A DNA stretch of 64,000 nucleotides, taken from positions 62,001 to 126,000 of the forward strand of contig JAEUIE010000053.1 in the NCBI GenBank assembly GCA_016795155.1, written 5' to 3'. The translations under genes were made by a program, and so were the position numbers. Source of the stretch: Planctomycetia bacterium (GTDB lineage: Bacteria > Planctomycetota > Planctomycetia > Gemmatales > HRBIN36). Position 1 is the first letter of the stretch, and each line of letters starts with the position of its first letter. The notes beneath the pieces are model-generated. The model did no database searches. It had not been told where the DNA came from and saw only the letters and a program-made list of their open reading frames with translations. This document shows, piece by piece, positions 1 through 64,000 of the stretch.

Positions 1-783
1 GAACATCGCATTGAGTAACAGGTAAAGCATGATAACCGCCAGGCAGCCGCTGATCAGTGCGCGAGGCAGCAGCCGCCGTGGATTGGGTACCTCACCCGCC
101 AGGTAACTGGCTCCGTTCCAGCCTGAATAGGCGTAGCCAATGTAAATAAGCCCAACTCCCAGTGCTGGCCATTGCTCTGCCGAAGGCATTCCACCCTGTG
201 CAAAATGTTCCCAATTGCCTCTACCGGCGAACAGGCCTATGGAAGCTAATCCCACCAGAATGATGAGCTTGATCAGCGTTGAAATGATCTGGGCTCGGGT
301 GCTTTGCCGATGTCCGAAACAATGATTGACAGTCAGCAACGAAATCAGCAGGCTGGCAGCCAGTGCATGTCGATGCGTCATCAGCCAGGCTGGCCAGTGT
401 TGCACCCACTGCTCAGGAATACCTGCCATCACATAGTTAGCGGCTGTAGTGGATACCACTGCTGTTGGTGCCGCAAAGCCAAGAACAAAAGTAGACCAGC
501 CACACACGAATCCTGCACCCCGACCATAGGCTTGTCGAACATAAAGATAGTCGCCACCGGCACGAGAAAGCATGGTCGCCAGTTCTGCAACCGTGAGTGC
601 TCCAGCTAGTGCCATCAACCCGCCGATGCCCCAGAGCACCAATAATGCCTGGGGATTGCCTGTCGCCTGCAGGGTGAAGCCGGAGGTTGTGAGAATGCCT
701 GCCCCCACCATGCAGGAAACCACAACAAAATGAGCTGACCAGAAACCAAACTGTCGCACGGGTTGGAGGGGCGATTGAGACAT
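1..783 (-). CDS. APC-family amino acid permease, 3' end cut by window edge
   Basis: This is the N-terminal 261 residues of an inner-membrane amino-acid/polyamine transporter of the APC superfamily; the gene runs off the left edge. I read it by reverse-complementing the sequence. It has successive hydrophobic helices, the early glycine-rich VGAGIL segment of TM1 (residues 22-27), the AGGDY motif after TM2 and a WNGASYLAGEV stretch near residue 230, which is typical of the LAT/APC group. The start ATG at 783 has an AGAG six bases upstream; an in-frame ATG at 789 is the alternative. It lies 30 bases after the exported methyltransferase gene, so the two are probably co-transcribed. Substrate cannot be told from this part. 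Family call is firm. Confidence 0.85.
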   Translation of the reverse strand, partial: MSQSPLQPVRQFGFWSAHFVVVSCMVGAGILTTSGFTLQATGNPQALLVLWGIGGLMALAGALTVAELATMLSRAGGDYLYVRQAYGRGAGFVCGWSTFVLGFAAPTAVVSTTAANYVMAGIPEQWVQHWPAWLMTHRHALAASLLISLLTVNHCFGHRQSTRAQIISTLIKLIILVGLASIGLFAGRGNWEHFAQGGMPSAEQWPALGVGLIYIGYAYSGWNGASYLAGEVPNPRRLLPRALISGCLAVIMLYLLLNAMF

Positions 784-813
784 CGGCATCTCTGAAAAGA
801 TCGTAGTAACAGG

Positions 814-1518
814 TTACTTGCCTGATGCCTTCTCTTTGTTCTTTTCAAACACGATGAAATAATTCTCTTTGAAGATGTTCTTATGCTCGCCGTTTTTGGT
901 GAAGCCAACCTGCGTAATTTCCTTTTCGACCAGATCCTGACCTGCCCGCACATGGTTGAGTACCCACTCTCGGCTCTGACCAGGGATGCGAATGAAATCA
1001 ATGATGATCAGCTTTCCACCAGGCTTCATCGCAGCATGGATTTCCTTCATGATCTTGTAAGGGAACTCAAAGTGATGGTAAGTATCACAGATGAAAACCA
1101 CATCAACACTGTTGGGTGCCAGCTCTGGCGAAGCATCTTTACCCAGAATGGTTTTGATGTTTTTGAAACCCAGCTTGTCGGCTGTTTCCCTGATGTAGTC
1201 CAGAAACTTCTGGGAAATATCAACAGCATAGACCTTGCCTTGCTCACCCACCGCTTGTGCAAACAGCCTGGTGTACAATCCGGTGCCTGCACCAATATCA
1301 GCAACCGCTTGACCCGGCTTCAGATCGCAAGCCTTCAGGACAGCATTGCGTTTATCGAAGATTTCCCGGCTTTCGCCTTCGAACCGTTCAACAAACTCCT
1401 TGACATTCGGATTGCGAAATGTGTCATTGATCCCCGGCTTGACGCTCTGTTCCTGAGCATTCAAATGGGCAAATCCAAAACCAGAAAGCACCAGACAGAT
1501 GGAAAAACGAACAAGCAT
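814..1518 (-). CDS. exported class I SAM-dependent methyltransferase
   Basis: A 234-residue Rossmann-fold methyltransferase with a cleavable signal peptide (about residues 1-21, MLVRFSICLVLSGFG then a LNAQ end). Motif I reads ADIGAGTGLY and the acidic VDIS follows at the end of beta-2; the C-terminal half has MKPGGKLIIIDF, normal for UbiE/Methyltransf_11 proteins. The reading frame is open upstream to 1623, but the start at 1518 is chosen because GGAG sits six bases ahead of it and the signal peptide then begins at residue 1. Exported methyltransferases of this kind occur in planctomycetes; the substrate is unknown. It probably forms an operon with the permease that follows. Confidence 0.85.
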   Translation of the reverse strand: MLVRFSICLVLSGFGFAHLNAQEQSVKPGINDTFRNPNVKEFVERFEGESREIFDKRNAVLKACDLKPGQAVADIGAGTGLYTRLFAQAVGEQGKVYAVDISQKFLDYIRETADKLGFKNIKTILGKDASPELAPNSVDVVFICDTYHHFEFPYKIMKEIHAAMKPGGKLIIIDFIRIPGQSREWVLNHVRAGQDLVEKEITQVGFTKNGEHKNIFKENYFIVFEKNKEKASGK

Positions 1519-1654
1519 TGAAAGCTCCATGGAACAAAACTGCGTCTCACAGAGGCTTGTTATACTTGATGAATCGGATACGAGTATCAGCTTTCGTTGT
1601 ATGAACCGGAATTCAAAAGACACTTTGAGTCTCAGATGGTCTCAACAAAGTTGT

Positions 1655-1759
1655 GTGGTTCAGAATTCCAATTCTGAAAGAGATCAACCAAAGCAGTGTG
1701 ACTTGTACGGAAACCCCATGAAAACAGGCGCGCGCACGAGGTGCTGCAGGAGGCCGATT
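1655..1759. repeat. 105-bp direct repeat, copy 1
   Basis: First of two direct copies lying 111 bp apart in the divergent intergenic region 1519-1941. It opens with a 20-bp inverted repeat (9-bp arms TTCAGAATT/AATTCTGAA around CC) and ends in a GC-rich block containing GCGCGCACGAGG and CTGCAGGAGGCCGATT. Aligned by eye to copy 2 it differs at 12 of 105 positions (about 89% identity), with both ends unchanged. No transposase or other mobile signature is next to it. Confidence 0.9.
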
Positions 1760-1765
1760 TCCGAA

Positions 1766-1870
1766 GTGGTTCAGAATTCCAATTCTGAAGAAGATGAACC
1801 AATGCAGTGGGATTTGAACGAAAACCCCACGAAACCAGACGCGCGCACGAGGCGCTGCAGGAGGCCGATT
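1766..1870. repeat. 105-bp direct repeat, copy 2
   Basis: Second copy of the repeat at 1655-1759, six bases after the first copy ends. The 20-bp inverted repeat at its left end is identical to that of copy 1, and the right-hand block differs by a single T to C change. The 71 bp up to the ATG of the ABC permease gene at 1942 hold only that gene's ribosome binding site. The rest of the 1519-1941 gap (1519-1654) shows no further recognisable feature. Confidence 0.9.
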
Positions 1871-1941
1871 GGGTACTTTTCACTTTCCTGTTTGACACCA
1901 AACTGAAAAACTATCACTATGGGCTTTAAAAGAGGAACCAT

Positions 1942-4029
1942 ATGCTGGGGCCGGTGTTTACTGCTGATCTGCGAAGCCACTCGCGCCGGCCCAGAGTTAT
2001 TCTGCTGCGAATAACTTTTCTCATCCTGCTCCTCAGCCTGTTCATGCTCTGTTATGCCAGCTTGCCGATGTATTTCGGCAAGAAGCAGGCGACAATCCTT
2101 TCCGACTATGCCAGCCGGTTTGTCAATTTGTACATGATCGGGCAGTTCATTTTTCTACTTATCATTGGTCCTGCTTATGTGGCAGGCGCTATCGCGGAAG
2201 AGAAACAGCGAGGTACGCTCGATTACCTATTTGCATCAAACCTGACCAATTACGAGATTGTTATTGGAAAATACTTTTCCAGGCTCGCGCTGCTGTTTCA
2301 GTTTGTTTTGGCTGGTCTGCCTGTACTAGCGTTAGTGCATCTGATTGGCGGCGTGTCATTGGAATTGATGCTCGGCATGTTGATGGGAACAACAGGCTGC
2401 CTGGCATCGCTGACTGCATTAACTCTGTTGATATCGGTCTATTCTAAAAACAGTCGGCAAGCATTGATCCTCACAGCTTTGGTGGCCTTAATCTTGGGTT
2501 GCGTGTGGTATCTGTTATTATTGCTTCGCAATTCGACACTGCTCTATTCCTGGTTCGACAGCCAGCTAGCACCTGTGTTGCATAAGCTTGTAACACATAC
2601 ATTGCTTCTGAATCCAATCTATGTCAGTCTACTGTTACGAGATGAACTGAGTAAATCTGGTTCCATCGAGGGCTTACCCATCCAGTGGTATGGCGTCTGC
2701 ATGCTGGAGCACCTGGTACTGTCGGCGTTGTTGTTGCTGATTGCCATTTTCACGCTTCGCAGGCGATACCACCAACAGGTGGAGAAGGCCGTATCGCGCA
2801 ACAGGCTGGTGCGAGCCTATCACAAACCGCCAGTATGGGATGAATATCCACTGTACTGGAAGGAACGATATGTATCAGGCAGCGCCTGGAGATGGTCAGC
2901 CTGGCTGCTCTGGTGGAAACATTTATCCACGCCGGTGAAACTCTTGATATTGACGGGAATTATCTCGCTCGTGTGGATACTGGGTATAGCATGTCTACAT
3001 GTTTTTGTAGTTGCAAGGGGGAACTGGTTATATGGAACACCAGTCTTTGTCATCTGTCTTATCCACTTCAGCCTGCTGATTGTTGGATATCTGGCTGCTA
3101 TCTTGCGAACGGCTTCCAGTGTTGCAGTGGAAAAAGATCGTGACACCTGGGATTCACTGTTGGCCAGTCCCGTCAGCATCCAGGATATATTGCTTTCCCG
3201 AATCTATGCCGGTTGGCTAAGTGCACGCTGGTATTTTGTCAGCAGCATGATCATATTAATTGGATTCTATATTCTTTCACCCAACCCACGAAGTGCCTAT
3301 TCTTCGTTTGCTGAGCAATATGGAAGGTCGTATTTGCCATTAATTAGCTACATCGTTTCCAATGCTGGTTTTCTGGGTTTCACCATAGTTCTTTCAGCTT
3401 TCTTCTCGCTCAGCAGTAATTCATCCATCCGTAACGTGCTCAGTGCACTGACGGTTATGATCATGTTGAATCTTTTACCATTGATCGCAAATACATTCTT
3501 TGGCAGAAGCAACTCGGTTGAAAACCTGGTTGCCATCCTGATGTTCCTGACCGATCCGCGAAGCATACCCGTGATTGTGGGTCTGGGACTGCTGGCTATT
3601 TTCTGTGTTATTGCCTATTACAAAATGCCCCGACTACGCTGGCTTTACGATGCGGTGAAGTGGATGGGGAACATGATGGCACTCAATGCCGTACTGCTCC
3701 TGTTGATGAGCGGATTTACCTTTGCCTTTGGCGGCTATATTTCCTTTGAACGCATGGTATTGTTCATTGCACCTTTGATGCTCGATTGGGCTGTGTTAAC
3801 AGAATTTCTGTTGTCTCCTGGTGGATATCGTTTCGGCTATGACTCAAACAGTCAGTCAGTAGCATTGTTTCAATTCAGCAGCGGTGTGCTATTTGTCCTG
3901 GTAGGGCTATTGCTGTACTGGATAAGTATCTGGCGACTGCAACTGAAATCGGAACGGATTGACCATTCCCGTTTGGCCATGCGACACGTGAGGAATGCAG
4001 GCAAGCAGTTATCAAACGTCAAAAAATAA
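1942..4029 (+). CDS. two-module ABC-2 type transporter permease
   Basis: A 695-residue polytopic membrane protein that looks like two ABC-2 permease modules in one chain. Each module carries the cytoplasmic coupling signature seen in NatB/GldF-type permeases: AIAEEKQRGTLDYLFAS near residue 87 and AVEKDRDTWDSLLASPVS near residue 394. About a dozen hydrophobic segments are visible, with a hydrophilic, positively charged stretch (about residues 270-325) joining the halves. The ATG at 1942 has AGAGG six bases upstream. No ATPase partner is encoded next to it, so the nucleotide-binding subunit must lie elsewhere. It stands alone, divergent from the methyltransferase gene. Substrate unknown. Confidence 0.85.
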   Translation: MLGPVFTADLRSHSRRPRVILLRITFLILLLSLFMLCYASLPMYFGKKQATILSDYASRFVNLYMIGQFIFLLIIGPAYVAGAIAEEKQRGTLDYLFASNLTNYEIVIGKYFSRLALLFQFVLAGLPVLALVHLIGGVSLELMLGMLMGTTGCLASLTALTLLISVYSKNSRQALILTALVALILGCVWYLLLLLRNSTLLYSWFDSQLAPVLHKLVTHTLLLNPIYVSLLLRDELSKSGSIEGLPIQWYGVCMLEHLVLSALLLLIAIFTLRRRYHQQVEKAVSRNRLVRAYHKPPVWDEYPLYWKERYVSGSAWRWSAWLLWWKHLSTPVKLLILTGIISLVWILGIACLHVFVVARGNWLYGTPVFVICLIHFSLLIVGYLAAILRTASSVAVEKDRDTWDSLLASPVSIQDILLSRIYAGWLSARWYFVSSMIILIGFYILSPNPRSAYSSFAEQYGRSYLPLISYIVSNAGFLGFTIVLSAFFSLSSNSSIRNVLSALTVMIMLNLLPLIANTFFGRSNSVENLVAILMFLTDPRSIPVIVGLGLLAIFCVIAYYKMPRLRWLYDAVKWMGNMMALNAVLLLLMSGFTFAFGGYISFERMVLFIAPLMLDWAVLTEFLLSPGGYRFGYDSNSQSVALFQFSSGVLFVLVGLLLYWISIWRLQLKSERIDHSRLAMRHVRNAGKQLSNVKK

Positions 4030-4030
4030 A

Positions 4031-4059
4031 CGACGGCAAGAGTTTCCTCATTGCCGTCG
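4031..4059. terminator. hairpin between convergent genes
   Basis: Perfect 9-bp stem CGACGGCAA/TTGCCGTCG with an 11-base spacer, one base after the stop of the ABC permease gene and between convergent genes. Two smaller stems follow at 4066-4081 (ATCCCA/TGGGAT) and about 4093-4107 (GTGGT/ACCAC). There is no clear T-run, so termination, perhaps in both directions, is inferred from position and stem only. Confidence 0.55.
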
Positions 4060-4108
4060 CTTGTGATCCCATCCCTGGGATAATTTCGTCCCTGGTGGTC
4101 CGAACCAC

Positions 4109-4687
4109 TTACAGGTTGGCCCGTTTCTCGTCGACGATGCCCTGGATGTGCTTGCCGAGCAGAGCGACATCGAATGGTTTCTTGAAGGCGTCGTTGAAAC
4201 CCTGGGTCTTCAGGCTGTCAGGATTGGCTTCATCTTCGAGAGCCAATGCCAGGATCAGTGTTTCTTCGTAGGCAGCATTGCGACGCAGGTTCTGGGCAAT
4301 CTGAATGCCTTCGCTGCGGCCCATGGCCAGATCGATGATAATGGTGTCAGGGTGGAAGCTTTCGGCCTGGATTCCTGCTTCGAAACCACTGTTCGCCACT
4401 TCGAATTTGAACTCTTCCTCTTCGGAGAGGTGGTTCTTCATTTTGTCAATAAAGGCTTTCTCAGCACCAATGATGAGGATCTTGTGCCAGCCTTCTTCTT
4501 CGAGTTCACCCAAAGGCATGCCATGCTCTTTGAGGAACCGTATGAGGTTTTCGCGTGGAATGCGACGATCCTGGCTGCCTGGAATACGGTAGCCACGGAG
4601 CCGACCGGAGTCGAACCACTTGGAAACGGTGCGTGGGGCCACCTTGCAAATCTTGGCCACTTGCCCCGTGGTAAAGACCTTGCGCAT
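4109..4687 (-). CDS. excisionase-type HTH fused to a response-regulator receiver domain
   Basis: A 192-residue two-domain regulator. Residues 1-60 form a MerR/excisionase-like winged helix (FTTGQVAKICKVAPRTVSKWFDSGRLRGYRIPG), which binds DNA in the families it resembles. Residues 68-190 form a CheY-like receiver: KILIIG strand 1, the phospho-acceptor Asp in TIIIDLAMG near residue 117 and the conserved Lys in KKPF near residue 168. Strand 1 is followed by GAEK, so only one of the usual two acidic residues is evident. The order HTH-receiver is the reverse of OmpR and NarL proteins. The ATG has GAGG eight bases upstream. No kinase gene adjoins it, so it is an orphan regulator. Confidence 0.85.
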   Translation of the reverse strand: MRKVFTTGQVAKICKVAPRTVSKWFDSGRLRGYRIPGSQDRRIPRENLIRFLKEHGMPLGELEEEGWHKILIIGAEKAFIDKMKNHLSEEEEFKFEVANSGFEAGIQAESFHPDTIIIDLAMGRSEGIQIAQNLRRNAAYEETLILALALEDEANPDSLKTQGFNDAFKKPFDVALLGKHIQGIVDEKRANL

Positions 4688-5257
4688 TGTCTACACCTCG
4701 TGTTCGCTTGGGTTCTGCTCGAGCCTGTCTGGCTGGTGCGGGTACCACATCAGACCGCTCGTCCCGGGAAGGTTCAGCCTGATCGAAGCCTATGCGGGAA
4801 CAAGACTTCGGGCGAGAAACCACTCTCAGGAGGCACCCGTGCACCGCTGCCCAGGTCAGGCAGAAACAGCGCAGGTAGGGCGCTTCGCTAGTTTTTTCGT
4901 CCAAACTCCCTGTCGACGATGAGAGAAAAACACTCAACTTGACGGCTTTCTCTGGTTTGCCTTCCTTGGCAGGAGTAACAAACCCGCTTGTCTTACCGGT
5001 CAGTTGACTTCAGGCAGTCTTACTGCTTGTTCGTGTTCTTCTCATCACACAGCGCAGGGCGTTGTTTGATGGTTTCATCATCGAACCACATGACACCGGT
5101 TCTTGAGGCAGCAACCGTTCTGAGGGGCACACTTATTGCAAGAGCAGTACCAACTGTACCGGCTGTGACGGCAGAGAAGGGCAGCAGCGAGAATGCAGCC
5201 GGTATCTTGCTTTGTTGACCAAGATTTGGTGGAATAGTTCAAGAGCAAGGAGTTGTT
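4688..5257. other. 570-bp divergent intergenic region
   Basis: Non-coding gap between the HTH-receiver gene (minus) and the Uma2 gene (plus). The part nearest the regulator (about 4690-4880) is visibly richer in G+C than the surroundings and has a TCCCGGGA palindrome near 4757-4765 and a short GCGC/GCGC stem near 4870 followed by a run of six T. It may be a long structured leader for the regulator. I see no convincing gene; the 76-codon plus-strand ORF at 4988-5218 lacks a ribosome site and any recognisable family. Confidence 0.4.
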
Positions 5258-5869
5258 ATGTCAGCTGCACTTAAACGCAGCTTAACACCAGATGAATACT
5301 TGGTCATCGAAAGAGCTGCTAAGTTCAAAAGTGAGTTCTATCATGGCGAGATGTTTGCCATGGCAGGGCCACGATATTCGCACAATAGAGTTCTTGCTAA
5401 TTTGATCTTTCGAATCAGTGCTTGTCTTCAAGGTTCTGCCTGCTTTGTCTTGCCGAATGATATGAGAGTCAAATCTATCAGGAACAACTCCTATTTTTAT
5501 CCCGATGTTATCATCGTTTGCGGTAAGCCTCAATTTGAAGACAATGTTTTCGATACGCTACTCAATCCCAAAGTGATCATTGAGGTATTGTCTGAATCCA
5601 CAGAACGCTTTGATCGAGGTGATAAGTTTGAAGAATACAGCAACATGAGTTCATTAGAGGAATATGTCCTGGTATCACAAGACAGAATGCAAATTCAACG
5701 ATTCACTCGCCAGGCAGAAGATCATTGGGATATGCGCATTTTCAAGGATGAATCAGGAGAATTCAGTTTGCAGAAGGTGAAAGTTGCCATTCCCATGAAA
5801 GATATTTATGCAGGCATTGAGTTCGGCCAGGGCGAATCGCACAGTGTAGACTTATCAATACCCCGCTAA
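5258..5869 (+). CDS. Uma2-family (DUF820) restriction-endonuclease-fold protein
   Basis: A 203-residue protein of the Uma2 family, PD-(D/E)XK fold proteins that are greatly expanded in cyanobacteria and planctomycetes and whose targets are mostly unknown. Seen here: the N-terminal LTPDEYLVIE, YHGEMFAMAG and HNRVLANL motifs, the acidic site in FYPDVIIVC (Asp83) and VIIEVLSEST (Glu109). AAGGAG lies five bases before the ATG. It is a stand-alone gene that ends tail-to-tail with the redox gene, the stop codons overlapping by four bases. Confidence 0.88.
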   Translation: MSAALKRSLTPDEYLVIERAAKFKSEFYHGEMFAMAGPRYSHNRVLANLIFRISACLQGSACFVLPNDMRVKSIRNNSYFYPDVIIVCGKPQFEDNVFDTLLNPKVIIEVLSESTERFDRGDKFEEYSNMSSLEEYVLVSQDRMQIQRFTRQAEDHWDMRIFKDESGEFSLQKVKVAIPMKDIYAGIEFGQGESHSVDLSIPR

Positions 5870-6441
5870 CGTCTCTTGTATCGTACCATGCAACCTCGTG
5901 CCAGCGTTTCAGTCTTGGCCGGAGCCTTGCCAGATTGAACTGCTGCAAGAGCATCTTCCAGGAATCGTTCCTTTACCTTATCTGGATCATCTTTGTCATC
6001 CATGGCACCCATGTAAACGATTTTGCGTTCACTGTTGAGTAGAAAGAATTCCGGAGTGTAGGTTGCACCATAGGCTTTTGCGACTTTCTGTGTTTCATCA
6101 TGTAAATAAGTAAAGTTATACCCTCGATCAGTCGCCCGCTTCTTCATGGCATCAAGGTTGTCATCCTTAATGAGATTCGGGTTGATAGCAATAACTGCAA
6201 GTTGTTCCTTATGCTTCTCTGCAAATGCCTTGATGCGATCTTCATAATCCCTTGCACACGGGCAGCTGTTACAGGTAAAGACAATGACAAGGTATGGCTT
6301 GTCTTTCCAATCTACGAGGAAATGTTTCTTGCCATCTATTCCCGGCAAAGCGTCCCAGGCAGGAGCTTTATCGCCAATGTTCAGCACTTCGTTATATTTG
6401 CCGCCGAATGTCAGCAACAAGGAAATAAGCAGGACTTGCAT
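5866..6441 (-). CDS. exported thioredoxin-like (peroxiredoxin-like) CxxC protein
   Basis: A 191-residue thioredoxin-fold protein with a short N-terminal hydrophobic segment (MQVLLISLLLTFGG), suggesting export. After the strand VIVFT comes CNSCPC (Cys57, Cys60, Cys62), then the redoxin features VIAINPN and a cis-proline-type ATYTPEFFLL. This matches the PRX-like1/AhpC-TSA group of CxxC proteins that act as thiol oxidoreductases outside the cytoplasm. The frame is open to a TTG at 6447, but the ATG at 6441 is preferred: GGAG is eight bases upstream and only two bases from the TTG. It begins two bases after the stop of the trans-sulfuration gene, so the two are co-transcribed. Confidence 0.85.
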   Translation of the reverse strand: MQVLLISLLLTFGGKYNEVLNIGDKAPAWDALPGIDGKKHFLVDWKDKPYLVIVFTCNSCPCARDYEDRIKAFAEKHKEQLAVIAINPNLIKDDNLDAMKKRATDRGYNFTYLHDETQKVAKAYGATYTPEFFLLNSERKIVYMGAMDDKDDPDKVKERFLEDALAAVQSGKAPAKTETLARGCMVRYKRR

Positions 6442-6443
6442 TG

Positions 6444-7610
6444 TCAATTCTCCAAACCATGTCGAAACGCATCAGTTAACTCATTCCAGGGTTCAATACC
6501 CACGGACAATCTGACCAGACCTTCCGCGATACCCTGCCGTTCCCGTTCTTCCGGAGCGAGATAGCGATGCGATGTGCTGGCTGGATGACTACAGGTGGTA
6601 GCATAATCACCCAGTGAGGGGCAGAATTTCAGTGCTGGCGAGCGACGGAAGAAATCGTTGACCGCAGATCGACCCCCTTTTAATTCGAAGCAGAGCATAT
6701 TGCCATAGTAACCACCCAAAAGCTGCTTGGCGATTTCATGGTCAGGATGCTCAGGCAAACCTGGGTAAATCACTTTACTGATGCTCGATTGATCCTGTAG
6801 AAAACGAGCAAGCCTGTTGGCATTCTCGCACGATGCTTCGACTCGAAGCTTCAAGGTTGGCAAGCCACGCAAGGATAGCCAGCAGGGAAATGGGTCGCCC
6901 ATCCATCCCCAGATGCTGCGAACCTGCCGAAGTCGTGGTAGTTTTTCGCTTTGGCGAACAGCAATAGCACCTAAAGTGATATCGGAATGCCCACCAATCA
7001 TCTTGGTCAAGCTTTCAATCACATAATCAGCGCCAAGCTCTATGGGTCTACAAAGCACCGGAGTGGCAAAAGTATTATCTACCAGCAGGGTTGCATCATG
7101 CTGATGGCAAAATTGTGCCAGGCTCGATAAATTCGCAATAGTTAACAATGGATTGGAAATCGTTTCTACCACAACCAGACAGGGAGAATGATCTACTCGT
7201 TGCTGCAACGCTTCGGCAACAGCAGAAAGGTCATTGGTATCTACTCCAGTAACTGAAACCTGAAAGCGAGTCAGTTCCTGAAGGAATAGCTGCGTGGTTC
7301 GTCCGTAGAGAAAATGACTTGCAAGTACCTGGCTGTCATGTGTCAGTGTTGCCATGGCGACTGCTGCGATAGCTGCCATTCCGTTGGTGCAAACGACGGA
7401 ACCCGCGGCATTTTCCAATCGAGTGAGTTCTGATTCCAGTTGTACTGCATTGGGATGATTATCTCGGGCATAGATAAATCCGCCCTGTTGGCCTGTGCTG
7501 ATTTCTTCTAATGCATCCAGGTCGGGCAGAGCATAAACAGATGATGGAATAAAAGCTGGTGCAAGGGGAGAACTGGGGCCAAAGGTTGGCTGGCCGAAAG
7601 CTGGTTGCAT
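6444..7610 (-). CDS. PLP-dependent trans-sulfuration enzyme (Cys/Met metabolism)
   Basis: A 388-residue fold-type I enzyme of the Cys/Met metabolism PLP family (cystathionine gamma-synthase, gamma- or beta-lyase, O-acetylhomoserine sulfhydrylase). Visible: the cofactor phosphate-binding region CTNGMAAI, the pyridine-N Asp178 in LLVDNTFATP, the Schiff-base Lys203 in SLTKMIGGHSD, and the C-terminal LVRLSVGIEP. The family is certain; which reaction it catalyses cannot be settled by eye. The gene is upstream of the thioredoxin-like gene in the same run. The ribosome site is weak (GAG eight bases from the ATG). Confidence 0.9.
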   Translation of the reverse strand: MQPAFGQPTFGPSSPLAPAFIPSSVYALPDLDALEEISTGQQGGFIYARDNHPNAVQLESELTRLENAAGSVVCTNGMAAIAAVAMATLTHDSQVLASHFLYGRTTQLFLQELTRFQVSVTGVDTNDLSAVAEALQQRVDHSPCLVVVETISNPLLTIANLSSLAQFCHQHDATLLVDNTFATPVLCRPIELGADYVIESLTKMIGGHSDITLGAIAVRQSEKLPRLRQVRSIWGWMGDPFPCWLSLRGLPTLKLRVEASCENANRLARFLQDQSSISKVIYPGLPEHPDHEIAKQLLGGYYGNMLCFELKGGRSAVNDFFRRSPALKFCPSLGDYATTCSHPASTSHRYLAPEERERQGIAEGLVRLSVGIEPWNELTDAFRHGLEN

Positions 7611-7689
7611 AAATCAATCTCATCTTGAGAATCAACTTGTCCGTATTCTATCAATGCCGTGTTGATTGACTTCCTGTTAGCAGGTAATC

Positions 7690-8922
7690 ATGAAAGCGTT
7701 CAAGATAGTTCCATTACTGATTCTCAGTTGCAGCCTGACGCCATCACTTTGGGGCCAGGAACCAATACAGTTTCGCTCTCAGGAGATAGATCGCAGCCTG
7801 AAGGTAGGCTACTCCGTGGTTATTGCTGATGTGAACCATGACAAAAAGCCAGATATCGTGGTAGCAGATGCACAAAGGGTAATCTGGTTTGAGAATCCCA
7901 CTTGGAAACTGCATACGATTATTCAAGGGCAAACCAAGCCCGATAATGTGAGTATTGCTGCCCACGATATTGATGGTGACGGGCTTATTGATTTCGCATT
8001 GGCTGCTGACTGGAAGCCGTTCAACACCAAATCAGGGGGGACGCTGCAATGGCTACAACGTGGGAAGACTCTGGATGAACCGTGGAAAATGCATCTGATA
8101 GCGGATGATATTCCCACAATTCATCGGATACGCTTTGCCAGGCTAAGTGGGCAGCTAAACCATGACTTGATGGTGATTCCATTAATGGGGCGTGGTTCTT
8201 CAGCAGCGAATAACTGGAGCGAACAACCTGTTGAGATTCTGTCATACTCCATTCCGAAAAAACCTGCAAACGAGCGTTGGAATTCAACGGTATACGATCG
8301 GTCTCTTCATGTCATTCATAATTTCGATGTTGCTGACCTAACAGGCTATGGCAATAACAGACTCCTTACAGCAAGCTACGAAGGTGTTACACTTTTCGAT
8401 CATGAAAAGCTGACAGGTTCTGGCAACTCGATCAAATCGGTTCGCATTGGTGAAGGCAATCAATCTCAGCCTGGCAAAAATCGTGGAGCAAGCGAAATCA
8501 GATTGGGACGATTGAAAGACAAGGAGCCTGTTATTGCCACCATCGAACCCTGGCATGGCAACCAGGTCGTCGTTTACCAGTCTGCAGGTACAGACCTCAG
8601 TAAACCATGGAAGAGGTATGTAATCGATAAGGACCTCAAATGGGGACACGCCCTCGCCTGGGCAGATTTCGACGGTGATGGAGAAGATGAACTGATCACA
8701 GGCATCCGTGACACGTTGAATGCCCAATTCCCTTGTGGAGTGAGACTTTATAAACGGGGTAAGAACCAGTGGACTATGAAACAAGTGGGACCTGGATCAG
8801 TAGCTGTGGAGGATCTGACCGTGGCAGATCTCAATGGAGATGGTAAGCCAGATATCGTTGCTGTCGGGCGGGCGACGGGTAACGTGGTCATTTACTGGAA
8901 TGAAACAGGCACTCGCAAATGA
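7690..8922 (+). CDS. exported FG-GAP/VCBS repeat protein
   Basis: A 410-residue secreted protein with a signal peptide (about residues 1-22, ending LWGQ) followed by a seven-bladed-propeller-like series of FG-GAP/VCBS repeats. Calcium-loop type repeats are seen as DVNHDKKPDIVVAD, DIDGDGLIDFALA, WADFDGDGEDELITG and DLNGDGKPDIVAVG, at the start and end of the chain. Such proteins are abundant in planctomycetes and serve as extracellular binding scaffolds; no catalytic site is visible. AGG lies five bases before the ATG. The gene is divergent from the trans-sulfuration gene. Confidence 0.85.
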   Translation: MKAFKIVPLLILSCSLTPSLWGQEPIQFRSQEIDRSLKVGYSVVIADVNHDKKPDIVVADAQRVIWFENPTWKLHTIIQGQTKPDNVSIAAHDIDGDGLIDFALAADWKPFNTKSGGTLQWLQRGKTLDEPWKMHLIADDIPTIHRIRFARLSGQLNHDLMVIPLMGRGSSAANNWSEQPVEILSYSIPKKPANERWNSTVYDRSLHVIHNFDVADLTGYGNNRLLTASYEGVTLFDHEKLTGSGNSIKSVRIGEGNQSQPGKNRGASEIRLGRLKDKEPVIATIEPWHGNQVVVYQSAGTDLSKPWKRYVIDKDLKWGHALAWADFDGDGEDELITGIRDTLNAQFPCGVRLYKRGKNQWTMKQVGPGSVAVEDLTVADLNGDGKPDIVAVGRATGNVVIYWNETGTRK

Positions 8923-8975
8923 AGAGAAGAACCATACTTTCATAAAGTAGAAACCAGCGTTCAGGGATGTAAAAC

Positions 8976-9653
8976 ATGGAGGAAGTTTCAACACCTCCGT
9001 CAAAAGCTGTGCAGGACTACCTCAAGACCCTCCATCGATTAGGAGGGGCAGAGCGGTTGGTATCTCCAGTTGACATCGCAGTCCGCCTAGATGTCAGAGC
9101 GCCTTCAGTAACAGGAATGCTGAAGCGATTGTCGGAACTAGGTTACATTCAATACGAATCGGGAAAGGGAGCAAGGCTAACTGCTTTTGGAACGATTGAA
9201 GCCAGGCGGGTTATTCGTCGACATCGATTAGTGGAATTATTTCTGCACCAGGTGTTAAAACTTGATTGGAGCGAAATCGACGCAGAAGCTGAGGCGCTGG
9301 AACATGCCATCTCGCCTCGCTTGGAACAAGCCTTGGCACATTATCTGGGTGAGCCTGTTGAGGATCCACACGGTCATCCTATCCCCAGCCGCGATGGACA
9401 GATCACTTGTCGCAGTCTGCTGCCCATTTCTACCTTTCAACCTGGTGATAAAATGGTTGTGCGAGAGGTCCCGGATGAACATCCCGATCGTCTTCGCCGC
9501 TGGCAGGAACTGGGTCTGCTACCGGGCGCTCAAGCACTTATGGTAAGTCATCAACCATTAGATGATCTCTATGAGCTGAAAATAGGAAGTAAGGTGGTTC
9601 TTTTGGGGCGTGAAGGGCTCACAGGCATCATGGCGGAGCGGGTTAAAGAATAA
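8976..9653 (+). CDS. DtxR/MntR-type metal-dependent transcriptional repressor
   Basis: A 225-residue regulator with three parts: an N-terminal winged helix (AVQDYLKTLHRL to GYIQYESGKGARLT), a DtxR dimerisation/metal domain (RRHRLVELFL, then AEALEHAIS carrying the ExxEH ligands) and a C-terminal FeoA-like SH3 domain (about residues 150-222). In MntR the ligands on helix 1 are Asp8 and Glu11; here the Asp is kept (Asp14) but the Glu position is Lys17, so one metal site may differ. It would repress iron or manganese genes when metal is plentiful; no metal transporter gene is in the window. The next gene starts two bases after its stop. Confidence 0.9.
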   Translation: MEEVSTPPSKAVQDYLKTLHRLGGAERLVSPVDIAVRLDVRAPSVTGMLKRLSELGYIQYESGKGARLTAFGTIEARRVIRRHRLVELFLHQVLKLDWSEIDAEAEALEHAISPRLEQALAHYLGEPVEDPHGHPIPSRDGQITCRSLLPISTFQPGDKMVVREVPDEHPDRLRRWQELGLLPGAQALMVSHQPLDDLYELKIGSKVVLLGREGLTGIMAERVKE

Positions 9654-9655
9654 TT

Positions 9656-10198
9656 ATGCTTGAAGTTGAAATGAAATTTCCTGTTGTTGATCCTGCAGAA
9701 ACAAAAATGCAATTGAAGCAATTGGGCTTTCATGCAGACAGAACTGAACACGAAGTAGATCGATATTACAATGCGCCAGACCGCGACTTTGTCCAGACTG
9801 ATGAAGCCTTGCGCATTCGCCAGATCGGTGAAAATGGTTATTTGACTTATAAAGGACCCAAGCGAGGCTCGCAAGGGAAAGTGAGAAAAGAGCATGAAGT
9901 TGAACTGACAACAGGTTCAGCAGCCAGGATGCATCAGATTTTGCTCGATCTGCGATATATCCCATCCATTGAAGTGCGAAAGAATAGAACGCGTTATTTT
10001 CATACAGTACAAAAAGATGTCACCATATCCTGGGATGAAGTCGAGGGTTTGGGCACATTTATTGAACTGGAGTTGCTGGTGCCCGAAAGTGACAAAGCTG
10101 AAGCATTAACGTGCATTCAGTCACTGGCGCAATCGCTAGGTCTAGAACGAGAAGAACGGCGTGCTTACCTTGAGTTGAAACTGAAACAGTCACCATAG
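9656..10198 (+). CDS. CYTH-domain protein (CyaB/thiamine triphosphatase-like)
   Basis: A 180-residue protein of the CYTH superfamily (class IV adenylyl cyclase, thiamine triphosphatase, inorganic triphosphatase), which binds triphosphate and metal inside a beta-tunnel. The signature EVEMKF at residues 3-8 fits the ExExK motif, and further tunnel residues follow in LRIRQIG, YLTYKGPK, RKEHEVEL and FIELELLV. The name CyaB is often given to such proteins, but cyclase activity cannot be inferred from sequence alone. It starts two bases after the DtxR-type gene and probably shares its message. It converges on rnpA with two bases between the stops. Confidence 0.88.
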   Translation: MLEVEMKFPVVDPAETKMQLKQLGFHADRTEHEVDRYYNAPDRDFVQTDEALRIRQIGENGYLTYKGPKRGSQGKVRKEHEVELTTGSAARMHQILLDLRYIPSIEVRKNRTRYFHTVQKDVTISWDEVEGLGTFIELELLVPESDKAEALTCIQSLAQSLGLEREERRAYLELKLKQSP

Positions 10199-10200
10199 TT

Positions 10201-10572
10201 TTATTCAGCAGGCATGCAGTTAATCTTATGCTTCATTCTCTCAGCTAGTTGGAGAAAATCGTCGCTTATTCTTTGATAACTAAATTGATGATTGCTGTGA
10301 AGCAGCACTACCAGATCCATGGCATGGATGGTTGATTTGTGTCTGCGAAAGACTTCTCTCAACCAGCGCCTGATGCGATTGCGTCGCACGGCATTGCCCC
10401 ATCGCTTGCTGATGACACGCCCAAGCCTGGGATGTCCGAGAGAATTAGCTAGTCCATATAGAACAAGATACTTGCCTCGCACTTTGTTCCCTTTTTTCAG
10501 CACACTTTCAATTTCATGCGATTTTCGAAGTCGATCGGCAGGACGAAAGCTTTGGTCAGGTTTCTGTTCCAT
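10201..10572 (-). CDS. rnpA: ribonuclease P protein component
   Basis: A 123-residue RnpA, the basic protein subunit that helps the RNase P RNA bind pre-tRNA leaders. The diagnostic RNR motif is present in NAVRRNRIRRWLRE near residue 60, with the substrate-cleft LRKSHEIESVLKKG near the N terminus. Length is normal. In most bacteria rnpA follows rpmH near dnaA; here it is the last gene of a run behind a CbpA-type dnaJ (17 bases away) and two GTPase genes, and no rpmH is seen between 10573 and 16000. Confidence 0.93.
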   Translation of the reverse strand: MEQKPDQSFRPADRLRKSHEIESVLKKGNKVRGKYLVLYGLANSLGHPRLGRVISKRWGNAVRRNRIRRWLREVFRRHKSTIHAMDLVVLLHSNHQFSYQRISDDFLQLAERMKHKINCMPAE

Positions 10573-10589
10573 GTCGATGTCGCTGTTGG

Positions 10590-11504
10590 TTAAACGGTTT
10601 TCCAGCCAAGGTTTGATCGAGGCGAAAGAGGTTCTTCCCTGGCGAAATCTTCGAGAAGTTGTTTGCCTTTGGCTCCAATACTTTTAGGAATCATGATTTT
10701 GATTTCGCAATATTGATCGCCCTTACCCTGGCTTCCTGCCAATCCCATGCCTCGAATGCGAAGCCGTTGACCGCTCGAGGTGCCTGCAGGAACGGTAATG
10801 GTTACAGTACCATCGAGAGTCGGCACATCAACCTTACAGCCTAAACCTGCTTCGCTGATGGTGAGAGGAACATCAAGAATGATATTTTGTCCATCTCTTT
10901 TGAAGTAGGCATGGGGCTGAATGTGAACGATAACAAATAAATCGCCACCGTTTTCACCTTGTCCACGCACTCGCAACTTTTTTCCATCGGGAAAGCCTGC
11001 AGGAATATCGACTTTCAATCGTCCCAGATCAACCGTTCCACCCTTGGCTGCTGTCAGAAAATCTACAGAAATCTCCTGTTCCACATCCTGAGGAACCTTG
11101 CGATTTCGCCCGCGTCCTTTTTTCCCAGTTGATTGCCCGGTCGTGCTGAAACCAGAAAAGCCTCCTCCACCCATCATCTGTTCGAAAATGCTCTGAAATG
11201 CGGAAGGATCAATGTTCTGATATTCCCCTGGTCCGCCACTGGTGCTCCAGCCACCACCCGGATAGCCTCCGCCAGTTCCCATCTGTTCAAAACCTGGACC
11301 AAATTGATCGTACTGTTCTTTTTTCTTCTTGTCGCTGAGCACATCGTAGGCTTGTTGAATCTCCTTGAAGCGCTCTGCTGCTGCCTTATCGCCCGGGTTG
11401 CGGTCTGGATGAAATTGCCGTGCCAGTTTACGATAAGCCGATTTGATATCGCCTTCTGATGCCGAACGAGAAACCCCGAGCGCGTCGTAATAATCTTTTG
11501 CCAT
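10590..11504 (-). CDS. CbpA-type DnaJ co-chaperone
   Basis: A 304-residue J-domain protein. Residues 1-70 are the J domain (DYYDALGVS, the HPD at HPDRNPG, AYDVLSD), followed by a Gly-rich linker (about 80-125) and two DnaJ C-terminal beta domains. The zinc-finger CxxCxGxG repeats of true DnaJ are absent, so it is of the CbpA/type II kind that stimulates DnaK. The open frame begins at a TTG (11516), but the ATG at 11504 gives the usual [10 protein letters not shown] start. GAGG is 13 bases upstream, rather far. It lies 38 bases after the second GTPase gene and 17 before rnpA. Confidence 0.9.
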
Positions 11505-11542
11505 TTGCAGAAACAATCCTCACTGAAGTTACTCATATTATT

Positions 11543-13327
11543 CTACTGCGCGTAAAGAATGGCGACTTGGGAAGTTAGTTCCTGCTGTCGAACCAGATTT
11601 CTGGTAACAGTCGTTTTTTCGAGCATTTTCTGCACTTGCTGACGTTCATCCTTAAGGAGAGTCGCCTGCTTTCGTGGTAGCCCACTGAGCGATGTCATGA
11701 AACGCTGCTCCAATTCATGCTCTAGCGATTCGCGACAATGGTGGGCCAGCCGTTTCCACGAAACAGGCACCAGGAATTGGTAAATGAAATAAAGCAGCAG
11801 CATCCCAAGAATTGTTGCGAGTAAGGGCATCAGGATCAAATCAGTAAAAGATACATACATCGTGCCAGCAATTTTGGCATAGAGTTGCCAGACAAACACC
11901 AGAATTAGTAACCCGAGGGGGATGAGGTGCCCCAGCCAGGTCCACCACGGTGCCATGCGCTTCCGCCATGATCCAGGGCCTGCTAATTCATTTTCAGCTT
12001 TAAGCAGTACTTTGTTCAACGTGTCAGAGTATGTTGCTTCAGTGATTCCTTTCAAATGTGCCTGAACTTCTTCAGCAAGCTGATGTACTGGCAATTGCAA
12101 TTCATCTGCACGTGCAATCAGTCGATCAGTCAGAGCCTCTTTCCTTGCTGACAGGCTTTGTTGATAACTTTTCTGCACGCAGGATGCTGCGAAACCAGTC
12201 AGATCGCTGACCCCTGGTTCACTGGTGGAAGCAGGCAATTGTGGTAAACTCCCTTTCAGCCAACGCATTCGTCCAAGTTGAAGCAGGCTGACAAACGAAC
12301 CCATCATGCCTTTGAATGGATGACTAAGGTAATCAGCATAACGCTGCTGAAGTTGCCTTTGGTGAGGGGCCATGCCCGCCAGAATCACATCGATCTGTTG
12401 GTTTACTTCCTGTTTTACTATTGTTTGCCACGCAGATTGCGTTGCCTGTGCAGATTGTTCAGCATCTGGTGGCACTGCTTTGCTTAACAAAGAATCGACT
12501 TGGACGAGAAGTTGTTCGATCCCTTTGGTGCGGATGGCTTCCATTTCACGTTGATTGAGTCCATTCTCCAGCCAGGCTCGGAGTGCCTGGAACTGTTCGC
12601 CTTCATGCAGAGTTTGTGTTGCATTCAGCCATTGCTGGGCACACACCCGAAAGAGTAATGGTTCTGAGAAACCCGCTGCGGATAAGTCCCGGAGCAAATC
12701 CTCGTCGGGACGCAATCCTGTGGAGTGTTCAGCGAGGCATCGATCCCATTTATTCAGCACAAAAGCAAAGGCTCGACGATCACGATGTTTCAGAAATAAA
12801 TCCCAGCCAGCCTGGTCGTGGTACTTTTCTTGTGAACCAACATAAAGAATGATGTCAGCAGCAGGCAGCACTGCTTCCAATCGGTCTCGGTGCATGGTTT
12901 CATTGCTATCCAGATCAGGAGTATCTATTAGAATTTTATGTTCGAGCGAAGGCTGCTTATGCCTGATATGACGACAGTTCCGCAGTGATTCAGGCAAGCG
13001 TTTGTCATCAATTGATTCATGCAGGTAGACAATAGGTTCACGAGTAGTGGGCCTGGTAAATGCAGCTTCCGCAATGGTTCCTTGTGCCAGTGCATTCAAG
13101 AGTGTTGATTTGCCAACTCCGGTGCCACCCATCAGCATGATGATGAGTATCGGCCTGGTTTGAGCCAGTTCATTGGCTTGTCGTTTCAGATCTTTGGCAA
13201 GTTCTTTTCCATTGCTTAATTGCTCAGGTTTAACTTTCCATCGATGTGGACGTGAAATCCAGCGAGTCAGTTCTTCTTCTAGTTCACCCAGGTGTAGCGA
13301 AATAGTGTCAAAGGCAGATTGGCTCAT
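11543..13327 (-). CDS. dynamin-like/YfjP-type GTPase with C-terminal membrane segment (second of pair)
   Basis: A 594-residue P-loop GTPase: Walker A GGTGVGKST at 67-75, a G2-like Thr in RPTTRE, G3 DTPD at 135-138 and an intact G4 NKWD at 192-195. The middle is helical, and two adjacent hydrophobic segments (about 465-525) would anchor it in the membrane. This layout resembles bacterial dynamin-like proteins, which occur as neighbouring paralogues and remodel or protect membranes. Its start overlaps the stop of the first GTPase gene (ATGA), so the pair is translationally coupled. Both products are exactly 594 residues long. Function beyond GTP-driven membrane work is inference. Confidence 0.8.
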   Translation of the reverse strand: MSQSAFDTISLHLGELEEELTRWISRPHRWKVKPEQLSNGKELAKDLKRQANELAQTRPILIIMLMGGTGVGKSTLLNALAQGTIAEAAFTRPTTREPIVYLHESIDDKRLPESLRNCRHIRHKQPSLEHKILIDTPDLDSNETMHRDRLEAVLPAADIILYVGSQEKYHDQAGWDLFLKHRDRRAFAFVLNKWDRCLAEHSTGLRPDEDLLRDLSAAGFSEPLLFRVCAQQWLNATQTLHEGEQFQALRAWLENGLNQREMEAIRTKGIEQLLVQVDSLLSKAVPPDAEQSAQATQSAWQTIVKQEVNQQIDVILAGMAPHQRQLQQRYADYLSHPFKGMMGSFVSLLQLGRMRWLKGSLPQLPASTSEPGVSDLTGFAASCVQKSYQQSLSARKEALTDRLIARADELQLPVHQLAEEVQAHLKGITEATYSDTLNKVLLKAENELAGPGSWRKRMAPWWTWLGHLIPLGLLILVFVWQLYAKIAGTMYVSFTDLILMPLLATILGMLLLYFIYQFLVPVSWKRLAHHCRESLEHELEQRFMTSLSGLPRKQATLLKDERQQVQKMLEKTTVTRNLVRQQELTSQVAILYAQ

Positions 13328-15108
13328 GCCGCCTCCTGCCTGGCAAGAGTCTGCTGCAGAGAATGAATACTGGCAGGCAGTCTTGCAGTAATTGATTTTA
13401 ACTCGGTCAGTTCAGGTACCAGTTTATATGGCCACTTCAACAGTTCAACAGTCAGAGGAGTTGTCAGGATTTCTTTAAATACCACGAGTTGTCGCGACCT
13501 TGCTTTTTCCCGCTCGGAATCGACATATTTTTTCCCTAGCGTTTCAGTTAATCCCTGGGTTAACGATGCCGCTAGGGGCAGCAGCAGTGGATAGAGGAGA
13601 AAATGAGTACCTGCAGTAAACACGACTCCGGCAACGCTGGCTGCTTCAACACTGAATTTAAGTCCGCGCAAGGTGTTTAATGCGGTAGGTTGCTTTCCCA
13701 ATTCTTCATAGATAGCCCGTGCTGTTTTCTCAGTTTCAATCGATTGTTGCTGAATAAAGGACTGGATTTGCGAATTGAACTTCTCCATGAACTGAGATTC
13801 CCGCTGCCCTATGAATGCATTTCGCAAAGCCTGTAGCACAGGATTTCCCTGATCCTGTTGGATCACGTTCAAACGAAGTCGATCAAGCCAGCCCTGAAAA
13901 GTCGATTGCAGAATCTGCACTTCCTGGGGACCAGCCTCGGAAGGTTTCTGTATCCAGTTTTTGACCCAACGATACGGGCTTCGAAGGAAATGCATCATCT
14001 TGCTCAGGTATTGGCCTGCACCTGGCAATTCGAGCATCTCCATCAGTTTCAGCATGGCGATGTTGAAATGCGGAAACTGTTCGCCTGCCAGATATTCATT
14101 CTGGTAGCGATTCAGCATAGTCTGTTCACCCGTTTTTACCTGTTGCTCCCAGGCTTGAGCCACTTTCAGATCATGCTGCGCTGGTAATAACAGCCGTTCC
14201 TGAAACTGATCCAGAAACCGAACGGCACGGTGTACGCTATCCAACCTGGTTTTGTGGGGCTGCTTCAGCCACCATTGAACCGGTTCCAGAACGGATTTGC
14301 GATGAACGGAGCCAACTCCAGCCGGATCAAGTTGTTCAGAAGGCGTTAATGCAGGCATCGCCACCACATGGGTGATGCCGATACATTCAGGAATTTGGGC
14401 AATGACTTGTTCACGGAAGTGTTTGAGCAACGGATCGACCTGATTAGCCTGCATTTTTGTCAGGCATGCGATAACCGGTTTGCCGGTTTGCAGGATGTAC
14501 TGCAAGTATTGTGTAGGCCAAGCATCATTATAGCGTTCATCCGATGCAACATAGACGACAAGATCAGCCAGCCCAATGGTTTCCACCAGACGAGTTTGAT
14601 ACTGATTGGCCTTCCATGTTGTCATATCCGGGCAGTCCCAGATGACAGCATGTTGCAACGGCTCAAGAGGCGAAGAATCAGGCAACGCTACTTCCCGAAC
14701 TTGAAATACGTCTTCATCACGGTCGGAAGGGCAGGGACCTGCAATGGGTTGCAAAGGCCCAAGAATGCCGCTCGTTAATACTGACCCTACCGATGATTCT
14801 GCAGCAACCAATGCTACCGGATGTCGAGTAAAGCCTGCTTGTGGGTTGGATTCTGCTACAGAACGACCAATCAAAAAGTTGGCAATGGTACTTTTTCCTG
14901 TACCAGCTCCGCCTACTACTGCGATGTGCAAAGGGTGTGATGCTCTGCCATTCAGAAAGGGGGCAATCTGATTGCGCAACAGTGCTGCTGAAAGTCGTAA
15001 TGGTATCACTGCGCTGTGAAGTTCTTCCCTTTGAGAAGCATAGCCTTCGAGCCAGGTCAGATCGGCTGCTAACTGATGCGCTGTATCTGCTGAAGTGTTA
15101 GGCGTCAT
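13324..15108 (-). CDS. dynamin-like GTPase-fold protein with degenerate G4 (first of pair)
   Basis: A 594-residue paralogue of the next gene. Walker A is GGAGTGKST at 66-74 and the G3 motif is DCPD at 158-161, but the G4 position reads TKMQ (217-220) where TKxD or NKxD is expected, so the Asp that selects guanine is missing. A helical region follows, with a hydrophobic stretch at about 505-540. It may bind nucleotide weakly or act as the regulatory half of a heterodimer with its neighbour; that is inference. Its ATG overlaps the thiO stop by four bases and its stop overlaps the next start by four. Confidence 0.78.
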   Translation of the reverse strand: MTPNTSADTAHQLAADLTWLEGYASQREELHSAVIPLRLSAALLRNQIAPFLNGRASHPLHIAVVGGAGTGKSTIANFLIGRSVAESNPQAGFTRHPVALVAAESSVGSVLTSGILGPLQPIAGPCPSDRDEDVFQVREVALPDSSPLEPLQHAVIWDCPDMTTWKANQYQTRLVETIGLADLVVYVASDERYNDAWPTQYLQYILQTGKPVIACLTKMQANQVDPLLKHFREQVIAQIPECIGITHVVAMPALTPSEQLDPAGVGSVHRKSVLEPVQWWLKQPHKTRLDSVHRAVRFLDQFQERLLLPAQHDLKVAQAWEQQVKTGEQTMLNRYQNEYLAGEQFPHFNIAMLKLMEMLELPGAGQYLSKMMHFLRSPYRWVKNWIQKPSEAGPQEVQILQSTFQGWLDRLRLNVIQQDQGNPVLQALRNAFIGQRESQFMEKFNSQIQSFIQQQSIETEKTARAIYEELGKQPTALNTLRGLKFSVEAASVAGVVFTAGTHFLLYPLLLPLAASLTQGLTETLGKKYVDSEREKARSRQLVVFKEILTTPLTVELLKWPYKLVPELTELKSITARLPASIHSLQQTLARQEAA

Positions 15109-16271
15109 TGGGCGTGTGCTATCCAGGGAATAGGCTGAGTTACTGGCCGATCAGGTCGATACGGAGTGATATCCTGAATGGATGGCTGACCAAGAAGCAT
15201 ATCACGCATCAAAATGCCAGTCATAATGGAAAGTTGCAGACCTGAACGAAAATGACCTGCTGCGACATAAAGGCCTTGGTAGCCGGGTACCTGTCCCAGA
15301 TATGGTCTGCCATCAGTGCTACATGGCCGTAATCCAGCCCAATGATGTTCAATGTTGGCATGCGATAATGCTGGAATGGTTTGCGTTGCCAAAGAGTGTA
15401 ATGCATGCCCGACATCATCCGTGGGTGTCTTGTCAAAGCCAACATCTTCTTCGCTTGCACCCACCAGAATTCGTCCATCCCCTCGCGGAACCAGGTATCG
15501 ATGTCCCATGAGCAGGATGTGCCGCAGAATGGGTTGAGTTTGCTCATGCATTTGATTTGTATTGAGCAACACAATCTGCCCCTTAACCGGCTTGAGTGCA
15601 GGTTTCCATTGCAGCTCAGCCAGGATGCCCGTGGTCCATGTGCCAGCAGCAATGACAACCTTGTCCGCTGGAATCAGACCATTCGACGTTTGTACTCCTG
15701 TAATTCGTTCTTTATCCAACTTCATTGAAAGAGCAGGGGTGAATCTTTCGAAGTGCACTTGCCTGATTTCACAGGCTGCAACCAGTGCTTTCAAATGACG
15801 AGGATTGCGAATCTGAGCAACACCTGGAAAATAAACTGCACCGGGGAGGACGCCTGCAAGTTCAGGTTCCAGTTGATGGAGTTGCTTGTGCGAAAGAACT
15901 TCGCAGCTTAATCCCTCGCCTTTTTCAATCTGGGCGAGTTGCTGTAGCCTCTTCTTTTCCAATTCATCAGCATTGGAACGTAATTCGAGGCCGCCACACT
16001 GCCAATAGCCATTATCGATGCCTGTCAATTCAAGCAGTTCACGGGAAAAATCGGGAAAGAAGGAAACAGCCTGCGCTCTGAGTTTGCCCATGGCCGATTT
16101 GGCACGTCGGGGATTACCTGCCGGAAGAATTCCAGCTCCGGCCCACGATGCTTCCTGCCCCAGATCGCCCTTGTCGATCAACGTGACTTTTACCTGCTCT
16201 TTGGCCAATAGATATGCCAGAGTCAGGCCGATGACGCCGCCACCAACAATACAGACATCATTCACTTTCAT
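15105..16271 (-). CDS. thiO: glycine oxidase ThiO-like FAD-dependent oxidoreductase
   Basis: A 388-residue DAO-family flavoenzyme. It has the N-terminal FAD-binding CIVGGGVIGLTLAYLL, the ThiO-type EASWAGAGILP, and HHWAGLRPCSTDGRPYLG plus YVAAGHFRSGLQL near the C terminus. In thiamin synthesis glycine oxidase makes the dehydroglycine used for the thiazole ring; no other thi gene is in the window, so the assignment rests on motifs. The frame is open to 16337, but the start at 16271 places the FAD motif at the normal distance. No clear Shine-Dalgarno is present. It overlaps the first GTPase gene by four bases. Confidence 0.8.
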   Translation of the reverse strand: MKVNDVCIVGGGVIGLTLAYLLAKEQVKVTLIDKGDLGQEASWAGAGILPAGNPRRAKSAMGKLRAQAVSFFPDFSRELLELTGIDNGYWQCGGLELRSNADELEKKRLQQLAQIEKGEGLSCEVLSHKQLHQLEPELAGVLPGAVYFPGVAQIRNPRHLKALVAACEIRQVHFERFTPALSMKLDKERITGVQTSNGLIPADKVVIAAGTWTTGILAELQWKPALKPVKGQIVLLNTNQMHEQTQPILRHILLMGHRYLVPRGDGRILVGASEEDVGFDKTPTDDVGHALHSLATQTIPALSHANIEHHWAGLRPCSTDGRPYLGQVPGYQGLYVAAGHFRSGLQLSIMTGILMRDMLLGQPSIQDITPYRPDRPVTQPIPWIAHAQ

Positions 16272-16333
16272 GCAGATATTGTAATTGGATGCAGTGAAAC
16301 AACGAGGAGGTACTCTACGATTCTCAGATAGAA

Positions 16334-16372
16334 ACAAAAAAAGTCAGGGGTGTAGATACGCACCCCTGACTT
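16334..16372 (-). terminator. strong intrinsic terminator
   Basis: A perfect 12-bp stem, AAGTCAGGGGTG (16341-16352) with CACCCCTGACTT (16361-16372), and an eight-base loop. On the minus strand the stem is followed at once by a run of T, then GTTTC. It lies 63 bases before the thiO start, so it ends the small RNA or attenuates read-through into thiO. On the plus strand only a short T5 nine bases past the stem could serve. Confidence 0.9.
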
Positions 16373-16544
16373 CTACGTTTTTGCGGCTTGCCGAAGGCAA
16401 CCCGTCGGTTTCCTGGGGCTTACCGCCTCTGGTTACCATTACTCAAGAGTCACCTCCTTTTCGGACTAGGCCTCCCCGCCCAGTGCAGGAACCAGTCTCA
16501 CACCTGCGGGCTCTAGTCAATCGCACGACGTCCGTGCGATCCAT
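16334..16544 (-). ncRNA. candidate structured small RNA of about 210 nt
   Basis: A free-standing transcription unit between thiO and the isomerase-like gene. A consensus promoter (16551-16579) predicts a start near 16544 and a strong intrinsic terminator ends it near 16334. In between are nested stems: ATCGCACG/CGTGCGAT (16520-16540, perfect 8 bp), GACTAG/CTAGTC (16513-16518 with 16464-16469) enclosing GCCC/GGGC and GCAGG/CCTGC, and a TTGCC/GGCAA hairpin near 16388-16403. The RNA also carries AAGGAGGTGA (16459 to 16450), a full complement of the 16S rRNA 3' end. It does not match 6S, SRP RNA, tmRNA, RNase P RNA, TPP or glycine riboswitch signatures I know. It could instead be an attenuating leader of thiO. 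Confidence 0.6.
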
Positions 16545-16550
16545 TAATGA

Positions 16551-16579
16551 ACCATACCCATCTGACTCACCAATGTCAA
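16551..16579 (-). promoter_or_regulatory. sigma70-type promoter of the small RNA
   Basis: On the minus strand, TTGACA (16579-16574, perfect -35) is separated by exactly 17 bases from TATGGT (16556-16551, four of six for the -10). The predicted start is at about 16544, just ahead of the first hairpin. It sits directly behind the stop of the isomerase-like gene at 16597. Confidence 0.65.
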
Positions 16580-16596
16580 TTTCGGTTCACGCATTT

Positions 16597-17466
16597 TTAT
16601 ACATCACAGATGCGGAAGCCTTGTGCTAACGATTGCAATGCATCACGGCGAGGAATAAATTCCTGACCCAGATAGCCTTCATAGCCAGTGGACAGTATGG
16701 CTTTGATGATGGCAGGATAATTCAACTCCTGCGATTCATCGATTTCTGCCCGACCAGGCACACCACCGGTGTGAATGTGACCAATGAACTCTTTATTCTT
16801 CCGGATGGTCTCGATCACATCACCTTCCATGATCTGCATGTGGTAGATGTCGTACAGCAGTTTGAATCGAGGCGAGCCAACTGCTTTGCAAAGTTTGACA
16901 CCCCATTCGGTCTTGTCGTACATGTAGTCCTTGTGATCGCGTTTACTGTTGAGCCCTTCCATGACCAGGGTTATTTTCTTTTCTTCAGCAAATCCAATAA
17001 TCTTTTTGAGTGCCTTGGCACAAGTCTGTAACCCCTCTTCATCGGAGACCGTTTGCCCCTTAATAGTACGATTGCCTGACATACAGATAACACTTGGACA
17101 GCCTTCAGCAGCAGCAAATTCAATACGTTCCCGGAGCTCTTTCAGAATCTTGCTGTGATTCTCTTCCCGATTCAAGCCGTTTACGATGTTTGCCCCACCG
17201 ACTACGGCACAGGTTAAACCATGTTTCTTGATCTTCAGTATTTCATCTGGCAGAAGCAGTTCAATTGACTTGTAGCCGATTTTCACAGCCTCCTCGCAGA
17301 GCCTGGTCAAATCAATTTTGCCATAACACCAGCGGCAAATGGATTGCTTGATATGGTTTTTTCGATGGTGCTCCTGCATGGCTCGTGTCTGCGAAGGGGT
17401 GTACAGCAACGCGCCAGATGTCAGGGTAGCTGTTGTCGCCAATAACTCACGTCGATGAAGTTGCAT
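16597..17466 (-). CDS. exported hydroxypyruvate-isomerase-like TIM-barrel protein
   Basis: A 289-residue AP-endonuclease-2-type TIM barrel (sugar phosphate isomerase/epimerase). Closest by eye to hydroxypyruvate isomerase: SICRWCYGKIDL, IGYKSIELL, metal-site strands VMEGLNS, LLYDIYHMQI, GHIHTGGVPGRAE and the C-terminal GYLGQEFIP. The N terminus MQLHRRELLATTATLTSGALL is a twin-arginine-type signal, as in many planctomycete relatives, so the enzyme is probably exported folded. The frame opens at 17511; the ATG at 17466 is chosen because GAGA lies about eight bases upstream and the Tat motif then starts the protein. True substrate unknown. Confidence 0.85.
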   Translation of the reverse strand: MQLHRRELLATTATLTSGALLYTPSQTRAMQEHHRKNHIKQSICRWCYGKIDLTRLCEEAVKIGYKSIELLLPDEILKIKKHGLTCAVVGGANIVNGLNREENHSKILKELRERIEFAAAEGCPSVICMSGNRTIKGQTVSDEEGLQTCAKALKKIIGFAEEKKITLVMEGLNSKRDHKDYMYDKTEWGVKLCKAVGSPRFKLLYDIYHMQIMEGDVIETIRKNKEFIGHIHTGGVPGRAEIDESQELNYPAIIKAILSTGYEGYLGQEFIPRRDALQSLAQGFRICDV

Positions 17467-17567
17467 GTCAAATTCTCGAAAAGTAAGGAGCAGTTCATCC
17501 CTCAGCATCATAACTTAACGAGTGACATAACGCATTCAAGAACTCTAAACTGTTGAGAATTATCATA

Positions 17568-18431
17568 ATGCCCTGTTTAGGAGCACATATGTCGGCGGCT
17601 GGTGGGCCATTCCAGGCTCTTCTGGCAGCAAAGTCATTTGGGATGAGCGCCTGTCAATTATTCACCAAGAACAATAAGCAATGGTCTGCACCGCCTCTTT
17701 CGCCAGACTCCATTCAATCGTTTACCAACACCGTGCAGGAAACGGGAATCTCCTGCTCGATTTCCCATGCTTCTTATTTGATTAACCTGGCCAGTCGAGA
17801 TGATGACTTGTGGGCAAAATCAGTTGCTGCTTTAACTGATGAATTGATTCGAGCAGATCAGTTAGGTTTGAAATATGTGGTTGTTCACCCAGGCACAGCG
17901 AGTGATGCGGAAGAAGAATTTGCTCTCAACCGAGTGTCAGCAGCAATAGACACTGTATTAGCCAATATACCCAAACTGAAAGCCAGGCTGCTCTTGGAAA
18001 CGACTGCAGGACAGGGCAAAAGTGTTGGCCACACCTTTCAGCAACTGGGTCGGATGCTTAGTAAGGCCAGGAAAGGTAGAAATGTTGATATTTGCATTGA
18101 TACCTGCCACATATTTGCAGCAGGGTATGCATTGTCCCCTCGTTCAGATTACCAGGAAACCATGAAGGAATTCGATGGCGAGATCGGCTTGGATCGATTA
18201 GCCATGCTGCACGTTAACGACAGTGTCAAAGGTCTTGGCAGCCGAGTGGATCGGCATGCACATTTGGGAATGGGAGCAATTGGGCTGGCTGGCTTAGAGA
18301 ACATTCTTAGCGATGAGAGATTTTCCGAACTACCCAAGATCATGGAAACGCCTAAAGGCAAAAGTCCCGACGGGCCAGAATGGGATGAAATAAATTTGGA
18401 AATGATGCGTAAATTGTGTATCAGCAATTAG
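17568..18431 (+). CDS. nfo: deoxyribonuclease IV (AP endonuclease)
   Basis: A 287-residue endonuclease IV, the zinc enzyme that cuts 5' to abasic sites in base-excision repair. The N terminus LGAHMSAAGG, the metal-site motifs HASYLINLA, VVHPG, LLLETTAGQG, ICIDTCHIFAAGY, MLHVNDS and RHAHLGMGAIG, and the ending METPKG are all present in order, so every metal ligand appears intact. The frame opens at a TTG (17553); the ATG at 17568 fits the family start better. Divergent from the isomerase-like gene. Confidence 0.95.
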   Translation: MPCLGAHMSAAGGPFQALLAAKSFGMSACQLFTKNNKQWSAPPLSPDSIQSFTNTVQETGISCSISHASYLINLASRDDDLWAKSVAALTDELIRADQLGLKYVVVHPGTASDAEEEFALNRVSAAIDTVLANIPKLKARLLLETTAGQGKSVGHTFQQLGRMLSKARKGRNVDICIDTCHIFAAGYALSPRSDYQETMKEFDGEIGLDRLAMLHVNDSVKGLGSRVDRHAHLGMGAIGLAGLENILSDERFSELPKIMETPKGKSPDGPEWDEINLEMMRKLCISN

Positions 18432-18438
18432 TTACGAT

Positions 18439-18467
18439 CTTCGCCATATCTTCACAATTCGTTCAGT
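18439..18467 (+). promoter_or_regulatory. three 11-bp-periodic repeats, Pho-box-like, upstream of pstC
   Basis: CTTCGCC (18439), CTTCACA (18450) and GTTCAGT (18461) occur at exact 11-bp steps, the geometry bound by PhoB/PhoP dimers in proteobacteria, Bacillus and cyanobacteria. A possible -10, GATAAT, lies at 18488-18493. The consensus of this lineage is not known to me, so the role is inferred from periodicity and from position ahead of the pst operon. Confidence 0.45.
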
Positions 18468-18553
18468 GAAACCATTGCAATGATTCGGATAATGATGTTA
18501 CAGATACCCTGCTGGTGTCTGTCCCTGCACTCTGTACGATCATGGATCGATAA

Positions 18554-21142
18554 ATGGAGTCATCGACTCCCACATTTTCAGGCTATCGCCGACAACGCAA
18601 AACCAGATTCTCAGTCCGGTTGGGTGAAATCCTTTCACGGATCATGATTACACTGGGTGGCATGGGAACCATCATTGCCATTGTGCTGGTGTGTGTTTTT
18701 CTTGTCTGGGTAGTGGTTCCGCTATTCCAAAGTGCAAAAGCTGAAGCAGAGCCTATCATTAGTCCACAATGGAAAAGTAAACCAATTGCAATGGGAATAG
18801 GCAGCGATCAGCAATTGGGATGGGTTTTGTTAGAGTCTGGGGAGTTATCTGTTTTCCGAGTAGATAACGGCCAAACGATTTCAACAACCCAGTTAATTTC
18901 GGGAAGCAAAATTACCGCAGTTTCTTCTCCAGATCGATCACCGCAATTGGCAGTGGGACTGCAGAATGGAACAGTTCAACTGGGGAAAGTAACTGTTGAA
19001 TCGCGACTTCTCGATGAAAGCAGTTTACCAGCTACTGCCAAAACCCTGGGACAAAATGAGTCAGTTGTTCATGAAGGAGGGTTATTGCATCGGAATGCAA
19101 CCAGTGGCGTAACCCGATACGAAGTGAAGGCTGCGTTCGATCCACCTGCAAAAGTTGCAGAAGGGCAACCTATTGTCAAAATTGATCTGTCGGTCAGAAC
19201 AAATGGTCCGGTATTCTGTACTGTCGCAAACGATAGGATACTACGAATTAGTGAATTAGCCGAAACGAAAAATCTCATAACCGGAAAAATCAAAAAAGAA
19301 CTTTTTAGCGGGCAAATAACAATACAACCTCCTGCCGGAATGGGTTTGCCAGAATATGCCTTGATGAATGGTGTGGGCGATAATGTTTACCTGATCTGGA
19401 AAAATGGTATTTTGCAGCGCATCAATGCCAAAAAAATCACTGACTTAGAGAAAGTAGAAGAAATAAATCTTGTGAATAGCGGTCAGGGTGTAACAGCTGT
19501 CCAATTCATGATCGGCAAAGCATCGCTGTTAATAGGCGACTCAAGTGGTGACATCAAAGCCTGGTTCCGCATCAGGCCTGAAGGATACACTCAAGGAGAT
19601 GGTAGTAAACTCATCGCGGCACACCACATTGCTTCAACTGAGGGTGCAGTTCATGCATTGGCTGCTTCTGCGAGATCACGTGTATTCGCAGCGGCATATG
19701 CTAATGGTGTTGTCAAACTTTTTAATCTGACCAATGAACTGCATTTACTTGATCTGGACCAATCTCAGCACAATATTCCGCACCGATTGATATTTGCTCC
19801 CAAAGAAGATGGGCTCATTGCCCTTGGTGATCGAGGTTTATCTCGTTGGGGAATTCAACTGGGCTATCCTGAGATATCGTATACCTCATTGATCAGACCC
19901 ATCTGGTATGAAGGCTATTCAACTCCGGAACATGTCTGGCAATCTTCAAGTGGTGATGATTCTTTTGAACCGAAGTTTGGTATGTGGCCTTTGATATTTG
20001 GCACATTGAAAGCCACTTTTTACTCACTGATTATTGGTGTACCACTTGCATTATGTGCAGCGATCTACACCAGAGAATTTCTGCATCCCAAGGTGCGTTC
20101 CGTCGTTAAACCCACGATTGAAGTCATGGCAAGTTTACCCAGTGTTGTACTTGGCTTTCTGGGTGCTTTGGTGATTGCACCATTTATCGAACATGTCATA
20201 TCCACCATTATTATTGCCTTTCTCCTGGTACCTGTATGTTTCGCTCTGGCAGGATTTCTGTGGCATGCCTTTCCACAGAAATGGCAGCGTTGGCTTCATG
20301 GGTATAAGTGGATTTTCATCGTTCTGGTGCTTCCAGTTTCCTTATGGCTGTCAGTGACTGCTTCACCCTTAATCGAAAACATTCTGTTTGATGGAAATTT
20401 CAAGCAGTGGTTGCAGCAGAAAGATCATAAAAGTGCCAGCGGATGGTTTGTGCTTTTCATGCCACTGGCTGGGATTCTTTCGATTTTTGCGATGGATACC
20501 TTTATCAACCCTTTGATACGTCAGTTCGCAAAACGTTTGAGTGCTTCAAGAGAAGCGTACCTTAATTTGTTTAAATTTTTTGCTGGGGTTGCTTTCTCCT
20601 GCTGCCTGGCCTGGATGGCAGCGCAATTACTGGCATTTGTGGGGTGTGATCCACGCAATAGTTTTCTGGGAGTCTATGGGCAACGCAACGCATTAGTGGT
20701 GGGATTAATGATGGGTTTTGCCATCATTCCAATCATTTACACACTAGCAGAAGATGCGTTATCATCCGTCCCAGATCATCTTCGTTCCGCATCGCTAGGC
20801 TGTGGCGCAACGAATTGGCAGACTGCATCAAGAATTGTGATACCAACTGCCATGAGCGGGATTTTTTCTGCCATCATGGTGGGACTGGGACGAGCGGTTG
20901 GCGAAACCATGATTGTTCTGATGTCCGCCGGTAATACACCTGTGCTCGATCTGAATATTTTCAATGGATTTCGTACCCTCTCAGCCAACATTGCCGTGGA
21001 ACTGCCTGAAGCAGTGCAGGGGAGCACTCACTATCGAACCTTGTTCCTTGCTGCCTTAGCCCTGTTTGTATTTACATTTCTGCTGAATACTATTGCAGAA
21101 TCAATGCGGCAACGATTTAGAAAGAGGGCTTTCGAACTATGA
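18554..21142 (+). CDS. pstC: phosphate ABC transporter permease PstC, long form with large inserted domain
   Basis: An 862-residue PstC. The last about 380 residues are the MetI-like permease: GTLKATFYSLIIGVPLALCAA, EVMASLPSVVLGFLGAL and the ATPase-coupling loop EDALSSVPDHLRSASLGCGAT. A first TM lies at about residues 30-58, and about 400 residues between them (60-480) form a beta-rich, repeat-like region (LAVGLQNGTV, LLIGDSSGDIKAWF) suggesting an extracytoplasmic beta-propeller. E. coli PstC is roughly 320 residues; long forms are known in pseudomonads and vibrios. The stop overlaps pstA by four bases. Confidence 0.92.
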   Translation: MESSTPTFSGYRRQRKTRFSVRLGEILSRIMITLGGMGTIIAIVLVCVFLVWVVVPLFQSAKAEAEPIISPQWKSKPIAMGIGSDQQLGWVLLESGELSVFRVDNGQTISTTQLISGSKITAVSSPDRSPQLAVGLQNGTVQLGKVTVESRLLDESSLPATAKTLGQNESVVHEGGLLHRNATSGVTRYEVKAAFDPPAKVAEGQPIVKIDLSVRTNGPVFCTVANDRILRISELAETKNLITGKIKKELFSGQITIQPPAGMGLPEYALMNGVGDNVYLIWKNGILQRINAKKITDLEKVEEINLVNSGQGVTAVQFMIGKASLLIGDSSGDIKAWFRIRPEGYTQGDGSKLIAAHHIASTEGAVHALAASARSRVFAAAYANGVVKLFNLTNELHLLDLDQSQHNIPHRLIFAPKEDGLIALGDRGLSRWGIQLGYPEISYTSLIRPIWYEGYSTPEHVWQSSSGDDSFEPKFGMWPLIFGTLKATFYSLIIGVPLALCAAIYTREFLHPKVRSVVKPTIEVMASLPSVVLGFLGALVIAPFIEHVISTIIIAFLLVPVCFALAGFLWHAFPQKWQRWLHGYKWIFIVLVLPVSLWLSVTASPLIENILFDGNFKQWLQQKDHKSASGWFVLFMPLAGILSIFAMDTFINPLIRQFAKRLSASREAYLNLFKFFAGVAFSCCLAWMAAQLLAFVGCDPRNSFLGVYGQRNALVVGLMMGFAIIPIIYTLAEDALSSVPDHLRSASLGCGATNWQTASRIVIPTAMSGIFSAIMVGLGRAVGETMIVLMSAGNTPVLDLNIFNGFRTLSANIAVELPEAVQGSTHYRTLFLAALALFVFTFLLNTIAESMRQRFRKRAFEL

Positions 21143-22914
21143 GTTCTCTTACGGGAAATAAACCGATCAGTACTGCAGAGTTGCCTGCACTCATCCGAGC
21201 CAACAGCAGACGCACATCATCGATCCGTACATCCCAAATGGCTTATGGCCAGCCGTGGGTATGGTTGTTCGGTGGAACCCTGGTGATGTGTCTCGTGATG
21301 ATTCTGGGTTTGCTCTACATCATCCTCCGTTACGGCCTGCCGACGTTCTGGCCTGCTCCCATAGTGGCCATAACTACTCTTGATGGCTCACGCATCATGG
21401 GTGAGGTTGTCAGGCAGGAAAGTTATCAACCCGATGAAAGTGCGTTAAATAAACTGACAGAAGCCACACGGCAATTGGCTACACATTATCTCAGGGATCA
21501 CTATGGAGTTGCACAACGGGAATTGATCCGAACAGGCAACTACGACATTACTCAAACGCATCATCAATGGGTCAGCGATTTTGAAATGAAGCAGACCGAG
21601 TTGCCTCCATGGGCATTGTTGATCGAGCGCACGAATCAGGGTCGATTTTTCGGCATCCTCCAGAAATTCATCGATGGAACAGCAGTAATAACTGAAAAGC
21701 CCGAAGAAGCCTGGCGCTTGTTTCAGGAACATCATGATGCGATCGTGAAACTGGTGAAGCAAATTGAACATTTGAACAAGCAAGAACTCGGATTGTTGAA
21801 CCATCGGGTCAAGAAAGCCGAGATTGCGGTGAAAGAACAGGAAATTCGATATGGTTTAGATTCGCAACAACGCGCCAAAGCACAAACGCAATATCAGGAA
21901 ACCATCAAGCTGCAACAGGCCAGACAAAGTGAGATAAATCAGCAGTTGGTAGAACTTGGCGAAAAAAGTCATCGATATGCGATCGTCTGTCAAACAATTC
22001 AAGGTGTTGACAAGCAAATTAACCTGAGTGAGGTGGTACGAGCATTTCCAGCTAATCAGCTTGGTACTGCAGGAAAATGGGGCGTTTATCTCAGCCGTTG
22101 GAAAGAATTTATCTCAGACGATCCTCGTAATTCCAACACCGAAGGCGGCGTTTTTCCCTGCATCTGGGGAACACTGACCATGACCATTATCATGACTATT
22201 TTTGTGGTTCCTTTCGGCGTGTTGGCTGCGCTATATCTTCGTGAATATGCCAAGCCCGGACTCTTAGTCAGCACGAATCGAATAGCTGTCAATAACCTGG
22301 CTGGTGTGCCCAGTATTGTTTTCGGCGTATTTGGCTTGGGTTTCTTTTGTTACTTTCTGGGCGGAACGATTGATCAGTTGTTTTATCCTGCGAGCAAGGT
22401 CTTTGGCCCTACGTTTGGAACGGGTGGTTTGCTTTGGGCTTCATTAACCCTTGCCTTACTCACAGTCCCTGTGGTAATTGTTGCAACAGAAGAAGCGCTG
22501 GCAGCAGTGCCTCGATCCATGAGGGAAGGCTCATATGCATGTGGCGCTAGCAAATGGCAGACAATTCTACGTATCGTTCTGCCAAGAGCATTGCCAGGCA
22601 TATTGACAGGCACCATCCTGGCCATGGCACGCGGAGCAGGCGAGGTTGCACCATTGATGCTGGTTGGTGCAATGAAGATTGCTCCAGAGCTTCCTGTGGA
22701 TTCAGTCTTCCCTTACATTCATCCTGAACGCAGCTTTATGCACATGGGATTTCACATCTACGATGTTGGCTTTCAAAGCCCTGATAGTGAAGCCGCCAAG
22801 CCCATGGTGTTTACGACGACATTGTTATTGATTGTGCTGATAGCTTTTCTTAATCTCTCTGCCATGTGGTTACGAAATAGGCTTCGCCGAAAATACTTGG
22901 CTAATCAGTTCTAA
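21139..22914 (+). CDS. pstA: phosphate ABC transporter permease PstA, long form with coiled-coil insert
   Basis: A 591-residue PstA, second membrane subunit of the high-affinity phosphate importer. After TM1 (about 40-65) comes a hydrophilic insert to about residue 330 with a strongly charged coiled-coil (LVKQIEHLNKQELGLLNHRVKKAE), then the permease core GTLTMTIIMTIFVVPFGVLAALY, NNLAGVPSIVFGVFGLGFF and the coupling loop EEALAAVPRSMREGSYACGASKW. Normal PstA is near 300 residues. It is translationally coupled to pstC through an ATGA overlap, and pstB follows nine bases after its stop. Confidence 0.92.
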   Translation: MSSLTGNKPISTAELPALIRANSRRTSSIRTSQMAYGQPWVWLFGGTLVMCLVMILGLLYIILRYGLPTFWPAPIVAITTLDGSRIMGEVVRQESYQPDESALNKLTEATRQLATHYLRDHYGVAQRELIRTGNYDITQTHHQWVSDFEMKQTELPPWALLIERTNQGRFFGILQKFIDGTAVITEKPEEAWRLFQEHHDAIVKLVKQIEHLNKQELGLLNHRVKKAEIAVKEQEIRYGLDSQQRAKAQTQYQETIKLQQARQSEINQQLVELGEKSHRYAIVCQTIQGVDKQINLSEVVRAFPANQLGTAGKWGVYLSRWKEFISDDPRNSNTEGGVFPCIWGTLTMTIIMTIFVVPFGVLAALYLREYAKPGLLVSTNRIAVNNLAGVPSIVFGVFGLGFFCYFLGGTIDQLFYPASKVFGPTFGTGGLLWASLTLALLTVPVVIVATEEALAAVPRSMREGSYACGASKWQTILRIVLPRALPGILTGTILAMARGAGEVAPLMLVGAMKIAPELPVDSVFPYIHPERSFMHMGFHIYDVGFQSPDSEAAKPMVFTTTLLLIVLIAFLNLSAMWLRNRLRRKYLANQF

Positions 22915-22923
22915 GGTAGACCA

Positions 22924-23808
22924 ATGCCAGTTACCACTATGCCAGCTGCTGCAAAACTGCCGACTTCCGGAACGAAGATGGTTACGGGCCGCATACAGGC
23001 TATAGTTAGTGGTGAACCCATAGAGACCACAGTACATCCTGAGCTGCAACGAGAAGACATTGTCTTGAACATAGATAAATTCAACCTGTTCTATGGCGAA
23101 AAACAGGCGCTCTACAATGTCAGTCTGGGAATTCCGCGAGGCAAGATCACAGCCTTGATTGGTCCGTCTGGGTGCGGCAAATCAACTCTCCTCCGCTCCG
23201 TCAATCGTCTGAACGATCTGATCGCAAACGTTCGCACGCAGGGTGACATGCGTCTGAATGGCGATTCTGTTTTTCATCGTTCTGTCGATGTAATCGAATT
23301 ACGCAAGCGCATGGGCATGGTATTTCAAAAACCCAACCCGTTTCCCATGAGCATCTTTGAGAATGTCATTTATCCATTGAGAATCGATGGGGAGCGCAAC
23401 AAAAAAGTACTTGAGGAAGTTTGTGAGAAAAGCCTGCGAGGGGCAGCTCTCTGGGATGAAGTGAAAGACCGTTTGAATGAAAGTGGACTGGCGCTTTCTG
23501 GTGGTCAGCAACAGCGATTATGCATTGCCAGAGCAATTGCTGCCGATCCTGAAGTGCTTTTGCTGGATGAACCCTGTTCTGCCTTGGATCCCATTGCCAC
23601 GATCAAAATTGAAGATCTGATGCAACAATTACGCGGGCATTACACCATTCTGATCGTGACGCACAATATGCAGCAGGCAGCACGTACCAGCGACTACACT
23701 GCCTTTATGTATCTAGGAAGAGTTATCGAGTTTGGTGTCACCAGTCGCATTTTCACCTCTCCGTTAGTGGGTGATACCAACGATTACATTACAGGTCGCT
23801 TTGGATAG
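22924..23808 (+). CDS. pstB: phosphate ABC transporter ATPase PstB
   Basis: A 294-residue ABC ATPase that powers phosphate import. Walker [10 protein letters not shown] is at 80-88, the Q-loop [11 protein letters not shown] is PstB-specific, and [14 protein letters not shown], Walker [13 protein letters not shown] and the switch His in VTHNM follow. About 45 extra N-terminal residues precede the ATPase domain. AGG is seven bases before the ATG. No pstS or phoU lies downstream, so the periplasmic binding protein must be encoded elsewhere. Confidence 0.96.
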
Positions 23809-23849
23809 TTGATATTCTGGAGGATAGCCATCTTCAAGGTTATATCTCA

Positions 23850-24641
23850 ATGTCGCCACGGCCATATGTTCTGCACGAAGCTACCTTTCGACAAACGTTG
23901 GAATTAAAGCCCAGGGTTGCTGTTCTGCCCTGGGGTGCTACCGAAGCCCATAACTGGCATCTGCCACACGGTACTGATACGATTGAAGCAACCGAGTTTG
24001 CAGTTCAGGCTGTAGCACATGCCTGTTCAAACAATGCTCCATGTATCGTGTTGCCCACTATTCCCTTTGGCAACAACAATACTCAGTTGACTCAGACTGC
24101 CACCATTACGATGCGAGGCAGTACTCAACAATTGGTGTTGCATGATGTATGCGATAGCCTTATCAGACAGAAGATCGACAGACTGGTTGTACTGAATTTT
24201 CATGGTGGCAACGATTTTAAATCGATGATCAGAGATGTCATGCTGGACATTCCCATCTTCATCGTACTGGTCAATGGTTATCAACTCGCTGCGGATCAAC
24301 TGTCATCAATTTTGAAAGATGCCAGAATGGGGCATGCCGATGAATTTGAAACGTCATTGATGCTGCACCTTACTCCAGACTGGGTGATGCCGTTGGAACA
24401 AGCCGGTGAAGGTAGAACCGCTGTCAGCCAATTGCCAGTCTTGAGTTCAACACCAGGCGTATGGTGTCCTCGTGATTGGGCGACGCTTTCAAATGATACT
24501 GGTGATGGAAACCCCAAAGCCGCAACAGCAGCAAAAGGGAAGAAGTTGTTTTCCATAATGGTAAATCGATTGTCACAGTTATTGGTGGAAATAGCCAATG
24601 CTCAGGAAGGCCAGTTTCCTTACATCATCAGACGTTGGTAA
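23850..24641 (+). CDS. creatininase-family metal-dependent amidohydrolase
   Basis: A 263-residue protein of the creatininase/MftE family. Family blocks visible: VLPWGATEAHNWHLPHGTDT (metal-binding Glu, His, Asp), VLPTIPFGNN, VVLNFHGGND and GHADEFETSLML. Members hydrolyse small cyclic amides or trim peptides; here the usual EQHGPHLP is EAHNWHLP, so the substrate may differ. The gene lies 42 bases after pstB on the same strand and could be read with it, but no phosphate-related role is evident. Confidence 0.85.
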   Translation: MSPRPYVLHEATFRQTLELKPRVAVLPWGATEAHNWHLPHGTDTIEATEFAVQAVAHACSNNAPCIVLPTIPFGNNNTQLTQTATITMRGSTQQLVLHDVCDSLIRQKIDRLVVLNFHGGNDFKSMIRDVMLDIPIFIVLVNGYQLAADQLSSILKDARMGHADEFETSLMLHLTPDWVMPLEQAGEGRTAVSQLPVLSSTPGVWCPRDWATLSNDTGDGNPKAATAAKGKKLFSIMVNRLSQLLVEIANAQEGQFPYIIRRW

Positions 24642-24662
24642 TGAACCGCATTGCTGCAGTCA

Positions 24663-24691
24663 TTGACAGAAAGTCCCCAGTTTTATAAAGT
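24663..24691 (+). promoter_or_regulatory. probable sigma70 promoter of the polyprenyl synthase gene
   Basis: TTGACA at 24663-24668, a 17-base spacer and TAAAGT at 24686-24691 (an overlapping TATAAA gives a 15-base spacer). It lies 40 bases before the chosen ATG at 24731. Confidence 0.5.
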
Positions 24692-24730
24692 TTCAATGTA
24701 ATCTGAAAGTTGCGAATTGAGGGAAAGATC

Positions 24731-25768
24731 ATGAACATGCCCTCGGCAGCGATGCAGGAGGCCATGGTGCGAGAGATTACTCCAGGGGAGACTGCCAACA
24801 GCCGTCCCGACAGTTTTATCTATGCTCCGATTGCCCAGGAACTGGAACAGGCTGAACAGATATTTCAATTAGAACTGGATACGCGTGCGCCCTATGTCAG
24901 CGATCTGATTACTCATTTGGGTCATTATCGTGGTAAGAGGCTACGACCCACGCTACTGCTTTTGACAGCCAAGGCATGTGGTGGTGTAAAATCCGAACAT
25001 TTGAAACTTGCTGCGGTGGTAGAGATGATACACACCGCCACGCTGGTGCATGATGATGTGCTCGATTCAGCCGACATGCGTCGTCATGTTGCAACCATCA
25101 ATGCACGCTGGGGCAACGCCAGCAGCGTGCTCCTGGGAGATATGCTATTCACCCATGCATTTCATCTCGCCAGTAAAACGGGCAGTGCCTATGCCTGCCA
25201 GATGATTGGCGAAGCAACCAATAAGGTGTGCGAAGGGGAACTCAGGCAGATTGGTGAGCAAGGTAATCTCAATCTCACAGAGGAAGATTACTACTCGATT
25301 ATCGACGGCAAGACAGCAGCATTAACTGCCTGCTGCAGTGAATTGGGGGCGCATTTTGCAGGTTCCAATGCAGCAACTATTGCTGCCATGAAATCATTCG
25401 GTAGTCATCTGGGAATCGCATTCCAGGTTGCTGACGATGTACTTGATCTCATGGGCAATGAAAGTGTTGCGGGGAAATCACTCGGAACGGATGTTCTCCA
25501 AAAGAAACTGACTCTGCCGTTAATTCACCTGCTTCAGCAAGGTAGCTCGGCAAGTGATCAAGCAAAGGAAATACTTGAATCTCCTGATGCTGAAGGCATG
25601 CTTCAGTTAAGACAACTTCTGGAAGAATCCGATTCCATTCGCTACGCGCAACAGCAGGCTGAGCATCATGTTCAAAGAGCAAGAGAATTGCTACAGAAAC
25701 TTCCACGATCATTATCGGCACAAACGCTGGATGCAATCATGCAGAGGATTATTCATCGTTCCAGTTAA
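24731..25768 (+). CDS. long-chain polyprenyl diphosphate synthase
   Basis: A 345-residue trans-isoprenyl diphosphate synthase. It has the chain-length region and first Asp-rich motif LVHDDVLDSADMRR, GGKRLRP-like YRGKRLRPTLLLL, LLGDMLF, and the second Asp-rich motif QVADDVLDLMG followed by GKSLGTDVLQKKLTLPLI. These bind IPP and the allylic diphosphate through magnesium. IspB/heptaprenyl-type enzymes make the quinone side chain, which is the likely role. The frame opens at TTG 24710; ATG 24731 with GAGGGA six bases upstream is preferred. A shared hairpin follows the stop. Confidence 0.9.
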   Translation: MNMPSAAMQEAMVREITPGETANSRPDSFIYAPIAQELEQAEQIFQLELDTRAPYVSDLITHLGHYRGKRLRPTLLLLTAKACGGVKSEHLKLAAVVEMIHTATLVHDDVLDSADMRRHVATINARWGNASSVLLGDMLFTHAFHLASKTGSAYACQMIGEATNKVCEGELRQIGEQGNLNLTEEDYYSIIDGKTAALTACCSELGAHFAGSNAATIAAMKSFGSHLGIAFQVADDVLDLMGNESVAGKSLGTDVLQKKLTLPLIHLLQQGSSASDQAKEILESPDAEGMLQLRQLLEESDSIRYAQQQAEHHVQRARELLQKLPRSLSAQTLDAIMQRIIHRSS

Positions 25769-25774
25769 ACGAAA

Positions 25775-25802
25775 AAGCCTTCATGGTGAGCGATGAAGGC
25801 TT
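25775..25802. terminator. hairpin terminator between convergent genes
   Basis: Perfect 10-bp stem AAGCCTTCAT/ATGAAGGCTT with an eight-base loop, between the polyprenyl synthase stop (25768) and the rpoZ stop (25821). On the minus strand it runs into five T, a good intrinsic terminator for the secG-yicC-gmk-rpoZ side; the plus strand has only a short pyrimidine tail. Confidence 0.85.
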
Positions 25803-25820
25803 CTTGAAGTATTCTTTAAA

Positions 25821-26084
25821 TCAATCATCAAGTCCATCGGTTGTTGCGGCAAGAGACAAATCTACTTCATCTTCTCGTGTGCCAACATTCCCCGTGCTGT
25901 CCAGGAAAATCTTTTCCTGCAGGATTTCCTGAATGACGATCTGCATACGTTCACCACCGCGTACTTCCACCAGAGGCCTGGCGCCGGCACTGAGCATGGT
26001 CAATCGCTTTTGGATCAGGGTAGACAGCTTAAATCGTCCACCAACCTTATTCACAATCGCTTCTTCCTTCAGTTCATCTATCAT
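25821..26084 (-). CDS. rpoZ: RNA polymerase omega subunit
   Basis: An 87-residue omega-type subunit, which helps assemble the beta' subunit. The family core is recognisable: an N-terminal acidic start, [17 protein letters not shown] and GARPLVE. The acidic C-terminal tail is variable in the family. AAGGAG lies ten bases before the ATG. It follows gmk by 34 bases, the same gmk-rpoZ order as in many bacteria, which supports the call. Confidence 0.9.
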
Positions 26085-26118
26085 CGATCAATGTCTCCTT
26101 CTGTTTCAGACTATTTCA

Positions 26119-26736
26119 TCATATGGTTGTAAGCTTAGGTTGGCTTTTTTTGCCTAAACTGTTGATCAGATTACGGAAGTCACGAACAGCTTCAGACAGA
26201 TCATCGTTAATGATCTGAAACTCGTATTGTTGAGTTCCAATGGCAATTTCATTTAGTGCAGATTCCAGCCGTTTTTCAAGGGAATCTTTCTTATCGGTAT
26301 TACGCGATCGCAATCGTCGCTCATATTCCTTAGGTGTTGATGCTCGCAGAAAGACCATCACACAGCCTGGCATCTGCTCCTTGATTTGTATGCCACCTTG
26401 CACATCTATTTCCAACAATACATTGATGCCTTGGGATAAATAAGGATCGACTTCAGACCGCAAGGTTCCATAGTGATGGCCATACACTTTGGCATGTTCG
26501 AGAAACAAATCGGCGTGAATTGCATCAAGGAACTTCTCGGACGTCCAGAAATGATAATGAACCCCATCTATTTCATTGGGTCGGGCTTCGCGTGTAGTTG
26601 CTGAAATGGCTAGTCGCAGGGGCAAATCGCCAGTAGTCAATGCTTCACGGATAAGCGTAGTTTTTCCGCTGCCACTGGGACCTGAAAGGACAATCAGTCG
26701 ACCGGGGGAACTCTGACTTGGAGCATTACTCGACAT
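26119..26736 (-). CDS. gmk: guanylate kinase
   Basis: A 205-residue guanylate kinase converting GMP and ATP to GDP and ADP. The P-loop is GPSGSGKTT at 19-27; the GMP-binding region ISATTREARPNEIDGVHYHF and the lid RRLRSRNTD follow, with VLLEIDVQGG in the core. Length is normal. Its start lies inside the end of yicC (11-base overlap), implying coupled translation. Confidence 0.96.
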   Translation of the reverse strand: MSSNAPSQSSPGRLIVLSGPSGSGKTTLIREALTTGDLPLRLAISATTREARPNEIDGVHYHFWTSEKFLDAIHADLFLEHAKVYGHHYGTLRSEVDPYLSQGINVLLEIDVQGGIQIKEQMPGCVMVFLRASTPKEYERRLRSRNTDKKDSLEKRLESALNEIAIGTQQYEFQIINDDLSEAVRDFRNLINSLGKKSQPKLTTI

Positions 26737-27607
26737 TCTGAATCAACTCCCGCATTTTCTCGATTGCCCCTTTCATTTCTACCACATGACGGGTGATCAG
26801 AATATCATTTCCTTTTGATCCGATCGTATTTACTTCGCGGTTCATTTCCTGAATGAGGAAATCAAGTTTTCTGCCAGTGCTTTCTGCTTCATTCAAAAAC
26901 ACATTAAATTGCTCAAGGTGGCTTCCTAATCGGGTAATCTCTTCATGAATATCACTGCGGTCTGCAAAGATGGCAACTTCCCGAACCAGTGTTCCTGCAT
27001 CAAGTGATATGGCGTACTCTGACAGTACATTCTGTAGTTTCTCGTGCAGTCGTTTGTGATATTCTCTGGCTACCTCAGGTGCATGTGCTTGGATCAATTT
27101 AAGTCGATCATGCAAAAATGCGTTCAGCGATTGTAGTTCTTGCGCCATTTTTGTGCCTTCTTCAGCGCGCATGATTTGAAGTCGTTTCAATGCATCCTTC
27201 AATATCGGTTCAATCCGATCCCAATGGTCTTCTTCATAAGAACGCATAGGTTCTTCTTCTGCAACGCCAGGCAAGGTTAATAAAGTCGCCAGGGTGATAT
27301 CACTGGGCAATCCCTCATCGGTTGAAAGCTGACGCAACTGTTCGTGATAAGTACGTAACGCAGTGACGTTTATCTGATAGTCATCAGGCCGAGGTTTCCT
27401 GTGAACCTGGATCTGCACCTGAATGGTACCGCGCTTCAGGGTTTCTCGAAGCATTCGATCAATCTCGGTATCAAGACGTTGATAGGCTTCGGATGACTTG
27501 ATGATGACTTTGAGAAATCGATTATTGACAGACTTCAGTTCAATCGAGATGGACAGATCTTGGGCCTGTATTCTGGCTTCTCCAAACCCTGTCATGCTAA
27601 GGAGCAC
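26726..27607 (-). CDS. yicC: YicC-family endoribonuclease
   Basis: A 293-residue YicC protein (N-terminal YicC-like domain plus C-terminal DUF1732). Members are endoribonucleases in E. coli and Bacillus. The N terminus MLLSMTGFGEA matches the family start M(I/L)xSMTG, and the C-terminal GRKLDFLIQEMNREVNTIGSK is nearly invariant in the family. The start is GTG at 27607 with GAGG seven bases upstream, which fits better than the internal ATG at 27595 that has no ribosome site. yicC-gmk-rpoZ is a common gene order. Confidence 0.93.
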   Translation of the reverse strand: MLLSMTGFGEARIQAQDLSISIELKSVNNRFLKVIIKSSEAYQRLDTEIDRMLRETLKRGTIQVQIQVHRKPRPDDYQINVTALRTYHEQLRQLSTDEGLPSDITLATLLTLPGVAEEEPMRSYEEDHWDRIEPILKDALKRLQIMRAEEGTKMAQELQSLNAFLHDRLKLIQAHAPEVAREYHKRLHEKLQNVLSEYAISLDAGTLVREVAIFADRSDIHEEITRLGSHLEQFNVFLNEAESTGRKLDFLIQEMNREVNTIGSKGNDILITRHVVEMKGAIEKMRELIQNVE

Positions 27608-27698
27608 TTTGGTTCCTCAATAAATATGACAATGGCGCTTTTCACTAGTTTGAACAGGTTTTAGCGCTGGCAATGTGACCAAATTTAATTTTAGATCG

Positions 27699-27935
27699 CT
27701 AAGTTGGTCGGACCCAGATTTGCAGCATGATCAGGAACATCCAAACACCTGCCATAATCAGGGTAACGCGGGTAAATGTATCACCAGCTCGTGAACCAAA
27801 CGGGCTTGATCCACCAGAACCACCCAGTGCTCCAACCAAACCGCCTCCACGACCTCGTTGAATCAAGATCAATAGAATCATAACCACACTGGTAATGAAG
27901 ATAAGAACGCTTAATAAGTTGGAAAGAAATTCCAC
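27699..27935 (-). CDS. secG: preprotein translocase subunit SecG
   Basis: A 78-residue SecG with two membrane helices (about 5-24 and 54-74) joined by a Gly-rich loop that contains [16 protein letters not shown] and SSPFGSRAG, both family hallmarks. SecG stimulates the SecYEG channel. It starts the minus-strand run secG-yicC-gmk-rpoZ, with 91 bases to yicC. Confidence 0.93.
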
Positions 27936-27975
27936 GTTACTGAACCTCGACTAGCCAACAATAAACGGGTACCGT

Positions 27976-27984
27976 TGCTATAAT
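27976..27984 (+). promoter_or_regulatory. extended -10 promoter element
   Basis: TGCTATAAT at 27976-27984 is a perfect extended -10, pointing toward the response-regulator gene 130 bases downstream; no good -35 lies 17 bases upstream, as is common with extended -10 promoters. Between it and the ATG at 28115, TCTCAC and TTTCAT occur 11 bp apart and another TCTCAC 12 bp on (about 28034-28063), a possible regulator site. Confidence 0.45.
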
Positions 27985-28114
27985 AGGGTTTAGAGATAAA
28001 GAGTGAAGATGAAGGAGTTTTATACTTCTCACGCAGCTTTCATGCCTAATCTCACATTGGTTTAATTGACTTGGGTTATCATGTCGTAGATGATATTAAT
28101 GAGAGGATTGGAAA

Positions 28115-28828
28115 ATGAAGATTCTACTTGCCGAAGACTATTATCCGCTAGCCAGGGCTTTGAAACAGGCACTGGAAGAAGAGGGTTATGCAGTTGATTG
28201 GGCCAAGGATGGAGAAGAAGCTAACATTAAGGCACGTGGGATGCCTTACGATGTTGTTGTTCTAGATGTCATGCTGCCCAAAGTTGATGGCCTTACTCTT
28301 TTGCAGGGTTGGCGAAAAGATGGCCTCAGTTGTCACGTGATCATACTTACCGCAAAAGATCAATTACCAGAAAAAGTGAAAGGTCTGGATCTTGGTGCTG
28401 ATGATTACCTGACTAAACCATTCGAGATGGATGAATTATTGGCGAGAATCCGTGCACTTATTCGCCGCGGTCATCAGGTTAAAGATCCGATCCTTCGTAT
28501 TCATGATCTGGAAATAGATTCTGCTGCTCGCAGCGTAAAACGCAGTGGAAAACGTATTCACCTGACACCACGTGAATACGCGCTCTTGGAATTCCTTGCA
28601 TTCCACAGAGGCAAAGTGGTCACTCGACCCATGATCTGGGATCACTTATACGACGAAGAAGACGAGAATACATCCAATGTAGTTGATGTATACATTCGAT
28701 ACCTCCGAAACAAAATCGACAAGGGTTTTGAAAAGCCATTGATTCTCACACGCTGGGGCGAAGGATACATGTTGCGCGGTGATGATGACGATGATGTCAT
28801 TGTCAATACCGAGGAGTTGCCGAAGTGA
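28115..28828 (+). CDS. OmpR/PhoB-family response regulator
   Basis: A 237-residue response regulator. The receiver has the acidic pair in LLAEDYY, phospho-acceptor Asp51 in VVVLDVMLPK, Thr79 and Lys101 in LTKPF. The C-terminal winged helix carries LTPREYALLEFLAFHRGKVVTR and VDVYIRYLRNKID, typical of OmpR. An acidic tail (GDDDDDV) follows. The stop overlaps the kinase GTG start by four bases, so the two make a cognate pair. PhoB-like in build, but so are QseB and CpxR types; the signal is unknown. Confidence 0.93.
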   Translation: MKILLAEDYYPLARALKQALEEEGYAVDWAKDGEEANIKARGMPYDVVVLDVMLPKVDGLTLLQGWRKDGLSCHVIILTAKDQLPEKVKGLDLGADDYLTKPFEMDELLARIRALIRRGHQVKDPILRIHDLEIDSAARSVKRSGKRIHLTPREYALLEFLAFHRGKVVTRPMIWDHLYDEEDENTSNVVDVYIRYLRNKIDKGFEKPLILTRWGEGYMLRGDDDDDVIVNTEELPK

Positions 28829-30630
28829 GGTCAATACGAGTTCGCCTTCTGTTAATGCTCTTGGCGCTGGTGACCTTTGTGGTTGGCGGTTTGTCGTGGT
28901 ATGTATATGAGCAGACCAATTATCTGCTGCAAGCAAAAGAGTTGGCAACTGCTGAATTATTGCGTAATCAGTGCGAAAAGCGCTGCAAGGATTACCGCGA
29001 TCAATTCCAGGATAGAATGATCCATCAGGCAGAACGTATCGGCAGACAGGTCTACGAAAAAGTTGAGTTGTCCCCTGTCTTGCCCATGATAACTCCTTTA
29101 CAGACTACACATATTCTGGGGTCACTTGCAACGGCATTGGCAAATCCAGATCTATCAGCCAATTACCTGGCTGCGATGGCTCAAGCTTCGAGCTCACAGA
29201 ATTCACGAGTTTTTTTTCACTTCTTCGCTAAAAGAACGATTGTTCTACAGGATCGAGTACTGGATGGAGATGAATACTATTACATCTCAACCCAACGCGC
29301 CAGTGTCCGTTCGGATAATCTGCCAGAAGATTGTTTTGTGCCGGAGTTATCTCGAACATATCAACTGCAGCATTATGAACCCATGGTCAATGAACAGTTG
29401 CTGAGTTGTGGTAAACGATTCTGTATGGTAACCCTTCGCCTGCCTTTGGCTTATGAAACCATCGTTACAGGTGGTTTGGCGATGGGGAGAATTCCTCCGT
29501 TACGCCGTTCTGCAACAAGCTTCGATCGTACTATTCCACGTTCATCCGCATCTATGGTTATTCAGGTAGCTAGAGTTACAGATGCACGCGATTCAATGAT
29601 TGCGTCATTTCGCGAGGAAACTGGAAGGGAACTAGCTGCACTGAGGCAAGAGTCAGAAAAGGTACGCAAGGATACATTGAATAGGCTGATACTCATTTGT
29701 CTGGCAACTATCTCTCTTTGTGCATTGGCGATTACCTGGTTGAGTCGAGCCAGTCTCGCTCCGTTGGTCAATGTAGCTGATGCAGTAACAGATCTGACTC
29801 CTCGCGACTTACGATTGAAATTACATGGTAAAGAAATCGATCCTGATAAGCTACCGGAAGAATTATCTCCTATTGTGATGCGTTTGCAGGAATCACTTGA
29901 TTCACTGGAGCATGCCTTTGCCAGAGAAAAACGTGCCACCGCTGATATTTCCCATGAGCTTCGAACGCCGCTGGCAGCATTGATGACAACTGCTCAAGTA
30001 TCATTGCGTAAGCCGCGTACGCCTGAAGAATATAGAGCAACCTTGAAACAGTGTGTTGAAACTGGAACTCATATGACAACGCTAGTCGAACGATTACTGG
30101 TGTTGTCTCGACTTGATGCCGGGGTTGATCCGATCAAGAAAGAAGAAATAGATATCGTTGAACTGGCAGGGCAGTGCGTCGATATGCTCAGGCCTTTAGC
30201 TGACCAGCGACAAATCAGTATCGAACTGGACGTTGATGAGTCTGCCAGCAATCTGAGTCCGCAAATCTCTGATGCTGGCAAGTTGCGTGAAATTCTGCTC
30301 AATCTGATTGATAATGCAGTTCACTATAATCGAGAAGAAGGCCAGGTAACGGTAAGGCTCAGTGCTTCTTCAAAGTCGTTAATAATTGAAGTCATCGATA
30401 CTGGCATGGGCATGAGCGAGGAAACCAGGCAGCATTTATTCGAACGCTTTTACCGTGCAGATCCATCACGGCAATCCGCAAGCGTCAATGCAGGATTGGG
30501 GCTGGCCATTGTTAAAGGCTACGTCGACTTGTTTGGTGGAACAATCAGCGTGACTAGTGAAGAGGGCAAAGGAAGCACATTCAGGATTACACTTCCGAAA
30601 ACTAATAGTTGCATACCTGTTACCGCATAG
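28825..30630 (+). CDS. two-component sensor histidine kinase
   Basis: A 601-residue membrane kinase: TM1 at about 8-27, a sensor region to about 285, TM2 at about 287-306, a HAMP-like linker (LAPLVNVADAVTDL) and the kinase core. The H-box is DISHELRTPLAAL with His377, followed by the N-box LNLIDNAVHYN, G1 DTGMGM, F-box LFERFYRAD and G2 GLGLAIVKGY. All catalytic boxes look intact. Start is GTG inside the regulator stop (GTGA). The sensor region is larger than in PhoR-like kinases and matches no domain I know. Confidence 0.93.
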   Translation: MRSIRVRLLLMLLALVTFVVGGLSWYVYEQTNYLLQAKELATAELLRNQCEKRCKDYRDQFQDRMIHQAERIGRQVYEKVELSPVLPMITPLQTTHILGSLATALANPDLSANYLAAMAQASSSQNSRVFFHFFAKRTIVLQDRVLDGDEYYYISTQRASVRSDNLPEDCFVPELSRTYQLQHYEPMVNEQLLSCGKRFCMVTLRLPLAYETIVTGGLAMGRIPPLRRSATSFDRTIPRSSASMVIQVARVTDARDSMIASFREETGRELAALRQESEKVRKDTLNRLILICLATISLCALAITWLSRASLAPLVNVADAVTDLTPRDLRLKLHGKEIDPDKLPEELSPIVMRLQESLDSLEHAFAREKRATADISHELRTPLAALMTTAQVSLRKPRTPEEYRATLKQCVETGTHMTTLVERLLVLSRLDAGVDPIKKEEIDIVELAGQCVDMLRPLADQRQISIELDVDESASNLSPQISDAGKLREILLNLIDNAVHYNREEGQVTVRLSASSKSLIIEVIDTGMGMSEETRQHLFERFYRADPSRQSASVNAGLGLAIVKGYVDLFGGTISVTSEEGKGSTFRITLPKTNSCIPVTA

Positions 30631-31774
30631 GTAACGAATTAAATCGAGCGATACTGAACAGCTGCTTCGTTTCTTCGCGGCACTTCCCATCAAGCAGTTC
30701 TAGAAGCATTTCACCGATTACTGGCGCAAACTTGAATCCGTGCCCTGAAAATCCACATGCCAGGGCAACGCGTGAATCGTTGGGATAAGAATCAATGACG
30801 AAATGTCGATCGGGGCTGAGCGTATAGATGCAAATGGCATGGTGGCTTAACGGCGATTCAGCCAGGGCTGGTAGATGTGCTCTCAGGAAACGCCGAACAG
30901 GTATCAGATCTTCGGTAAATAGCTGACGATCAACATCACTTGGAGAATGCAGTTCAGGCGCTCCATAATGTTGTGCCACCTTTACACCAACACCAGCATC
31001 ACTCGGCAATCCATAAAAGCTGCCGTGAGGCGTATCAAGGATGAAAATAGGAAACTCAGGTGAACGAAATTTCTCTTCCTGATCGGTTGGTGGTGTAAAC
31101 CACAATTGGACCTGTCGCATGATTCGCAACGGCAATCTTAACGAATTAAGCAGTCGGGATGCCCAGGGACCAGAGGTTATGATCAATTGATCGGTGGTAT
31201 AGAGTGACTTAATGGTCCTTACTTCCACATGACTCTTATGACAATTCCATTCAATAACCTCTTCCTGATTATGTAGCGAGGCTCCAAGTTTCCTGGCAGA
31301 ATCAAGCATTGCGTCGACACATTTCTCCACCACGAGCCAGCCAGCCCTGTTCTCAACGACAGCGCAGTAGTCATCTTCCACCCGTAGGGCAGGGAAGTTC
31401 AGTTGAATTTGTTTTGCATCCCAGATTTCATGATCGAGATGATGAGCTTTTGCAGCGTTCAATGTGCCGACAATTATCTCACTGGTAGATATTCCAATGT
31501 TGGCACATCGAGTTCGAAATAGAAGTTGCTGTTGTGTGGATTGCTCGAGCGATTCCCAACGCTGGAATGCCTCTTTGACCAAAGGCACATACCCCGGATG
31601 TTCGTAGTAAACTTCTCGTATGATGCGACTTTGTCCATGTGAACTGCCTTGATCGTGCACCAAATTGAACTGTTCGAGGCCGAGAACTTTCTTGTCTCGT
31701 TGTGCTGCAGACCAGGCAGCAGCTGATCCCATTGCACCTAAACCGATTATTATCAGATCAAAATGTTTCTTCAT
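30620..31774 (-). CDS. monomeric sarcosine oxidase / N-methyltryptophan oxidase-like flavoenzyme
   Basis: A 384-residue DAO-superfamily oxidase. It has the FAD-binding GLGAMGSAAAW, the MSOX/SolA signature GSSHGQSRIIREVYYEHPGY, SGPWASRLL, and the ending GFSGHGFKFAPVIGE. Cys315 sits in ICIYTLSPDRHFVID, the position where monomeric sarcosine oxidase attaches FAD covalently, so covalent flavin is expected. It would oxidise an N-methyl amino acid. It converges on the histidine kinase gene with an 11-base tail overlap and has no operon partner. Confidence 0.88.
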   Translation of the reverse strand: MKKHFDLIIIGLGAMGSAAAWSAAQRDKKVLGLEQFNLVHDQGSSHGQSRIIREVYYEHPGYVPLVKEAFQRWESLEQSTQQQLLFRTRCANIGISTSEIIVGTLNAAKAHHLDHEIWDAKQIQLNFPALRVEDDYCAVVENRAGWLVVEKCVDAMLDSARKLGASLHNQEEVIEWNCHKSHVEVRTIKSLYTTDQLIITSGPWASRLLNSLRLPLRIMRQVQLWFTPPTDQEEKFRSPEFPIFILDTPHGSFYGLPSDAGVGVKVAQHYGAPELHSPSDVDRQLFTEDLIPVRRFLRAHLPALAESPLSHHAICIYTLSPDRHFVIDSYPNDSRVALACGFSGHGFKFAPVIGEMLLELLDGKCREETKQLFSIARFNSLPMR

Positions 31775-31997
31775 AGTTTCGTAATTTCTTTATATGCCCT
31801 AGATTACCTAGACTCTGATCAAGGTTTAGTAATCGTCAACACTCGCTGTCATAATCGCTACGTTCGGCAAAAGTTCTCCGCTTTGACATGCCGATAGTGC
31901 CAGAGACGCTGTATCGAATGCATCGATACTGCTAGGGACTGTTACAAGTCCATGCAAACAGACAGTGGATCATTGTCGGGTTTGCCAGGGGCTTCTT

Positions 31998-34109
31998 ATG
32001 CATTCTTCGATGACAGTTCAGCAATTTGGTTCGCAGGGTAACCGCACCACACGGAAGTGGACTACCTACGTTTCCGCATTGCCTTTGTTGTCATTGACTC
32101 TCGTCCTGGTACCTGCCATGGCAGGTGATCCACCAGTTCGATCTCAGGGTACCAGAATTGTTCAGCCACTGGTAGTACAAGCTGGATATCAGGAACAGAA
32201 GCCTCCAGTCAAAAACGATAAGACAGGTACGCCACCTTCGAAGACTGAAACACCTTCTAAAGATAGTCAACAGGGTCCTGGTAATCAGGGATTGCCGGAA
32301 CCACCAAAATTTCCAAACTTGGATTCGAAAGTTCCGGAAGTTGCTCCTCGAGTCGAGAATCAGGATAAGGCAAAACAACCTGATATCTTTGCTCCTCGCA
32401 CCAGGCTTAATGCGATGGATGCACCGATAGGAAGCACGCCTAAGCCAGATCAGAAAACACTCGATAAGTATCGAACTTACGTTGAGAGCATAGATGATCC
32501 AGACAATACTCTGGAACTCGTTATAGGTCGCCCACGCATTCTGCAGTTGAAACAGGCGCCGGTGAAATATCAGGCAGTTGATCCTGCTATTGCAGACATC
32601 GAGCTTATCAAGGAAAGCAAAGACAGAGCGTTCTTTGTTCTTGGCAAGCAAACGGGTACAACGGTTATCGCACTCTTTTTTGCTGATCCAGCACAGCCAG
32701 ATAAGTTCAAAGTGTTGAATTACCTGGTTCGAGTGGTGCCCGATCCTGAAGCGAAAACACGAATCGAGCGGGTATACAAAGCTCTTGAGGATGAAATCAA
32801 TCGGGCATTTCCCGATAGTGTGGTTAAGTTGTGTCTGATTGGAGACAAACTGGTTGTTTCGGGCCAGGCTAAGGATATTAATGAGGCCTCCAAGATACTG
32901 GCAGTCGTTCGCGAACAAGCACCTCAACAGACACCACCTACCAGAATTCCTGTTGATCGCATCGATGTTACACTCAATACTGATCCAACGAATCCTGATC
33001 AGACCATTGCTCAGGGATTGCAGAACTTTGTTCTGTCAGGCAATGCGAACATTATAAACTTGTTGCGAGTTCCAGGTGAACAACAAGTGATGCTGCGAGT
33101 TCAGGTGGCGGAAGTGCAGCGTAATGCACTGCGTAGCATCGGAATGGACTTTGCCATTTTGAATAATGCGCGTGATCCGGTGCTGATTCAACGTACTGGA
33201 GGATTACTTGCCGGGAATAATGCCTTTGGACAAGGTGCTAATATCGGTGCATCCATTGATGGTGGCTCTGTCATCCTGGCTATGAATGCCTTACGTCAGA
33301 TGGGCTATGCCAGGACACTGGCTGAACCTTGCCTTGTTACTTTGAATGGTCAAGCTGCAACTTTCCAGGCAGGTGGTGAAGTGCCGTTGCCTGTAGTCGC
33401 TGGAAATTCAGTTGCAGGATTACAGGGTGTTAATTATCGGCCATTTGGTGTCTCGCTGAATTTCACTCCAATTGTCTACGATAAGGATCGCATCAGGCTA
33501 ACCGTTAATGCTGAAGTGACCGCACTTGGTCGTGATGCAAATAACCAAGCTTTTACCAATAATGCTCCTGGACAAGTGCAGGTACCAGCTCAAATTAATT
33601 CACGTCGTTTCACTAATGTGGTGGAATTGCGGGAAGGACAAACACTGGCCGTGGCAGGCTTAATATCCAACAATTTGCAGACTCAGGCGAACCGCATTCC
33701 ACTTTTTGGCGACATTCCGCTTATTGGCCGTGCATTCGGCTTTGATGCAATTAATTCCACGGAGCAGGAACTGGTGTTCCTGATTACACCAGAACTAGTG
33801 CATCCGATGGAACACAACGAAGTTCCACCATTACCTGGTTACAACGTATATGAACCAGGCGATACTGAATTCTACTTGTTAGGTCGCCTGGAGAGCCGTC
33901 GTCGTGAAGATTACCGAGCTGGTGCCCGGACAGATATTCATCGCATGTTGAATTATCGAAAAGGTCAGGATCAGTACATCACAGGGCCTTATGGCTCCAG
34001 TTCATCACCAACGATGGTCAATCCCGTTCCCAATAATGTGGTTTTGCCTTCGCAATCGGCGCCAAGCTTGCCGCCACCTGCGGAGAATAAACCCACACCA
34101 CCCCGCTAA
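31998..34109 (+). CDS. secretin of the CpaC/pilus type, outer-membrane channel
   Basis: A 703-residue secretin. A signal peptide (about 1-42) is followed by a Pro-rich, low-complexity stretch (to about 150), a pilus-formation N-terminal domain (ELVIGRPRILQLKQAP, about 170-250), a BON-like segment (about 255-310) and the secretin domain (about 355-620: VQVAEVQRNALRSIG, GGEVPLPVV, EGQTLAVAGLI, IPLFGDIPLIGRAF, ELVFLITPELV). The tail is Pro-rich. The frame opens at GTG 31965, but ATG 31998 has AGGGG six bases upstream. No Tad or type II ATPase genes are near; it heads a cluster of lipoproteins. Confidence 0.88.
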   Translation: MHSSMTVQQFGSQGNRTTRKWTTYVSALPLLSLTLVLVPAMAGDPPVRSQGTRIVQPLVVQAGYQEQKPPVKNDKTGTPPSKTETPSKDSQQGPGNQGLPEPPKFPNLDSKVPEVAPRVENQDKAKQPDIFAPRTRLNAMDAPIGSTPKPDQKTLDKYRTYVESIDDPDNTLELVIGRPRILQLKQAPVKYQAVDPAIADIELIKESKDRAFFVLGKQTGTTVIALFFADPAQPDKFKVLNYLVRVVPDPEAKTRIERVYKALEDEINRAFPDSVVKLCLIGDKLVVSGQAKDINEASKILAVVREQAPQQTPPTRIPVDRIDVTLNTDPTNPDQTIAQGLQNFVLSGNANIINLLRVPGEQQVMLRVQVAEVQRNALRSIGMDFAILNNARDPVLIQRTGGLLAGNNAFGQGANIGASIDGGSVILAMNALRQMGYARTLAEPCLVTLNGQAATFQAGGEVPLPVVAGNSVAGLQGVNYRPFGVSLNFTPIVYDKDRIRLTVNAEVTALGRDANNQAFTNNAPGQVQVPAQINSRRFTNVVELREGQTLAVAGLISNNLQTQANRIPLFGDIPLIGRAFGFDAINSTEQELVFLITPELVHPMEHNEVPPLPGYNVYEPGDTEFYLLGRLESRRREDYRAGARTDIHRMLNYRKGQDQYITGPYGSSSSPTMVNPVPNNVVLPSQSAPSLPPPAENKPTPPR

Positions 34110-34124
34110 CCACCAGGAGCAGCC

Positions 34125-34730
34125 ATGAACAGGAAAATGCATAGCGCTCTATGGGTTGGATTGACGGGCATCAGCCTGGTAGCAGGTTGCACCAGTTGCG
34201 ATGCGAATCGTTTTGATGAGATAGAATCGGGAGCCATTCCTGAACCGCCTTACATGACAGTCCGAAGGCCATTCGAAACTCAGGCAGGCAAAGCAGAGGT
34301 TGATGACTTTGTCTTTTATCGCCATGAATTCTACATGGATGGCAAGGATCTGGGGCCATACGGGCAATATCACCTGAGACTCATCGCTAATCGATTGAAT
34401 CAAGTGCCTTTCCCCGTGTTGATTCAAGCTGTGCCTGATCCACGAATGAACGAGCAACGCCGACAGACTGTGGTAGCTGCTTTGAAAAAAGCAGGGTTTG
34501 AAGACATTGATTCTCGTGTGATCATCGGCTTCCCGGAAGCTGAGGGCATGGGTGGAGACGAAGCTGAGAGAGTCAATGCCTCGCTGCCACAAGCTGGAAC
34601 AGGTGTTAATGGCAATGGAGGCTTGTTCCGAAACAACGGCTTCCAGGGTAACAATACTTACAACAACGGATTGTTTGGCAACCAACGGGGTAATTTCTTC
34701 CGCGGTGGATTTGGGTTTCCTTTCTTCTAA
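34125..34730 (+). CDS. planctomycete lipoprotein with Gly/Asn-rich tail
   Basis: A 201-residue lipoprotein: the signal ends in the lipobox LVAGC (Cys22) and a second Cys follows at TSC. The middle (about 65-145) has alternating helix and strand with LRLIANRLNQVPFPVLIQAV and ALKKAGFEDIDSRVIIG, vaguely like an OmpA C-terminal fold though I do not claim it. The last 45 residues are rich in Gly, Asn and Phe (FRNNGFQGN, FFRGGFGFPFF). It follows the secretin by 15 bases and may be a secretin-associated lipoprotein (pilotin-like), which is inference. Confidence 0.75.
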   Translation: MNRKMHSALWVGLTGISLVAGCTSCDANRFDEIESGAIPEPPYMTVRRPFETQAGKAEVDDFVFYRHEFYMDGKDLGPYGQYHLRLIANRLNQVPFPVLIQAVPDPRMNEQRRQTVVAALKKAGFEDIDSRVIIGFPEAEGMGGDEAERVNASLPQAGTGVNGNGGLFRNNGFQGNNTYNNGLFGNQRGNFFRGGFGFPFF

Positions 34731-34825
34731 CTGACAGAAGCATTCTGGCCATGCGGTGGGGACTGTTTGGCTGGAAGGGATGACATCGTTAGATTCAGAG
34801 CGGGAATCACATAAGGAGAAAGACC

Positions 34826-35740
34826 ATGGGACGGTGGTCTCGTTTCGCCTGGGTAATGGGAGTGACTGCATCGTTGGGGTGTGCAACCCCTTCTTTACAA
34901 AATGGTTTGCTTAATTCACAGACATTAAGCGAAAAGCCGGTTCCAGAGGTAGCTTCGCATAACATTGTGCCGACAGTTACTGCTGCACCCGTCAAAGATC
35001 CTGACCTTGCGCCAGAAAAAGCAGCTAAGTTATGCATAACAACTGGCGAAGAACTCGAAAAGAATGGTCATTATGACAAAGCCATTTATCAGTACGAACT
35101 GGCATTAAAGCATCAACCTCGAATGCCTGGAGTTCAGAAAAAACTAGCTGCTTGTTATGCTGGACAGAAACAATTTGAAAAGTCGGTCACTTTATATCAA
35201 AAGGAACTGGCACAGAATCCCAAAGATGCAGATATCCTGAACGACTTGGGTTACACCTATTACGAGATGGATGATTTCAAGAATGCAGAGAAATATTTAA
35301 GGCAAGCCATCGCTCTCAAACCTGGAATGCAGAGAGCACATGGCAATCTTGGATTAGCTCTGGGTAGACAGATGAGATGGAAGGAATCGTTGGAGGCTTT
35401 CAAGAAGGCAGGCTCGCCTGCTGTTGCACAAGCTAATCTTGCTGCCATGTATCTGATAGCTGGCGAGCATGAACAGGCAAGAAGTTCCTGTAACATTGCT
35501 TTAGGTTTAGACCCTACGTTGAAATCTGCCAAGGAACTGCTGGCGAAACTCGACAGCATGCCTGATGAATCGGAGAAAACTATTCAACAGGCTGAATCCA
35601 GGCTGACAGAACCTCCCGCTACTAAACCTTCCGTTACTAATGGTGAATTGCTTCCAGCGCAGGCCATTCAGTTACAAAAGCCTGTACGACGCGGGATTTC
35701 TGCTAATTCCAGCAATGCTTTCAAACCTGTAACTCAATGA
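34826..35740 (+). CDS. TPR lipoprotein (TadD/PilF-like)
   Basis: A 304-residue lipoprotein with lipobox SLGCAT (Cys19) and at least four tetratricopeptide repeats between about residues 70 and 240 (GHYDKAIYQYELALKHQP, KQFEKSVTLYQKELAQNP, DDFKNAEKYLRQAIALKP, HEQARSSCNIALGLDP). The C-terminal 60 residues look disordered. AAGGAG seven bases before the ATG. Lying behind a secretin gene, it resembles the TPR lipoproteins TadD and PilF that assist secretin assembly, a plausible but unproven role. A hairpin terminator follows. Confidence 0.82.
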   Translation: MGRWSRFAWVMGVTASLGCATPSLQNGLLNSQTLSEKPVPEVASHNIVPTVTAAPVKDPDLAPEKAAKLCITTGEELEKNGHYDKAIYQYELALKHQPRMPGVQKKLAACYAGQKQFEKSVTLYQKELAQNPKDADILNDLGYTYYEMDDFKNAEKYLRQAIALKPGMQRAHGNLGLALGRQMRWKESLEAFKKAGSPAVAQANLAAMYLIAGEHEQARSSCNIALGLDPTLKSAKELLAKLDSMPDESEKTIQQAESRLTEPPATKPSVTNGELLPAQAIQLQKPVRRGISANSSNAFKPVTQ

Positions 35741-35772
35741 CTTTCGCTTGACAGATAACCTTATCCGGCTAT

Positions 35773-35812
35773 TCTCCGCAGTCCTGTTATGATTGCGGAG
35801 ATTTTGTTTGTT
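35773..35812 (+). terminator. intrinsic terminator overlapping the next gene's start
   Basis: TCTCCGCA (35773-35780) pairs with TGCGGAGA (35794-35801), 13-base loop, followed by TTTTGTTTGTTTC. It should end the secretin-lipoprotein message. The 3' arm contains the GGAG used as ribosome site by the lipase-like gene starting at TTG 35808. Confidence 0.75.
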
Positions 35813-37814
35813 TCGTCGTAATTCATTATGGATTTCAAGTTGCTGGTTGTTCGTCTCCCTTTTGACGATAGCTGGATGCACAGGCATTGGTGTACGTCCC
35901 GCTGGAGAACGTACGATATTTGATAACTGGATGCAGAATCTTGGCCAGAATGAAGATATTTCTGTTCGAACTCGACAAACTCTCAGGCAACTCGATCTCG
36001 AAACGCTTTATGATGATGATCCTTTTAAGTGTTATTTGAAATTGATCAGCATTACGCCCAATGATGCACCGCCAGATCAGGTGTTTGCCCTGGCTGAACT
36101 CAGTTTCAAGTTCGGAAGGGAAACAGAACTTCAGCAGCAGACCTATTCCTGCCAATATTATTATCTTTGTGCCGGGTATTCTTATCACTATCTGTTTGGG
36201 CTGATTAAAGAAAGCAATGCACAGGCAGTCCTGCAGACTTCAACGCAGCCTCGTCTGTTGCCCTTTAATTGCTTTGATCCACGATTCAGGCTGGCATGCG
36301 AATTGTACAATCGCTCGCTGGAAAAGTGCGTACGAAACGTCCAAAGCCAGGGCAAACTTGACTCGAGGCAGGAAATTAAACTGACCACCTACGATGGTGG
36401 CACTTTTGAAGTAAAGGTCAACCACCACGGCTTCAATTGGAAGCCGGAGGAATTTGGCCCGATGTTATTCTGTAACGATTACGAAGTTACCGGTCTTGAT
36501 AACAAGTACCGAGGTTATGGCTTGGGTGTACCCATGATTGGTTCGCGAATTTCACCGGAGAATCGGCCGGGCGATACCAGTCAGCAGGCTGGAAATTATT
36601 TTAAAGCGGTACACTTTCCCGTAACTGCTATACTCCGTTTTGATGGTGGTATCACGGAGTTGGCTCACGCCCGCATGGGTACTCTTGAACTGCACAATCC
36701 ATTAACGTTCCAGGCAATCAACATTGCAGGCTACTCGATGCCCATGGAAACGGATTTGACCACGCCTTTAGCGTATTCCTTGGAAAAAACCGATCTTGCA
36801 TCACTGGCATACAAGGGATTTATCTTCGCAGACGAAGTCGATAGACAGGCAGGCATCTACATGTTCGAACCGTATCAGAAAGGAAAAATTCCTGTATTGA
36901 TGGTACATGGCTTGCTTTCATCACCCCTAACCTGGGCACCTCTGTTTAATGATCTGCAAGCAGACCCCTATCTTCGTGAACACTATCAATTCTGGTTTTA
37001 TCTTTATCCAACGGGCAATCCGTTCATGAATACGGCTGCCGAACTGAGGCAATCTCTGAAGAAAATGCGGCAGGAGGTAGACCCAGACAATAAAGACAAG
37101 GCGTTGGATGAATTGGTGCTGGTTGGCCACAGTATGGGAGGTTTGATCGGTAAGTTGATGACGATCAATGGTGGTGATGATTTCTGGAATGTGGCCAGCA
37201 ACAAGTCTCTTGATGAATTGCAGCTGAAAACGGATACACGTGAACAACTGACTCAGGTTTTTTATTTTAATGCAGTCCAGGATGTAAAACGAGTTATATT
37301 CATGGGTACACCGCATCGTGGTTCAAAGCTGAGCCCTACGCTCCTTGGAAAGATTGGCAAGAAACTGGTGCGATTGCCTGAACAGATGACTGCCACAGTT
37401 CAGGAAATCATGGAGAAAAACCCTCAAGCATTAAAGCAAGCCGCTAATGAATCCTTTACCAGTATTGATCTGCTCGATCCAGAATCGCCTGCTTTGCAGG
37501 TGCTTTATCAGCGCAAACGACCAGAAAAGGTACACTTTCATTCCGTGGTCGGCGTGATCAAGAAGAATCATTTCTTCCAGGAATTACGAGATGTTCTCAA
37601 TTGGGATGATGCACCGGGCGACGGTGTCGTACGATATGATAGTGCGCACCTCAGGGATGCTGAATCAGAATTGGTGGTGCAGGCTGATCATATGAAGGTC
37701 CACCATCATCCCAAGGCAGTTCAGGAAGTCAGACGTATTCTTTATCAGCATCTGAACTCCATCAAGGATAATAATCCTATTCAACAGGTAGAGTACAAAA
37801 CGCCTTCAAAATGA
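35808..37814 (+). CDS. lipoprotein with alpha/beta-hydrolase (lipase/esterase-like) domain
   Basis: A 668-residue lipoprotein: N-terminal signal with lipobox TIAGCTG, a 340-residue region of unknown fold, then an alpha/beta hydrolase domain from about residue 365. That domain has the oxyanion-type PVLMVHGLLSSPLTW, the nucleophile elbow GHSMGG and FMGTPHRGS, typical of PGAP1/lipase-class enzymes, and a C-terminal HHHP that may hold the catalytic His. No ATG is well placed; TTG at 35808 with GGAG seven bases upstream gives a clean lipoprotein signal (TTG 35793 is the alternative). Substrate unknown, probably a lipid or ester at the envelope. Confidence 0.8.
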   Translation: MFRRNSLWISSCWLFVSLLTIAGCTGIGVRPAGERTIFDNWMQNLGQNEDISVRTRQTLRQLDLETLYDDDPFKCYLKLISITPNDAPPDQVFALAELSFKFGRETELQQQTYSCQYYYLCAGYSYHYLFGLIKESNAQAVLQTSTQPRLLPFNCFDPRFRLACELYNRSLEKCVRNVQSQGKLDSRQEIKLTTYDGGTFEVKVNHHGFNWKPEEFGPMLFCNDYEVTGLDNKYRGYGLGVPMIGSRISPENRPGDTSQQAGNYFKAVHFPVTAILRFDGGITELAHARMGTLELHNPLTFQAINIAGYSMPMETDLTTPLAYSLEKTDLASLAYKGFIFADEVDRQAGIYMFEPYQKGKIPVLMVHGLLSSPLTWAPLFNDLQADPYLREHYQFWFYLYPTGNPFMNTAAELRQSLKKMRQEVDPDNKDKALDELVLVGHSMGGLIGKLMTINGGDDFWNVASNKSLDELQLKTDTREQLTQVFYFNAVQDVKRVIFMGTPHRGSKLSPTLLGKIGKKLVRLPEQMTATVQEIMEKNPQALKQAANESFTSIDLLDPESPALQVLYQRKRPEKVHFHSVVGVIKKNHFFQELRDVLNWDDAPGDGVVRYDSAHLRDAESELVVQADHMKVHHHPKAVQEVRRILYQHLNSIKDNNPIQQVEYKTPSK

Positions 37815-37896
37815 AGAAATAAGTTCTGTCAGGTTGTCACCAGCCAGCTTACTGTGTTATGATGCCAAGCATTCATGGTGCAAGCAGGGTACAGAC

Positions 37897-38820
37897 ATGC
37901 TGAAAATCCATGTTATCATACCTGTTTGTATCTCTTTGCAACTCTTGGGCTGCGAGCAGAAATCTACACCAACTTCAGCTATATCGAAGCTAGCTATCAC
38001 ACAGTCAGTATCAGGCGGTAAGTCTGATCCTTTTGATGAGATAAAAACCCAGAAAAGCCGCAAAGATCGAACGGTTGACAACACTGAACAGCAAGCGCAG
38101 ATTAAGCAATTGCTTGAAAAGGTGCAGACTGCAATTGCGAAGAAAGATTACTCCAATGCTGAAGTGTTGCTGCAGCAGGTGTTACAGCTAGACCCCACCA
38201 ATCTGTCAGCAGGCAAAGCACAACGCCAGATAAATTTGGATAAGAACAAACAGGTCGCAGACAACGAAAAAACAGTAAGTGTAAAAAAGAAAAAGCAAGC
38301 AGAAGAATTAGCGAAGAAAAAGGAAGAATTTGCAAGTCTCATGAAAGAGGGCAAGGAGGCGCTGGCTGCCGAAGATTACGAACAGGCTGCCAATGCTTTT
38401 TCAGCAGCACGAAAGTTGAACCCCGAAGATGCAGATGCTGCTATGTATCTGGGTATGGCAAAGCGTGATCAGGAACGCGAAAAAGCCGAGGTGATTCAGA
38501 AGGAAAAGGAAGCAGAAGAACAGAAACAGCAGGAAGCACGAGCTGCACAGGAAGAAAAAAATAAGCGAATGAAATCGGACGAAGAACTGAGAGTCAGACT
38601 GAAAGCAGATAAAGAGCGAGCAGACGCCCTGAAAAAGTTGAATCAACAACAATTCGATCAGCACATGACAGTGGCTAAAAACGCAATGCATGAGAAGAAG
38701 TACGCCGATGCAATATCCGCCTTGGATAAGGCGCTACAACTCTTACCCGAAGATAAACCTGCGAAAGAACTTCAATCTCAAGCGCGAAAAGAACTTGAAG
38801 CATCGAAGAAAAGGAACTGA
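37897..38820 (+). CDS. TPR/coiled-coil lipoprotein
   Basis: A 307-residue lipoprotein with lipobox LQLLGC (Cys18), three TPR-like units (KKDYSNAEVLLQQVLQLDP, AEDYEQAANAFSAARKLNP, EKKYADAISALDKALQLLP) separated by highly charged Lys/Glu coiled-coil (KKKKQAEELAKKKEEF, KEKEAEEQKQQEARAA). The frame opens at a TTG (37834); the ATG at 37897 is chosen because AGGG lies seven bases upstream and the signal peptide then starts the protein. It is the last gene of the envelope cluster and likely binds peptidoglycan or a partner protein; no enzyme motif. Confidence 0.8.
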   Translation: MLKIHVIIPVCISLQLLGCEQKSTPTSAISKLAITQSVSGGKSDPFDEIKTQKSRKDRTVDNTEQQAQIKQLLEKVQTAIAKKDYSNAEVLLQQVLQLDPTNLSAGKAQRQINLDKNKQVADNEKTVSVKKKKQAEELAKKKEEFASLMKEGKEALAAEDYEQAANAFSAARKLNPEDADAAMYLGMAKRDQEREKAEVIQKEKEAEEQKQQEARAAQEEKNKRMKSDEELRVRLKADKERADALKKLNQQQFDQHMTVAKNAMHEKKYADAISALDKALQLLPEDKPAKELQSQARKELEASKKRN

Positions 38821-38836
38821 ATTATCGCTGCTTCGA

Positions 38837-40186
38837 TTATTTTGCACCAAGTAAATCAAGAGCAACTGCACTCATTGCCTGCACGCCAGTTTGAATGGAA
38901 GGTGCCGGTACAGGTGCGTAGAGATCTGAATGCATGCTCGGTAATGGCATCCCGGTTTTTCGGCTATTTGCAACTTTGTCTGGATCGCTGGTACCAAGGA
39001 AGAACATGAAAATAGGTGATCCGCCATCGCGACTGTAACGGCTGAAATCCTCACCCCCCATTTTGGGTGGAATCACATACACATTTTTCTCGCCAAGCAC
39101 CTTGTTCATGGCAGCAACGCTGCGAGTTGTCAGGGCAGGGTCGTTATACATGCTGGGTGTGAATTCTGACTGTTCAACATGTACAACTGGCTCTGGTGCG
39201 CGTGCTGCCAGTGCAGCGGCTTTGGCAATACGTTCGATTCCATCGAGCAGATTCTTTCTGACCGAATCCTTGAAGCTGCGAACGGTAATCTGCAATTTCA
39301 CTTCAGGCGGGATGATATTATGCTTACTACCGCCGTGGAAGGAGCCTACGGTTACTACAGCGGAATCGAGTGGATCGGTTTCACGACTCACAAGCGTTTG
39401 TAAATCAATCACGATTCGTGAAGCTATAACGATTGGATCAATGGCATTGTGAGGTGCTGAGCCATGTCCACCTTTACCTTTAACGAGAATGTCAACGCTA
39501 TCAACATTGGCCATTGCCATACCAGAGGTGTAACCAACCTGACCATGTGGCAGCATACCGTCGCTATGCAGGGCGATGCAGAAATCAGGCTTGGGGAAGC
39601 GTTTGAACAGACCGGCATCGAGCATGGCCTTGGCGCCTAGGCCACGTTCTTCAGCAGGCTGCCCGATCATTACCAGAGTGCCTTTCCACTTGGATTTCAG
39701 ATCGCATAACACCTTAGCAGTTCCAAGCCAGCAAGTCATATGAATGTCGTGGCCACAGGCATGCATAACACCCACTTCTTTGCCTTCTGCGTCACGTACT
39801 TTTACGGTGCTTGCATAAGGCACTCCAGTCTGTTCAATGATTGGAAGAGCATCCATATCAGTGCGAATCAGAAGAGTAGGGCCTTCGCCATTTTTCAAAA
39901 CTCCAACAAACCCGAAGCCACCTTTCTCAGTGCCGATCTGATCGGTTACTTCAAAGCCAAGTGCCCGTAAAGCGTCAGAGAGCTTTTTGGCTGTACGCAA
40001 TTCTTTGGTCGACAATTCAGGATTGCGATGCAGATCATAATAGACCTGTTCCAGATCTTTCAAATGGACAGCTGTTTTGCTGGCAACTTCCTGTTGGAGC
40101 GTCTCTTTGCCTGAATGGTATGCAGTAACAACCAGAGTGCAGGCAAGGAATAAGAATGCGACAAAACACAAGGTACGCAAACGCAT
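38837..40186 (-). CDS. exported M20-family amidohydrolase/carboxypeptidase
   Basis: A 449-residue zinc hydrolase of the M20D (hippurate hydrolase, N-acyl-amino-acid amidohydrolase) group. It has a signal peptide or anchor (residues 6-22), IRTDMDALPI, MHACGHDIH, GQPAEERGLGAKAM, the dimerisation domain with KGKGGHGSAPH, and MGGEDFSRY, so all metal ligands (Cys/His, Glu-Glu, His) appear intact. It would release amino acids from N-acyl or peptide substrates outside the cytoplasm. GAGG five bases before the ATG. It lies behind tRNA-Gly on the same strand. Confidence 0.92.
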   Translation of the reverse strand: MRLRTLCFVAFLFLACTLVVTAYHSGKETLQQEVASKTAVHLKDLEQVYYDLHRNPELSTKELRTAKKLSDALRALGFEVTDQIGTEKGGFGFVGVLKNGEGPTLLIRTDMDALPIIEQTGVPYASTVKVRDAEGKEVGVMHACGHDIHMTCWLGTAKVLCDLKSKWKGTLVMIGQPAEERGLGAKAMLDAGLFKRFPKPDFCIALHSDGMLPHGQVGYTSGMAMANVDSVDILVKGKGGHGSAPHNAIDPIVIASRIVIDLQTLVSRETDPLDSAVVTVGSFHGGSKHNIIPPEVKLQITVRSFKDSVRKNLLDGIERIAKAAALAARAPEPVVHVEQSEFTPSMYNDPALTTRSVAAMNKVLGEKNVYVIPPKMGGEDFSRYSRDGGSPIFMFFLGTSDPDKVANSRKTGMPLPSMHSDLYAPVPAPSIQTGVQAMSAVALDLLGAK

Positions 40187-40263
40187 AAACGCCTCAATAA
40201 ATGGGGTGTATGCATTTGATGTAGAAGGTTATCGCTGTTTGTGCAGCCAACAAAATAAAAAAG

Positions 40264-40335
<72 letters not shown>

Positions 40336-40402
40336 ATTCGTCGTAACGAAATTATAGAATCGTCATCATGACAAGCAAGAGTTCAAAGAAATTCTGGTTA
40401 CT

Positions 40403-40966
40403 TCAACCAGCTTTTCTCGTTTCCTGAGGTTTGACATACAATTCGAGCGCCAGGTTCATTTCATTCTTCAAAGATTCAGTTGCTTTGACTTTGGATTTTG
40501 CAGGATTCAGGCAATGCAGGTCGTTCCATTCTTCACCCTTGTAATTCCATTGCCTTACGTAAAAATCCCCATCTTCATCCCAAAGCAGGGGAAAAATGGC
40601 GCATTGAGCTGGTTTGTACTTGAGAGAATCGCCTTCTACTGCCCCCATTTTGTGAAGGGTACAGCCCTCATTGAAAAACACGCACCAGCCATCCACCACA
40701 GGTGCCATGTAAAGCCCTGCTCGCTGACGTTGTGTCACCAGACCATTGTCTTCAATTATCCGCCGGGCTTTATCTTTCAGCAAGGGAAGCAAGGTTGATA
40801 GTTTTCGTCTGATTTTCTGTTGTTCCTGATCTGTCAGTCCCGGTCGGCCATTCGTGCAGCAATCACCTTCGCAGCCTCGGCCAAAGGTGCAATCGAAGGT
40901 GGCGGTTTCTGCGTTGAGTAATGGGAGTGAGTATTTGGAAGAAGTTTCCAGTTGTTGACCTTTCAT
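40403..40966 (-). CDS. cysteine-cluster protein, DUF3109-like
   Basis: A 187-residue cytosolic protein with conserved cysteines spaced as in DUF3109/YkgJ-like proteins: Cys26, Cys32, Cys36-Cys37 (TFGRGCEGDCC), then Cys95 and Cys102 (GWCVFFNEGCTLH), Cys122 (PAQCAIFPL) and Cys152 (LHCLNP). Such proteins are thought to bind zinc or an Fe-S cluster; the function is not established. It lies upstream of tRNA-Gly on the minus strand, 67 bases away, and is divergent from mutM. Confidence 0.75.
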   Translation of the reverse strand: MKGQQLETSSKYSLPLLNAETATFDCTFGRGCEGDCCTNGRPGLTDQEQQKIRRKLSTLLPLLKDKARRIIEDNGLVTQRQRAGLYMAPVVDGWCVFFNEGCTLHKMGAVEGDSLKYKPAQCAIFPLLWDEDGDFYVRQWNYKGEEWNDLHCLNPAKSKVKATESLKNEMNLALELYVKPQETRKAG

Positions 40967-41078
40967 AGTCTTCTGTCACTTTCCTGCACATTAAATTAGG
41001 GCACACTTCGAACATCTCTAGTAACTAATCTTCGACAGATGGGAAAGACCAGTATGATGAAAAATGCAAGGAGAAAAA

Positions 41079-41912
41079 ATGCCTGAATTACCTGAAGTTG
41101 AAACGGTAGTAAGATCACTCAGGCCAAAGCTGGTCGGGAAGTGGATAAAAACAGTCAGACGCGGCAGACACCAACTCAGGAAACCCTGGTTAGCCCAATG
41201 GACCCAGCAAGTTTCTGACACGAAGATCGTTAGCATGGAACGACGTGGAAAATGGATTTTGCTTAAGCTATCACAGGAAGGTTGTCACCTGGTGGTTCAC
41301 CTCGGCATGACTGGGCGATTGCTGGTCTGTAATAGTATTGAACAAGTATTGTCGCATACACACCTGGTATTTCCACTGGCCGGCGGTGATGAAGAACTGC
41401 GCTACGTTGACCCTCGCCGTTTTGGAAGCGTGCGGCTTTGTCAGGTAGTTGATAACCATCGCTTTCCTGAAGAATTACAACTCGGAATAGAGCCGTTTGG
41501 AAAATACTCAAAGCAACTGGAGGAACGATTTCTGGCCAGCAATCGATCACTAAAAGCCATTTTGCTGGATCAATCTGTTATGGCTGGGGTTGGGAATATC
41601 TATGCAGATGAGGCACTTTATCGTGCCAGACTCAATCCGGAATGGCGTGGTAACTCTCTCACCTCGAAACAGGTTCGGATATTAGTTTCAGCGGTACAAC
41701 AAGTGTTGCAACGCGCTATCGATGCTCATGGTTCAACAATTTTGAGCTTTTACTATGGTGATGGCGAAGCAGGCGGATTCCAGAATGAATTCAAAGTCTA
41801 TGGCCGTAAGGACTTGCCCTGTTATCATTGCGGTACGCCCATTCAGCGAACAAAACTGAGTGGGCGATCGACACATTGGTGCCCGAAATGCCAAAATCAA
41901 ACAAACAGATAG
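41079..41912 (+). CDS. mutM: formamidopyrimidine-DNA glycosylase (Fpg)
   Basis: A 277-residue bifunctional glycosylase/AP lyase that removes 8-oxoguanine and formamidopyrimidines. The N terminus MPELPEVETV exposes the catalytic Pro after Met removal, so the start must be 41079 and not the in-frame ATG at 41064; AAGGAG lies five bases upstream. The intercalation-loop region, VMAGVGNIYADEALYRARLNP and the C-terminal zinc finger (CYHCG, then CPKCQ) are intact. tRNA-Ala follows 37 bases downstream on the same strand. Confidence 0.96.
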   Translation: MPELPEVETVVRSLRPKLVGKWIKTVRRGRHQLRKPWLAQWTQQVSDTKIVSMERRGKWILLKLSQEGCHLVVHLGMTGRLLVCNSIEQVLSHTHLVFPLAGGDEELRYVDPRRFGSVRLCQVVDNHRFPEELQLGIEPFGKYSKQLEERFLASNRSLKAILLDQSVMAGVGNIYADEALYRARLNPEWRGNSLTSKQVRILVSAVQQVLQRAIDAHGSTILSFYYGDGEAGGFQNEFKVYGRKDLPCYHCGTPIQRTKLSGRSTHWCPKCQNQTNR

Positions 41913-41949
41913 ATGTTCTGCCTGCGATTATTTATGCTGGCTATTATCA

Positions 41950-42022
<73 letters not shown>

Positions 42023-42024
42023 AT

Positions 42025-43995
42025 TTATCTTCCAAGATAATTCAGAATAATTTTGATATCCTGATTGCCTTGCGGTTCAATAACCAGTCGCAGTTTGCTG
42101 TCACGTTCACTGCTGTAACTGCGATGCACTTCGGTTTCCATGATAAGCGGGCTGATAAGCAAGTTTCGAAAATTCTCATCCGTTTCAGCCACATTGGGCA
42201 TCAGTCGATTTCGATCCAGCACAGGGTCTTTTTCGACAATCACTTTATAACGTCCAGGTGGAGCGCCATCTCCTGGCATGGATGTTGTAAATGAGAATTT
42301 TCCTTCACTGTCAGTTTTTGCATGAGGACGTACACCTGCTTCATTGCCTTCAGGAATGAGTCGGATCGTGGCATCCGCGATCGGCTTATCAAGTAGATAT
42401 AGTGTGCCACTTGCAAAAACAGGGCCTTTTTTATCTGTGTTGGGAGCTCCTGGGTTCCAAAACACAGCAGCAATTACCGCAGCCACCATGCCGAGTAACA
42501 CGAGAGCAGAACCCCATTTAAGGATGGAAAGTCGCCAGTTCCAGAGAATTTCCCTGGTTGACATACGTCGGCGAACGGCCATGCCAGCAGGTACCACAGG
42601 CATGGCGGTAACGCCTACACCTGGTGGTGGTTGATAAGTGGCAATTAAAGCAGCCATCTTGGGATCAACCATGCCAGCTTTACCAGGCTGTTGCTGTGGA
42701 TCCTGTAAGGCAGTTAGTCGTTCTTTGAGTTGTGTAAGAGTCAATCGTTGTGCGGGATCTTTATGCAGGCAGGAATGCAGAATGCCTGCCAGTGCTTCTC
42801 CAGCCAGCCGCCAATGATTCAGCGCCGGGTGAGGAGTGGCAAATAAGGCTAAACAGGCTACTTTAGCAAGTGAGTAGACATCAGATGCTTCACTGGCTGG
42901 TACAGCCAATTCACCAATTTGTTCTGGGGCTGCATAATCGAGCGAATTACTGAGCGTGCGACCGAAGGTTGTCTGCCCAAGGTGAGAAGGATTCGATATG
43001 GGGTATTCGTAAAACTCGCGTTTGAGGGGTAAGCCAAAGTTGGTCATGACCCCTGAGTAGCCACTGACTTTTCTGCGAATGAGGACATAATCTGGTCGAA
43101 TATTGCGATGCAAAACGCCAGCGGTATGTGCAGCTTGCAAGCCTTCAACCAGGCTTTGGAAAAGCGGCAGGAAATCCTTTGGGGAAATGACACCACTTCG
43201 CTGAACATATTGTTCCACAGTACTCGCTTCATACAGCAATGAAACTACAAAAGGCCGTTGACCGTCTGGTGTTGCATGGCCTGTGCCCCGGATGGGAAGA
43301 ATTGACCGATGGTTCACTGTTGATAATTTCTTCTGGTCGTCGAAGATTTCCGAGAGCGTTCGATCCACATATCGCAAATCGAGAGTTCGAATGAACAAAT
43401 CTTCTTTTTGCAGTGTGGTACGTGTAGTGCAGCGAACCGTGATGCCAATAATATCGGAATAAACAATCTGTTCGGGATCAAATCGCTCCAATTGAACCGG
43501 GGAAAATCTGCGAGGAGATAACCCCGCTGCATAGCGTAATTCCACGCTGGCATCGGAAAGATTCGGTCGTTCCAATGCAGAGCGATAGGCATGGTATCGT
43601 GCCAGGGCCTGCTGTTCGGTATCTTTATGGATTTGCGACAGCGCCATAAAGTTTCGTTGAGCGTTTTGAAATTCACCGACTGAAAATTCCAGACGAGCCA
43701 GGATATCGAGCAGGGTTGGTATTTTTGCCTGTAATGCCTTTGATTTGCTGCGTATCTGATTGGTCCAGGCTCGTGTGAGTTGTCGATCCAGAATATCGCC
43801 CAGCGGCATAATCATGACTGGTAATGTGCCTTGCAGAGGTACTTCCAGGCGTTCCCCTGTCTGTACGATTGACTTGGCCAGTTCGTTAACATCCGGATTT
43901 CCAACTAAAGCGAGTTCGTAATCCAGCCCGGGATGACCGGTTGATACGGCGATCGACTTATTCTGGCCTGGCTGTGGGTTGGCCACCATACTCAT
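42025..43995 (-). CDS. membrane pseudokinase (Ser/Thr kinase-like) with C-terminal transthyretin-like domain
   Basis: A 656-residue protein. Residues 1-180 are of unknown fold; 190-430 form a protein-kinase fold in which catalytic residues are changed: the VAIK Lys is Arg203 (LFIRTLD), HRD is HRN (296-298, HRNIRPDYVL) and DFG is NFG (319-321). APE (YAAPEQ) and the F-helix Asp (SDVYSLAK) are kept. A TM helix (about 494-513) leads to a carboxypeptidase-regulatory-like domain (GTLYLLDKPIADATIRLIPEG) as in planctomycete surface proteins. It probably binds or scaffolds rather than phosphorylates. Next gene upstream is a small membrane protein, 22 bases away. Confidence 0.85.
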   Translation of the reverse strand: MSMVANPQPGQNKSIAVSTGHPGLDYELALVGNPDVNELAKSIVQTGERLEVPLQGTLPVMIMPLGDILDRQLTRAWTNQIRSKSKALQAKIPTLLDILARLEFSVGEFQNAQRNFMALSQIHKDTEQQALARYHAYRSALERPNLSDASVELRYAAGLSPRRFSPVQLERFDPEQIVYSDIIGITVRCTTRTTLQKEDLFIRTLDLRYVDRTLSEIFDDQKKLSTVNHRSILPIRGTGHATPDGQRPFVVSLLYEASTVEQYVQRSGVISPKDFLPLFQSLVEGLQAAHTAGVLHRNIRPDYVLIRRKVSGYSGVMTNFGLPLKREFYEYPISNPSHLGQTTFGRTLSNSLDYAAPEQIGELAVPASEASDVYSLAKVACLALFATPHPALNHWRLAGEALAGILHSCLHKDPAQRLTLTQLKERLTALQDPQQQPGKAGMVDPKMAALIATYQPPPGVGVTAMPVVPAGMAVRRRMSTREILWNWRLSILKWGSALVLLGMVAAVIAAVFWNPGAPNTDKKGPVFASGTLYLLDKPIADATIRLIPEGNEAGVRPHAKTDSEGKFSFTTSMPGDGAPPGRYKVIVEKDPVLDRNRLMPNVAETDENFRNLLISPLIMETEVHRSYSSERDSKLRLVIEPQGNQDIKIILNYLGR

Positions 43996-44017
43996 AGTTC
44001 ATCGTACCTCGATGCAG

Positions 44018-44473
44018 TTAATGCAGGTTTTTACCCGGTTGATGTCTTCCAGGCTCTGCCAGTTGTTCCAATCGATCTACTCGTTGATGCATCTGTTCAA
44101 GCGGGATTTCATATGGTTCCATATCGGGAGGAAATGGCCATTTGTTTCCCATATAGCTCATCAAAAGGAATACTCCCATAGCGGCAGCGAGTGAATAACT
44201 GATAATAGAACCAATCATCCCTGCTGCCACGGCAAACAAAGCATGTCCATATCCAATGTGACGAGGCAACCGGTTGCCCCGTTCCAAACCAATCAGGCCA
44301 TAAACCACTGCAACCGGCCCCAAAAATAATCCAGCTATGGGTAACAGGCCGAATATCGAATAATAATAGCCGAGCAGAGCAGGCTGATTACGTGTGGGAA
44401 TAACGTGATCTATCGAATGATTGATCACTTCACTACGCGTGGCAGGAGTTTTCATTGGCACTGGCTCTGCCAT
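44018..44473 (-). CDS. small two-helix membrane protein, unknown function
   Basis: A 151-residue protein with two hydrophobic segments (about 33-62 and 76-106) and a C-terminal hydrophilic tail rich in Pro, Glu and Arg. The GLFLGPVAVVYGLIGLERG stretch resembles DUF4190-type membrane proteins, but I cannot assign it firmly. AGGAATCGATC precedes the ATG. It lies 22 bases before the pseudokinase gene and is probably co-transcribed with it, so the two may work together at the membrane. Confidence 0.7.
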   Translation of the reverse strand: MAEPVPMKTPATRSEVINHSIDHVIPTRNQPALLGYYYSIFGLLPIAGLFLGPVAVVYGLIGLERGNRLPRHIGYGHALFAVAAGMIGSIISYSLAAAMGVFLLMSYMGNKWPFPPDMEPYEIPLEQMHQRVDRLEQLAEPGRHQPGKNLH

Positions 44474-44565
44474 GATCGATTCCTGAATTCAAAATCAGTA
44501 AAATTGATTGTACAGTTCACAGGGCAATTCTGAATACCCGGTACAGGACATTCGAATAACAGTTT

Positions 44566-45366
44566 TCAGTTCTTCTGTTTTAACAGGAATGAATTTAATT
44601 CACTCAATTTGTCAGTATTGATCAGATCGACATTCAATTCATGCAGCAGTTGCCATACTGTTTCATGTTCGGGAGTAGCCCAGAACCGTACTTTACGTTT
44701 GTGTTTGTGAGCCTGTTTCACGATATTATCGAGTTTTTGTTTATCAGATGGAGAAATGGGTTGCAGACCACTCCATCGAATCTGTGTTTGCCAGTTATCG
44801 CTGATGACCGGCATCAAATGAGTTGGTACCGTGCTTGATAAGTCGCTCAATCGGCCATCGTATGCAGCAAACCGGGGTGATTGATTTGCCAACTCCTGAA
44901 GAGCGGGGCGGGATCCCGAAAGAATAACTGTTACCGCACGCTCAGTGACTTTACCATTGCGCACCTCGGTCAGGATTTCTGAATACTTTTCCAGGAGGCG
45001 ATGCAGTACGGGATAAGTTGTAGAGGCAGGTGTCTTCAGATCAATAAACAGGTAGATTGTCTTTGGTGAGCCAGCCGATTTGAGAAAGATAGATCCATGA
45101 TTTTTCCTGGCTAGTTCTCGGAGCGGATTCAAGTAGAGAGCTTCGAGTGTTCGCTCAGATTTAAGCTCTTGCTTGGTATGACCTAGCAGCAGAGCATTGT
45201 TTTCGCCAAGGAATATATCTGCTTCAACAGAACAAAATCCTTGTTCCAGAGCATCGAGCAGTGGCTTTGAGTGCAGATAATCATTGTGGGCATGTGCCTG
45301 CTTAAGTGGCACAACTTCTTGCCCCTGCATTGAAATACAGACCAACAATGTGAGCCAGAGTAACAT
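44566..45366 (-). CDS. exported glycerophosphodiester phosphodiesterase/PI-PLC-like protein
   Basis: A 266-residue secreted TIM-barrel-like protein with a short signal peptide (MLLWLTLLVCISMQGQ). The start of the barrel reads AHAHNDYLHSKPLLDALEQGF followed by SVEADIFL, with the His, Asn and Glu/Asp arrangement of GDPD-type metal sites, and LFIDLKT and RFWATPEHE follow. Relatives hydrolyse glycerophosphodiesters, here perhaps releasing phosphate-containing groups from lipids. Its ATG abuts the proC stop with no gap, implying coupled translation. Confidence 0.75.
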   Translation of the reverse strand: MLLWLTLLVCISMQGQEVVPLKQAHAHNDYLHSKPLLDALEQGFCSVEADIFLGENNALLLGHTKQELKSERTLEALYLNPLRELARKNHGSIFLKSAGSPKTIYLFIDLKTPASTTYPVLHRLLEKYSEILTEVRNGKVTERAVTVILSGSRPALQELANQSPRFAAYDGRLSDLSSTVPTHLMPVISDNWQTQIRWSGLQPISPSDKQKLDNIVKQAHKHKRKVRFWATPEHETVWQLLHELNVDLINTDKLSELNSFLLKQKN

Positions 45367-46191
45367 CTAACTCTTGCCCAATTCAGAAGCTCTTGAGGCT
45401 GCTGCCAGCACTGCATCCATCATGCTACATCGCACAGCGCCGCTTTCCATGGCATGCAGTCCAGCAATGGTGGTACCACCCGGGCTTGCAACCATGTCTT
45501 TCAGCATGGCTGGATGTAGTCCGGTTTCAAGCAACATCTTCGCCGTGCCATAAACCGTTTGAGTGGCAAGCAGATTTGCGACATCACGGGAAAGTCCAGC
45601 CCTTACGCCTCCATCTGCCAGAGCTTCAATGATGACGGCAATATATGCAGGTCCGCTTGCTGACAAACCTGTAACTGCATCAATCAGGCGTTCGGGCAGT
45701 TCAACTGCTTTGCCAAGCGTGTTGAGAATGCGTTGAACCAGTTCAGCATCATCAAAGGTGGCTTTGGCACCCAGGCAGAACCCTGCAGCGCCGGCACCAA
45801 CTAATATGGGAGTATTGGGCATGACCCTTACTAAACGAGCCTTGCTCCCCAAGATGGCTGAAAGCTGAGTCAGCGTGACACCCGCAGCAACTGACACTAC
45901 CAGATGTTTGGCAGTCAGCATAGGTTTCAGTTCAAGTAACACTTCCGCCATCACCTGCGGTTTCACTGCCAGGAAGATAACATCGCTGGAATCGACAACA
46001 GGTTTGTTCTCAGCGTGAACTTTGACTTGAGTGAGATCTGCGAGCACATCCCGTGCTTCTTCGACGACATCACTGGCAACAATCCGGTCTGCAGTAGTCA
46101 TTTTCGAACGGAGCAGTGCTTGGATCATGGCCGTTGCCATGCGACCTGCACCAATAAAACCAATACGGGGAAAGTTGCTCTTTTCAGCCAT
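45367..46191 (-). CDS. proC: pyrroline-5-carboxylate reductase
   Basis: A 274-residue ProC, last step of proline synthesis (NAD(P)H reduction of pyrroline-5-carboxylate). The Rossmann motif GFIGAGRMATAMI, VIFLAVKPQ, VRVMPNTPILVGAG and the C-terminal signature DMVASPGGTTIAGLHAME are all intact. Length is normal. The GDPD-like gene starts directly after its stop. No proA or proB is in the window. Confidence 0.96.
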   Translation of the reverse strand: MAEKSNFPRIGFIGAGRMATAMIQALLRSKMTTADRIVASDVVEEARDVLADLTQVKVHAENKPVVDSSDVIFLAVKPQVMAEVLLELKPMLTAKHLVVSVAAGVTLTQLSAILGSKARLVRVMPNTPILVGAGAAGFCLGAKATFDDAELVQRILNTLGKAVELPERLIDAVTGLSASGPAYIAVIIEALADGGVRAGLSRDVANLLATQTVYGTAKMLLETGLHPAMLKDMVASPGGTTIAGLHAMESGAVRCSMMDAVLAAASRASELGKS

Positions 46192-46339
46192 TTCAAATTC
46201 TCGCTATGGGTATGAAGTTATAGTGTGTCAATTTCGAAGCCAGTTTCCAGATTCACATGAAGAAAAGTCGTTGCCTTTCAGGTTTATTGTGTCAGAATAG
46301 TCGGATTGTCTGCCTTCATTTCTTTATTGGAGTAATGTG

Positions 46340-46492
46340 ATGGGGAAGTTAGGACCAATTTGTCTTGCTGTTTGGCTGATTCTCATGGGTGCCTTACAGG
46401 CATTTGACATCAAGTTTGAAAATCGAGATAAGATCATGGGTGCATTGGCCATTATTGCCGGTGTACTTATGCTTGTTTCTTTTCTGCAATAA
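46340..46492 (+). CDS. 50-residue two-helix membrane protein
   Basis: A short gene of 50 codons and a stop. The product begins MGKLGPICLAVWLILMGAL, a hydrophobic helix, then a polar hinge (DIKFENRDKIM) and a second helix ending in SFLQ. GGAG lies seven bases before the ATG, a normal spacing, and the reading frame ends 25 bases before the next gene, which also has a GGAG site. The coherent two-helix pattern and ribosome site support a real gene. Function unknown. Confidence 0.7.
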   Translation: MGKLGPICLAVWLILMGALQAFDIKFENRDKIMGALAIIAGVLMLVSFLQ

Positions 46493-46517
46493 CACTCAAT
46501 CATTAATGGAGTAAGCC

Positions 46518-46970
46518 ATGCATTGCCTGGTGTTTGCAATCCTGCTTTCTTCGATGGATGCACAATCTTCGATCAACAAGGTTCTGGAAGATTGGCATCA
46601 GGCAGCGGCCAAGGCAGATGAAAATGCTTACTTCAATGCCATGACAGAGGATTCCATATATTTAGGTACCGATGCGACGGAACGCTGGAATAAGACAGCG
46701 TTCCGAAAGTTTGCTCACCCGTATTTCGCCCAAGGCAAAGCCTGGACTTTTGCAGCATCGCGTCGCGACGTCATGCTTTCAGCCGATGGTAAACTGGCCT
46801 GGTTTGATGAGGACTTGAAAACACAGAATCTGGGGCCTGTTCGTGGTTCAGGTGTGTTGAGACTGGAGAAAGACGGTTGGAAGATTGTTCATTACAATCT
46901 GTCAGTCACCATTCCAAACGAGAAATTTCCAGCAGTGAAAAAGCTGCTGGATGAAGAAACAAAGAAATAG
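46518..46970 (+). CDS. exported SnoaL/NTF2-like protein
   Basis: A 150-residue protein with a signal peptide (MHCLVFAILLSSMDA) and an NTF2-like fold: helix VLEDWHQAAAKADENAYFNAM, then YLGTDATERWNKTAFRKFAHPYF, and strands VMLSADGKLAWFDEDL, GSGVLRLEKDGWKIVHYNLS. This layout is typical of SnoaL-like and DUF4440 proteins, a fold that is used for many small-molecule reactions or binding. GGAG six bases before the ATG. It ends directly against the convergent gene at 46971. Confidence 0.8.
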   Translation: MHCLVFAILLSSMDAQSSINKVLEDWHQAAAKADENAYFNAMTEDSIYLGTDATERWNKTAFRKFAHPYFAQGKAWTFAASRRDVMLSADGKLAWFDEDLKTQNLGPVRGSGVLRLEKDGWKIVHYNLSVTIPNEKFPAVKKLLDEETKK

Positions 46971-47597
46971 TCATTTCGCTTCGCTGAGTTTGGCTTCTTT
47001 GATTAATTCAGCCAGCTTGAGCACGATGGCTTCTTTGGTTGAGTGTTCACCCTTCGATACCTGTTCGGCCAACTTTTTCAAAATGCCGGCAAGGTTAGTA
47101 AGTTCCTTTGTTTGTTTCGTCAATTTTTCCTGGGTGTAGGTACCCATCGTCTTGAGAAAGAAGCCGGGAAGCGAAGCACGATAACCTTCTCCCTCTTTTT
47201 TAACGCTGAGAGTTTCTTCGCGCATGCGTTGAGGCTTACCAAAACGTACCAGTGCCTGATGCTCATCTTTGTTGCGAGTCAATTCCAGCAATTCCAGTTG
47301 ATAGCCTGAAAAAGGATTCAACTCTTGGGCAAAAGGATTGGTAAGGTTGAGTGCAGGCTTTTCGGCTAGTGCTTTGCTGAACGCATCGGAGGCTGTTTGG
47401 GCTTCCGACAGTGCTGGGGCCAGTGTGCGAAGTGTTTGACCTGCAGGCCCGCTTGTCAGCCTGGCAATGGCCAGCACGTCCCCCTTTTCAAATGCCTGCC
47501 GATATTCGGTTAGTGCTGCTTCAGCACTGCTTGGCAATTTCGCATCCTGAGCCTGTACCGTAACGCAGATAGTAGACATAATCAACAATATCATCAT
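46971..47597 (-). CDS. exported hypothetical protein
   Basis: A 208-residue protein with a signal peptide (MMILLIMSTICVTVQAQ) and a mostly helical mature part. The segment YRQAFEKGDVLAIARLTSGPAG recalls DUF4878-like lipoproteins, but no family can be claimed. The C-terminal 60 residues are Lys/Glu-rich helices. The start at 47597 has GGAG five bases upstream; an in-frame ATG at 47636 would add 13 residues. Divergent from btaA, convergent with the SnoaL-like gene. Confidence 0.7.
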   Translation of the reverse strand: MMILLIMSTICVTVQAQDAKLPSSAEAALTEYRQAFEKGDVLAIARLTSGPAGQTLRTLAPALSEAQTASDAFSKALAEKPALNLTNPFAQELNPFSGYQLELLELTRNKDEHQALVRFGKPQRMREETLSVKKEGEGYRASLPGFFLKTMGTYTQEKLTKQTKELTNLAGILKKLAEQVSKGEHSTKEAIVLKLAELIKEAKLSEAK

Positions 47598-47675
47598 TCC
47601 GGCTCCAGGCTGCTGGCTCCTGACTGCTATCTCCATATCTTCCCAACATAGCAGTTTTCGTGCGAAGGGTCATTC

Positions 47676-48878
47676 ATGAAACAGAAGTTGCAGCAATGGC
47701 TCAGCGATAAGTGCTTTCACCTCGTGCATGGCCGAAACCTTGTTTACAACACCTGCTGGGAAGACCCCGCACTCGATCGTGTGGCGTTGAAACTGACTAA
47801 CAACGACACAGTACTGGTGATTACCTCCGCTGGTTGTAATGCTTTGGATTATCTGCTTGCCGGGGCAGGGAGAGTGCATGCCGTCGACATGAATTTCAGA
47901 CAGAATGCACTCCTGGAATTCAAAAGAGCTGGCATCAAGTATCTGAACTACGAAGATTTCTTTCAACTGTTTGGCCAGGGTAAACATCCCGATATCCGTC
48001 AGGTGTATACCGATGCTTTACGCCCTAATTTGCCCAAATGGGCTCAGAAATTCTGGGATCGCCGATTCAAATTCTTCGCAGGGTCAGGCTGGCGTAAGAG
48101 CTTCTACTTTCGCGGAACATCTGGCACCTTTGCCCGCATGATCAATACTTATGTTGATCGTGTTGCGAAAGTCAGAGCCGATCTGGAAGACCTTTTCGCT
48201 TGCAAAACAGTGCCAGAGCAGGATGAACTCTACCACAAGCGCCTCAAGCCTCGATTCTGGAAGAAATTCATCAAGTGGGCAGTCCGTCGCGATGCTACGC
48301 TTTCACTGTTGGGGGTACCGCGACCGCAGCGTTTGCAAGTGGAAAAGTACTACGAAGGTGGCATAGCCAAGTTCATTGAAGATTGCATGGAAGCGGTATT
48401 TGCCAAGTTGCCGCTTCATGATAATTATTTCTGGCGAGTTTACCTTACGGGAGAGTACACCAGAGAATGTTGTCCCGAATATCTCAGGGAGGAAAACTTT
48501 CACCGCTTGAAGAATGGTTTAATAGACAAAGTGACAACGCATACCACCACAGTCGCTGGCTTCCTGCGGGAGAATGACGTTACGATTTCGCGATTTGTTC
48601 TGCTTGACCACATGGACTGGCTAGCCTTTTTCAAACTGCCTTATTTGCGTGAAGAATGGCAGGCCATTGTTGATCGTGCTGCCAGCCATTCCAAGGTGAT
48701 CTACCGTTCCGGCGGTCTAGAAGTTGATTATGTGGAACCGCTGGAAGTAGAGGTGCAGGGCACGAAATGCAAAATGAAGGAATTGCTGACCTTTCAGCCT
48801 GAGTTGGCGAAAGAACTTCATGCCAGGGATCGGGTTCACACCTATGGCAGCTTCTACATTGCGGATCTGAAAGTATGA
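47676..48878 (+). CDS. btaA: BtaA, diacylglycerol 3-amino-3-carboxypropyltransferase
   Basis: A 400-residue protein of the DUF3419/BtaA family, which moves the 3-amino-3-carboxypropyl group of SAM onto diacylglycerol to make diacylglyceryl homoserine, the first step to the betaine lipid DGTS. Seen: YNTCWEDPALDRVAL, the nucleotide-binding VLVITSAGCNALDYLL, VHAVDMNFRQNALLE, and LLDHMDWLAF near the C terminus, all family-typical. The stop overlaps btaB by four bases, and this gene order confirms the call. DGTS replaces phospholipids under phosphate shortage in other bacteria. Confidence 0.92.
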   Translation: MKQKLQQWLSDKCFHLVHGRNLVYNTCWEDPALDRVALKLTNNDTVLVITSAGCNALDYLLAGAGRVHAVDMNFRQNALLEFKRAGIKYLNYEDFFQLFGQGKHPDIRQVYTDALRPNLPKWAQKFWDRRFKFFAGSGWRKSFYFRGTSGTFARMINTYVDRVAKVRADLEDLFACKTVPEQDELYHKRLKPRFWKKFIKWAVRRDATLSLLGVPRPQRLQVEKYYEGGIAKFIEDCMEAVFAKLPLHDNYFWRVYLTGEYTRECCPEYLREENFHRLKNGLIDKVTTHTTTVAGFLRENDVTISRFVLLDHMDWLAFFKLPYLREEWQAIVDRAASHSKVIYRSGGLEVDYVEPLEVEVQGTKCKMKELLTFQPELAKELHARDRVHTYGSFYIADLKV

Positions 48879-49612
48879 GTCTCTGGTCCGACCTGAAAGT
48901 CCTGTATCATTTGACTCTGTCGCCCGTGCGAGGCAAATCGCATCAGGACCGTCTGGAAAGTTTCTATGGCGGGCAAGCTCAGGACTATGACCAGTTTCGC
49001 AAGCGGTTGCTGAAAGGTAGAGAGGAACTCTACTCCAGTATTCCGGTGCCAACTGGTGGCTGCTGGGTTGATGTGGGTGGTGGAACCGGTTCCAATTTTG
49101 AGTATTTGGGTGATGCGATCCACCAATTGGGAAGTGGCTTCGTTGTCGATCTGACTCCATCATTGCTGAAAGTTGCGGATGAGAGAATTAAAGAGCGGAA
49201 ATGGCTCAATATCAAAACGCTACATGCTGATGCTACTGCTTTGATGCTTCCCGAATCGCAGCAGGCAGATGTTGTGACATTTTCCTATTCGCTCACGATG
49301 ATTCCAGACTGGTTCGCAGCAGTGGATGCCGCCTGGAAAATATTGAAGCCGGGTGGTCTGATAGGCGTGGTAGATTTTTTTGTCAGCAGAAAATGGGCAG
49401 AGCACCCACGAACACGCCACGCCTGGTCAACACGTCATTTCTGGCGCACCTGGTTTGATGCAGACAATGTTTTCCCGAGTCCGGATCATATTCCGTATTT
49501 ACAGCATCGTTTTGAACAGATGAGTTTGTACGAAGAACGAACCAAGTTACCATACATGCCGTTTGTGAAGATGCCTTACTATCGATTTATAGGCCGCAAG
49601 CTATTGGCATAA
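48875..49612 (+). CDS. btaB: BtaB, diacylglyceryl homoserine N-methyltransferase
   Basis: A 245-residue class I methyltransferase following btaA with an ATGA overlap. Motif I is WVDVGGGTGSN and the acidic VVDLTPS follows; LKPGGLIGVVDFFVSR is in the core. In the characterised pathway BtaB adds three methyl groups to diacylglyceryl homoserine, giving DGTS. The assignment rests on motifs plus tight coupling to btaA. Confidence 0.9.
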   Translation: MSLWSDLKVLYHLTLSPVRGKSHQDRLESFYGGQAQDYDQFRKRLLKGREELYSSIPVPTGGCWVDVGGGTGSNFEYLGDAIHQLGSGFVVDLTPSLLKVADERIKERKWLNIKTLHADATALMLPESQQADVVTFSYSLTMIPDWFAAVDAAWKILKPGGLIGVVDFFVSRKWAEHPRTRHAWSTRHFWRTWFDADNVFPSPDHIPYLQHRFEQMSLYEERTKLPYMPFVKMPYYRFIGRKLLA

Positions 49613-50461
49613 TCAGGCTACAATGTTTATTAGGCTGCCAATACCATCGATACTGATCTCAACCACGTCTCCCGATTGAAGCGTAAAATCATTCTCGGGA
49701 ACAATCCCAGTCCCTGTCAGCAAAAAGCAACCATTCGGAAAAGAGTTGTCACGGCTAAGCCATTGAACCAGATCAGTCAGTTCTCTCGCCATGTTAGAAA
49801 CTGCAGTATGGCCTTCAAACACAACTGCATCTTGCCTGGCAATTTTGAGATGGATTTTCCAATGCTTCGGGTCGATTGCTTCGTCTGCCAGGGTGATGAC
49901 AGGGCCTATTGCACAACATCCCATGTACGTTTTTGCCTGTGGCAGGTAGAGCGGGTTTTCGCCTTCAATCGAACGCGAACTGACATCATTGCCAATGGTG
50001 TAGCCGACAATTTTCAAGTCCGGTTTCAGTACCAGCGTCAACTCCGGCTCAGGGACGTTCCAAGTGGAATCCTGTCGTATTCGAATAGCCTGCTGATGGC
50101 CCACAATGCGGTGAGGCGTGGCTTTGAAGAACAGTTCTGGCCGATCTGCCTGATAGACTTTGTGGTAGAATGCTGCAGCTCCTTTGGATTCCTGCTTGCG
50201 TGCTGTTTGCGATCGGCGATAAGTAACACCTGCAGCCCATACTTCCTGCTTGGAGATGGGTGGCATCCAGGAGACTTGGTCGCGCGATACGGTTCTGCTT
50301 CTGCTTAACAGCTTTCGTATCACCTTTTCAGGCTTTTTGTGGTGGAGGATTTCGTTGAGTTTCAAGCCACCCTGTTTGGGTCGAGGCAGTAATTGCAGTT
50401 CATCGCCCGTGACAATAGCTGTGCGTTTTCGACCCTTAAACAGGACTTGGGCTAGTTGCAT
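49613..50461 (-). CDS. fumarylacetoacetate hydrolase-family protein
   Basis: A 282-residue FAH-fold protein. The metal site is in EPELTLVLKPD, GYTIGNDVSSRSIEG and GPVITLAD; the C-terminal FLLTGTGIVPENDFTLQSGDVVEISIDGIG is close to the family pattern. Members are hydrolases, decarboxylases or isomerases of dicarbonyl acids; the substrate is unknown. The frame is open to 50566, but the ATG at 50461 gives the family-like start MQLAQVLFKG. It overlaps the end of the PrsW-like gene by 26 bases, so the two are co-transcribed. Confidence 0.85.
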   Translation of the reverse strand: MQLAQVLFKGRKRTAIVTGDELQLLPRPKQGGLKLNEILHHKKPEKVIRKLLSRSRTVSRDQVSWMPPISKQEVWAAGVTYRRSQTARKQESKGAAAFYHKVYQADRPELFFKATPHRIVGHQQAIRIRQDSTWNVPEPELTLVLKPDLKIVGYTIGNDVSSRSIEGENPLYLPQAKTYMGCCAIGPVITLADEAIDPKHWKIHLKIARQDAVVFEGHTAVSNMARELTDLVQWLSRDNSFPNGCFLLTGTGIVPENDFTLQSGDVVEISIDGIGSLINIVA

Positions 50462-51836
50462 GAGTGGAGGGATCACTTTCGATAGATGGTGCTGGTTGAA
50501 TGTGAAGAGGAGTGCCCTCGGCAGAAAGGTTGGGTACCTGGACGAGGATGTCTCCTTCCTTTTCACGAGCAGATTCTATCATTAATACCAGCCAGCCAAA
50601 ACTGAATAATGCTACAGCCAAAGCTAAACCATCCATATGTTTGGTAATAAAGGCATCGTATAAGCCGTGCAATACCATCGGTATGGCAATCAGAATGAAG
50701 AGTCGGTTAAATCCTTCAAGAACACTCATCCTGCCATGTGTCAATCGCTGATGCCGGTGAAGGAACAAAGCAGCGGCTGCACACCAGATTGCATGCAGCA
50801 TGACGCATGAGATGAACCTTACAAAGTAAATCTGCTGGTCGCACAAGCCGTTGTACATGGTTTCGGAAAAATGAATGCCTTCTGCAATTCCAAAACCGAT
50901 GCCTGATGCCATTCCCAGTGCGCAGCATTCATGCCAGCGCATGCGACTTCGACCCAGGAAAATGATGAAGATAGGCAGTGCTTTGATAATCTCCTCACAT
51001 AAGCCCACACCAAAAGTAAAGCTGAGCAGATAGGTGATGAAAGGCAAATCTGGATGCATGATAGCCCGGTAGCAAATGCCAATCATGTAAATGATGATGC
51101 CAAACGGACCAGCTACCACCATTCCCCAACCAGACATGGCTAATATCTGAAGGATCATCAGGGAGCCAATTCCAAATATGGCAGTGAAGATTCCAATTAT
51201 CAGCATCAAAGGTGCTCGGGTAAAACCTTTAGGCAAACAGGTACAGACTGTCACCAGAAATCCAATCGTAGCCAGCATCGCAAGGTAAAAATGCAGATCG
51301 GTGTCACGAGGAAGCCATGCTGATTTGAGTTTTTTGTTAGGGAAGAATTCGAGAATTTCGTCAAGTGTAGCATGCCCTTTTTTGGCTTCTTCAAGGGTCT
51401 TGTATGCCTTTCGTTGTTTCTCTCCACGCAGGTCATTCTGAATACTTTGCTCAATCTCTTTGATCAGATTATCGTCTTTGTTTTGATAAACATCGATACC
51501 CAGAGGAATAAATGCCAGGATGAAGAAGAAGTAAAGTGACCCTCGGGCAATTCTTTTCTTCTTTACCTGATTGAGGGGTTCTGAGTGATCATCAGGTGAT
51601 TGGCCCTTTTTGCGGTCATTATGATAACCTATTGGAGTTGTAGCATAATCTTTTGCATCAAAGTGGGCTGCCATCTTCAATGCCTGATGATCGTCTCGCT
51701 GAGTTGATTTGGCAATTGCAGGCTGGGGAACAACTTGTCGTTCTCTACAACTCGGACAGGCTATTTTCATCCCAGGCATATCATCCTGGGCTTTAATCTT
51801 CTGACCACAATTGGTGCAGTAAAATCGAATCGCCAC
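50436..51836 (-). CDS. PrsW-like intramembrane metalloprotease with N-terminal zinc ribbon
   Basis: A 466-residue polytopic protein. A zinc ribbon opens it (Cys7, Cys10, Cys27, Cys30; CTNCGQ and CPSC), then a linker and about eight hydrophobic segments from residue 100. The PrsW (M82) active-site motifs are in place: Glu281-Glu282 in CEEIIKA, Glu319 in GIAEG, His348 in LHAIW and HGLYD (His390, Asp394). PrsW cleaves anti-sigma factors in Bacillus; the target here is unknown. Start is GTG with GGAG seven bases upstream. An acidic soluble stretch (about 115-175) follows TM1. Confidence 0.85.
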   Translation of the reverse strand: MAIRFYCTNCGQKIKAQDDMPGMKIACPSCRERQVVPQPAIAKSTQRDDHQALKMAAHFDAKDYATTPIGYHNDRKKGQSPDDHSEPLNQVKKKRIARGSLYFFFILAFIPLGIDVYQNKDDNLIKEIEQSIQNDLRGEKQRKAYKTLEEAKKGHATLDEILEFFPNKKLKSAWLPRDTDLHFYLAMLATIGFLVTVCTCLPKGFTRAPLMLIIGIFTAIFGIGSLMILQILAMSGWGMVVAGPFGIIIYMIGICYRAIMHPDLPFITYLLSFTFGVGLCEEIIKALPIFIIFLGRSRMRWHECCALGMASGIGFGIAEGIHFSETMYNGLCDQQIYFVRFISCVMLHAIWCAAAALFLHRHQRLTHGRMSVLEGFNRLFILIAIPMVLHGLYDAFITKHMDGLALAVALFSFGWLVLMIESAREKEGDILVQVPNLSAEGTPLHIQPAPSIESDPSTHATSPSPV

Positions 51837-51912
51837 TGGTGGGCTCCAGCGTTATCATTGGACAGTTAGGCAAAGATAGGTCATGTTCCAGTTAGATTCA
51901 AAGGAACAGTTC

Positions 51913-53085
51913 ATGCTTGTCATTACCGCCAGTTTGTTGGTTTGTTGGTGTCTGCCTGCAGATGAAAATGCAACACCGACAGCGCAGGAAGTCACTATCC
52001 CCTTTGGCGGGACCGATTTCAAGCAATATTACACCACAAGCAGGCTGATTCTGGAAGGGAGTAACCCTTACGATTATGATAAAGCTGGCAAAATACAGCG
52101 AGAATTAGGTGAAAAAGGTGCCACGCAGGTGCCTTACGGCCCGCCAACATCACTCCTTCCTTTCATTCCACTTGGCTGGGTTGATTTTCTGACGGCTATA
52201 CAGATTCAGCTAGGCTTGAATGTTGGCATGCTGGTCATCAGCTGCTTTCTCTGGGGCAAAATGCTCTATCCAATTTCGAATACGATGCCTTTGCTCAGCT
52301 GCATAGCCGTCATTGCCTGGATTCCCTGTTTATCACTTTTTGGAATGGGGCATGTTACATCCTGGACATTGTTAGGCTTTACTCTTTGGTGTTTCTTTCA
52401 AACCCAAAACAAACCCTGGCTGGCAGGAATCTGCTTGGCTCTCAGCATCATTAAGCCACATCTGGCGTTTGGTATGGTTGTTTTTGCAGGGGTCTATGGG
52501 ATCAGGAATCGAGAGTGGAAAATGCTGGCAGGATTCGTGCTTACTGTCCTTGTTATGATCCTTGCAACCTGGCTGATTCGGCCTTCCATCTGGCACGAAT
52601 TTCTTGGTTCAATCGAACAATCAAACCCGACGCAATGGTATAATGCCACTCTGGACGGTTGGGGTCGGTTTTATTTCGGTCCTTGGTTCCGTGTTGTATC
52701 CATCGCAATGAGTGTGTCACTCCTGGCCTGGATAGTCATACTGGCGTGGAAGGGTGGAAAAAATTTTCCTGAAACTTGTCCACTAGTGCTGGCTCTCTGG
52801 ATGGCTGCAACTCCTTATGCTTTCAGTTACGACTATGTGCTATTGCTCCCTGGCTTTCTCATGGCAATAGGAGCCTGGCTGCATCGATCTCATCCCTATT
52901 GGTATGTTGCTATAGCTGGCTGGATGATGCTGGATGTCGTTTACGTTCTGAAAAAAGGGCAATGGTACGAGTATCAATTCTTCTTCATTCCATGGGGCGG
53001 CCTTGCGCTGACGCTGTTCATGCTAACGCCCAAGGCGACATGGTCAAAACCAATACCCAAACAAGAGAAAGTACCAGTCGCCTGA
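51913..53085 (+). CDS. GT87-family (DUF2029) membrane glycosyltransferase
   Basis: A 390-residue polytopic protein resembling GT87 polyprenyl-phosphate-mannose-dependent mannosyltransferases. After TM1 comes GGTDFKQYYTTSRLILEGSNPYD, the family's conserved first loop with its catalytic-type Asp, then PYGPPTSLLPFIPLGW and about nine further helices. AAGGA lies seven bases before the ATG at 51913; ATG 51883 is in frame but has a poor ribosome site. It would add a sugar to an envelope acceptor on the outer face of the membrane. Divergent from the PrsW-like gene with only 76 bases between. Confidence 0.82.
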   Translation: MLVITASLLVCWCLPADENATPTAQEVTIPFGGTDFKQYYTTSRLILEGSNPYDYDKAGKIQRELGEKGATQVPYGPPTSLLPFIPLGWVDFLTAIQIQLGLNVGMLVISCFLWGKMLYPISNTMPLLSCIAVIAWIPCLSLFGMGHVTSWTLLGFTLWCFFQTQNKPWLAGICLALSIIKPHLAFGMVVFAGVYGIRNREWKMLAGFVLTVLVMILATWLIRPSIWHEFLGSIEQSNPTQWYNATLDGWGRFYFGPWFRVVSIAMSVSLLAWIVILAWKGGKNFPETCPLVLALWMAATPYAFSYDYVLLLPGFLMAIGAWLHRSHPYWYVAIAGWMMLDVVYVLKKGQWYEYQFFFIPWGGLALTLFMLTPKATWSKPIPKQEKVPVA

Positions 53086-53102
53086 TTTTTATTTTATTGA
53101 TA

Positions 53103-53131
53103 TTGACTTTCGTTTAATTGAATTGAATAAT
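53103..53131 (+). promoter_or_regulatory. sigma70-type promoter of the DUF2089 operon
   Basis: TTGACT (53103-53108, five of six) and AATAAT (53126-53131, five of six) are separated by exactly 17 bases, placing the start near 53138. The -10 lies inside the first dyad (53123-53137). Confidence 0.65.
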
Positions 53132-53158
53132 ATTAAATGTGTATTCAATAATATTGAA
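53123..53158. promoter_or_regulatory. paired dyad operators over the DUF2089 promoter
   Basis: TTCAATAATATTGAA (53144-53158) is a perfect 15-bp dyad with one central A. TTGAATAATATTAAA (53123-53137) is a copy with one mismatched arm pair. Their centres are 21 bp apart, two helical turns, one over the -10 and one just past the start: the layout of an autorepressor site. The adjoining gene encodes the likely DNA-binding protein. Confidence 0.6.
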
Positions 53159-53166
53159 AGTTGAAG

Positions 53167-53463
53167 ATGGCGCTTCCGGCCTGGCTCGAAGTTCTGGATG
53201 ACGATGACCTTCAATTCCTGAAGCGTTTCGTTCTCTCTTCTGGTTCACTTAAAGATCTGGCAGCCAGCTATGAAGTTTCCTATCCCACCTTGCGAATCAG
53301 ACTCGACCGATTGATTGCCAAAGTGAAAGCAGGCGATGATCAGAAACTGACCGATCCATTTGAGCGCAAATTGAAACTTCTGGTGTCTGATGGCCAGATC
53401 ACGGCTGGCCTGGCCAGGGAGTTGTTGAATACGCATCATTCAGTTCTAACTGGGAGAAAGTAG
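53167..53463 (+). CDS. DUF2089-family HTH protein
   Basis: A 98-residue protein with the DUF2089 core LPAWLEVLDDDDLQFLKRFVLSSGSLKDLA followed by a helix-turn-helix, SYEVSYPTLRIRLDRLIAKV, of sigma-factor region 4 type. Proteins of this family are taken to be transcription regulators and are usually next to a small membrane protein gene, as here. The start at 53167 follows an in-frame TTG at 53161; neither has a strong ribosome site. The paired dyads upstream suggest self-control. Confidence 0.8.
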   Translation: MALPAWLEVLDDDDLQFLKRFVLSSGSLKDLAASYEVSYPTLRIRLDRLIAKVKAGDDQKLTDPFERKLKLLVSDGQITAGLARELLNTHHSVLTGRK

Positions 53464-53464
53464 C

Positions 53465-53800
53465 ATGAACGAACCATGGTTTTCCCTTCAGGTTGCCTGG
53501 ATATTTGGCACTTCGGTTGGGGTAATGGGTGGAATCGTAGGAACGCTGGTAGGCATCCTGGCCCCGCGAGGTAAGGCAAAGACTTTTGTTTATGGTCTCT
53601 ACTGGTTTGCACTGTTACTGAGTGGTGCGAGCTTATTGGGTGGCATCATAGCACTTGTGTCCGGGCAGCCTTACCATGTCTGGTACAGCATGGGCCTGGC
53701 CGGATTGATTGGAGTCCTGGTGTTTGGAATCAATTATTTCACACTCAACATGGCTTACCGCCAGGCGGAACTGCGTAAACTAACCGCACAACATTTATGA
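53465..53800 (+). CDS. small membrane protein linked to DUF2089 regulator
   Basis: A 111-residue protein with three hydrophobic segments (about 10-33, 43-65, 75-96), Gly-rich in the first (GVMGGIVGTLVGILAPRG). No family is recognised. Its ATG lies one base after the DUF2089 stop, with GGGAG eight bases upstream, so the two are one operon. The pairing suggests a membrane sensor or effector for the regulator. It overlaps the end of the convergent YcsI-like gene by six bases. Confidence 0.75.
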   Translation: MNEPWFSLQVAWIFGTSVGVMGGIVGTLVGILAPRGKAKTFVYGLYWFALLLSGASLLGGIIALVSGQPYHVWYSMGLAGLIGVLVFGINYFTLNMAYRQAELRKLTAQHL

Positions 53801-54592
53801 TGAGTGAATAATGTCGTGGTCGCGCATATCTGTCAAAAACATATGTCCTGGACAATGAGTTAATGCCAGAGTAGGTCGGGCAGCCATGATGGCTGCTTGG
53901 GGTGTTACGCCACAAGCCCAGAACACGGGTATTTCGCCTTCGTGAATCGTGACTGGATCACCAAAGTCTGGCTTGTTGATATCACGAATACCCAGTTCTG
54001 CCGGATCGCCCGCAAAGACTGGTGCGCCATGGGCCAGTGGCATTCTGCCAGACAAGTGTGATGCCAGATTGATCAGTTCGGGTTTGAGTGGACGCATCGA
54101 AACAACCAGTTCGCCTTCGAAAATGCCTGCTGCCCGGTTCTTTTGATTGGTGCGATACATCGGCACGTTGACATTCTGTTCCAGATGTCGCAGTGGCAGA
54201 TTCTCTTCGATCATTACCGATTCAAAAGAAAAGGAGCAACCCAGTAGGAAACTCACCAGGTCGTTTCTCCAAAACGCCTGGATATCAGTTGGTTGATCAA
54301 ACAGCACACCATCCTGGTACACAGCATAGCGAGGAAGATCGGTTCGTAAATCGGCACCCGGCGCTATATCGATTGGTTCCACCTGTCCCGCTTCCACCAC
54401 GCTTAGTAGTGGACATGCCTGCGGATTGCGTAAGCAAAACAGAAGAAAATCAAATGCATATTCTTTCGGAAGAACGACAAGGTTGGCTTGCACAAATCCC
54501 ATAGCAAGCCCTGAAGTCGGCTTGGTCCACTGGCCTGATCGGCTGGCCAAGCGTACTTCTTCAGCAGTTGAATGTGGTGAAAGTGGTTGCAT
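53795..54592 (-). CDS. YcsI/DUF1445-family putative hydro-lyase
   Basis: A 265-residue protein of the D-glutamate cyclase-like/YcsI family. Family blocks are visible in order: GFVQANLVVLPKEYAFDFLLFC, NPQACPLLSV, LPRYAVYQDGVL, FLLGCSFSFESVMI, VVSMRPL, and the ending THCPGHMFLTDMRD. Some relatives are hydro-lyases or D-glutamate cyclases; activity here is unproven. Stands alone, divergent from the PfkB gene. Confidence 0.88.
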   Translation of the reverse strand: MQPLSPHSTAEEVRLASRSGQWTKPTSGLAMGFVQANLVVLPKEYAFDFLLFCLRNPQACPLLSVVEAGQVEPIDIAPGADLRTDLPRYAVYQDGVLFDQPTDIQAFWRNDLVSFLLGCSFSFESVMIEENLPLRHLEQNVNVPMYRTNQKNRAAGIFEGELVVSMRPLKPELINLASHLSGRMPLAHGAPVFAGDPAELGIRDINKPDFGDPVTIHEGEIPVFWACGVTPQAAIMAARPTLALTHCPGHMFLTDMRDHDIIHSS

Positions 54593-54715
54593 AACTTCAT
54601 GGTAGGAATCTGTTCTATGACGGATAACAAAAAATACCTGAGTGCATGCTTATTGAAGCCCTTCCTCAGGATTGTAAGCTGAAAGCTGATAGTTGAACAA
54701 CCAAAGGTCCTGTCA

Positions 54716-55621
54716 ATGTCTTCAGTTCTGGTGATTGGAACAGTCGCGCTGGATACCATTCTGACCCCAACCGGTGAGGCTCCCATGGTGCTGGGTGGCT
54801 CCGCAACTTATTTCTCTTGGGCTGCCAGCTATTTCAGTAAAGTGCATCTCGTCGGAATCGTCGGCGATGATTTCCCGCAACAGCATCAAGATATGTTTAT
54901 CAACCGTGGGATTGATACAACTGGGCTGATGGTGAAGCCTGGTGGGAAAACCATGTTCTGGCGAGGTCGATACTTTGACGATATGAATCAGCGTGAGACC
55001 TTGGAGTTCTCGCCCAACGTTCTCACGGAGTTTGATCCGCAACTTCCTGCCATTTATCGAAAAATACCTTATGTATTTCTCGCAAATACCCATCCCAAAC
55101 TGCAGATGCAGGTATTGGAACAAGTGGAAACGCCAGAACTGGTGGTAGCTGACACGATGGATCATTGGATCAACAACACACGTGAAGATCTACTACAATT
55201 GTTACCCAAACTGGATGGATTGGTTTTGAATGATGGCGAAGCCAAACTGCTCACAGGCGAACAGAATCTGATTCGCGCTGGAGAAAAGGTCCGTGAAATG
55301 GGCCCCAGTTTTGTAATCGTTAAAAAGGGCGAGCATGGCTCTTATCTGGTAACAAAAGATGGCCCCTTCCTGCTGCCAGGCTACCCGACGAAAACGGTTC
55401 TCGATCCCACCGGTGCAGGGGATAGTTTCGCGGGCGGCCTGATGGGATACCTGGCATCTGATACCAGCCGAGCACCTGGTTCATTGCGACGAGCTATTGC
55501 CTATGGTTCCATTGTCGCCAGCCTGACAGTAGAAGGATTCGGCCTTAATCGTTTAAAAGAGGCTACTCGTTACGACATCAATCATCGACTTGAAGAATAT
55601 CGTGCAATGCTCGCCTTTTGA
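54716..55621 (+). CDS. PfkB-family carbohydrate/nucleoside kinase
   Basis: A 301-residue ribokinase-fold kinase. The first PfkB motif is APMVLGGSATYFSWAASYF with GIVGDDFPQ, and the catalytic anion-hole motif is DPTGAGDSFAGGLMGYLA near residue 235, with Asp as base. VLNDGEAKLLTG is typical of adenosine/sugar kinase members. Substrate not predictable. It starts 123 bases from the divergent YcsI-like gene. Confidence 0.92.
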   Translation: MSSVLVIGTVALDTILTPTGEAPMVLGGSATYFSWAASYFSKVHLVGIVGDDFPQQHQDMFINRGIDTTGLMVKPGGKTMFWRGRYFDDMNQRETLEFSPNVLTEFDPQLPAIYRKIPYVFLANTHPKLQMQVLEQVETPELVVADTMDHWINNTREDLLQLLPKLDGLVLNDGEAKLLTGEQNLIRAGEKVREMGPSFVIVKKGEHGSYLVTKDGPFLLPGYPTKTVLDPTGAGDSFAGGLMGYLASDTSRAPGSLRRAIAYGSIVASLTVEGFGLNRLKEATRYDINHRLEEYRAMLAF

Positions 55622-55709
55622 CAATAGGTGCATCCTCATGACTTTGAACTCTATCTCTGTTATAATCAGTCTGCGGGTAAATATTCCACCAGCAAGGCAA
55701 TAGGTATCG

Positions 55710-56132
55710 ATGAGTTCGCATCCCCCATGTTTGCCTCACGTGCTGGCAATGATTATCTGCGATATGGTAATCGATGATCGCATCTCTGGAAAGAAAAGTC
55801 TCATCGGACTGTTCGATGCTATCGCGGCAGCGTCTCTCCCATGCCTGGTGAATGAGTTGTTTGTCTTCGTGGCTCTGACTGAAGGACATGGAGAATTGAC
55901 GATACACTTGCGTTGCGTCAAAGCATCATCTAATGAAGAACTTTTTGATACTGAAACAGAAGTGAATTTTCCCGACCCACTAAGTGTCGTTGAAGTCAAT
56001 TTTGGCCTTTGCGGGTGTGAGTTCCCTGAAGTAGGTGAATATCGCTTTCAGCTATTTGCAGCAGATAGTTTGCTATGTGAACGCAAGTTCCACGTGACGC
56101 AGGTGGAGCATGAAGCCGAGACTGAAGCCTGA
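55710..56132 (+). CDS. DUF6941-like hypothetical protein
   Basis: A 140-residue soluble protein, beta-rich, with PHVLAMIICDMVIDDRISGKKSLIGLFD at the start and ELFVFVALTEGHGELTIHLRC in the middle, which resembles the DUF6941 family of planctomycete and other bacterial proteins. Function unknown. AGG lies five bases before the ATG. The GNAT gene begins within its last 23 bases, so translation is probably coupled. Confidence 0.75.
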   Translation: MSSHPPCLPHVLAMIICDMVIDDRISGKKSLIGLFDAIAAASLPCLVNELFVFVALTEGHGELTIHLRCVKASSNEELFDTETEVNFPDPLSVVEVNFGLCGCEFPEVGEYRFQLFAADSLLCERKFHVTQVEHEAETEA

Positions 56133-57018
56133 TTCCTGGGAATGCCGACTGGCAAGCCCAATAGATTGGCGGGCCATGCTTTCCTGCTGGTATGGATTAG
56201 ATCAATATAGCTTGGAAATTGATACGTATTGCAGGCGGCTGCAGGAATCACCAGACTCTGCGAAACATTGCTGGCTGGCTATAAATCAACATATTATTGA
56301 TGGAGTGGCTTGGCTGATGCCACACTCGCCCAGTTTGTTTCATTGCTGGCCTGTTCGCAGTCGTTTTGAGTCACGTACCAGAACGCATCTTGCGTGCACA
56401 GTTAATTTGTGGAAAAGTGTCAGTGCATATCTGGCTTCTTTGAATGTTAATCAATGCCAGGCACTCATATCGACATCGGCTCTGGATGATTTGACTACGA
56501 TGGAGTCTCTCGGTTTCAAGCGAGTAGCAATGATCCATCGAATGCGTGTTAATGTCCATCAATGCAGTAATCCAGTAAAGAACAGATCAATCCATCTTGT
56601 CAGAGTAGTGGGGGAAAATTGGCACGAGTTTCAAAGTTGCTTTCGTTCAACCATGGTCAACAGTCTTGATGTACCAGAACTAAACGAGATACACTCTGGG
56701 GAGCAGCTAGGATCACAATATCTTGATCCTTCACTCATGAAGTATCTGATCTCCAATGAAATTCATCAAATGGCTGGTGTTGCAGTGCTGGAAACAGATG
56801 AAACTAACGGAGTGTTGAGATATCTGGGTATCGTCCCTGAATGCAGAAAACAGGGTTTAGCAACTCAAGCTTTGCAGATATTGATAGAACAGTTGAAATC
56901 GCTTTCTTGTGAGACGGTAGAAGTCAGGATGGATGCCAGGAACTTGCCCGCCTGTAGGCTGTATAACCGAACTGGGTTTGTTCATCTGGATGATGAAGAG
57001 TTGTTGATCGCAACTTGA
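56110..57018 (+). CDS. GNAT-family acetyltransferase
   Basis: A 302-residue protein with two GNAT-like halves: a degenerate N-terminal half (about 10-150) and a C-terminal acetyltransferase domain with VLRYLGIVPECRKQGLATQAL, the acetyl-CoA pyrophosphate-binding motif (RKQGLA), and NLPACRLYNRTGFVHLD. Such tandem GNATs acetylate small molecules or protein N termini; the acceptor is unknown. It overlaps the DUF6941-like gene by 23 bases and abuts the convergent gene at 57019. Confidence 0.85.
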   Translation: MKPRLKPDSWECRLASPIDWRAMLSCWYGLDQYSLEIDTYCRRLQESPDSAKHCWLAINQHIIDGVAWLMPHSPSLFHCWPVRSRFESRTRTHLACTVNLWKSVSAYLASLNVNQCQALISTSALDDLTTMESLGFKRVAMIHRMRVNVHQCSNPVKNRSIHLVRVVGENWHEFQSCFRSTMVNSLDVPELNEIHSGEQLGSQYLDPSLMKYLISNEIHQMAGVAVLETDETNGVLRYLGIVPECRKQGLATQALQILIEQLKSLSCETVEVRMDARNLPACRLYNRTGFVHLDDEELLIAT

Positions 57019-57558
57019 TTACTTGTCTTGAATTGCCTGAGTAACATTGCGGGCGATCGAATCATGTGGATTGGTGTATCCCTTTCCCCAAGTGACTTTT
57101 CCTTCTTTTGCAATGACAATATTCAGTGCGCCATCGCCACTGAGTTGCCAACCTGAAACATCGTAGATTTCACCATCGAAGTGATTCCAGGAAGAAGCCT
57201 GGAGTTTGATGGATTGCTGTGCTTTCGGAAGATACTCCTTGGCTTTCTCGGCATCCTTACTGATCCAGATGATGCACACCTGCACCTTTGGTACATCTTT
57301 TCGCAGATCATTCACAGCGGTGTCTATCTGCTTTAAAGAACGTGCAACAGGCCGGTCCCATTTATCACTTCGAACAAAAACAAAGATGGTTGGCTGGTTC
57401 TTGGATACTTTGCTCCACTCCAGCGATTTGCCTTGCTGATCACCGACGACCTGCATCGCCATTAAAGATGGAACTGCCTTCCCGGCTTCCGGGCCAGCAT
57501 TAATTTCGTTGTCGTCGAAACTTCCAGTCAAACATATCAGGGTGATGATCCAAAACAT
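57019..57558 (-). CDS. exported thioredoxin-fold protein lacking active-site cysteines
   Basis: A 179-residue protein with a signal peptide (MFWIITLICLTGSFD) and a redoxin-like fold: AVPSLMAMQVVGDQQGKSLEW, then strand TIFVFVRSDKWDRPVARSL where an active-site CxxC or TxxC would be, here SDKWDRP without Cys. The helix-strand order and an ending TNPHDSIARNVTQAI fit the family. It is probably not a thiol oxidoreductase. The start at 57558 has GGGAG six bases upstream; the frame is open to 57597. Confidence 0.72.
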   Translation of the reverse strand: MFWIITLICLTGSFDDNEINAGPEAGKAVPSLMAMQVVGDQQGKSLEWSKVSKNQPTIFVFVRSDKWDRPVARSLKQIDTAVNDLRKDVPKVQVCIIWISKDAEKAKEYLPKAQQSIKLQASSWNHFDGEIYDVSGWQLSGDGALNIVIAKEGKVTWGKGYTNPHDSIARNVTQAIQDK

Positions 57559-57673
57559 GATGTTCTCCCAGTCAGAAAATTTTATCCAACGAGACAAACT
57601 TGCAAAGTTTGAGAATGGCAGACATGATAAAAAATACTAATGTAACTCCTTCACTTTCGCGAGGAAAATATTC

Positions 57674-59491
57674 GTGGCCTTGATTGTACAGAAATTCGGT
57701 GGCAGCAGTGTTGCGACCAAAGACCTGATTATGAAGGCGGCTAGCAGAGCCATCCGGGCTAAGGAAGCAGGCAACCAGGTGATGGTGGTAGTGAGTGCCC
57801 GGGGAGATACTACAGACGAATTGATTGAATTAGCTCAGGAAATTTCTGATGCTAGCTCTGCACGCGAGATGGATATGCTGCTGGCAACCGGGGAGCAGAT
57901 CTCAATTGCATTAATGGCCATGGCTATTCAAAAACAAGGACATCAAGTTGTCAGCTTAACAGGTCCCCAGGCTGGCATTCATACAGACGACACATTTTCC
58001 AAGGCACGTATTCGGCGGATTGACACTCTACGATTGAAAACTCAGCTTGATGCAGGCAACATCATTATTGTAGCCGGTTTCCAGGGGCAGACGGATGCAG
58101 GAGAAATCACCACGTTGGGGCGAGGCGGCTCGGATACTACCGCAGTAGCTTTGGCTGCTGCCATGAAACATGATCCTTCAGCCAAGTATGTCGATACGCA
58201 ATGTGAAATCTATACTGATGTGGATGGAATCTACACAACAGATCCTCGCATTATCCCCAATGCTCGCAAGGTGCCCAGCATCAGTTACGAAGAATTGCTG
58301 GAACTGACCAGCATGGGTGCTGGAGTCATGCATTCCCGCAGTATCGAATTTGCGAGCAAATTTGGTGTGCCATTTCAAGTCCGCAACAGTTTCAGTGATT
58401 CTCCAGGTACATGGGTACTGCCAAACACAGACTGGACCCGGCAAACACCAGTCTGTGGTGTAGCCATCGTTCGTGAAGAGGCTCGCGTGCGGATTGCAGG
58501 GCTTCCGGATCAGCCCGGCATCAGCCATCGCATCTTTAGTTCGCTGGCCAGCCGAAAAATTGTCATAGACATGATCGCGCAGGCGTCGGGATCACAAGGT
58601 AAGGCAGAAATCGGTTTTACCCTGCTCAAAGGTGATATGCAGGCAGCATTAGATATTCTGCGACCGATCACCGATGAGTTAAAAGCTATCATTACTCATG
58701 TGGATTCTGTCAGTAAAGTGTCAATTGTTGGTGCTGGCATGCGTACACATACCGGCGTCGCTGCCAGCATGTTCAACGCTCTTGCAGAAGCCAAGGTAAA
58801 TATCAATCTCATTACTACCAGCGAAATCAAGATCACTGTTCTGGTTGATCGAAGGGATGGTGTTCGCGCGTTGAAAGCGGTGCATGAGGCATTTGGGTTG
58901 CACATTCTGAAACTACCAGCCGGTCAGATTAATCCCAGCAATTCGTCCAGCGATCAAACCAGAACTGCTGAAAGTCATCTGGTAGGGCAGCAGATAGTCT
59001 CCAATTTGGAGAATATGGAATCAATCGTAGTAACCGATGTAGTGAAAGACACGACACAGGGGCGCATCACGATACTCGATTTTCCCGATGTACCAGGGAA
59101 CTGTGCAAAAGTGTTCTCATCAATAGCCTTGGCCGGGGTGAATGTGGATTTAATTGTTCAATCCAGCGATGATAATGGAATTTCAGAACTGGCATTTACC
59201 GTACCACGGAACGACCTGCAGCGCGCCTTGGAACAAACACAACTGACATTCCCCAATATCAGCCCACAGTGTCGCGCTTTAGCAGATGCAGAAATCACCA
59301 AACTGACAATTTATGGAGTAGGTATTCGCTCCCAGACAGCAGTCGTTCAAAAAATGTTTGGAGCACTGGCGGAACGAGGCATCAACATTGACATGATTTC
59401 AACCAGTGAAATATGCGTCAGCGTCGTGGTGCATGAACGGCATGCTGAAATTGCGCTTTCTGCACTAAAGCAGGTATTTGGTATCAAATAA
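57674..59491 (+). CDS. lysC: aspartate kinase with four ACT domains
   Basis: A 605-residue aspartokinase, first step of the lysine/threonine/methionine pathway. The kinase domain (about 1-245) has VQKFGGSSVA, TTLGRGGSDTTA and TDVDGIYTTDPR. Two pairs of ACT domains follow (about 265-410 and 445-602), each with an AGV/GMR-type ligand loop (SIVGAGMRTHTGVA, TIYGVGIRSQTAVV). Usual LysC has one ACT pair and about 400 residues; the four-ACT form is known from cyanobacteria and likely gives extra amino-acid feedback. Start is GTG with GAGG nine bases upstream. Confidence 0.94.
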   Translation: MALIVQKFGGSSVATKDLIMKAASRAIRAKEAGNQVMVVVSARGDTTDELIELAQEISDASSAREMDMLLATGEQISIALMAMAIQKQGHQVVSLTGPQAGIHTDDTFSKARIRRIDTLRLKTQLDAGNIIIVAGFQGQTDAGEITTLGRGGSDTTAVALAAAMKHDPSAKYVDTQCEIYTDVDGIYTTDPRIIPNARKVPSISYEELLELTSMGAGVMHSRSIEFASKFGVPFQVRNSFSDSPGTWVLPNTDWTRQTPVCGVAIVREEARVRIAGLPDQPGISHRIFSSLASRKIVIDMIAQASGSQGKAEIGFTLLKGDMQAALDILRPITDELKAIITHVDSVSKVSIVGAGMRTHTGVAASMFNALAEAKVNINLITTSEIKITVLVDRRDGVRALKAVHEAFGLHILKLPAGQINPSNSSSDQTRTAESHLVGQQIVSNLENMESIVVTDVVKDTTQGRITILDFPDVPGNCAKVFSSIALAGVNVDLIVQSSDDNGISELAFTVPRNDLQRALEQTQLTFPNISPQCRALADAEITKLTIYGVGIRSQTAVVQKMFGALAERGINIDMISTSEICVSVVVHERHAEIALSALKQVFGIK

Positions 59492-59495
59492 GAAA

Positions 59496-59517
59496 GCTGG
59501 TTGTTTTCGCAACCAGC
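59496..59517. terminator. hairpin after lysC
   Basis: GCTGGTTG/CAACCAGC, a perfect 8-bp stem with loop TTTTCG, five bases after the lysC stop and before the convergent amidotransferase-like gene. No strong T-run on either strand. Confidence 0.6.
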
Positions 59518-59542
59518 CTGTGGGCGAGTAATTGATAATTCA

Positions 59543-60310
59543 TTAAGCTGCCAGTCGTAATCCGCTGACACCCTTCTGTGCACAGTTGCTGATAAAGGCT
59601 TCAAACAACTGCATATCTAATGCAGAAGCGGTTTCCGAATGGGGATGCCATTGAACGCCGATGCAGAACCAATGTGGATCAGTCGATTCATAGGCTTCAA
59701 TCACTCCATCCAGCGATAGAGCACAAACCTGGAATTTTGGTGCAACCTGCTTGATGGCTTGATGGTGGTAACTGTTGACTCGTATTTCACCACCGCCATA
59801 GATTTTATCAAGTAGTGTTTTAGGCATCAGGTTAATGGCATGACGATGAGGACCTCCTGTCAGATCTTTGTGAGGGAGTGCTTTGGGCATATCTTCAGGC
59901 AGATGCAGGTAAAGGCTACCACCGCAAATAACATTCAATTCATGCATACCTAATGCAACAGCCAGCACAGGCATCTTGCGTTCCATGATATACTTGCACA
60001 AAGCCCGGTCATAATCTTCGCGCTTCGCGGGCATCGGCTGAACAGCGGGGTGAGGCTCCATTCCCAACCGTTTGGGATCCATATCAAGTGGTCCACCTGC
60101 CAGAAGAAAACCATCTAGCCTGTCCAAAAGGGTATTGAGTTCCTGATCCTTGCAGACTGGTGGCAGGAAAATGGGCATTCCACCCGCAGCGTAGACAGCC
60201 TCTGCATAACCGGCATGTAGCCGCAGTTGTGCTCCAGCCATCTTCCCTGCCGGGACAAAATCCAGATTGATACCAATGAGTGGACGGGTCGGTGCCGACT
60301 GCTTGGCCAT
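59543..60310 (-). CDS. class I glutamine-amidotransferase-like (PuuD/C26) protein without catalytic cysteine
   Basis: A 255-residue protein of the gamma-glutamyl-GABA hydrolase (peptidase C26) family by its layout: RPLIGINLDF, LAGGPLDMDPKRLG, then MPVLAVALGMHELNVICGGSLY, HRHAINL, RVNSYHHQAIK and GVQWHPHSE. The nucleophile motif GICRGMQ is changed to AVALGMH, so the Cys is Ala119; the triad His222 remains but the following Glu is His224. A hydrolase mechanism is therefore unlikely. The frame is open to 60439, but ATG 60310 has AAGGA five bases upstream. A three-hairpin leader lies ahead. Confidence 0.85.
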   Translation of the reverse strand: MAKQSAPTRPLIGINLDFVPAGKMAGAQLRLHAGYAEAVYAAGGMPIFLPPVCKDQELNTLLDRLDGFLLAGGPLDMDPKRLGMEPHPAVQPMPAKREDYDRALCKYIMERKMPVLAVALGMHELNVICGGSLYLHLPEDMPKALPHKDLTGGPHRHAINLMPKTLLDKIYGGGEIRVNSYHHQAIKQVAPKFQVCALSLDGVIEAYESTDPHWFCIGVQWHPHSETASALDMQLFEAFISNCAQKGVSGLRLAA

Positions 60311-60333
60311 GAGGTTCCTTCCTCGATTGTTAA

Positions 60334-60407
60334 CCTGTCTGGTGCGGATCAAGACAGGCATGTTCCAGCACTCATCCATGAGTGCCCGCAGGCCAGATCG
60401 CCTGCGG
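60334..60407 (-). promoter_or_regulatory. three-hairpin 5' leader of the amidotransferase-like gene
   Basis: Three perfect stems in a row: CCGCAGGC/GCCTGCGG (60386-60407, loop 6), GCACTCAT/ATGAGTGC (60368-60385, opening to a tetraloop) directly adjoining it, and CCTGTCT/AGACAGG (60334-60358, loop 11). On the minus strand they precede the ATG at 60310. The predicted transcription start falls at the first base of the first stem. No known riboswitch motif is recognised. The rest of the 294-bp gap 60311-60604 holds the minus promoter and the ispG ribosome site. Confidence 0.55.
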
Positions 60408-60414
60408 CGGACAA

Positions 60415-60443
60415 AGTATAAAGTGATGCTTCTCTGCACACAA
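60415..60443 (-). promoter_or_regulatory. possible promoter of the amidotransferase-like gene
   Basis: On the minus strand TTGTGT (60443-60438) and TATACT (60420-60415, five of six) are 17 bases apart. The predicted start, near 60408, coincides with the 5' end of the hairpin leader. Confidence 0.45.
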
Positions 60444-60604
60444 CCCCAGTTCTTTTAGGCGTGATAGCGGGCTAAGTTGATGAAAACAAACGACTTATGT
60501 GTAAAGGTCTCAGTGACTGAAGAAATTTTCTTTGTTATTCTCTCTCTATTTTCAAAAGCCTGGACTAATAAACTGTACTTGCGAGTGAGTAAAAGGAATA
60601 CACC

Positions 60605-61765
60605 ATGACTGCGATGTACCAATCAATGTTTGCTAGACATAAAACCCGCGAAGTCATGGTGGGAGATGTTGGCATTGGAGGTGACAACCCCATCGTTGTT
60701 CAATCCATGACTACTCCTGACACTCATCATGTGAAGGAAGTAGTAGATCAAATTCGCCGTCTGGAAGAAGCAGGCTGCGAGCTTGTACGGGTTACTGTGC
60801 CCAAGCCTGAAGATGCCCATGCATTATCTGAAATCAAGAAACAGATTAAGATTCCACTTATTTGTGATATTCATTTTGATTACAAAATGGCACTTGCAGC
60901 CCTCGACCACCCGATTGATAAGATTCGCATCAATCCCGGGAACATCGGGGGCCTGGATCGTTACAAGCAAGTGGTACAGAAAGCCAAGGACAAAGGCATT
61001 CCCATGCGAATTGGGGTAAATGCTGGTTCGCTGGAACGCGAATTTGCCATGAAGTATGGCTATCCCTGTCCACCTGCGATGGTGGACAGCGCGCTTCGCT
61101 ATATCGAAGTAGCAGAAAGTCTTGGCTATCATGACATCATCGTGTCATTGAAATCGAGTGATATTATCACCGTGGTGGAGGCATATCGACTTTTTGCCAA
61201 GCAAGCCAACTATCCAACCCATATCGGTGTGACGGAAGCGGGTAAACCTCCATATGCAATCACCAAATCGGCATGCGGCATAGCCCCATTGCTGCTGGAT
61301 GGAATTGGCGACACCATTCGAATCAGCCTGTTAGGTGACCCAGTACCAGAAATCCAGGCTGCTTTTGACATTCTCCAGGCTACCCAACGCCGTGTGCGCA
61401 AACCTGAATTGATTGCCTGCCCCACCTGTGGCCGACTGGAGATCGATCTGGAGGGCATTATTGCACAACTCGAAAAGCGGCTGGAGGGCCGAAAAACTCC
61501 GATCAAGATTTCTGTGCTCGGTTGTGTGGTGAATGGGCCAGGCGAAGCCAAGGAAGCTGATCTGGGAATTGCAGCGGGCAAAGGCAAGGGCATGATATTT
61601 AAGCGTGGTGAGATGCTGCGAACCGTGCCTGAATCAGAAATGGTTGATGCCTTAATCGAAGAAATCAACAAATGGGAAATAGAAGAAAACTCTCTGGGAA
61701 AGGCACAGGGAGAGACGGAAGGTTTAGGACGTCGCAGAAAAACACTGCCTGTCATTCGATCATAA
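60605..61765 (+). CDS. ispG: 4-hydroxy-3-methylbut-2-enyl diphosphate synthase (IspG/GcpE)
   Basis: A 386-residue IspG, the [4Fe-4S] enzyme of the MEP isoprenoid pathway. The TIM barrel has NPIVVQSMTTPDTHHV, VRVTVPKPEDA, ICDIHFDYKMALAAL and RINPGNIGG; the Fe-S ligands lie in ACPTCGR and LGCVVNGPGEA. It is the compact bacterial type without the plant/Chlamydia insertion; the last about 25 residues are a basic extension. AAGGA seven bases before the ATG. It supplies precursors for enzymes such as the polyprenyl synthase at 24731. Confidence 0.95.
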   Translation: MTAMYQSMFARHKTREVMVGDVGIGGDNPIVVQSMTTPDTHHVKEVVDQIRRLEEAGCELVRVTVPKPEDAHALSEIKKQIKIPLICDIHFDYKMALAALDHPIDKIRINPGNIGGLDRYKQVVQKAKDKGIPMRIGVNAGSLEREFAMKYGYPCPPAMVDSALRYIEVAESLGYHDIIVSLKSSDIITVVEAYRLFAKQANYPTHIGVTEAGKPPYAITKSACGIAPLLLDGIGDTIRISLLGDPVPEIQAAFDILQATQRRVRKPELIACPTCGRLEIDLEGIIAQLEKRLEGRKTPIKISVLGCVVNGPGEAKEADLGIAAGKGKGMIFKRGEMLRTVPESEMVDALIEEINKWEIEENSLGKAQGETEGLGRRRKTLPVIRS

Positions 61766-61829
61766 CGCTTGCAGAGTCTGTTGGTTACGTACACAATTAA
61801 GCAAGATGAGTGTTAGAAGGATATTCTGA

Positions 61830-63770
61830 ATGTTGATTCGTATTCATTGCCCCAATCCTCAGTGCAAAAAGCTGCTTCGAATAGACGCCAGGCATGCAGG
61901 CAAAAAGATATCGTGTGTGGGATGTCAGCAGCACATCCGTTTACCTACTGCTGAAGAGTTGAAGTTGTCAGGAAAAACAACGGCCAAGGTCAGTGAACAG
62001 GGTAATGCTGGTGCAGAAGAAGTGATCGACTTTGATATGCTGGCTGCACAGGCCGTGGATTCTGAACGAGCGGAGCAGGCAGAGGTCAACAAGACCGAAA
62101 TGGTCGATTTCACCTGTCCGCATTGTGACGAACAGGTGAAATTAAGTATCGAAAATGCGGGAAAGCGGGCTCCCTGTCCCAGTTGTCGACGCATTGTAGC
62201 AGTACCCAAGGTAGATATCGACAAGCCAAAAGACTGGAGAGAAAAAGAAGCAAGGATACCGACGCTGGCCAAAAAGGAAGAGGTCAAGCTGGAAGGTGCC
62301 TGGGGCAATCAGGAAATAGCCAGAGTCAGCATGGAAGCCTTGGAAGAAGCGAAAGCGATCAGAAAAGCTGAACGCAAACTGACCACCAAAGATTATATAC
62401 GCTATTCGATGCTTGTTTTGCTAACTTTGTCAGCCTTGTACTGTGGCTGGTGGGGATGGAGTAAATACCGTGCTGGCTCCATTGAATCTTGGGCAGTCAG
62501 CATCGTGGAAAATGGTGTAAAAAATTCTGGTTTGCCCGCGGAAATGCTGGCAGTATTACGACGAGGTTTCGGTGAGTGGAAACTGTTGACAGGTACGGAA
62601 CTAGATCAGAAGAAGGATGGCGTTAGCGTGCTTCGCAGTGCGTTGACAACAACAAGCGATCCACTCTGGAACTGGTTGCTGGCACGCGACATTGCAGAGG
62701 TTGCAGGTCAGCAAATGTCGCTAGATCTTCAACAATCTGCAGGACCCATTGATATCACATTTTTGATCCAACTGCTGGGTAATGTGCCTTCTGGCGAAGC
62801 ACAGGAAGAAGTTCTACGCGTATTGTGTCGGTCTTTGCTGTTCCGAGCGCAATCTGATCAGAAACTAATGGATTCAGCCCAGACCATTCTTCTTTCAGTT
62901 ATTAAACAAACCATCAAGCCTGTAACAATGTCAGCTGCTGGCAAGTCAGGAACAGCGGCTCAGGATTTCAGTGATCAATTGAACGGCATTGGCATTCTTG
63001 CTCAGGAACTGAACAGAATGAAAGCAGCTGAACAGGCTCTTCGTCTGGTTGGCAAAGCAGCTAACCAGGGAGAACGGCTCATTTACAAAAAAGAAATGCC
63101 TGTGCCTCGAAACCTGGTTGCTGCGGTAACTGCACTTTCAGCAGCAGAGTTGGAAATCAGTAAGGAAAAAGAGCAGGATGCTGAACTAGGGAAAATGATC
63201 GGACATTTTTTGGCTCAACGGGCTGGGCCTGCCAATGAGCTTTATCAAAAACGTCGAGAAGCGGGATTCGCTGAAGTGAATTTGCTTCCGTTTCTCGAGT
63301 TAGCACAGTGTTCCCTGGATGATGGCAAACTGCAAGAAGCACAAACTTATCTCAACCAAGCAATGTCGATTGCTCAAATCTACACCAGCCGAAATAAGGA
63401 AGTCTGGCGGCAGCGAGTCTATGCACATGTCAAATTATGCGAGATGACTGCTCAGGCGGGAAACATCTCATTAGCGGAAACACGAGTCAAACAATTGAAG
63501 CTGGAAGAGTATCCAGGCGCTGCTCAGGTCGCCATGGCGTTGATTGCCCGTCAACGTGATCTCAGCGCTGATTCCAAGGAAGGACTTCTGGCAGGATTGC
63601 CAGGTCAGTCCGCAGGGCAGGCGTGGGCTGCCTATTCAATAGCTTTGAAGCAGTCTAAATTAACTCGCAATGCATATCCAACTGTTACCAGTGCAATTTC
63701 GGATGAACCAGGCCATTCACTCAGTGTGCTGGGCGGCTTGCTGGGTTTCAGGATTCAGGCTTCGAAGTAA
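61830..63770 (+). CDS. double zinc-ribbon, single-TM, helical-repeat protein
   Basis: A 646-residue protein with two zinc ribbons (HCPNPQCKK with CVGC at about 7-32; FTCPHCDEQ with CPSC at about 94-118), a Lys/Glu-rich linker, one TM helix (about 190-208, MLVLLTLSALYCGWWGW) and a long helical C-terminal part with TPR-like units (GKLQEAQTYLNQAMSIAQ). This architecture is a planctomycete type; the ribbons face the cytoplasm and the repeats the outside, if the TM is single. Function unknown. Its end overlaps the convergent ORF at 63748. Confidence 0.82.
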   Translation: MLIRIHCPNPQCKKLLRIDARHAGKKISCVGCQQHIRLPTAEELKLSGKTTAKVSEQGNAGAEEVIDFDMLAAQAVDSERAEQAEVNKTEMVDFTCPHCDEQVKLSIENAGKRAPCPSCRRIVAVPKVDIDKPKDWREKEARIPTLAKKEEVKLEGAWGNQEIARVSMEALEEAKAIRKAERKLTTKDYIRYSMLVLLTLSALYCGWWGWSKYRAGSIESWAVSIVENGVKNSGLPAEMLAVLRRGFGEWKLLTGTELDQKKDGVSVLRSALTTTSDPLWNWLLARDIAEVAGQQMSLDLQQSAGPIDITFLIQLLGNVPSGEAQEEVLRVLCRSLLFRAQSDQKLMDSAQTILLSVIKQTIKPVTMSAAGKSGTAAQDFSDQLNGIGILAQELNRMKAAEQALRLVGKAANQGERLIYKKEMPVPRNLVAAVTALSAAELEISKEKEQDAELGKMIGHFLAQRAGPANELYQKRREAGFAEVNLLPFLELAQCSLDDGKLQEAQTYLNQAMSIAQIYTSRNKEVWRQRVYAHVKLCEMTAQAGNISLAETRVKQLKLEEYPGAAQVAMALIARQRDLSADSKEGLLAGLPGQSAGQAWAAYSIALKQSKLTRNAYPTVTSAISDEPGHSLSVLGGLLGFRIQASK

Positions 63771-63996
63771 GTTGCTTCTGTAACTTCTTGGCTTGTTCAT
63801 AGTCATCTTTGTTGTTCAGATTGATTAGCAGTCGATCAAAAGGATCTATCAACTGTCGTTCATCATCATTCACAACACGCACCTGCAGGCAATCCAGGAA
63901 AGCTTGAAGACTTTTCTTCTGAGCCGAGATAACTGCATCGAGTTTGGGCTTAATGTTTGAAAGATACAAGCCGGGCATTGGCTGAGGATTGTTCAT
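63748..63996 (-). CDS. short hypothetical protein, possibly incomplete at window edge
   Basis: An 82-codon frame ending within the last 23 bases of the zinc-ribbon/TPR gene on the opposite strand. The product is hydrophilic and helical (LDAVISAQKKSLQAFLDCLQ, DYEQAKKLQKQLTS) and matches no family I know. The frame stays open to the right edge, so the ATG at 63996 may be internal to a longer gene. Convergent neighbours with small overlaps are usual in this window, which supports a real gene. Confidence 0.5.
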   Translation of the reverse strand: MNNPQPMPGLYLSNIKPKLDAVISAQKKSLQAFLDCLQVRVVNDDERQLIDPFDRLLINLNNKDDYEQAKKLQKQLTSKPES

Positions 63997-64000
63997 GGAT

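Follow-up and report, generated by a model that had tools for sequence, protein, structure and literature searches.

We propose that the window, a 64,000-nucleotide stretch of a contig from a Planctomycetia bacterium, contains a stand-alone gene for a structured RNA (16333-16550 on the minus strand; about 210-218 nt, with the ends inferred from a promoter and a terminator), and that this RNA belongs to a family that is conserved across the Planctomycetota. Comparison with related genomes supports this well. The RNA carries a long Shine-Dalgarno sequence and a micro-ORF that ends inside a conserved stem. We put the probability at roughly 45% that it is a translation-gated regulatory RNA, which would capture 30S subunits and be remodelled when it is briefly translated.

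The RNA gene and its distribution

A preliminary description of this DNA had placed TTGACA-17-TATGGT and a terminator with a T-run on either side of a free-standing RNA, perhaps a planctomycete small RNA, of no class that could be named. We found both signals on the minus strand: a sigma-70-type promoter at 16551-16579 (TTGACA at 16579-16574, 17 bp, and TATGGT at 16556-16551) and an intrinsic terminator, stem and T-run, at 16339-16374. The terminator loop, around GCGUAUCUA, reads CGUAUCU, and a TATC motif is present at the place of the terminator in 36 of the 60 homologues of the order. On its own, the promoter match is at chance level for the region (3 found versus 3.2 expected). We consider the promoter to be supported because promoter-like hexamers are conserved at the same place in 93 relatives, where they score 7.1 out of 12, versus 4.4 in shuffles.

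The predicted fold of the whole RNA is more stable than that of shuffled sequences (z = -3.72; 0 of 200 shuffles were equally stable). If the terminator is left out, the excess is modest (z = -2.07; 6 of 200 shuffles were as stable). It is because the RNA gene is conserved in relatives that it lies far beyond chance. An open reading frame on the antisense strand (16285-16629, plus strand) is unsupported.

In a blastn search of 60 related genomes we found three homologues, and blastn against plasmids gave no match. Covariance models reached further, with rough E-values, as these models are home-made, and with overlapping genome samples. Of 102 genomes of the order, 60 (in 35 of 44 genera) have one copy according to model R1, which was built from four sequences, and this first model also had matches in 119 of 398 genomes of the class. 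Model R3, built from 46 diverse sequences, located a single copy in each of 117 genomes from a phylum-wide sample of 392, including families outside the class. One genome of the order had a second, partial match at a contig end. A pattern scan that kept organism names had Tautonia sociabilis, Adhaeretor mobilis, Bythopirellula polymerisocia, and a Gimesia sp. among its matches. Two of the loci (L131 and L186) are on contigs that are labelled as Kuenenia stuttgartiensis; the copy resembles those of Planctomycetia, and this is possibly a binning or labelling error.

We did not find a planctomycete RNA of this kind in the literature. No Rfam family reaches its gathering score here, and at E ≤ 10 the region has no meaningful match, in agreement with the view that the RNA belongs to no named class. 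Structured RNAs that a whole phylum keeps as a single copy per genome are usually important; the one described here is absent from Rfam.

Conserved helices

The preliminary description had proposed a hairpin that we also find, at 16520-16540 on the minus strand. This helix, P1, has 7 bp and a 7-nt loop of the form NNNCG(U/C)N, usually with GUG or GCA. Across relatives, 98.3% of 469 cells pair and the CG of the loop is invariant, and both of these values are inflated by our choice of copies, which used a pairing threshold and the loop motif. That selection does not explain the double changes: there were 72 double-change cells, versus 16.5 in shuffles (0 of 500 shuffles), and versions of the helix that were slid along the alignment had 2-12. 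Conservation of the stems in relatives had been set beforehand as a test, and we regard these compensatory changes as strong evidence of covariation in P1.

GACTAG (16518-16513) and CTAGTC (16469-16464) pair on the minus strand with further pairing inside, as had been described, and close a domain that we call P2 (16464-16518). The closing stem recurs in relatives as GCTAGAG..GGTTCTAGC.

The micro-ORF, a pseudoknot, and a third stem were absent from the preliminary description. This stem-loop, P3 (16383-16426, minus strand), has an outer helix, GCGG/CCGC, and an inner part that includes GACGGG. The outer helix is paired in 88% of cases, and five of its eight pairs have changed on both sides, so the alignments give good evidence for its covariation. 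The inner part has two alternative pairings, each supported in parts of the family. A model of P3 alone identified a single site in the whole of its own genome (E = 5e-8; this site belongs to the training set). With compensatory changes in its stems and a single copy in most genera of the order, the suggestion of a free-standing small RNA of planctomycetes holds.

The Shine-Dalgarno sequence and the micro-ORF

The Shine-Dalgarno sequence, AAAAGGAGGUGA, lies at 16450-16461 (minus strand) and is conserved in relatives. About 11 nt of it are complementary to the 3' end of 16S rRNA, and it pairs with the organism's own 16S 3' end, GGTTGGATCACCTCCTT. Within the window, AAGGAGGTGA has a single mismatch-free occurrence. 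The preliminary description had reported a full complement of the 16S 3' end inside the RNA; the complement is indeed there (AAAAGGAGGTGA at 16461-16450, minus strand), and it is best read as the Shine-Dalgarno sequence of a micro-ORF.

The micro-ORF (UUG AGU AAU GGU AAC CAG AGG CGG UAA; 16420-16446, minus strand) has 8 codons, and its stop codon lies in the 5' side of P3. Both the start and the stop are conserved: 100 of 102 homologues have a start codon at Shine-Dalgarno spacing and a stop codon 8-14 codons later, within P3, versus 9.8 expected from dinucleotide shuffles. (The start codon is GTG in 77 homologues, ATG in 13, and TTG in 10.) Among further loci from model R3, all 28 have a micro-ORF of 8-16 codons, and 20 of these have distinct cores; a few of the 28 are from genomes that were already in the first set. 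Micro-ORFs of different lengths differ by whole codons, and the stop codon shifts by codons instead of vanishing.

The RNA might instead be a ribosome decoy, whose over-long Shine-Dalgarno sequence binds the 3' end of 16S rRNA and sequesters or parks 30S subunits as 6S RNA parks RNA polymerase; translation would then be incidental. This would be consistent with the match to the organism's own 16S rRNA and with the complementarity of about 10-14 nt that nearly all relatives have. However, a decoy has no need of a start codon or of a stop codon at a fixed place, yet nearly all of the homologues have kept both, and the stop moves in steps of codons. We consider a decoy to be unlikely.

Neighbouring genes

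The anatomy of the RNA, with its intrinsic terminator, is like that of a leader peptide, so it could be a cis-acting attenuator of the gene downstream. In the window this gene is thiO, and the preliminary description had offered a leader of thiO as an option. In 41 of the 102 loci (L008-L114), the RNA is followed on the same strand, at a distance of about 165-720 nt, by an aroF-type gene for DAHP synthase; these loci are from the Isosphaeraceae-like group and several genera of Gemmatales. But among the loci examined, thiO is downstream in the window only, which speaks against the thiO option. Where aroF is absent, the gene downstream differs from locus to locus, and simple heuristic gene calls make it convergent in 40 of these 60 loci. 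The three homologues from blastn also differ in their neighbours: clpX (convergent), a ribonucleotide-reductase-like gene (convergent), and a CbiQ-like gene, as named from reading the translations. Thus, we did not find the conserved co-directional downstream gene that is expected for a leader or attenuator. The single copy per genome and the lack of a fixed run of one amino acid in the peptide also argue against attenuation, and we think it improbable. We judge that the synteny with aroF in 41 loci reflects an ancestral neighbourhood and not a function as the leader of aroF. Downstream genes that vary and are often convergent fit a stand-alone gene.

On the upstream side, a divergent gene recurs in 16 Gemmatales loci (L005, L009, L021, L034, L051, L063, and others). 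In one Gemmatales genome, our RNA is followed after about 120 nt by a match to the Acido-Lenti-1 RNA (L050:1805-1849; 32.2 bits versus a cut-off of 37 bits).

The peptide

Our comparison of the homologues shows that the frame of the micro-ORF is conserved and that the peptide is not. Among close pairs of equal length, which are not independent of each other, there were 718, 704, and 649 substitutions at codon positions 1, 2, and 3, so we see neither a bias among codon positions nor the third-position excess that purifying selection on the peptide would give. The arm of P3 is read as RWL or RRL in Gemmatales-like and Isosphaeraceae-like genomes and as RGG in Gimesia-like genomes. Example peptides (MSNGNQRR, MPSDQCTKGRLS, and MDSYCCSQKGGCS) have little in common. 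It is therefore very improbable that the RNA is a small mRNA with the 8-14 residue peptide as its product: the strong Shine-Dalgarno sequence and the conserved start and stop would suit an mRNA, but third positions do not change more often, the frame relative to P3 varies between families, and the peptides share little. The conserved word GGUAACC, we note, also occurs in 16S rRNA.

A probable pseudoknot and a proposed mechanism

The apical loop of P2, CUGGUU (16490-16495, minus strand), is complementary to AACCAG inside the micro-ORF (16429-16434, minus strand), and the two are predicted to form a pseudoknot. When the sequences were aligned independently of this pairing, 82% of cells paired, versus 73% in shuffles, and there were 22 double-change cells, versus 7.4 in shuffles (0 of 1000 shuffles); these shuffles ignore phylogeny, and relatedness is only partly controlled. 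Swapping the loops between dereplicated loci reduced the complementarity (z = 6.5 for native versus swapped). Pairs from relatives include CTGTTT/AAACAG, TTGGTA/TACCAA, TTGATT/AATCAG, and GCTACA/TGTAGC. We saw no covariation of the pseudoknot in the Isosphaeraceae-like group. These comparisons support a pseudoknot between the P2 loop and the micro-ORF in most families. Since the loop would pair with the micro-ORF, the Shine-Dalgarno sequence would sit in the linker that joins P2 to the pseudoknot.

Because the frame is conserved but the peptide is not, the job of the RNA probably depends on its being translated. A conserved micro-ORF, a non-conserved peptide, an extreme Shine-Dalgarno sequence, and a coding sequence that takes part in a pseudoknot together suggest that regulation works via the act of translation. 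We suggest that the long Shine-Dalgarno sequence, exposed between P2 and the pseudoknot, would capture 30S subunits. The ribosome would then read 8-14 codons and stop inside P3, having unzipped the 5' arm of this stem as well as the pseudoknot. This remodelling might alter the stability of the RNA, the holding of the ribosome, or the exposure of a segment that acts in trans. If so, the RNA could report or buffer the capacity of free ribosomes or of initiation.

In Gimesia-like relatives, GGATCACC lies 3' of P3, is complementary to their own Shine-Dalgarno sequence, and mirrors the 16S 3' end (read by eye, in this one group). It could occlude the Shine-Dalgarno sequence, which would be consistent with a switch.

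Similar RNAs in other bacteria

The pattern scan also matched a locus in Nocardioides that Rfam identifies, at 111 bits, as Ms_IGR-5 (RF02471), an sRNA from Actinobacteria. In M. abscessus and M. smegmatis, homologues of Ms_IGR-5 carry footprints of ribosomes (PMC4974804), which is in line with the translation that we propose for the planctomycete RNA. Ms_IGR-5 is transcribed in Streptomyces (PMC8079986, PMC8780764). Like the planctomycete RNA, it is free-standing and has a strong Shine-Dalgarno sequence (AAGGAGGUGGUCC), a micro-ORF that terminates within a stem, and a terminator. Its micro-ORF (for example, MSSSRTREVAAR*) ends in GAGGUGGCUGCCCGCUAG within a stem like GGUGGCUGC/GCAGCCACC (from loci read by eye), and in its actinobacterial relatives the strong Shine-Dalgarno sequence is followed by GAGGTG. 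Unlike the planctomycete RNA, it has no P1/P2 domain 5' of the Shine-Dalgarno sequence, it has a longer insert in P3, and the end of its peptide, REVAAR, is itself conserved. The Ms_IGR-5 model did not match the window, and it had no match at E ≤ 1 among 14 homologues; on one planctomycete genome it reached 16.9 bits, which is not significant. It also had sub-threshold matches in two control genomes, Caulobacter vibrioides and Thermus composti.

CC2171 (RF01867), an sRNA from alphaproteobacteria, also has GAAAGGAGGUGAUCCAGUG, a micro-ORF, and a terminator, with the same Shine-Dalgarno sequence and start. It differs in its longer ORF (about 24-26 codons, starting with MSHC), in having no P1/P2, and in a pairing between the 5' part of its ORF and the sequence that precedes the terminator. 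The CC2171 model scored 23-29 bits on four planctomycete homologues, below its cut-off of 75 bits.

Our model of the planctomycete RNA ranks actinobacterial and alphaproteobacterial RNAs highly if the Shine-Dalgarno sequence is included, mainly through that sequence, and a model of the planctomycete P3 without it had no significant match to the actinobacterial loci. The Shine-Dalgarno sequence, ORF, and terminator are shared and the link to the actinobacterial RNAs through P3 alone is not significant, so we describe the three RNAs as sharing a design. A bolder reading, which we find doubtful, is that they are branches of one ancient class of single-copy, ribosome-engaging RNAs, in which the act of translation and not the peptide would be the function, and which would be an unrecognised translational counterpart of 6S RNA. 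Read in this way, two widespread sRNAs of Rfam whose function is unknown would have an interpretation in common, and a testable one.

tmRNA and 6S RNA are also stable, single-copy structured RNAs that act on the ribosome or on RNA polymerase, and tmRNA also holds a short ORF. The planctomycete RNA is neither of these. It has no tRNA-like domain and no Rfam match to tmRNA (RF00023), and the 6S model (RF00013) has no match at the locus; the genome's tmRNA and its 6S candidate are both elsewhere, on contig C15. The 6S candidate (G000, contig C15, 28083-28266) scores 44.8 bits versus the Rfam cut-off of 46.4; planctomycete 6S RNA seems to be under-scored by the Rfam model.
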